Virus record (IMG/VR): IMGVR_UViG_3300036651_001444 | Coordinates: 1 to 21,110 of that record | DNA length: 21,110 nucleotides | Source of the DNA: a virus | Reading direction: 5' to 3' (one strand) | Shown: piece after piece, positions 1-21,110 of the stretch | Numbering within the stretch: position 1 is the first letter of the stretch | Layout of the letters: each line of letters starts with the position of its first letter | Made by a program: the position numbers and the translations under genes | Notes under the pieces: generated by a model | Databases searched by the model: none | Told to the model about the DNA's origin: nothing | What the model saw: only the letters and a program-made list of their open reading frames with translations

Positions 1-99
1 GAGCGGCGCTTCGGTGCGATCGACCGTGCCGGTGTCGGAGAGCGCGGCCAGCATTCGGTCTTGAACGGCCGCGAGTTGCGTGCTATCGATCAGCGCCAT
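1..99 (-). CDS. Partial uncharacterised protein, head-completion region (runs off left edge)
   Basis: The ATG at 97-99 opens a frame that stays open to the window edge, giving 33 residues that begin MALIDSTQLAAVQDRM. The start overlaps the stop of the gene before it as TGATG, a typical translational-coupling junction. Its place after the capsid gene and two small genes is where tailed phages usually encode head-tail connector or stopper proteins. That role is inferred from position only, because too little sequence is visible to recognise a family. Confidence 0.6.
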   Translation of the reverse strand, partial: MALIDSTQLAAVQDRMLAALSDTGTVDRTEAPL

Positions 100-560
100 C
101 AGTCGATCCCCCGGAACGTGTCGCCGTAGGGCGAACCGCTCAAGCGCGGGCTGTTGGCGTCGAGGAACGCCGGTATCGGCTCGGCGATCACATCGGCGAC
201 GGAGATCGGGGCGGGTTGCGTAATCCGCCCGCCCGAGACGCCGCGCCGGTGCTGTGCCAGCCGTTCGAGCTTCGTGATCTCCGTCTGCGCGTTGGCGCGC
301 AGCGTTTGCACGTGATCGAACCGCTGGCTGTCGCTGATCGCCGTACCGGACTCGCTGATGTTGACCGCAGCACGGAGGGAGCCGAGCACCATATCGCAGC
401 AGGCTCGGGTGAAGTACGCCTGCTGCAGACGCGGATAGACAGTCGCTTTGTCGGCGTAGAACGCCCAGACCATCTCCTGGTTCGCCGCCAGCCGGCCGTC
501 CGGCGTGTCGCCGATCGAGATGATCACAAACGCCTGGATATCCGCGTCGGTGTACGGCAT
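99..560 (-). CDS. Uncharacterised protein, possible head-tail adaptor (153 aa)
   Basis: This frame starts at an ATG preceded by GGAG about 10 nt upstream and ends in TGA, overlapping the next start. The N-terminal half is mixed, with an acidic start and the stretch GDTPDGRLAANQEMVW. Residues around 80-105 form a charged helix with coiled-coil character (RFDHVQTLRANAQTEITKLE). The C-terminus is Pro/Ser-rich. I do not recognise a family. The position two genes after the major capsid protein, directly before another small gene, suggests a head-completion or adaptor protein. That is inference from synteny only. Confidence 0.6.
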   Translation of the reverse strand: MPYTDADIQAFVIISIGDTPDGRLAANQEMVWAFYADKATVYPRLQQAYFTRACCDMVLGSLRAAVNISESGTAISDSQRFDHVQTLRANAQTEITKLERLAQHRRGVSGGRITQPAPISVADVIAEPIPAFLDANSPRLSGSPYGDTFRGID

Positions 561-578
561 CGCGCTTTGGCTCCGCTA

Positions 579-1016
579 CTAGCTCGGTTCCACCACCGGC
601 GCGACCACGACCGGCTGCGCTGCGGCTGCTTCGGCCGCGGTCGGCCCGCCAGACCGCTGCGGCGTCTCGGGCACGCTGCCCTCAGCCGGCGTTGCCGGAG
701 CCTGCGTCTGCGGCGCGTTCTGCAGCAGCACCGGAGCCTGCTGCGGCTGCCCTTCCTTCGGCTGCGAGGTCGAGCGCAAGCCTTCCTCGTCGTAGGCGCG
801 CTCGTACTCGGCTGCCGGGCGGATCGCGTGCGTGCCGAGCAGATAGTCGAGATCCCAGGTCACGTCGTCTTTCGTGACCAGATCGCCCTTCACCGCGTCC
901 GCGCCGATCGCGTCAACCATGACCTCGAACACGCGCACCGGCTGCTCGACCGGCGCTTGCGGCGCTGCCGCGGCGACGACCGGATCGCCGTTCTCATCGC
1001 GTTGAATCCGTGCCAT
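579..1016 (-). CDS. Uncharacterised capsid-adjacent protein with Pro/Ala-rich tail (145 aa)
   Basis: A strong ribosome-binding site, AGGAGG with 8 nt spacing, precedes the ATG. Residues about 28-75 look like a small folded domain (VRVFEVMVDAIGADAVKGD, then LLGTHAIRP). It resembles the short proteins often found just after phage capsid genes, in which a 'kGd..t' segment precedes an 'LL..gaIrp' segment; this resemblance is from memory. From about residue 80 on, the sequence is low-complexity (Pro, Ala, Gln, Thr, Val) and probably disordered. It follows the capsid gene after a 73-nt gap containing one copy of the recurrent TTCGCC element, so it may have its own promoter or control site. Confidence 0.6.
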   Translation of the reverse strand: MARIQRDENGDPVVAAAAPQAPVEQPVRVFEVMVDAIGADAVKGDLVTKDDVTWDLDYLLGTHAIRPAAEYERAYDEEGLRSTSQPKEGQPQQAPVLLQNAPQTQAPATPAEGSVPETPQRSGGPTAAEAAAAQPVVVAPVVEPS

Positions 1017-1064
1017 CTCGGATACCTCCTGTGCTACCGCGCGCCTATCTTCTGGAAGGACACG

Positions 1065-1082
1065 CTCTATCTAACGGGCGAA
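1065..1082 (-). promoter_or_regulatory. Recurrent TTCGCC element, copy A
   Basis: On the minus strand it reads TTCGCCCGTTAGATAGAG, just after the capsid stop codon and about 60 nt before the start at 1016. It shares TTCGCC and the AGATAGA core with copies at 2643, 7983, 11181, 13101 and 20695 (the last two cores are variant). Its function is unknown; promoter or operator is inferred from its repeated placement before genes. Confidence 0.45.
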
Positions 1083-1089
1083 TCGGAAG

Positions 1090-2112
1090 CTAAACGGTCA
1101 TCACCGCAATGCCGAACGGGTGGTAGAGTGCCGGTCCGCCGTTGTGCCCGTCGTGGACCTCGATATGGCGCGGCGGGCGTCCGCCGTCCTTTGCCGAGTC
1201 CCAGACCAGCATGTACGGGCCGCTGCCGCCGTCGCCCTGGTTGACGTTGAGCGTGCAGCGGTATTCGCCCAGCATGTCGCCGTTGGTGCGTTTGCCGACG
1301 ACGATCACCTTGTTGTTCGGGATGAACAACTGGAAGGTGCTGGTGTCGTCGTAGTAGCCGCCGTCGTAGACGGTGATGTCCGGCAGATCGTCCATCGCCA
1401 TCAGTTGATTGACGCCGGCCGGGCCGTTGATCGTGGACAGACCAGCGCCACGCCGACCGCCCAAGTCCGCCTGGTTGGTGTTCGAGAGCAGCGAGTTAAA
1501 GGTCGTGCGGTTCATCCACGCCTTTGCGCCCGTGCCGAACGACAGGCTGTAGCCGCGCTGCTTGAGTTGCACCGTCCGCATATCGGCGAGCGGCGTCGCC
1601 GTCGCCACGGTCGCCCAGGGCACGGCCGCGGAGAACGTCTGCAGCGTGAACGTGTCGGTCGCCATGACGATGTTGCCCTGCGCCACGCTGTAGGTGCCGG
1701 TGGCGAGCAACGTCCAGATGATCGACTCGATCCGGTCGTAACGCCGTTGCAAGAGCTGCGCCTGCAACTCGGCGACCTTCTCGGTGAGGTTGACGCGGCC
1801 GGAGAGCGTGCCGAGCTGGCGCGCCCGCAGCAGTTCGCGCTCATTCACTTCGAGATATTCGCCGTAGTAGCCCGGCTCGAAGCGATAGGTCGATGCGCCG
1901 ATCCGCTTCACATGGTTCGGCAGGCCACCAAGCCCGCGAATCTGCTGCAGACCGATGTAGTTCCCGCGCTGGTCCCACTCAATCACGTCATCTTCGACGT
2001 TCTTGATCGGGAAGTCTTGGAAAATGGGCCGGTTCGCCTCAAGCGCCGGCACAAGTTCCTGGGCGATCTGGTTGAGCGTAATATTGTCCGGATACCCGTA
2101 ATCGATGGCCAT
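1090..2112 (-). CDS. Major capsid protein, lambda gpE-like (340 aa)
   Basis: This protein would form the icosahedral head shell. Length and sequence fit the phage major capsid protein E family (HK97 fold). The N-terminal region LEANRPIFQDFPIKNVEDD, followed by an aromatic EWDQRGNYIG stretch, is typical. So are the helical segment NLTEKVAELQAQLLQRRYDRIE, presumably the spine helix, and the C-terminal part rich in beta strands (FIPNNKVIVVGKRTNG, YMLVWDSAKDGG). The ATG follows GAGG/AAGGG. It lies directly after a gpD-like gene, the same D-then-E order as in lambda, which supports the call. Identification is from memory of the family; no search was run. Confidence 0.9.
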   Translation of the reverse strand: MAIDYGYPDNITLNQIAQELVPALEANRPIFQDFPIKNVEDDVIEWDQRGNYIGLQQIRGLGGLPNHVKRIGASTYRFEPGYYGEYLEVNERELLRARQLGTLSGRVNLTEKVAELQAQLLQRRYDRIESIIWTLLATGTYSVAQGNIVMATDTFTLQTFSAAVPWATVATATPLADMRTVQLKQRGYSLSFGTGAKAWMNRTTFNSLLSNTNQADLGGRRGAGLSTINGPAGVNQLMAMDDLPDITVYDGGYYDDTSTFQLFIPNNKVIVVGKRTNGDMLGEYRCTLNVNQGDGGSGPYMLVWDSAKDGGRPPRHIEVHDGHNGGPALYHPFGIAVMTV

Positions 2113-2177
2113 ATGCCCTTACCTCGCACCGTCGCTTGCAGCGACACGTTGTTGTGCCTCTCCGTTTCGCTGAGCGG

Positions 2178-2600
2178 TTACGGCCCGGTCAGGACGAACT
2201 CGCCGTTACCGATCACGCGGCCGGCCTTCGCCAGTCCCGCGGCGTCCTGGTTGGGGATGTCGGCGATCGCGAACACGCCGGAGACGTACACATCGGCGGT
2301 GGGGTCGGTGATGCCGTACTGCCCGCCGCCCGCGACGATGCCGCCTGAGCCGCGGGTGATGTTGCCCGCGGCGTCGGTGATGCAGTCGTACGGCAGGATG
2401 CGGTTCGGGTTCTGCGTGCCGTCCGAGTTGCCGGAGGCGTAGGCCGCGAACACGCCGGGGGAGGCGGTGATCTCGCCGAGCAGCGTGCCCGCCGCGAACG
2501 TGGTGGACGGCTTGAGCGCGACCGCGCGCTTCAGCGCCTCGTCGCCGCCGTAGAGCGGCGTGACCGTCTTGTAACTGTAGGTCTGGATTGCAGCGCCCAT
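2178..2600 (-). CDS. Head decoration protein, lambda gpD-like (140 aa)
   Basis: The protein is small, Gly/Ala/Thr-rich and beta-structured. Its pattern (ALKPSTTFAAGTLLGEIT, then ILPYDCITDAAGNIT, then VYVSGVFAIADI) matches bacteriophage lambda head decoration protein D relatives. Such proteins bind as trimers on the expanded capsid and stabilise it against the pressure of packaged DNA. The length is close to the usual 110-140 residues. The ATG has AAGGAG 8 nt upstream. It sits between the scaffold/protease gene and the major capsid gene, as expected. A recurrent TTCGCC element lies in the 80-nt gap before it. Confidence 0.85.
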   Translation of the reverse strand: MGAAIQTYSYKTVTPLYGGDEALKRAVALKPSTTFAAGTLLGEITASPGVFAAYASGNSDGTQNPNRILPYDCITDAAGNITRGSGGIVAGGGQYGITDPTADVYVSGVFAIADIPNQDAAGLAKAGRVIGNGEFVLTGP

Positions 2601-2642
2601 CTGGCTTGCTCCTTGTGTGCTGCTACTGGTTGATAGAGAGGC

Positions 2643-2660
2643 GTCTATCTCTCGGGCGAA
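2643..2660 (-). promoter_or_regulatory. Recurrent TTCGCC element, copy B
   Basis: On the minus strand it reads TTCGCCCGAGAGATAGAC, about 54 nt before the decoration-protein start. Its last six bases, GATAGA, are followed after a short spacer by TCTATC, so this copy can also fold into a 6-bp stem. A GGCGC-aaa-GCGCC mini-hairpin lies at 2667-2679, between the scaffold stop and this element; it has no T tract, so it is not called a terminator. Confidence 0.45.
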
Positions 2661-2680
2661 GCGATAGGCGCAAAGCGCCG

Positions 2681-3244
2681 CTAGTTGTGCTGTTTCGCGA
2701 ACGACGCTTTGAGGTTCTTGTAGGCGTCGGTCTGGCGCACCGCGTTGAGCGCCTCCTCGCGCTGCGCCTTTTCCTCTTCCTCGGTCAGTTGCGGATCGCC
2801 GCTGAACGTGGCCGGGTTGGAGTGGTGCGGGTCGAGCACGACGCTCTGGCCGGGCTGCGGGCGTGCCTGCGCGAACTGTTGCGGGCGACTGCCCTCTTGC
2901 GCCCGCAACTCCTCAACGCGGCTATGCGACTCGGCGAAGCCGGAGAAGTTGGCCGTACCGTGCTCGTAGTCGTCGGTGGCAGCGCGCGAGAACTTAGCGA
3001 TCAACGCCTCGCGCTCGGCCGTGGTGGCGCGACCCTCACGAATCAGACCATCGGCGAAGCCGGTTGCCTCGCTGGTGATGCGCTTCGCCCGCTCGGTGCG
3101 GACTTCGGCCTGCATCGCGACGAACGCCGGGTCGCTCTCGACCGAGAACGTCGCCGGCCGATCGACGATGCGATCGATCTCAGCCTGCTCTTCGGCCGAC
3201 ACGTTGCCCCCGAAGAGTGCGATCAGCTTTTCCTTGACACTCAT
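2681..3244 (-). CDS. Nested scaffold protein from an internal in-frame start (187 aa)
   Basis: Codon 499 of the polyprotein is an ATG (MSVKEKLIALFGG). It is preceded by a perfect AGGAGG at 3253-3258 with 8 nt spacing, a much stronger site than chance would place inside a gene. The product would be a free, mainly helical, acidic scaffold (for example SAEEQAEIDRIVD and LTEEEEKAQREEALNAV). In lambda C/Nu3 and related phages, a scaffold is likewise made from an internal start in the protease gene, so that scaffold is in excess over protease. The signal is direct; production of the short form is inferred. Confidence 0.7.
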   Translation of the reverse strand: MSVKEKLIALFGGNVSAEEQAEIDRIVDRPATFSVESDPAFVAMQAEVRTERAKRITSEATGFADGLIREGRATTAEREALIAKFSRAATDDYEHGTANFSGFAESHSRVEELRAQEGSRPQQFAQARPQPGQSVVLDPHHSNPATFSGDPQLTEEEEKAQREEALNAVRQTDAYKNLKASFAKQHN

Positions 3245-4738
3245 ATGCTTGCCCTCCTGAGAGCCTGTGCCGGCCGAGAAGATCGGCCGTCCCGCCTGGC
3301 CCTGCCCTTCGCACGTCGCCCCGTGCTGCGTGGCCAGGTCGTGCGCTTGCTGGATGGCGTTCGCCTCATGGCGGCTCGCCATGTTCGCCGGTGGGTTGCA
3401 GGTCGCGCCGTGCCGTACAGCCGCGTCGTGGATGTCCTGAATCGCGTACTGGCCGTGCGCCGTGTTGTGGCTCATGCCGCGCGGGGCGAAGTCAGCCGTA
3501 CCGTTCATCCCTGCCGCCTCCTGCGCCATGCTCATCAGCGCCATGCCCATGACGCGCGGACTGGTCGTTAGCCCTAAATGGTCGGGCATCTTCGTCGGCC
3601 GATCCCAGCCGACGCTTAGTTGCCGCTCGCGCGGGTCCAGTTGCGTATCGAGCCAGAGCGGGATCGCGACCTCACCGCGCAGCAGGTCGGGGTCGGCATC
3701 ATCGACGTAGAGCGAGCGCAATTCGCCCGCCCGCCCCTGCAGAAACGGCGTGTGCTCGATGTTGATCGGCACCGGCTCGGCGAAGTTCGTCGCCGCGATC
3801 AGGTTGTCCTCGCGGTCCATCGTGTATTGCTTGTCCGGGTAGTCGCCCGCGCGCCAGACTAGCGCCCGTGGGTAGACCGCGTAGCCGTCCCGCTCCTCGC
3901 GCTCGCCGTCCGCGAACGAGGCCATCCCCGCGAACGAGGCGATGCCCTCGGACTCCTCACCGGCCGCGTGGTCAGCCGTCGCCAGCGACGGCGGCACCTT
4001 CAGTCCTTTGCGCTTGCAGATGCGGCGGATGCCCGCCTCGATCCGCGCTCGCAGCCCCGCGTCCTTGATCGCCGCTACCCGGCTCGCCGCGTTATCGGCA
4101 TGCGCCTGGTCCGGCACCGGAAACGTGCGGTTCGGTCCGGCAAAGTCGCTATCATCGATCGCGTCGCGCTTCTTGGCGTTCAGCACGGCGAAGTTGGCGT
4201 TACCGCTCATATCTGCCGTCTCCTGCACAGACCATTCACATGTGCAACTCGGGTGCGTCCACCAGCAGTCGGGGTTGTCAGGGCTGTACTCGCCTTGCAG
4301 CGACACGCACTTCGGGCAGGTGCCGCCGTCACGGATCACCTTCTTGCCGCGCTTCGTCGATGCGCGTTGGAAGGCGTTCACCTTCGTCTGCTGCGTGACC
4401 GACACCGCGAGTTGCTTCGCCCGCCAGTCGAAACTGGCAAACGCTTTCTGCTGCTTCTCCGGGTCGTCGCCCGCATCCTGGTACTGCGCCTGTGCGCCGC
4501 GCACCACGTCCGCAACGCCGCTATCGAGCGCGCGGGCGACCGTCTTCGTATCGACCGGCTCGCCGGCAGCAGCCGCGACGGCCGCGGCGATCTCGGCCGC
4601 GTGCTGCACGACGGCGCGTTTCGCGTCCTGCGCCCACTGCTCGGCATAGAGCGTGAGCGCGCTCGCCGTCGCAGGCCCTTGCGCCTGTTTCGGCCGCAAA
4701 CCCAGGAGCAGCAGCGCCAGCGCCTTCTTGAGGCTCAT
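2681..4738 (-). CDS. Fused MuF-type head morphogenesis / capsid maturation protease / scaffold polyprotein (685 aa)
   Basis: The start ATG at 4736-4738 overlaps the portal stop as ATGA. Upstream codons in this frame lie inside the portal gene and are excluded. Residues about 1-170 resemble the Mu gpF-like minor head domain, ending in a metal-type cluster C141-x2-C144, H162-P, C165, C167. Residues about 180-250 resemble the DUF6582-type motif (FPVPDQAHADNAASRV, then a basic helix to KVP). Residues about 285-405 look like a capsid maturation protease. The candidate catalytic residues are H329 (NIEHTPF) and S375 (LSVGWD), assigned by family pattern. Two IHDAAVRHGATC-like repeats follow at 432-447 and 461-476. 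The last 187 residues are a helical, charged scaffold-like region with its own internal start. Three functions usually split over two or three genes are joined here. Confidence 0.85.
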   Translation of the reverse strand: MSLKKALALLLLGLRPKQAQGPATASALTLYAEQWAQDAKRAVVQHAAEIAAAVAAAAGEPVDTKTVARALDSGVADVVRGAQAQYQDAGDDPEKQQKAFASFDWRAKQLAVSVTQQTKVNAFQRASTKRGKKVIRDGGTCPKCVSLQGEYSPDNPDCWWTHPSCTCEWSVQETADMSGNANFAVLNAKKRDAIDDSDFAGPNRTFPVPDQAHADNAASRVAAIKDAGLRARIEAGIRRICKRKGLKVPPSLATADHAAGEESEGIASFAGMASFADGEREERDGYAVYPRALVWRAGDYPDKQYTMDREDNLIAATNFAEPVPINIEHTPFLQGRAGELRSLYVDDADPDLLRGEVAIPLWLDTQLDPRERQLSVGWDRPTKMPDHLGLTTSPRVMGMALMSMAQEAAGMNGTADFAPRGMSHNTAHGQYAIQDIHDAAVRHGATCNPPANMASRHEANAIQQAHDLATQHGATCEGQGQAGRPIFSAGTGSQEGKHMSVKEKLIALFGGNVSAEEQAEIDRIVDRPATFSVESDPAFVAMQAEVRTERAKRITSEATGFADGLIREGRATTAEREALIAKFSRAATDDYEHGTANFSGFAESHSRVEELRAQEGSRPQQFAQARPQPGQSVVLDPHHSNPATFSGDPQLTEEEEKAQREEALNAVRQTDAYKNLKASFAKQHN
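3245..3288 (-). promoter_or_regulatory. Internal ribosome-binding site with upstream stem-loop for nested scaffold
   Basis: AGGAGG lies at 3253-3258, 8 nt before the internal ATG. Upstream, GGCCGA (minus strand, 3283-3288) and TCGGCC (3272-3277) can pair across a 5-nt loop. The stem ends 13 nt before the AGGAGG. It could slow elongating ribosomes or shape access to the site, but that is speculation. Confidence 0.55.
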
Positions 4739-6252
4739 GCCGCCTCCTTCGCCGGAGGCTTCTGCTGCTGTTCGTCCTGCTTCTTCTGCGCCTGCTGCAA
4801 CGGCGTCAGCGGTCGGCCGTCCGGCCCGAGCACGGGCGGCGTGGGTGCAACGGCGGGCGGATCGAGCGGGTGCGCCTCGTCGTAGTCGAGGTCGCGATCG
4901 GGCGCGCCCAGCAGTTTGTCGTAGTACGGCAGTTGGCTCGCGCCGACGAACTTCGCCGCCCGCAGCGCCGCAATCGCGCCCATCAGCGCCGGTAGGTCGT
5001 AGCTCTGCGACTCGCCCAGTTGCAGTTCGGGCGCAAGCTTGAGACTGTCCTCGCCGACGTTGAAGATGATCCATTGGCGGATGAAGTCGCGTTGCACGCA
5101 GCGAATCAGCGCCCGGCGAATGAGGCGCACCAAGAGGCCGAACATGTCCTGATGGACGGTCGCCTGTGAGCGGGTGCCGAACTGCGCTTCGCCCTGCGCC
5201 AGCGATTGCAGGGTGATGCCGATCGCGATCTCCAAGTCCTCGTAGTCGATCGCCTTCGCGAACGTCTCGCCGGAGCCGGTCGCCTGCACGACATCGAGTT
5301 TGTAGCCGCCCGGTCCGACCAGCACGCCGCCGTTGCGGTAGAACGTCTCGATCTGGTCGCGGAAGGCGTCCTCTGGCGTCGGCGGCTGATCGCCATCGGT
5401 CAGTTGCCCTAGCGTGTCGGTCAGCGGCGCGAACTCGGTGCCTTCCGCCGTAGTGCCGAACAGCGACGGCGATGCGAACTGCGCCAAATAGCGCAGGTAG
5501 TCCGCGACCAACTGCTGCTTGCGCCACCAGGCGTTGTAGACCGGCCGCAGGATCGACGTACCGCGCGGGTCGTTGTTGTTCGGTGCCCAGGAGAAGATCA
5601 GGAACTTCTCGCGCGGGAACAGGTTCGGCACGTCCTTCGGGTTGAGGATCGTACCGGCGATCACGCTCATCGGTACCTGGGGCGAGCGCCCGAGCAGGCC
5701 GATCACCGTGTTGTAGGCATCGACGACGAAGCTGAGGTTTTCCCAGGGTTTCGGCGCGAGCTGGTCAACGATCGTCGTCGTCGGGCCGAACGCGCCCTTA
5801 CCGATGCGGTAGGACATCTCGACGACTTTGTTGCCGCGCCAGACCGCCTGCGCCAGTTGCAGCAGCACGCTCTCGAAACCTGCACCGGGCAGGTCGTCGA
5901 GCTGGTCAGCCAGCGCGTCGCGGATATCGAGCGCCTTCTGATAGTCGGGGTCTTTCTCGTCCTCGATCGGCGAGCGCAGGCTCGGGCCGTTCTCGATCAC
6001 GGCGGCGGTGAGCAACTGCACGTTGGAGGCTACGGCCGGCTCGAACATCATGCGTTCGTAGAGGTTCGCGCCGAAGTCGCGCGTCGCGTCGTCGATCTTC
6101 TGCGGCAGCGAGCGCGCGTAGTTCCGCAGCCAGACGGCGGCGGTGCCGGCGACTAGCTGCTCGGTGCCATCGACGGGACGTGCGGAACCAGCGGTGGAGA
6201 CGACACCGCTCTTGAGCTTGCGGACGGTCGGCTGGGTTGCTACCACGAACAA
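4735..6252 (-). CDS. Portal protein, DUF935 / Mu gp29-like (505 aa)
   Basis: It should form the dodecameric ring at the capsid vertex through which TerL pumps DNA. Recognisable features are the N-terminal segment LYERMMFEPAVASNVQLLTA, the FLIFSWAPNNNDPRGTSILR stretch and the region DYEDLEIAIGITLQSLAQGE. The last is a hallmark of DUF935 portals. The C-terminal 50 residues are Pro/Gln-rich and probably flexible. An in-frame TGA lies just upstream, so translation must begin at TTG (6250-6252) or GTG (6244-6246). Neither has an ideal ribosome-binding site, so the exact start is open. The stop overlaps the next start (ATGA), so the minor head/protease gene is probably coupled to it. Confidence 0.88.
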   Translation of the reverse strand: MFVVATQPTVRKLKSGVVSTAGSARPVDGTEQLVAGTAAVWLRNYARSLPQKIDDATRDFGANLYERMMFEPAVASNVQLLTAAVIENGPSLRSPIEDEKDPDYQKALDIRDALADQLDDLPGAGFESVLLQLAQAVWRGNKVVEMSYRIGKGAFGPTTTIVDQLAPKPWENLSFVVDAYNTVIGLLGRSPQVPMSVIAGTILNPKDVPNLFPREKFLIFSWAPNNNDPRGTSILRPVYNAWWRKQQLVADYLRYLAQFASPSLFGTTAEGTEFAPLTDTLGQLTDGDQPPTPEDAFRDQIETFYRNGGVLVGPGGYKLDVVQATGSGETFAKAIDYEDLEIAIGITLQSLAQGEAQFGTRSQATVHQDMFGLLVRLIRRALIRCVQRDFIRQWIIFNVGEDSLKLAPELQLGESQSYDLPALMGAIAALRAAKFVGASQLPYYDKLLGAPDRDLDYDEAHPLDPPAVAPTPPVLGPDGRPLTPLQQAQKKQDEQQQKPPAKEAA

Positions 6253-6335
6253 CGCCCCGGATCGTCAACACGACCCAGGGCGCTCATCGCTGGTAGCGAC
6301 AGCGAGGCACGGCGGCGTTCGCTGTCTGCGCGCTA

Positions 6336-6375
6336 TTCGTCTATTAGCTTACACGGATGTGTCAATAGGCGGCAA
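6336..6375 (-). promoter_or_regulatory. Candidate promoter before the portal-to-capsid operon (weak)
   Basis: The 133-nt gap 6253-6385 is the longest untranslated stretch in the head module. On the minus strand it has a perfect TTGACA at 6359-6364, followed by AT-richer sequence with TAATAG and GAATAG. None of these sits at the canonical 16-18 nt spacing. The bases before TTGACA (CGCCTATTGACA) resemble a degenerate TTCGCC element. A small stem (TCGCT-acc-AGCGA) lies nearer the portal start. A promoter is plausible but unproven. Confidence 0.3.
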
Positions 6376-6385
6376 TGACGCGCCA

Positions 6386-6601
6386 TTACTGCTGGTCGAA
6401 GAGACGAGGTATCTTCTCCTGATCGCGCTCCCACTGCCGGTATAATTTCGTGAGCGCCTTCGTCAACGCCCGGATATCGGCAGTGTCTTTGGCGTCTTCA
6501 ACATCGGTATATGTACCCATAGCGATAAGCGCGAAGGAACGAATAATCTCGTCCAACTGCTCGTAGGCTTTCTCACCGCGCTTTCTCTGATATTCGATCA
6601 T
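6386..6601 (-). CDS. Small uncharacterised helical protein (71 aa)
   Basis: This short protein is dominated by charged helices (QRKRGEKAYEQLDEIIRSFA, then IRALTKALTKLYRQWERDQ). It has no Cys, no membrane segment and no motif I recognise. AGGA lies about 8-9 nt before the ATG, and the stop of the previous gene is only 10 nt upstream, so it is likely co-transcribed. It is the last of the small genes between terminase and portal. Function unknown. Confidence 0.55.
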   Translation of the reverse strand: MIEYQRKRGEKAYEQLDEIIRSFALIAMGTYTDVEDAKDTADIRALTKALTKLYRQWERDQEKIPRLFDQQ

Positions 6602-6610
6602 GTCACCATC

Positions 6611-6721
6611 CTACAGCCAGCGGACCAGCACGACGATGAGCCAGACGAAGCCGACCAGCCCCGCGGTCAGCAGCAGGCCGCAGCCGATGCCGATCCAGAG
6701 TTCCGGTGGTGGCTGCGTCAT
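6611..6721 (-). CDS. Single-pass membrane micro-protein (36 aa)
   Basis: The preferred start is the ATG at 6719-6721, which overlaps the previous gene's TGA as ATGA. The frame can be extended upstream to 6814, but that extension overlaps another gene and looks non-coding. The peptide starts MTQPPPELW and then has one hydrophobic segment (IGIGCGLLLTAGLVGFVWLI) ending in VVLVRWL. A membrane micro-protein within a packaging module is unusual. It could be a holin-like or membrane-modifying peptide, but nothing else supports lysis function here. Confidence 0.5.
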   Translation of the reverse strand: MTQPPPELWIGIGCGLLLTAGLVGFVWLIVVLVRWL

Positions 6722-7230
6722 GGCGTTGTGCGTCGGTGCGTCGCTTGCACATGCGCCAGTACACGATTCACGGGACTCTGCCGCATATCGGATGCAGAGA
6801 AGAACTCGCCGCATTCGATGCAGGTCGCGGTATACGACCAGGTAGGCTCGACTGCGTTAAAAGCAGACGGGTGATCACGCTGTACATGGGCGCGTACGGC
6901 ATCCTCAGCGCGGACTCGATCGGCGTCCCAACTTGCGTAACTACAGTGGTCGCATCTCGCCGTAGGATCACGATGGCGGGTCATTGCTGATCCTACGGCG
7001 GCGAGCGTGCGCCGCGACGTGATCGCTACCTTCGGGATGCAGACGACGCCACGCCAGTGCTTCATCGGCATCGTGCGCTCCCGCGCCAGCGCCAGCATCG
7101 TGTCCGTTTCCTCGACGACATAGCCGACGCTCGTGATCGTCGCGTAGTCGAGCGCGTCGCCCTCAGCGACCGGCGTCATGTCTGTGATCATGGAGTCGAT
7201 CCAGACGACTTTGACAACAGGCTGTTCCAT
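6718..7230 (-). CDS. Uncharacterised protein with duplicated zinc-finger-like C-terminus (170 aa)
   Basis: The start overlaps the upstream stop as TGATG. Residues 1-75 form a small domain (VVKVVWIDSM, then DYATITSVGYVVEETDTML, then CIPKVAIT). It resembles stand-alone small phage proteins of about 70 residues; this is from memory and no family is named. Residues 93-120 and 137-165 are two copies of a Cys2-His2-like unit. They are C93-x2-C96...H115-x4-H120 and C137-x2-C140...H160-x4-H165, with AHVQRDH and AHVQATH at the ends. The Cys-to-His gap of 18-19 residues is longer than in classical C2H2 fingers. An internal ATG at 6984, with AGGA upstream, could yield the finger part alone. Nucleic-acid or protein binding is likely; target unknown. 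Confidence 0.55.
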   Translation of the reverse strand: MEQPVVKVVWIDSMITDMTPVAEGDALDYATITSVGYVVEETDTMLALARERTMPMKHWRGVVCIPKVAITSRRTLAAVGSAMTRHRDPTARCDHCSYASWDADRVRAEDAVRAHVQRDHPSAFNAVEPTWSYTATCIECGEFFSASDMRQSPVNRVLAHVQATHRRTTP

Positions 7231-7526
7231 CAGCGCACCACCACAGCGGTAGGCCGGTCGCGCAGCTCGTGAATCTTGCGGCGGATAGCGGTGCGGCTTT
7301 CGCAGATCGTCAGCGACAACCCCGAGGCCATCACCAGTTGCGTGCAGGACTGCTCTTTATAGAGCGTGTCGGCCAGGATCGCGATGTGGCCGATCTCCAC
7401 GTCGCAGGTATCGCCGTCCGGGTTGGTCAGCGTGATAAAGCGTGGTTCGCTCATGCGGTCGGCTCCGTAGAGAGCGCGGGTCTGCCAGTCGTCGCCGTAG
7501 CAGGGTGGCGGCTCGTTCTGCGCCAT
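7230..7526 (-). CDS. Small FlbD-like beta-strand protein (98 aa, or 74 aa from the internal start)
   Basis: The core reads MSEPRFITLTNPDGDTCDVE, then GHIAILADTLY, then QLVMASGLSLTICESRTAIRRKI. This order (Ile-Thr-Leu plus 'DG', an 'I..I' strand, a 'sG....V.Es...I' strand/helix) matches small phage proteins that resemble FlbD/YlzI-type folds. The resemblance is at pattern level only. Two starts are possible: 7526 (weak site) and the ATG of MSEPRF at 7454, which has GGAG 8 nt upstream. The second fits the folded core better. Function unknown. Confidence 0.5.
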   Translation of the reverse strand: MAQNEPPPCYGDDWQTRALYGADRMSEPRFITLTNPDGDTCDVEIGHIAILADTLYKEQSCTQLVMASGLSLTICESRTAIRRKIHELRDRPTAVVVR

Positions 7527-7557
7527 GACCGCGACTCGCTATCGCTCTGGATACGGA

Positions 7558-7597
7558 TAGGGGTCGGTCACTCTCCCTGGATGAGCGCCGACCCCTA
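7558..7597 (-). terminator. Stem-loop in intergenic gap, possible terminator
   Basis: TAGGGGTCGG at 7558-7567 pairs perfectly with CCGACCCCTA at 7588-7597 around a 20-nt loop. It lies in the 92-nt gap after the stop of the Pro-rich protein and before the next gene. No T tract follows on the minus strand, so it may instead be an mRNA-processing or stability hairpin. Confidence 0.35.
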
Positions 7598-7618
7598 CCA
7601 CACTCTTAAAACTCGTGT

Positions 7619-7945
7619 TTAGAGCGGCGATGCGGGCGTGGGGTTGAGGTTGGGGAAGGCGACAACGCTGCTGCCGCTCGTCTCGCTCGGCGCGGGTGGC
7701 ACGATAACCGGCGCGGGCGTCGGCGGTGCCACGGGCGCGGGCGGCACGGTGGTGTTGCCGCTGTTGGAGGGACCGATACCGATCGCATCGGCGATGCTCT
7801 GCGCCAGCGCGTGGATCGCATCGAGCGAGGCGGCATCGTTGGACGGGCCGATCTTGGCGAGCGCCCCTTGCATCACGGCTTGACCGTCTAGGAGTTGCTG
7901 CACGCGGGTTTCGAGGTCGGCTAGTTGCTGTTGGATCGTCGCCAT
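7619..7945 (-). CDS. Uncharacterised protein: coiled coil plus Pro-rich tail (108 aa)
   Basis: Residues 1-30 form a heptad-like helix (MATIQQQLADLETRVQQLLD). A second helix follows (LDAIHALAQSIADAIGIG). From about residue 62 the sequence is Pro/Val/Ala-rich and probably disordered. The start is well supported by AGGAGAGG about 7 nt upstream. A recurrent TTCGCC element lies about 49 nt before the start, and in this copy a TATACT box sits 16 nt after TTCGCC, making a plausible promoter. Architecture suggests a small oligomeric phage protein; no specific role can be assigned. Confidence 0.55.
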   Translation of the reverse strand: MATIQQQLADLETRVQQLLDGQAVMQGALAKIGPSNDAASLDAIHALAQSIADAIGIGPSNSGNTTVPPAPVAPPTPAPVIVPPAPSETSGSSVVAFPNLNPTPASPL

Positions 7946-7982
7946 CGTTTGCCTCTCCTGTTCGCTGCATCGAGTATAGGCG

Positions 7983-8000
7983 CTCTATCTGTCAGGCGAA
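7983..8000 (-). promoter_or_regulatory. Recurrent TTCGCC element, copy C
   Basis: It reads TTCGCCTGACAGATAGAG on the minus strand and overlaps the last codons of the zinc-ribbon gene at 7985-8170. TATACT follows 16 nt after TTCGCC, a reasonable -10 box. This is the copy that looks most like a sigma-70-type promoter. Confidence 0.45.
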
Positions 8001-8170
8001 ATAGGGGGCACATCGGGCGGATGCCAGTCGCGCCGCTTGCCGCAGACGGCGCAGACGAGCCGCGTCGGCCGGTCGAACACGCATGCGCCGACGTGCAGCT
8101 TCTCCCCGAACATCACGGCGAGCGGCGTCTTGCAGGCGGTGCAGGCGATCGGGATCGACGCAGCGGTCAT
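7985..8170 (-). CDS. Small zinc-ribbon protein (61 aa)
   Basis: Two Cys pairs, C10-x2-C13 and C40-x2-C43 (CTAC and CAVC), are spaced as in a zinc ribbon. The second is followed by a basic GKRRDWH stretch and a Pro-rich end. The start abuts the previous stop (TAG then ATG), so translation is probably coupled. Many phages carry such ribbons next to terminase. Roles range from translational regulation (for example Mu Com) to DNA binding, and none can be chosen here. Its 3' end overlaps a TTCGCC element. Confidence 0.55.
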   Translation of the reverse strand: MTAASIPIACTACKTPLAVMFGEKLHVGACVFDRPTRLVCAVCGKRRDWHPPDVPPISPDR

Positions 8171-8746
8171 CTAGTCGGCGTCCATGATCGAGAGTGTGCC
8201 CGGTTCGGCTGTCGGCGCGCCGATAACGCCAGCGTCTTGCAACGCCTTGCTCTGCATCGGGTTCGGCAGCATCCCGCGTAGCCACTGCGCGACCGATGGC
8301 CCCGCGATCGGATGCGATACTTCGGCTTGATCGAGGACCGCCTCCAAGTCCGCACGAGCATTAACCCGTGCCCTATCCGTAACCACCGCCTGCGCTGTGC
8401 CGAAGCGTCGCTGTAGCTTCTCCTCCTCGACAACATCAATCGGCACGAGCGAGTTGTCGGGCAAGAGGCGGTAGCCCTTAGGCACATGGCGGTACTCGCC
8501 TGGAGCAAGCGGCGCGGTCGCTGCCAGCGCACGACGAGCGACGGCTGAGAGCTTCTGAGGGTCCGTGCCGGTACGCTGCAGCCGTTCGGACAGCCCGCGC
8601 ATCAGCGCCTTGCCGTGCGTCTGGCCGATCACCAAGCCGACGACCATCCCCATCTCGAACGTGTCGCTGTTGCTCTGCCGCGCCAGCTCCGTGTGCAGAT
8701 AGCTGACGGCCAGTTTCCAGCGGGTGAGATCCTTCGAGTCCTGCAT
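8171..8746 (-). CDS. Uncharacterised mainly helical protein (191 aa)
   Basis: The start at 8744-8746 (MQDSKDLTRWKL) is preferred because AGGAGAGGGG lies just upstream. An earlier ATG at 8788 would add 14 residues and overlap the neighbouring gene. The N-terminal part is helical (WKLAVSYLHTELARQ, then FEMGMVVGLVIGQTHGKALM). The middle holds RHVPKGYRLLPDNSLVPIDV, followed by a charged helix (EEEKLQRRFG). The end is Gly/Pro-rich. No family recognised. It lies between two zinc-ribbon genes in the run downstream of TerL. Confidence 0.55.
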   Translation of the reverse strand: MQDSKDLTRWKLAVSYLHTELARQSNSDTFEMGMVVGLVIGQTHGKALMRGLSERLQRTGTDPQKLSAVARRALAATAPLAPGEYRHVPKGYRLLPDNSLVPIDVVEEEKLQRRFGTAQAVVTDRARVNARADLEAVLDQAEVSHPIAGPSVAQWLRGMLPNPMQSKALQDAGVIGAPTAEPGTLSIMDAD

Positions 8747-8759
8747 GTTTGCCCCTCTC

Positions 8760-8978
8760 CTATGCTGTGGCGCTTGTGCGCGCGTCACCGGCGCTCAAAC
8801 TGTCCGGCTCGCGATCCCAGTAGACGATCTCGCGGCACCACGAGCAGACCGACTCGGCCTCATCGTCCGGGTGGAAGTGTCGTCCGACGCCGCAGCAGTC
8901 GTCGCTAATCAGGCCCGTCGCGATCGTCGAGCGGTCGCATAGGCGGCAGGGAACGACCAGCGATCCGCGCTGCTGCAT
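8760..8978 (-). CDS. Small zinc-ribbon protein (72 aa)
   Basis: The ATG at 8976-8978 overlaps the preceding stop as TAATG, which fixes the start better than the in-frame ATG further upstream at 9023. Cys pairs C11-x2-C14 (CRLC) and C45-x2-C48 (CSWC) bracket an insert with C28-C29 and a His-rich GRHFH segment, so a zinc-ribbon or rubredoxin-like metal site is likely. The tail is Ser/Ala-rich. Function unknown. Confidence 0.5.
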   Translation of the reverse strand: MQQRGSLVVPCRLCDRSTIATGLISDDCCGVGRHFHPDDEAESVCSWCREIVYWDREPDSLSAGDARTSATA

Positions 8979-9328
8979 TAGCGGTAACTCTGTAGCCCGG
9001 TGAAGTTGTCGGACTGCTCCCATTCGAGGGTCGTTGCTTCGTCATCGCCGGGCAGAAACAGATCGCCTATCGGCTTACGCATGAAGGTGGTGAAGCTGTC
9101 AAACCCAGGCGTATCCCATTCGCGACGGATAGCTTCCATCAGCGGATCGGGTGGTGGTCGCTTCTCTGGATACGCTTCGTATAGCGTGTCATGGTAGACG
9201 CGGTTTGCCGTTTCGTAGGCTTCGTAAGCTTCATCTACGAGATCGCGTAGAGCATCAGCGTGCGCTTCGAGGCGGATCGCCTTCCGCTTGAGTGCCGCTA
9301 TATGCCGGTCCTGCTTCTTCGTTGCCAT
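8978..9328 (-). CDS. Uncharacterised coiled-coil protein after TerL (116 aa)
   Basis: It starts three nucleotides after the TerL stop codon; its ribosome-binding site (GGAGG, about 7 nt spacing) lies in the last TerL codons. Residues 1-55 are a long basic-to-acidic helix (KRKAIRLEAHADALRDLVDE, then AYEAYETANRVYHD) with coiled-coil character. The C-terminal half is acidic and aromatic (TFMRKPIGDLFLPGDDE). No family recognised; tight coupling to TerL suggests a packaging- or head-related accessory role. Confidence 0.55.
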   Translation of the reverse strand: MATKKQDRHIAALKRKAIRLEAHADALRDLVDEAYEAYETANRVYHDTLYEAYPEKRPPPDPLMEAIRREWDTPGFDSFTTFMRKPIGDLFLPGDDEATTLEWEQSDNFTGLQSYR

Positions 9329-9331
9329 CGC

Positions 9332-10636
9332 CTAGCCTCCCATGTATGGCTGATAGGCCGCGTGCCGGCGCTCGCCGCCCGTCGCTGGCTTGCCGTGGCC
9401 CATCTTCTTGAGCAGTTCCGCCAAGAGCCACCACGCGCCGCTCGTGGCGTCTACCTGGTCGTCGTGCAACTTCGGCGTCGGGAACGGCTCAAGCTCGTTC
9501 CAGTACTCGTTGTTCCAGGGGGCAGCGACGCAATCGACGTTCTTCGCCGCCATCGCCGAGGAGACGACCAGGCTGCGCGTCACCTTATCGCCGGTCGGAT
9601 GGTTGCCCCACACGCTGATACCGAGCGGTTGGAGTTTCTGCTGCCAGGTGTAGATGTCGGACTTGCCGGCCGAGCCACCTTCCTGCTCGATGCCGACGAC
9701 GACGCCGCGGCCGTCGGCGATCGTGGTGTCGAGAATGCGCCGTTCGACGATCGCCGGGTTGCCGCGGAAGCGTTGTACATCCTCGATCACCCAGCGCCGG
9801 CCGGTGAACGCGACGCGCACGCCCGCCGTCCAGTCGGGATCGGAACCCGGCCCTTCGTCGGTCGCGGCCTTGTCCCAGTAGCGCACCCGCAGCGCCCGCT
9901 CCGGACCCTGCCCGACCCGCTCGCACCAGTTCCGGTCGAACAGGTTGCCTTTGAGCACCGTGTCCCAGTCGCCGTAGCGCAGTTGGCGTCTCGTTACCGG
10001 ATCGAGTTCGTCGAGCGATTCTTCGTAGCTGGCGGCGTCGAGCGAGGGGTTATCCTCAAGCCGCGCCGGCACGAACGCGCGCCCTTTCGACGGTCCTTCG
10101 ACGAGGAAGCGATCCTTCACCCACTCATGGCCGAAGCCACCGGGGTTGGAGCCGGCGCGCATCCGCAGCCGTACGTTGGCCGAGGCGAGACGGCGCAGGC
10201 GCGATCCCATGTACGTGTACTGGCCGCGCGAGAAGTGGGTCAGCTCGTCGAAGCCGATGAACTGAAACTCGCTGCTCTGGTAGCGATACTTATCCGCCTC
10301 GTTGTTGAGGTAGGAGAAGCTGAGCGTCGCGCCGGTGCGGGGGAACGTCCAGCGATGATCGTTGCCGTTCCAGTGCGCCTGTGTGCCGGAGAGCCATTCT
10401 TTCGAGCGGGTTTCGAGCGAGCCAGGTAGCTTGAGGTCGGTGAACGTCTTACGGAACAGGATCGCGTTGTAGCCGGGGACGAGATGCACGAACTGCAGCG
10501 CGCACATCAAGAGCCAGTCGGACTTGCCGCCACCAGCAGCGCCGCCGTACAACGCCTCACGGTTGGGCAGCGCCAGGGCTGCCCACTGCGGCGGGTGCGG
10601 TAGGTGCGGGATGTAGGGGTTCTCAAGCACCGTCAC
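9332..10636 (-). CDS. terL: Terminase large subunit, ATPase and nuclease (434 aa)
   Basis: TerL is the packaging motor: an N-terminal ATPase translocates DNA through the portal and a C-terminal RNase-H-like nuclease cuts concatemers. Numbering here is from the GTG at 10636. Walker A is GGAAGGGKSD (31-40) and Walker B is FIGFDE (126-131). Candidate metal-binding nuclease residues are D255 (RYWDKAATD), E317 (VVGIEQEGG) and the HDDQVDA motif (391-397). The GTG start has GGAGAG upstream and overlaps TerS by only 14 nt. An ATG at 10708 would add 24 residues and a long overlap. The segment from LENPYIPHLPHPPQ through ALYGGAAGGGKSD is typical of siphophage terminases. Confidence 0.95.
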   Translation of the reverse strand: MTVLENPYIPHLPHPPQWAALALPNREALYGGAAGGGKSDWLLMCALQFVHLVPGYNAILFRKTFTDLKLPGSLETRSKEWLSGTQAHWNGNDHRWTFPRTGATLSFSYLNNEADKYRYQSSEFQFIGFDELTHFSRGQYTYMGSRLRRLASANVRLRMRAGSNPGGFGHEWVKDRFLVEGPSKGRAFVPARLEDNPSLDAASYEESLDELDPVTRRQLRYGDWDTVLKGNLFDRNWCERVGQGPERALRVRYWDKAATDEGPGSDPDWTAGVRVAFTGRRWVIEDVQRFRGNPAIVERRILDTTIADGRGVVVGIEQEGGSAGKSDIYTWQQKLQPLGISVWGNHPTGDKVTRSLVVSSAMAAKNVDCVAAPWNNEYWNELEPFPTPKLHDDQVDATSGAWWLLAELLKKMGHGKPATGGERRHAAYQPYMGG

Positions 10637-11114
10637 CCGGAGGAAGCTCTCCACTGCCTCCCGTGATCTGTCGGGCGTGAGCCTCGATAGCGTTCCAGTC
10701 GAAATCATAGTTATGCACCACGTTCACATCGACGTTCGTCTGCGTCTGGATCGGCGGGCCGTCCTCCGTGCCGGAATGGTCGATCCGCTGCCGCTGGCCG
10801 TAGTCGCGGTTGAAGCGCCGTTCGAGAATCCAGGAGGAGGCGAAGACGACGTTCTTCGGGTCTTTCGACGCCTCTTCGAGCCGCATCAGATGGCGCATGG
10901 CGCAGCGCGCTTCGGCCTCCTCGATCGCGATGGCGAACTCGGGGTGCCGGTCGCGCCAGTTGATAAAGGTCTGCTCATGGATACCGCCGTAGGCCGCGGC
11001 CAGTCGGTGCGTCGCGCCCAGCGCCAGCGCGTCGCAGATACGCTTCGCCCGCTCTGGTTCGTACTTCGTCGCGCCGGGTCGTTTCTTGCCGCGCTTTGCC
11101 GGGAGAGCAGCCAT
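10623..11114 (-). CDS. terS: Terminase small subunit-like DNA-binding protein (163 aa)
   Basis: TerS binds the packaging site and hands DNA to TerL. The protein has a basic N-terminus (KRGKKRPGATKYEPERAKR). A helix-turn-helix-like region follows (ICDALALGATHRLAAAYGG, then EQTFINWRDRHPEF), then a helical oligomerisation segment (AIAIEEAEARCAMRHLMRLEE) and an acidic C-terminus. This order and the overlap with TerL support the call. The ATG at 11112-11114 is chosen because AAAGG lies about 9 nt upstream. The frame extends to 11189, but that extension crosses the divergent promoter region. Confidence 0.85.
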   Translation of the reverse strand: MAALPAKRGKKRPGATKYEPERAKRICDALALGATHRLAAAYGGIHEQTFINWRDRHPEFAIAIEEAEARCAMRHLMRLEEASKDPKNVVFASSWILERRFNRDYGQRQRIDHSGTEDGPPIQTQTNVDVNVVHNYDFDWNAIEAHARQITGGSGELPPGDGA

Positions 11115-11148
11115 CGTGCGTTGCCTTTCGATCCTTTCGAGCAGCCTC

Positions 11149-11178
11149 TTTACAGTCTCATAGCCTATGAGATATAGT
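11149..11178 (+). promoter_or_regulatory. Promoter with perfect 15-bp palindrome in its spacer
   Basis: TTTACA at 11149-11154 and TATAGT at 11173-11178 are separated by 18 nt and point at the plus-strand gene at 11209. The spacer and its edges contain CTCATAG-c-CTATGAG (11157-11171), a perfect inverted repeat with 7-bp arms. An operator inside the RNA-polymerase footprint is the classic arrangement for repression. On the minus strand a weaker TTGATA with TAGGCT at 16 nt could serve TerS, so the site may control both directions. Confidence 0.6.
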
Positions 11179-11180
11179 AG

Positions 11181-11198
11181 GCATATCAACGGGGCGAA
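11181..11198 (-). promoter_or_regulatory. Recurrent TTCGCC element, copy F, before TerS
   Basis: It reads TTCGCCCCGTTGATATGC on the minus strand, about 78 nt before the TerS start. It differs from copy A mainly by one extra C. It overlaps the ribosome-binding site of the plus-strand gene, so a protein bound here could affect both genes. Confidence 0.35.
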
Positions 11199-11208
11199 GG
11201 AGACGACG

Positions 11209-11403
11209 ATGGACGAGCCGAATCTGCTGGTGTTGAAAGATCGGGTGCGACTGGCGCGGTCGGCCTATCAGCACGGCCAAGCGCCGCAGAGCACGCTCGA
11301 CACGGCAGCGGATGCGTACATTGCCGCGCTTAAGGCGTACAAGCGGCGTACGGGGCGGAAGCTTAGTATCCCCTCGCGCGCCTACATCATTCGCGCCGTC
11401 TAG
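11209..11403 (+). CDS. Small uncharacterised protein, only plus-strand gene (64 aa)
   Basis: The ATG has AAGGAG about 7 nt upstream and a promoter 31-60 nt upstream. An in-frame ATG at 11167 lies inside that promoter and is rejected. The peptide is helical and basic toward its end (LVLKDRVRLARSAYQHGQ, then LDTAADAYIAALKAYKRRTG, then SIPSRAYI). No motif is recognised and there is no clear helix-turn-helix. It diverges from TerS and converges on the methyltransferase gene, whose stop is 2 nt away. Its position and operator-like promoter make a regulatory role possible, but that is inference. Confidence 0.6.
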   Translation: MDEPNLLVLKDRVRLARSAYQHGQAPQSTLDTAADAYIAALKAYKRRTGRKLSIPSRAYIIRAV

Positions 11404-11405
11404 CC

Positions 11406-13088
11406 TCATACCGGCATCTCCTCAGCATCCGCGCCACCGAAGCCATCGGGTACGGTCACCTCGACCGGCCCACACGCTTCGGTGGCGCGCTTCGGATCGC
11501 CCTTAATGAAGGTGTAGACCTGCTGATGCGTCTTGCCGAGTTTGCGCCCGCTGCTGAACTGCCGGCCGACGCGGATGCTCAAACTGCCCACGGCAGTGAC
11601 CAGGATCGCCTCGTTGTAGAGCGCAAGCCCCGCGTCGGCGAAGGCGGCGATCGTCGCGGCCGGCAGATTGCGGTAGATGCCCTTGCGGTCGCGCACATCG
11701 CCGATCACGACACAGGCGAAGCGGTCGTCCGCGAGCCGATCGCAGGCCGCGGCGATGATCGCGCGGTAGGCAGCGAGAAAGGCATCGTAGGGCATGCCCG
11801 AGAGGTCGCGGGGATCGTCCGAGTAGACCTCAAGATCGGCGTAGGGCGGGCAGGTAAAGAGCAGATCGAACGGCGGGTAGGCGGCGAGCGTCGGCACGAT
11901 CTCAGCGGCATCGCCGGGCAGCCAGCGCGGACGGTTGTCGGGCGTGATGTCCGCCGCCTGATCTTCGTTGGCGGCAAGCTGGCGGGCGGAAAGGTCGATG
12001 CCGGTGTAGTTGCGCCCGAGCAGCGCCGCGACGATGCCGCGCACCGAGCCGCCCGCGAAGGGATCGAGGACGTGCCCGGTCGGCGGGCAGAACCAGCGGT
12101 ACGCCAGTTCGCACAGGACGGGATCGAAGATGCTCGTGCCTGATGCCATATTTGCGGTGCCCGTCCCCGCCTTTGCCCAATCAGGCAAAGGCGGGGCATT
12201 GTTTACGTTGCTACGCATGTCCGCTGCGTGCCGGGAACTGCCCACCGTATGCTCGCCGCGCATCAGGTCCTGCCCGGACCTTTGGGCAAGACCTGATGCG
12301 TAATGGCTGCGGGCCTGCTCGGCTTCTCCGAGCAGGCCGTTCCCTTTGCCGTCGCCCCGTCGCGTCTTGCCATCCGGACCCAGGCGACTCGCCGCGTCCC
12401 GCGAGCCGCCTGGGGATGCGCCATAGCCACGCTGGTACGCACCGTCCTGAGACGCCGGACGGTGCGTACCATTCGGCACAATGCCGTCGCCGCGCCCTAG
12501 TTCGCTTTGGATGCCGAGCGCCAGCCAGGCGCGTTTGCGCTCCTGCCAGTAGCCCTGACGCGCATCGAGCACCGAGAACGGTGGCACGATGAACCGTTCG
12601 GCCAAAGGCGCTGAGGGCGCGAGCGTGGGTGCAAGATCGGGCGCTTCGACGCTGTAGGGATCGAGATCGACGGCCCGTGCCGCAATCGCATCGATCGCCG
12701 CATCCAAATTGCTATCGAGGGCGCGCAGGTTCTCCCCGATCCGCTCCATCTGCTGCCGGTCGTAGAGCGCCAACAGCGTGATCGCGTCGTAGGAGTCGAG
12801 CACGCCCGCCTCAAGCGCGGGGTCGATGCTGCAATGCAGCACCGGCAACTGCGACTGCCCAGCCTCGCAGGCTGCTTTGATCCGCGCATGGCCGTCGAGC
12901 ACGTAGCCGGTCTGGTCGTTGACCAACACCGCGCCTAAGACGCCGAAGGCGCGCATCGCCGACGCCAGCGCCGACATCTGCGTGCGCGGGTGGATCTTCG
13001 GGTTCTCCGGGTTGAAGGTGAGCGATTCGGGGTCGTCGAACGAGAGATGCGTGATCGCGACCGCGTACGGCTCTGTCTTTGGCGTCAT
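11406..13088 (-). CDS. ParB-like domain fused to a DNA amino-methyltransferase (560 aa)
   Basis: Residues about 15-90 resemble the ParB/sulfiredoxin-like nuclease fold, with the motif GYVLDGHARIKAA (61-73). Residues 164-200 carry ERFIVPPFSVLDARQGYW and an RKRAWLALGI segment, seen in phage proteins of this kind (from memory). A polar Gly/Arg/Ser-rich linker spans about 200-312. The methyltransferase domain has motif I LDPFAGGS (341-348) and the catalytic CPPY (413-416). This predicts an N6-adenine or N4-cytosine enzyme. The later segments YNEAILVTAVGSL and RKLGKTHQQVYTFIKGD complete the fold. It probably modifies phage DNA against host restriction; its target is unknown. The linker DNA contains five strong inverted repeats. 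No clear ribosome-binding site precedes the ATG. Confidence 0.85.
   Translation of the reverse strand: MTPKTEPYAVAITHLSFDDPESLTFNPENPKIHPRTQMSALASAMRAFGVLGAVLVNDQTGYVLDGHARIKAACEAGQSQLPVLHCSIDPALEAGVLDSYDAITLLALYDRQQMERIGENLRALDSNLDAAIDAIAARAVDLDPYSVEAPDLAPTLAPSAPLAERFIVPPFSVLDARQGYWQERKRAWLALGIQSELGRGDGIVPNGTHRPASQDGAYQRGYGASPGGSRDAASRLGPDGKTRRGDGKGNGLLGEAEQARSHYASGLAQRSGQDLMRGEHTVGSSRHAADMRSNVNNAPPLPDWAKAGTGTANMASGTSIFDPVLCELAYRWFCPPTGHVLDPFAGGSVRGIVAALLGRNYTGIDLSARQLAANEDQAADITPDNRPRWLPGDAAEIVPTLAAYPPFDLLFTCPPYADLEVYSDDPRDLSGMPYDAFLAAYRAIIAAACDRLADDRFACVVIGDVRDRKGIYRNLPAATIAAFADAGLALYNEAILVTAVGSLSIRVGRQFSSGRKLGKTHQQVYTFIKGDPKRATEACGPVEVTVPDGFGGADAEEMPV
12165..12471. repeat. Cluster of five sequence-distinct inverted repeats inside the methyltransferase linker
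   Basis: The stems are: 12165-12177 with 12184-12196 (13 bp perfect, 6-nt loop); 12259-12269 with 12290-12300 (11 bp perfect, continuing after one mismatch for 5 bp, 8-nt loop); 12312-12322 with 12328-12338 (11 bp perfect, 5-nt loop); 12379-12386 with 12407-12414 (8 bp, one mismatch, 5 bp, 8-nt loop); 12433-12447 with 12457-12471 (15 bp perfect, 9-nt loop). Arm sequences differ, so this is not a simple dispersed repeat. A 5-bp CGGCA-caa-TGCCG stem follows at 12474-12486. The reading frame stays open throughout. Confidence 0.9.
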
Positions 13089-13100
13089 AGGTAGAGTCTA

Positions 13101-13118
13101 TCCTATCAATCAGGCGAA
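13101..13118 (-). promoter_or_regulatory. Recurrent TTCGCC element, copy D
   Basis: It reads TTCGCCTGATTGATAGGA on the minus strand. It contains the stop codon of the upstream zinc-ribbon gene and ends only about 12 nt before the methyltransferase start, closer than the other copies. ATAGG and CCTAT flank the following bases and could pair. Confidence 0.4.
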
Positions 13119-13262
13119 ACGGCGCACGGGCAGACCGAACGGCGGGGTGAGCAAGATCGCCTGCTCATGGCCGCAGTTCATGCAGACGAGCCATTCGCCC
13201 CAGCGGTCGCTCTCCGGGTGCATATCGCCGTGGCAGCGCGGGCAGGCTTTCAGGTAGAGCAC
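13110..13262 (-). CDS. Zinc-ribbon micro-protein (50 aa, GTG start)
   Basis: The GTG at 13260-13262 has AGGAG 7 nt upstream, formed by the stop region of the preceding gene. The protein has C7-P-R-C10 and C27-M-N-C30 pairs around DMHPESDRWGEWLV. This fits the widespread small zinc ribbons of the type 'CPRC.gdl..e.D.yGey..C..CG'. The C-terminus is hydrophobic then basic (LLTPPFGLPVRRFA). Such proteins are often found in phages and actinobacteria without a known role. The TGA stop lies inside a TTCGCC element. Confidence 0.65.
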   Translation of the reverse strand: MLYLKACPRCHGDMHPESDRWGEWLVCMNCGHEQAILLTPPFGLPVRRFA

Positions 13263-13272
13263 GGGGCTTCTC

Positions 13273-13653
13273 CTACGTCTGCGGGCTGTCGTTGAGCGTC
13301 ACCGTCGTCGTAATGTCGGTCAGCGCCGCCACCGCTGCCGCTTTCGCCGCCGCCGCCGCCTGCACGCCCGCCTCCTCGCTGAAGATCGCCAGGAACCAGT
13401 ACAGCACCGTCGCCCGCTCCACCACGCCCGCGGGATCGGAGGCGTAGATCGGATTCCCCTGCCCGTCCTGGCCGGTGACGATCTGGATCAGCTCCGGGTA
13501 TTTCGCGGCGAAGGCGCTGCGCAGGTTCGCCATGTACTGCGCGCCTAAGCCCAGCGGCGTCCGCATCGTCATCGTCATCGTGATCGTGTCGTAGGCGAGC
13601 ACGCCCGTGGCCGTTACGTCGAGCGTCGCGTCGCCGGATAACTGCTGCGTCAT
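13273..13653 (-). CDS. Uncharacterised structural-type protein with an adhesin-repeat-like N-terminus (126 aa)
   Basis: GAGGGG precedes the ATG. Residues 4-17 (QLSGDATLDVTATG) match the 20-residue repeat unit of the lectin-like protein encoded at 14152-15579. A following segment (TITMTMTMRTPLGLGAQYM) and a helix (NLRSAFAAKYPELIQIVTG) form the centre. The C-terminal third is an Ala-rich helix and a Thr-rich strand. The shared unit and the location suggest it works with the neighbouring surface proteins, perhaps as a small tail or fibre component. No family recognised. Confidence 0.55.
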   Translation of the reverse strand: MTQQLSGDATLDVTATGVLAYDTITMTMTMRTPLGLGAQYMANLRSAFAAKYPELIQIVTGQDGQGNPIYASDPAGVVERATVLYWFLAIFSEEAGVQAAAAAKAAAVAALTDITTTVTLNDSPQT

Positions 13654-13732
13654 GCGTCCCCTCGTAGCCGATCCGAATGTCCCGCCAGAGCGCGCGTAGG
13701 ACGATCCACGGTGCCCGCATCCTGCCCCTCGT

Positions 13733-14155
13733 CTAGCCGATAATTGCCAGCAACCAATTGGCTCCGACCGAGGGTTGCGTTGTATCGACGGTGTTGGTGC
13801 TGTCGCTGACCTTCGCTGTCAGGTAGTACGGCTCGGGCGCGCCGAAGCTGTTCGAGGATGGCAACGCCAGAGCGGCGGGTAGGCGGAACTCCCAGCGCAG
13901 CAGCGTCGCGTTCCACGTCCCCGCCTGCGTGTTGACGCCGCCCGCGATGATCACGGGCGTGACCTTATCCGACTTCCAGAGCGCGAACTGCACTGTGACT
14001 GAGCCGGCGCCGCCCGTGGCTCCCAAGCCCGCGCCATAGCCGCGCGTATCGGAAAACGCCTGCACCGCGCCGTGCTCGTCGGTGAACGTCGGCGCGTACC
14101 AGACGACGCCCGTCTGCAGCGGCGGTAGCTGAATCACCGGGATGTTGCCGATCAT
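13733..14155 (-). CDS. Uncharacterised beta-rich virion-type protein (140 aa)
   Basis: The start overlaps the upstream stop as ATGA and has GGGAGA upstream. The sequence is beta-rich (VTVQFALWKSDKVTPVIIAG, then WNATLLRWEFRLPAALALP, then EPYYLTAKVSD). This Ig-like pattern of a polarised 'F.LWKsD...' strand followed by a 'Y.l.akv.D' strand resembles the N-terminal domains of baseplate/fibre-attachment proteins. That comparison is weak and from memory. It is translationally coupled to the repeat-containing lectin-like protein, so both may sit in one surface structure. Confidence 0.55.
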   Translation of the reverse strand: MIGNIPVIQLPPLQTGVVWYAPTFTDEHGAVQAFSDTRGYGAGLGATGGAGSVTVQFALWKSDKVTPVIIAGGVNTQAGTWNATLLRWEFRLPAALALPSSNSFGAPEPYYLTAKVSDSTNTVDTTQPSVGANWLLAIIG

Positions 14156-15579
14156 GCCCTATCTCCCTGGCTGGTAAACGCGACCGCGCCGAACGCCTGT
14201 CCGCCGCTCACGCCGCCTGCTGTCTCCGGTTCGAGCAACACGCCGTAGGTACCGCCCACGCTCACCGTGCCGTGCGTGTCGCCCGCGAGCGGCTGCACGC
14301 CGTAGGTGGTGCTATGCGTCGGTGCGAACGGTGTCAGCGGCCCGAGCGTGGCGGCAGCGGTGACATCGACCGAGGCGCGGCCGGTGAGGCGTACCGTCTG
14401 CTGCGGACTGCCTGCGCCCGTGACGCTCACCTGCGATGTCCCCGACAGCGGTACGGCGATCTGCGTGCCGCCGGAGCCTGTGAGGTTGACGATCGCCGTC
14501 CCCGCGAGCGCGACCGTGCCGCCCGCCGTGTTGCTCAGCGCGCCGCCGCCCGTGATATCGGCTGAGCCGGTACCTGCGAGCCGCAGCGTCACGACCGGCG
14601 TGCCGAGGACTGTGAGATCGACCGCGCCGGTGCCGGAGAGGTTCGCGTTCGCCTTTGGCCCACCCGCCGCCGTAAGGCTGACCGCCGCCGTGCCGACAAG
14701 CGGCAGCGTGAGCGTTGGGCCGCCCGTCGCCGTGTAATCGAGCGTCGCCACACCGGCCAGCGGGACGATAACGGTCGGCGAGCCTGCGCCGCTGATGCTC
14801 ACGGCAGCCGTGCCGGAGAGCGCCTGTACGGTGCCGCCGCCGACGCCGAAGACCATCAAGCGCCGCGCTGGCTGGCGTTTCCACAGGCTAAACGGCCGTT
14901 GTGCCAGATAGACGCGCTCGGCGTCCGGCAGCACGCGCCCCCAGATCAGCGCCAGCGCCAGCACACCATCGAAGTTGAATGACGGGTCCGAGAGTGTGAG
15001 GCGCGTGAGCGATGCGCCCGACGAACCGGAGTTCGTGCCAGGGCCGAACGCGCCGTCGATGATCGTCATGCTCGCGCCCGCAGAGGCGATCCACGACGCC
15101 GTGTGCCAGACGGTCAGGCTTTCGAGCAGCGTTGTCGAGTAGTTGCTACCCCCCGAGCCGAACTCCAACGTGCCCGAGGCGTTGGAGTGGAAGACGTTGC
15201 AGACACCTGCGGACGTGTCCTCATGGTTGATCGGAGAGCCGAAAGAGGTGGCGCCGGTCGTGCGTTGCTGAAAGATCAGCATGACGGTGTTGGTCGGAGC
15301 GACGCGCGGCACCGCGCCGACCGCCCATTGCACGGTCGTGCCGGCGACGTTGGCGAAATCCAACCCCGGCCCGTAGGGCGTCGCTACCCATTTGACGTTC
15401 GTGGCAGAACTGAACGTGCCCAACTGCCCCGAGACGTGCTCCTTGACGCTCGTACCGCCCGCTTCGTTGGCGAGCACGGCGACGTTGAGCGCGTTGGTGG
15501 ACGGGTTGTTCCAGTCCAGCACCACGCCCAGCGGCGGCTTCCAGAGATCCTTGCTTCGGGGCAGCGCCAGCACGCCCAC
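14152..15579 (-). CDS. Lectin-like protein with eight 20-residue beta repeats, putative adhesin (475 aa)
   Basis: Translation starts at GTG (15577-15579), overlapping the upstream TAG. Residues about 15-235 resemble a concanavalin A/LamG-type jelly-roll, with strands such as TVMLIFQQRTTG, WHTASWIASAGASMTIIDG and FDGVLALALIWGRVLPDAE. The end of this part is a YLAQRPFSLWKRQ element often seen after LamG-like phage domains. Residues 251-414 are eight repeats with consensus near L-x-G-x-A-x-V-x-L-T-x-x-G, probably short beta strands. The C-terminus is Gly/Thr/Val-rich. A host-surface-binding tail or fibre protein is the most likely role; no ligand can be named. Confidence 0.65.
   Translation of the reverse strand: MGVLALPRSKDLWKPPLGVVLDWNNPSTNALNVAVLANEAGGTSVKEHVSGQLGTFSSATNVKWVATPYGPGLDFANVAGTTVQWAVGAVPRVAPTNTVMLIFQQRTTGATSFGSPINHEDTSAGVCNVFHSNASGTLEFGSGGSNYSTTLLESLTVWHTASWIASAGASMTIIDGAFGPGTNSGSSGASLTRLTLSDPSFNFDGVLALALIWGRVLPDAERVYLAQRPFSLWKRQPARRLMVFGVGGGTVQALSGTAAVSISGAGSPTVIVPLAGVATLDYTATGGPTLTLPLVGTAAVSLTAAGGPKANANLSGTGAVDLTVLGTPVVTLRLAGTGSADITGGGALSNTAGGTVALAGTAIVNLTGSGGTQIAVPLSGTSQVSVTGAGSPQQTVRLTGRASVDVTAAATLGPLTPFAPTHSTTYGVQPLAGDTHGTVSVGGTYGVLLEPETAGGVSGGQAFGAVAFTSQGDRA
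14338..14829 (-). repeat. Eight tandem 60-bp coding repeats (20 aa period)
   Basis: Repeat starts fall at residues 251, 271, 291, 311, 331, 355, 375 and 395 of the lectin-like protein; the fifth carries a 4-residue insert. Typical units are TLPLVGTAAVSLTAAGGPKA and AVPLSGTSQVSVTGAGSPQQ. The protein pattern is conserved but the DNA has diverged, so the array is old or selected at protein level. Confidence 0.8.
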
Positions 15580-16013
15580 TAGACGTTCTGATAGCCGTGC
15601 GGTTTGCGCGTGAACGTCCAGCTCGCGGGCATCGGCTGCGAGCTCGAGTCTTGTAGGAAGTACTTGTACTTGCCGGGCGGGATCTCGATGTTGCGGGCTG
15701 AGAGGCGCTGCGCGGTGCTGACGGCCCGCACCTGAAAGTTGCCGACCAAAAGCGACAACTGCGGCAGCACGGTCGCCGCCCCATCGGGGTAGTTCGTGCC
15801 GTCGAGGCTCGGCAAAAGGTAGATGTCGATCGTCTGACCGGCCGTGGGCGCTGAGGCGAACGTGAGCAGCAGTTCGAGGTCGTCCAGCGGCGCAAGCGCG
15901 GTCGTGTTGTCGATCGCCGCCGAGAGGATGCCCTGCCCGGCCGTCACCGCTGCCGCGGTAAAATCGCTGGTACTGCCGGTCGCGTAGCCGGTCTGCTCAA
16001 ACGTCGTCGCCAT
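15579..16013 (-). CDS. Uncharacterised small virion-type protein (144 aa)
   Basis: AAGGAG lies 6 nt before the ATG. The protein is beta-rich: DLELLLTFASAPTAGQTIDI, then YLLPSLDGTNYPDG, VGNFQVRAVSTAQRL and EIPPGKYKYFLQDSSSQPMP. This pattern (a 'ltf...PtaG..i.iYlLpSlDGtnY' strand pair and an 'iPPgkyk..l.d.s' strand) recurs in uncharacterised small proteins of tail-fibre regions in many phages. The resemblance is from memory. It follows the glycoside hydrolase by 10 nt and overlaps the lectin-like gene start, so it is probably in the same operon. Confidence 0.6.
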   Translation of the reverse strand: MATTFEQTGYATGSTSDFTAAAVTAGQGILSAAIDNTTALAPLDDLELLLTFASAPTAGQTIDIYLLPSLDGTNYPDGAATVLPQLSLLVGNFQVRAVSTAQRLSARNIEIPPGKYKYFLQDSSSQPMPASWTFTRKPHGYQNV

Positions 16014-16023
16014 CGGCTGCTCC

Positions 16024-17223
16024 TTACGGGTTGGTCGGCTGCACGTAGCCGGGATGCCCCGCGAGGCAGACTTTCCAGATGTCGTAGAGCGCCAGCACGC
16101 GCGCCAGCCCCGCCGCCGTGCCGGTTTTCGCGGCCGTGTACATCTCTTTGCCCGTGTCAGCCGTGAGACAGCCCGGCTCGTCGAGCGTCTGCTGCGGCGC
16201 GGTGTCCGTGTGTTGCGTCGTGAGCGCCGTGACCGCGCCGGTATCGACCGCGAGTTGATCCGCGGTGTGCGTCGGCAGCAGCGACCAGACCCACGCGCCG
16301 GCGTAGCCCGCGCTGTACCAGTGCTGCCAGCGCGCGGAGGCGGCGGGGCTTGCCGACTGCGGTGTCGCCGGGAACTCGCCCAAGACCAGCGGCGCATCGA
16401 GGGCATAGCGCGCCTTCACGGTCGCGTAGTCCCAGAGATAGGCGTCGTAGTTGCCCTGATTCATGTAGTCGTACCAGTGCGCCTCGTAGTAATCGAGGCC
16501 CAGGCCGACCCAGAGCGGCAACCCGTCGAGCATCACGGAGCCGACCGTGACGTAGGCTGAGGAATTGGCGTGGATGGCTGCGGCGATGTTTTTGACCGAC
16601 GCCTGGACCGACGCCTGATCGATGCGGCCGGCCCAGATATCGACCTCCGGCTCGTTGTAGACCTCCCAGGTAAAAACGCGCGGGTTGCCGGCGTAGTGCG
16701 CGGCGAGGCTGCCGATCGTCGTCGCCAAGCCCGCAGCGGTGCCGGGGTCCGTCACCCAGTTCTGCGGGACCGCGGTCGGCGCGGAGAACAGCACGAAATC
16801 GAGGTAGATGTCGTACTGGTTGGCGACGGCGAGCGCCGCGTCGATGTCGGCGTAGGTCGTCCGCGTGATCTGCGTCGGCACGCCTGCGTTGTCGGTGGCG
16901 ATATCCTGCGAAGCTGCCGACCCCTCAAACAGCCACCAGCGGATGACGTGCATCCCGGCAGCCTTCGCCGTAGCAAACGCCGCGCCGACGTTGGCAGCGA
17001 CGGTGGCGTTCGAGACACCAGAGGTCGCGGGGTTGCCGGTATCGCCGCAGCCGAAGTCGCAGCCCCAGTTGTACCAAGGCAGGTTCGCGCCGGTAAGAAA
17101 CGCCTGCTGGCCGTTGATCGTGATGCGCGTGCCCGAGAGCGCGCGGGCGGGGGCAGCGCGCTGCAGCGCCAGCCCGGCGCAGAGCAGCGCGAGGAGGCTG
17201 CCGAGCAGTAGACGACGGCGCAT
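16024..17223 (-). CDS. Exported GH5-like glycoside hydrolase (399 aa)
   Basis: The N-terminus is a Sec signal peptide: MRRR, a hydrophobic core LLLGSLLALLCAGLAL, then AAPARA before the likely cleavage site. The rest resembles a clan GH-A TIM barrel. Evidence is the early strand HVIRWWLFEG (92-101), the acid/base motif TWEVYNEPE with E191, an EAHWYDY loop near H249, and the nucleophile segment LVLGEFPAT with E283. This fits the cellulase/mannanase-type GH5 group; substrate cannot be told. AGGAGG lies 6 nt before the ATG. It is tightly packed between a lipoprotein gene and a virion-type gene. Phage depolymerases usually lack signal peptides, so an exported host-modifying enzyme is the alternative to a virion part. 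Confidence 0.75.
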   Translation of the reverse strand: MRRRLLLGSLLALLCAGLALQRAAPARALSGTRITINGQQAFLTGANLPWYNWGCDFGCGDTGNPATSGVSNATVAANVGAAFATAKAAGMHVIRWWLFEGSAASQDIATDNAGVPTQITRTTYADIDAALAVANQYDIYLDFVLFSAPTAVPQNWVTDPGTAAGLATTIGSLAAHYAGNPRVFTWEVYNEPEVDIWAGRIDQASVQASVKNIAAAIHANSSAYVTVGSVMLDGLPLWVGLGLDYYEAHWYDYMNQGNYDAYLWDYATVKARYALDAPLVLGEFPATPQSASPAASARWQHWYSAGYAGAWVWSLLPTHTADQLAVDTGAVTALTTQHTDTAPQQTLDEPGCLTADTGKEMYTAAKTGTAAGLARVLALYDIWKVCLAGHPGYVQPTNP

Positions 17224-17235
17224 CGGAGCCTCCTG

Positions 17236-19926
17236 TTACGACGTGGGCGGTGGCAGCGTGCCGCCGTGTTGCGCTTCGCAGTCCCAGTAGAGGTGCGCGA
17301 GGATGCCGGCGCGCTCGATCCCCTGCGCGTTGACCGGCGATTGGGTGAGGCCCGCCACCGTGCCGCTGATCGCAGCGAGGCTGCAGGGGTCGGCCGGGTT
17401 CGGCGTCGGTTGCGGCGTTGGTATCGTGGTCGGCGCGGACGTGGCCGTTGCGGTGGGTGCCACGGTCGGCGCGAGCGTCGGCGTGCCCGTGGGGCTGGCC
17501 GTTGGCGAGGGTGTGACGATCGGCGTGGGCGAGGGCGATGGGCTGGCCGTCGCGGAACTGGTCGGCGTCGGCGTCACGCTATTGGAAAAGTTGAGCTTGT
17601 ACGGGGCGTCGGCGCCGGTGTAGTTGAACGCCTCAAAGTAGCCCGGCGCTGCCGGGTTGCCGTTGTCATCGAGCGAGAGCAGATCGACCTGATGCAGCCC
17701 GTTGGTGAACTGCGCTGTATTCAACTGATAGGTGCCGGAGCCGGTGACAACCGGCTCGTGCGGGCTGCTGATCAGCGTGGCAACGGTCGCGCCATCGACT
17801 GTGATCGTGAGCGCATCCACGCCGTAGGTCTTACCGTTGGTTTTGCCCTGCACGTAGCACGACACGCTCCATTTGAGCGGGATCGTCCCCGTCGCGTTGA
17901 TGGGCGAGTTCTGCGAGTTGTTCGGCGAGCGGGTGTCGCCGTTGACGCCCGTAAACTGCGTCCAGCAGCCCTGCGCCGGGTTCGGCATATTGACCGTCGA
18001 TCCCAGCCCCCAGCTCGTCCACCAGGGCGTGAGCGTTGGCGCAGAACCGATCGGGTAGGTGACTTCGATATGGACGTTGAGCACGCCCGAATCGCAGAGG
18101 GTGAAGACCACGGCGTTATCGCCGGTCACGATGTCCGCGGACGGGATGTTGTCAACGAACCGTTGAAACGGGTTGTAGGTGCCGACCAAATCCTGCGCCG
18201 TCTGCCCCGCGGGCGGGTTCGCCGTGGCCGATGTGGGTACGGGTAAGGCGAAATCGTGCCCGTTGATGCTGACCTTATCGGTCGAGCAGTAGGCGTACGA
18301 CTGGTTGACAAACGTCTGCTCGTTGAACAGCAGGCGAATCTTCGTCGCAGCGGTGAGCGCGTCGGGCATCTTCACCGTATCGCTGTAGGTGCCGGCAACG
18401 CGATGGAACTTCTCGCTGGTGATCTGCCCATCGGTGTAGTTGTAGGTGACGCTCGTTTGCGCGGGACCGTCAAAGCCGAGGTTATCCCAGTGGTTGAAGC
18501 TGTCGGTGGTGCCGTCCTTCGGGCTGTTGTAGGCGAAGGTATCGAGCACCAGCGACGGGTGCGCGAAATGGACCGCCAGCGCCTCGGTCGTGACCATCTT
18601 CGTGCCATCGACCCAGATATCGCCGTGCGACGGCTGGCCGATGTGGATCACGACGCTATGGCGCACGTTCGGCTCGAACCAGACGCCGTTACCACCAGGG
18701 GCGCAGGAGAGGTCGCAGCCGAACGGATTGCCCGCGACAAACGTCATCAGGCCGTTATCGCTGGCGTAGTAGAAACTGATCTTGTCCTGCGCGATCTCGA
18801 CGCGCAGATCGTTCGGGGTGTTGGAGTCAAACGGCAGACCGACGTTCACATCGCCGGTGATATCGGTCGGCTGCCCGTCCGGCCGCTCGATCAAGTCCCA
18901 GTAGGTCTTATCGCGCTGGCCCACGGGGCCATCCACGTCCATGACGAACGTGCGGTACGGCTGCGGCTCCGTCAGGTTCGAGAGCGTTTCCGTGCCTGAC
19001 GCCGTGTGCGCCGCTGTAAGCCCGGCGGTGAAGTCGGGCTGCGCGTGCGCGCGAAGCGTCGTCTGGCCGCGGTCGCAGTAGCCCAGGCTGCCGGCAGGGT
19101 AGCCCTGGATGTTGCTGCCAACCATCGTGTGAAAGTGATCCTGGGCATTGGTAAACGCGCCGGTCGTGTTGGGGTTATCGCAGCCCGAGAAAGCGGCGTT
19201 CCATTTGTCGGGGTCGATGTACTCGGGCGTCTCGCTGTTGTTGTCGGTGTAGAAGAAGCCGGTCATGCTCGCCTCCATCGCCGTCTCGCGGGTCGCATCG
19301 GTAGCAAACGTCGTCTGACCCGCCGTGAGCGCGCCGAGCGTGCCGTCTGCCGCGTAGGTGCGTTTAGCGAACGTGCTGAGCGCAGGCCCGGTCGCGCCCG
19401 TGTAATCGATTCCCTGGATCGCGATCGTGTAGTTCGTCGCGGCGAGCAACGGCTGCGCGTCGAACTGCGGCGTCGAGACGAGTGAACAGACCTGCGTGCC
19501 GCCCGATGGACCCCAGGTGATGAGGTAGCCGCCGACGTTGGCCGGGAGTTCCCCGAAGCCGTCGTAGACGCCGTACATGTCCCAGGTAACGCGGGCGACG
19601 TGATCGTCCTGCGTCACTTTGAAATTGGTGATCGCGGCGATGGCGGCGTTGGTGACGGCCGGCGTTTGCGGGCAGAGGACGGCCGAGAGGGGCGTATCCA
19701 TCGCCGCGCCGGCCATGCCCTGCAACGCCGCGGCGGCTGCGCCCGGCTGCGGCGTTGCGCCGTCCGGGTGCAGCATGGTCGCATACGCCGAGGCGCGCGC
19801 CTGGGGCGAGGCCATCACCATGCCGCCCATCGGCGGCTGCGCGTGTTTTGTGCCCGTGCAGGCGGTGACGATCAGGAACACCGCGAGCGCGAGAAACCCC
19901 GTGAGAACGAACGGGCGACGCAGCAT
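17236..19926 (-). CDS. Large lipoprotein with FnIII-like domain and Thr/Pro/Ser-rich linker (896 aa)
   Basis: The start is the ATG at 19924-19926 with GGAGG 6 nt upstream; longer in-frame readings cross another gene and are low-quality. Residues 1-23 are a lipoprotein signal (MLRRPF, a hydrophobic core, lipobox VTAC with C23). Residues about 85-180 look like a fibronectin type III domain (ITNFKVTQDDHVARVTWDMY, then NYTIAIQGIDYTG). The middle 600 residues are beta-rich with carbohydrate-binding or lectin-like character (VFTLCDSGVLNVHIEVTYP). A Thr/Pro/Ser-rich linker of nearly 60 residues precedes a short C-terminal domain with two Cys. It would be anchored to the outer face of the membrane. 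It resembles host exported proteins more than phage structural ones. Confidence 0.65.
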   Translation of the reverse strand: MLRRPFVLTGFLALAVFLIVTACTGTKHAQPPMGGMVMASPQARASAYATMLHPDGATPQPGAAAAALQGMAGAAMDTPLSAVLCPQTPAVTNAAIAAITNFKVTQDDHVARVTWDMYGVYDGFGELPANVGGYLITWGPSGGTQVCSLVSTPQFDAQPLLAATNYTIAIQGIDYTGATGPALSTFAKRTYAADGTLGALTAGQTTFATDATRETAMEASMTGFFYTDNNSETPEYIDPDKWNAAFSGCDNPNTTGAFTNAQDHFHTMVGSNIQGYPAGSLGYCDRGQTTLRAHAQPDFTAGLTAAHTASGTETLSNLTEPQPYRTFVMDVDGPVGQRDKTYWDLIERPDGQPTDITGDVNVGLPFDSNTPNDLRVEIAQDKISFYYASDNGLMTFVAGNPFGCDLSCAPGGNGVWFEPNVRHSVVIHIGQPSHGDIWVDGTKMVTTEALAVHFAHPSLVLDTFAYNSPKDGTTDSFNHWDNLGFDGPAQTSVTYNYTDGQITSEKFHRVAGTYSDTVKMPDALTAATKIRLLFNEQTFVNQSYAYCSTDKVSINGHDFALPVPTSATANPPAGQTAQDLVGTYNPFQRFVDNIPSADIVTGDNAVVFTLCDSGVLNVHIEVTYPIGSAPTLTPWWTSWGLGSTVNMPNPAQGCWTQFTGVNGDTRSPNNSQNSPINATGTIPLKWSVSCYVQGKTNGKTYGVDALTITVDGATVATLISSPHEPVVTGSGTYQLNTAQFTNGLHQVDLLSLDDNGNPAAPGYFEAFNYTGADAPYKLNFSNSVTPTPTSSATASPSPSPTPIVTPSPTASPTGTPTLAPTVAPTATATSAPTTIPTPQPTPNPADPCSLAAISGTVAGLTQSPVNAQGIERAGILAHLYWDCEAQHGGTLPPPTS

Positions 19927-19939
19927 CGCGGGCCTCCGG

Positions 19940-20344
19940 TTACAGGGCCGATACCTGCAGGCCCGCGGCGTTAAATTGCACTGCGTTACCGATCGCCACC
20001 GAGACGGGCGAGCCGAAGTTGTCGTAGAGGATGTCGTTACCGGCTCCGCTCGCCGCGTCGGTGAGCCAGTAGCCGTTGATCGTGAACGTCGAGGGCGCAG
20101 ACGCCGTGACCGTGATCGTGTTGGCGTTGCCGATCGTCTGGGCGCTCGGCGCGGTCCAGTTGGATGTGTTGGCGACGACCGCTTGCCGCGCGTAGCCGGA
20201 GAACGAGAGTTCCGTACCGTGCGCCGCGGCCGAACTGTTAGTCGAGCACTCGGCGACGTAATCGGTGCCGGCCGGAACCAGCGTGCCGCCGCGCAGCGTG
20301 AAGTTGAGCAGGAGATTGGCTTCAGCGGTAAACAGCGTTGCCAT
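19940..20344 (-). CDS. Uncharacterised small virion-type protein (134 aa)
   Basis: Its ATG directly follows the upstream TAG, and AGGAGG lies about 9 nt before it. The sequence is beta-rich and small-residue-rich (EANLLLNFTLRGGTLVPAGT, TIGNANTITVTASAPST, LYDNFGSPVSVAIGNAVQFN). This resembles short proteins found in tail-fibre regions of many phages, ending in a 'g..vsv..G..v...a.gl.v' strand pair (from memory). It probably contributes to a virion surface structure. It precedes the lipoprotein gene by 13 nt. Confidence 0.6.
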   Translation of the reverse strand: MATLFTAEANLLLNFTLRGGTLVPAGTDYVAECSTNSSAAAHGTELSFSGYARQAVVANTSNWTAPSAQTIGNANTITVTASAPSTFTINGYWLTDAASGAGNDILYDNFGSPVSVAIGNAVQFNAAGLQVSAL

Positions 20345-20659
20345 CTAGCGCGCCTCCTCAAGGTGCTTCTCAGCACCGAAGTGACGCGGGTGCGCCGCAT
20401 GGCCGCAGCGGGGGCACTGCAGCGCGATGTCCTCGGGGTTACGCGCGTAGAGCGCGCGGTAGGCGGCGAGCGCGTCGGCCGGGTTGCCGGGCGTATGGCC
20501 CGAGCCGACGATGCCGAACTGGTCGCCAGCGACCAGGCGCGCGTGCGTTTCGGGATGCAGCACCGGCCCGTGCGTCGCCTGGTGGTCGCAAGCGGGACAG
20601 CGCAGGTGGTGGTGCGTGTGGGGAAACTCGATCTCGTCGTGGCCGCTCGGCGTCCGCAT
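20345..20659 (-). CDS. Zinc-ribbon protein with His-rich N-terminus (104 aa)
   Basis: AGGAG lies 8 nt before the ATG. C21-P-A-C24 and C82-P-R-C85 form two CPxC knuckles. They flank a helical insert (ADALAAYRALYARNPEDIAL). A His-rich stretch (FPHTHHHLRC) precedes the first pair. A single zinc ribbon with a long insert is likely. It is the first gene after the terminator at 20737-20763 and a TTCGCC element, so it probably opens a transcription unit. Function unknown. Confidence 0.6.
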   Translation of the reverse strand: MRTPSGHDEIEFPHTHHHLRCPACDHQATHGPVLHPETHARLVAGDQFGIVGSGHTPGNPADALAAYRALYARNPEDIALQCPRCGHAAHPRHFGAEKHLEEAR

Positions 20660-20694
20660 CCGTCCGTCTCCTACGCTACCCAGAGATAGAGCGA

Positions 20695-20712
20695 GTATAC
20701 CTCTCGGGCGAA
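20695..20712 (-). promoter_or_regulatory. Recurrent TTCGCC element, copy E
   Basis: On the minus strand it reads TTCGCCCGAGAGGTATAC, just after a rho-independent terminator and about 47 nt before the next start. In this copy the usual GATAG is replaced by GTATAC. Being directly downstream of a terminator supports a promoter function for the element. Confidence 0.5.
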
Positions 20713-20736
20713 TCGTAGCAGAAATGACGCGGAAAA

Positions 20737-20763
20737 GGGGAACGGCCGTTCGAGCCGTTCCCC
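20737..20763 (-). terminator. Rho-independent terminator
   Basis: GGGGAACGGC at 20737-20746 pairs perfectly with GCCGTTCCCC at 20754-20763 across a 7-nt loop. On the minus strand the stem is followed by TTTT (20733-20736). It lies between the HNH-like gene and the zinc-ribbon gene and would end transcription coming from the right edge. Confidence 0.75.
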
Positions 20764-20791
20764 GTGCGGTGAGCGGGAGATTATTTTCGCG

Positions 20792-21110
20792 CTAGGCGAC
20801 CGCCCGTTTGCGCGCGTGCTGCGCCGCCGTGATCGCGCTGCGCGTCGTCCAGCCGACGTTTGCGGCGCAGATGTGTTGCAGGTCGCCATCGGCCGGATGC
20901 GCGTACTGCCGCGTGCTCGGCTCACCGTGCCAGGCCCGCGCGACCAGCCGCGCCGCCTGCAGTACGCGGTAGCGCCCGTGCAGGTGCACGTTGTAAGAGA
21001 GCGAGCCGTCGCCCTTTTCCAGCGGCCGGAGGATCTGTCCGCGCCAGGGTTGCGCCAGCCGCAGCAGCCGCCCGTGGCTGCTGATGAGATGGTCGGGCAG
21101 ATCGGGCGCT
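20792..21110 (-). CDS. Partial NUMOD4/HNH-like protein (start beyond right edge, about 105 aa visible)
   Basis: The frame is open from the edge to the TAG at 20792. LPDHLISSHGRLLRL fits the NUMOD4 DNA-binding motif of homing endonucleases. It is followed by YNVHLHGRYRVLQAARLVAR, then AWHGEP and a YAHPADGDLQHICAANVGWT segment like the second half of HNH_3 domains. In that family the stretch 'vHrLVA' normally has a catalytic-region His; here it is AARLVA, so activity may be lost and the protein may only bind DNA. Family placement is by eye. Confidence 0.55.
   Translation of the reverse strand, partial: APDLPDHLISSHGRLLRLAQPWRGQILRPLEKGDGSLSYNVHLHGRYRVLQAARLVARAWHGEPSTRQYAHPADGDLQHICAANVGWTTRSAITAAQHARKRAVA

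Follow-up and report, generated by a model that had tools for sequence, protein, structure and literature searches.

We found that the linker of a phage ParB-methyltransferase gene carries a dense cluster of short coding palindromes, whose arms change together and whose loops are frequently inverted between relatives. The window (the whole 21,110-nucleotide stretch of viral DNA that was analysed) contains five of these hairpins. In our opinion, the coding palindromes are probably made and kept perfect by template switching in replication, and the unstructured linker tolerates the resulting amino acid changes. The hairpins would then be by-products that diversify the linker and not a functional RNA or DNA signal.

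The gene encodes an N-terminal ParB-like domain followed by an N6/N4 methyltransferase domain, and it adjoins the terminase genes (Table 1). Its PHROG matches were to ParB-like nuclease and DNA methyltransferase families. This adjacency of ParB-methyltransferase and terminase genes is the known ParB-terminase locus, which is thought to direct modification during packaging (PMC6536676). The linker is bordered by the conserved anchors LGIQSELGRGD and GTSIFDPVLCE. An AlphaFold2 model based on 25 homologues gave pLDDT values below 50 for residues 197-318, and this is the hairpin region. Thus, the linker of about 120 residues that carries the hairpins is predicted to be unstructured, and the model agrees with the initial annotation, which had placed the hairpins between the ParB-like and methyltransferase domains. 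In addition, the 3′ end of the same gene contains a 14-bp inverted repeat without mismatches, whose arms are 32 nt apart (window 11430-11489). Elsewhere in the window, the minus strand of 16024-17223 encodes a secreted-looking protein with a weak match, below the cut-off, to glycosyl hydrolase family 5; such a protein is unusual among phage structural genes.

Table 1. Features of the ParB-methyltransferase gene, its neighbours and the hairpins in the window
Feature	Position	Strand	Evidence
ParB-like and N6/N4 DNA methyltransferase fusion gene, 560 aa	11406..13088	(-)	ORF; PF01555 6e-8; PHROG families
Terminase small subunit (context, ParB-terminase locus)	10623..11189	(-)	PF20901 5e-7
Terminase large subunit (context)	9332..10708	(-)	PF17289 and PF03237
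Hypervariable linker, residues about 197-318	12135..12500	(-)	pLDDT <50; word census, 172 distinct relatives
Hairpin 1 (mRNA order), 15-bp perfect arms, 9-nt loop, peptide NGTHRPASQDGAYQ	12433..12471	(-)	
Hairpin 2, 14-bp arms, one G.U (sense), 8-nt loop, word PGGSRDAASRLGPDG	12379..12414	(-)	
Hairpin 3, 11-bp perfect arms, 5-nt loop, word NGLLGEAEQARSHY	12312..12338	(-)	
Hairpin 4, 17-bp arms, one G.U (sense), 8-nt loop AAAGGTCC, word GLAQRSGQDLMRGEH	12259..12300	(-)	
Hairpin 5, 13-bp perfect arms, 6-nt loop, word NNAPPLPDWAKAGTGT	12165..12196	(-)	

All five inverted repeats noticed in the initial annotation are present in the linker. The common architecture ascribed to two of them, hairpins 2 and 4, is also real: in each of them, a single mismatch is separated from the 8-nt loop by 5 bp, and it reads as G.U on the mRNA strand. 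The hairpins are far beyond chance, as had been supposed. In 2000 synonymous-codon permutations of the gene, the linker had 0.09 hairpins on average and 2 at most, and none of the permutations reached 5. By the same hairpin count, the remainder of the gene outside the linker had no hairpins. Furthermore, folding of single strands gave z-scores of -10.7 for the sense (mRNA) strand and -10.1 for the antisense strand.

The arm sequences had been described as all different. They are indeed unrelated to one another, but each of them belongs to or resembles a hairpin or peptide family that recurs in other phages. For instance, hairpin 1 is similar to the GTPADRQQAY hairpin of relative L039, and the word of hairpin 2 (PGGSRDAASRLGPDG) occurs with its hairpin in L002, L004, L005, L020, L031 and others. 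The word of hairpin 3 (NGLLGEAEQARSHY) is also found in L002, L009, L020, L021, L083 and L090, and its loop is inverted in L084. Meanwhile, L003 carries NNAPKKPDWASGTGT, comparable to the word of hairpin 5 (NNAPPLPDWAKAGTGT), with a hairpin of different sequence.

To describe the family, we collected 172 distinct linkers from homologues in viral contigs and bacterial genomes; nearly all sequences compared were metagenome assemblies. With an arm score of at least 10, 72 hairpins were counted in the linkers (60 kb in total), compared with 2 in the methyltransferase bodies (119 kb). The 14 hairpin-bearing contigs had 49 hairpins within about 8.0 kb of linker (about 6 per kb). Outside the linker, the other 13 contigs had 11 hairpins in about 136 kb (about 0.08 per kb) when L105 was left out; this contig has 5 further hairpins inside its linker, which were counted as lying elsewhere since its anchor went unrecognised. 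This confirmed that hairpins in the linker are a property of the gene family and go beyond this window. The same hairpin families were found in independent samples and in a Chloroflexi MAG, and therefore an assembly artefact is an unlikely source of the hairpins.

The hairpins are nevertheless unevenly distributed, and 142 of the 172 linkers had none. Among linkers with both anchors, at least one hairpin was present in 12 of 27 fused genes and 10 of 83 split genes. The alphaproteobacterial relatives examined were mostly without hairpins, and no strong linker hairpins were found in the cultured phages that have the gene (Pam4, Mae-JY30 and R6L). When 400 genomes from the phylum to which L105 belongs were searched for a host, the only match was the genome of L105 itself, and a plasmid search gave three weak, partial matches.

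The linker is a string of short recurring peptides of variable order, and the hairpins sit on these words, such as PGGSPxxAATLxNGHTVRGDGKG, NGLLGESEQARSHY, ARTFGQDLMRGEHVVG and LTWVAGDRDEADLDETSRKNLAAG. The order is PGGS, NGLLGE and GQDLM in the window and NGLLGE, PGGS and GQDLM in L002. The hairpins fell into three codon-phase classes with 43, 31 and 1 members.

The loops are inverted in many cases. When hairpins with the same arms and differing loops were paired, 26 of the 53 pairs had loops that were exact reverse complements, while plain reverses and plain complements were both 0. Permutation of the loops gave 3.6 reverse complements as the expected number and at most 15 in 5000 trials; these pairs are not independent, and the SRKNLAA family supplies about half of them. 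Reverse-complement loops were seen in 11 hairpin families, ten through this test and the family listing and the eleventh in L008 and L032. Furthermore, the contigs L011 and L015, obtained from separate samples, differ within 4,673 bp at only two adjacent bases, GA in one and TC in the other, and this is exactly the inverted 2-nt loop. This loop flip is one recent event.

The window itself has such an inverted loop. The loop AAAGGTCC of hairpin 4 is the inversion of the canonical GGACCTTT (LARTFGQDLM), and inverting it changes GLAQRSGQDLM to GLARTFGQDLM. ARTF accounts for 98 of the 137 distinct GQDLM words, and nearly all the remaining ones are close variants. Five sequences have GQDLM loop peptides of the reverse-complement type (the window, L002, L009, L091 and L099), and all of these lie on hairpins; each of the loop peptides AQRS, ARSN, GRNS, AQTH and AQRH becomes R[TCV]F when inverted. 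The other non-canonical words ARTV, ARTY, KKFL and AAAF were single cases without the hairpin-inversion pattern. Thus, in the 26 of 53 pairs, in L011 and L015 and in the window loop, spacers have been inverted between unchanged arms.

The arms, in turn, change together. Among 12 hairpin sequences of the SRKNLAA word, both sides had changed in 10 of the 12 base pairs, with 20 double-change cells and 1 single-sided cell, and these values were attained in 0 of 500 shuffles. For example, CGC/GCG was replaced by AGA/TCT, and AAG/CTT by CGC/GCG. In the GQDLM word, the conserved peptide is encoded by the right arm, and the left arm tracks its synonymous changes, with the consequence that the left arm encodes differing amino acids (ASGLA, ALNPA or ASNPG). 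In addition, arm identity in 12-bp windows is bimodal in the linker, with a second peak of 19 cases at 12 pairs; none of the 12-bp windows in the methyltransferase body had 11 or 12 pairs. The stems are perfect or absent. Both the ratio of 20 to 1 and the bimodal identity show that arms are made identical via concerted multi-base changes.

Perfect arms, concerted changes and loop inversion are the signature of DNA polymerase template switching (PMC8604942, PMC8794818). In this process, the polymerase would briefly copy the opposite arm during DNA replication, and such copying would make the arms identical and could invert the loop. The linker, which is apparently unstructured and rapidly exchanged, would tolerate the resulting amino acid changes. 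We infer that template switching is the cause and not another strand-inverting process. The initial annotation had proposed that the hairpins reflect selection or else a dedicated mechanism that generates them, and that a linker might tolerate palindromes; the homogenised arms and inverted loops favour the side of a generating mechanism, whereas the specific roles that it named were unsupported.

However, a general replication error leaves two observations unexplained, namely the linker density of about 6 per kb against about 0.08 per kb in the same contigs, and the lack of hairpins in most relatives that have the same words. A general error mechanism acts everywhere, and therefore the confinement to one linker needs another factor. 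Candidates are the tolerance of a fast-changing unstructured segment, the inheritance of words that are nearly palindromic, and selection in favour of variability. A Bacillus cereus ParB-methylase is reported to nick DNA nonspecifically (PMC5512222), which allows that ParB nicking may be a local trigger of template switching.

Some linkers are also replaced outright. In L274 and L288, whose linkers have no strong hairpins, about 140 nt has been replaced, and the sequences flanking it are 96% and 97.5% identical; in L006, L011 and L042, the flanks are 78-92% identical and the linkers are different. Since flanks are alike where linkers have been replaced, linker turnover also occurs by replacement, beyond hairpin mutation. 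The segment that differs wholly between L274 and L288 lies directly before GTSIFDP in otherwise near-identical genes, and this suggests a cassette exchange of a specificity or interaction module. A comparable pattern was seen between L091 and L099, where 40 differences in 8,000 aligned bp all fall within about 225 bp; this block includes the GQDLM hairpin region, as if the linker alone had been exchanged.

Several relatives carry additional domains. In L083 (1139-3805) and L090 (246-2891), a pyridoxal-phosphate enzyme domain (PALP) lies inside the methyltransferase domain before the TCPPY motif, and the L083 insert matched a PHROG threonine dehydratase. An intein had been considered for the methyltransferase insert and was rejected, the insert of both L083 and L090 being this PLP-enzyme domain. 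A similar enzyme appears, as read by eye, to lie between the ParB and methyltransferase parts of L065, and in Pseudanabaena phage Pam4 the query matched a single 2.5-kb gene, which carries the annotation of a PLP enzyme. L091 (5852-7609) and L098 (3352-4944) have an insert of another kind, about 160-210 residues long, near the same methyltransferase position; in L098, it had a weak match, below the cut-off, to a CxxCxxCC zinc/iron-chelating family.

Selection on RNA could also produce paired changes. If the hairpins were selected as mRNA structures, for translation pausing between domains, for stability or as an RNA signal, the double changes would be compensatory evolution. The very stable fold of the sense strand, the covariation in the SRKNLAA word and the codon-phase bias are in keeping with this explanation. 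However, the antisense strand folds nearly equally, exact reverse-complement loops between homologues are not predicted, and the changes at 20 to 1 show no passage through G.U. Internal stem mismatches are few in total; on the mRNA strand they were 6 G.U, with both window mismatches included, and 0 A.C, and they weakly favour RNA-level selection as a possible contributing factor. L021 has an additional G.U mismatch, the terminal mismatches (7 vs 12) had no lean to G.U, and a decayed stem in L006 had one G.U and one A.C as read by eye. Thus, the search for compensatory changes had a mixed outcome, with strong covariation in the SRKNLAA word, but few G.U pairs overall and many unpaired homologues. 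The same linker peptides indeed occur without pairing, such as VSRKILAAG in L060 and ARTFGQDLM in about 100 relatives, and a Rfam search of the window had no match at the gathering score. These results speak against the structured RNA within the mRNA that had first been suggested, and we consider selection on RNA unlikely. It is less likely still that the hairpins act as DNA, in cruciform or single-stranded form, and are recognised by the packaging machinery, a recombinase or a nicking ParB domain so as to drive packaging or linker exchange. The gene adjoins the terminase genes, as in the known ParB-terminase locus (PMC6536676), the Bacillus cereus enzyme nicks nonspecifically (PMC5512222), and linkers are swapped between near-identical genes. 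Nevertheless, hairpins are absent from the majority of relatives in this locus, and the clearest linker swap, between L274 and L288, involves no strong hairpins. In addition, the sequence, number, order and presence of the hairpins vary freely, so the recognition array for packaging or recombination proposed at first is also unlikely. We found no positive support for an RNA or packaging role.

Another proposal of the initial annotation was palindromic insertion of the Rickettsia type, in which case the words would be small mobile elements that enter the coding DNA in frame. The same hairpin words do occur in varying order across phages, usually in one reading frame, and the hairpin sequence can be replaced at one position (L017 vs L025, before the YPTD word). 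However, across 2.9 million viral contigs, the exact NGLLGE hairpin pattern had 10 matching stretches and the SRKNLAA pattern 14, and the checked ones were all in this gene; copies in several different genes were not found for these two patterns. L084, which had been taken for a copy outside the gene, was the same gene on the other strand. The third, GQDLM-type pattern had four matches, and two of them (L305 and L306) were rejected as chance matches in unrelated DNA. Moreover, the arms stay perfect without decay, and about 100 relatives have the key word ARTFGQDLMRGEH without a hairpin. The two hairpin sequences searched thus contradict a palindrome that moves throughout the genome, and we regard mobile elements as highly improbable.

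An extension of template switching is that the linker is a built-in diversity generator. The hairpins would be kept since switching outpaces point mutation in flipping codons and remaking arms, so that a linker that affects the function of the ParB-methyltransferase would continually change. The changing linker would perhaps alter its target or partner choice, and the nicking ParB domain might start the switching. We think that this extension is rather improbable; if phages do maintain the hairpins in order to diversify the linker, this would be a new phage route to protein variation.

Template switching in coding DNA is already known from yeast and from nematomorph mitochondria. In yeast coding genes, arms are homogenised and spacers of 2-5 nt are inverted, which toggles codons such as GAA/TTC, and inversions occur only at arms over 9 bp (PMC8604942). 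Our hairpins are like these in being perfect inverted repeats in coding DNA whose arms are corrected in one step. However, the yeast cases are spread over 39 genes with about one repeat each, whereas the hairpins described here, up to 5 per linker, are packed into the linker of a single gene family that occurs in many phages. The palindromes of nematomorph mitochondrial genes, for which the authors favour a conversion mechanism, are likewise coding inverted repeats that are perfect or absent, with dynamic gain and loss and one disfavoured codon phase (PMC6649704). They reach 284 bp, occur in many genes and have both arms in conserved protein regions, whereas the arms here are 10-23 bp and confined to the unstructured linker, and loop inversion was shown. 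RNA hairpins, too, arise and are maintained through template switching, which also inverts their loops (PMC8794818). Compensatory changes of several bases and inverted loops are common to both; those hairpins are in RNA genes under structural selection, whereas ours are in a protein-coding linker without evidence of an RNA function. Rickettsia palindromic elements also lie within open reading frames, but they move among many genes, and their arms become less alike over time (summarised in PMC6649704), unlike the two searched hairpins, which are confined to one gene and keep perfect arms.

The gene has the same domain order and genomic place as the ParB-methyltransferase of phage ParB-terminase loci, and the accessible part of their description notes neither hairpins nor shuffling of linker words (PMC6536676). 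A keyword search of open-licence papers likewise gave no description of linker hairpins. Thus, a dense hotspot that is specific to one gene, lies in the linker of a phage protein and shows a flipped loop between near-identical phages appears to be undescribed. Strong covariation of paired bases is usually taken as proof of a functional RNA, and here it can accompany loop inversions, which points to a mutational cause. The linker is a small natural system in which the part played by template switching in protein evolution can be tested, since it has numerous independent hairpins, unambiguous loop flips, a recent event free of other differences, and hairpin-free relatives as controls.
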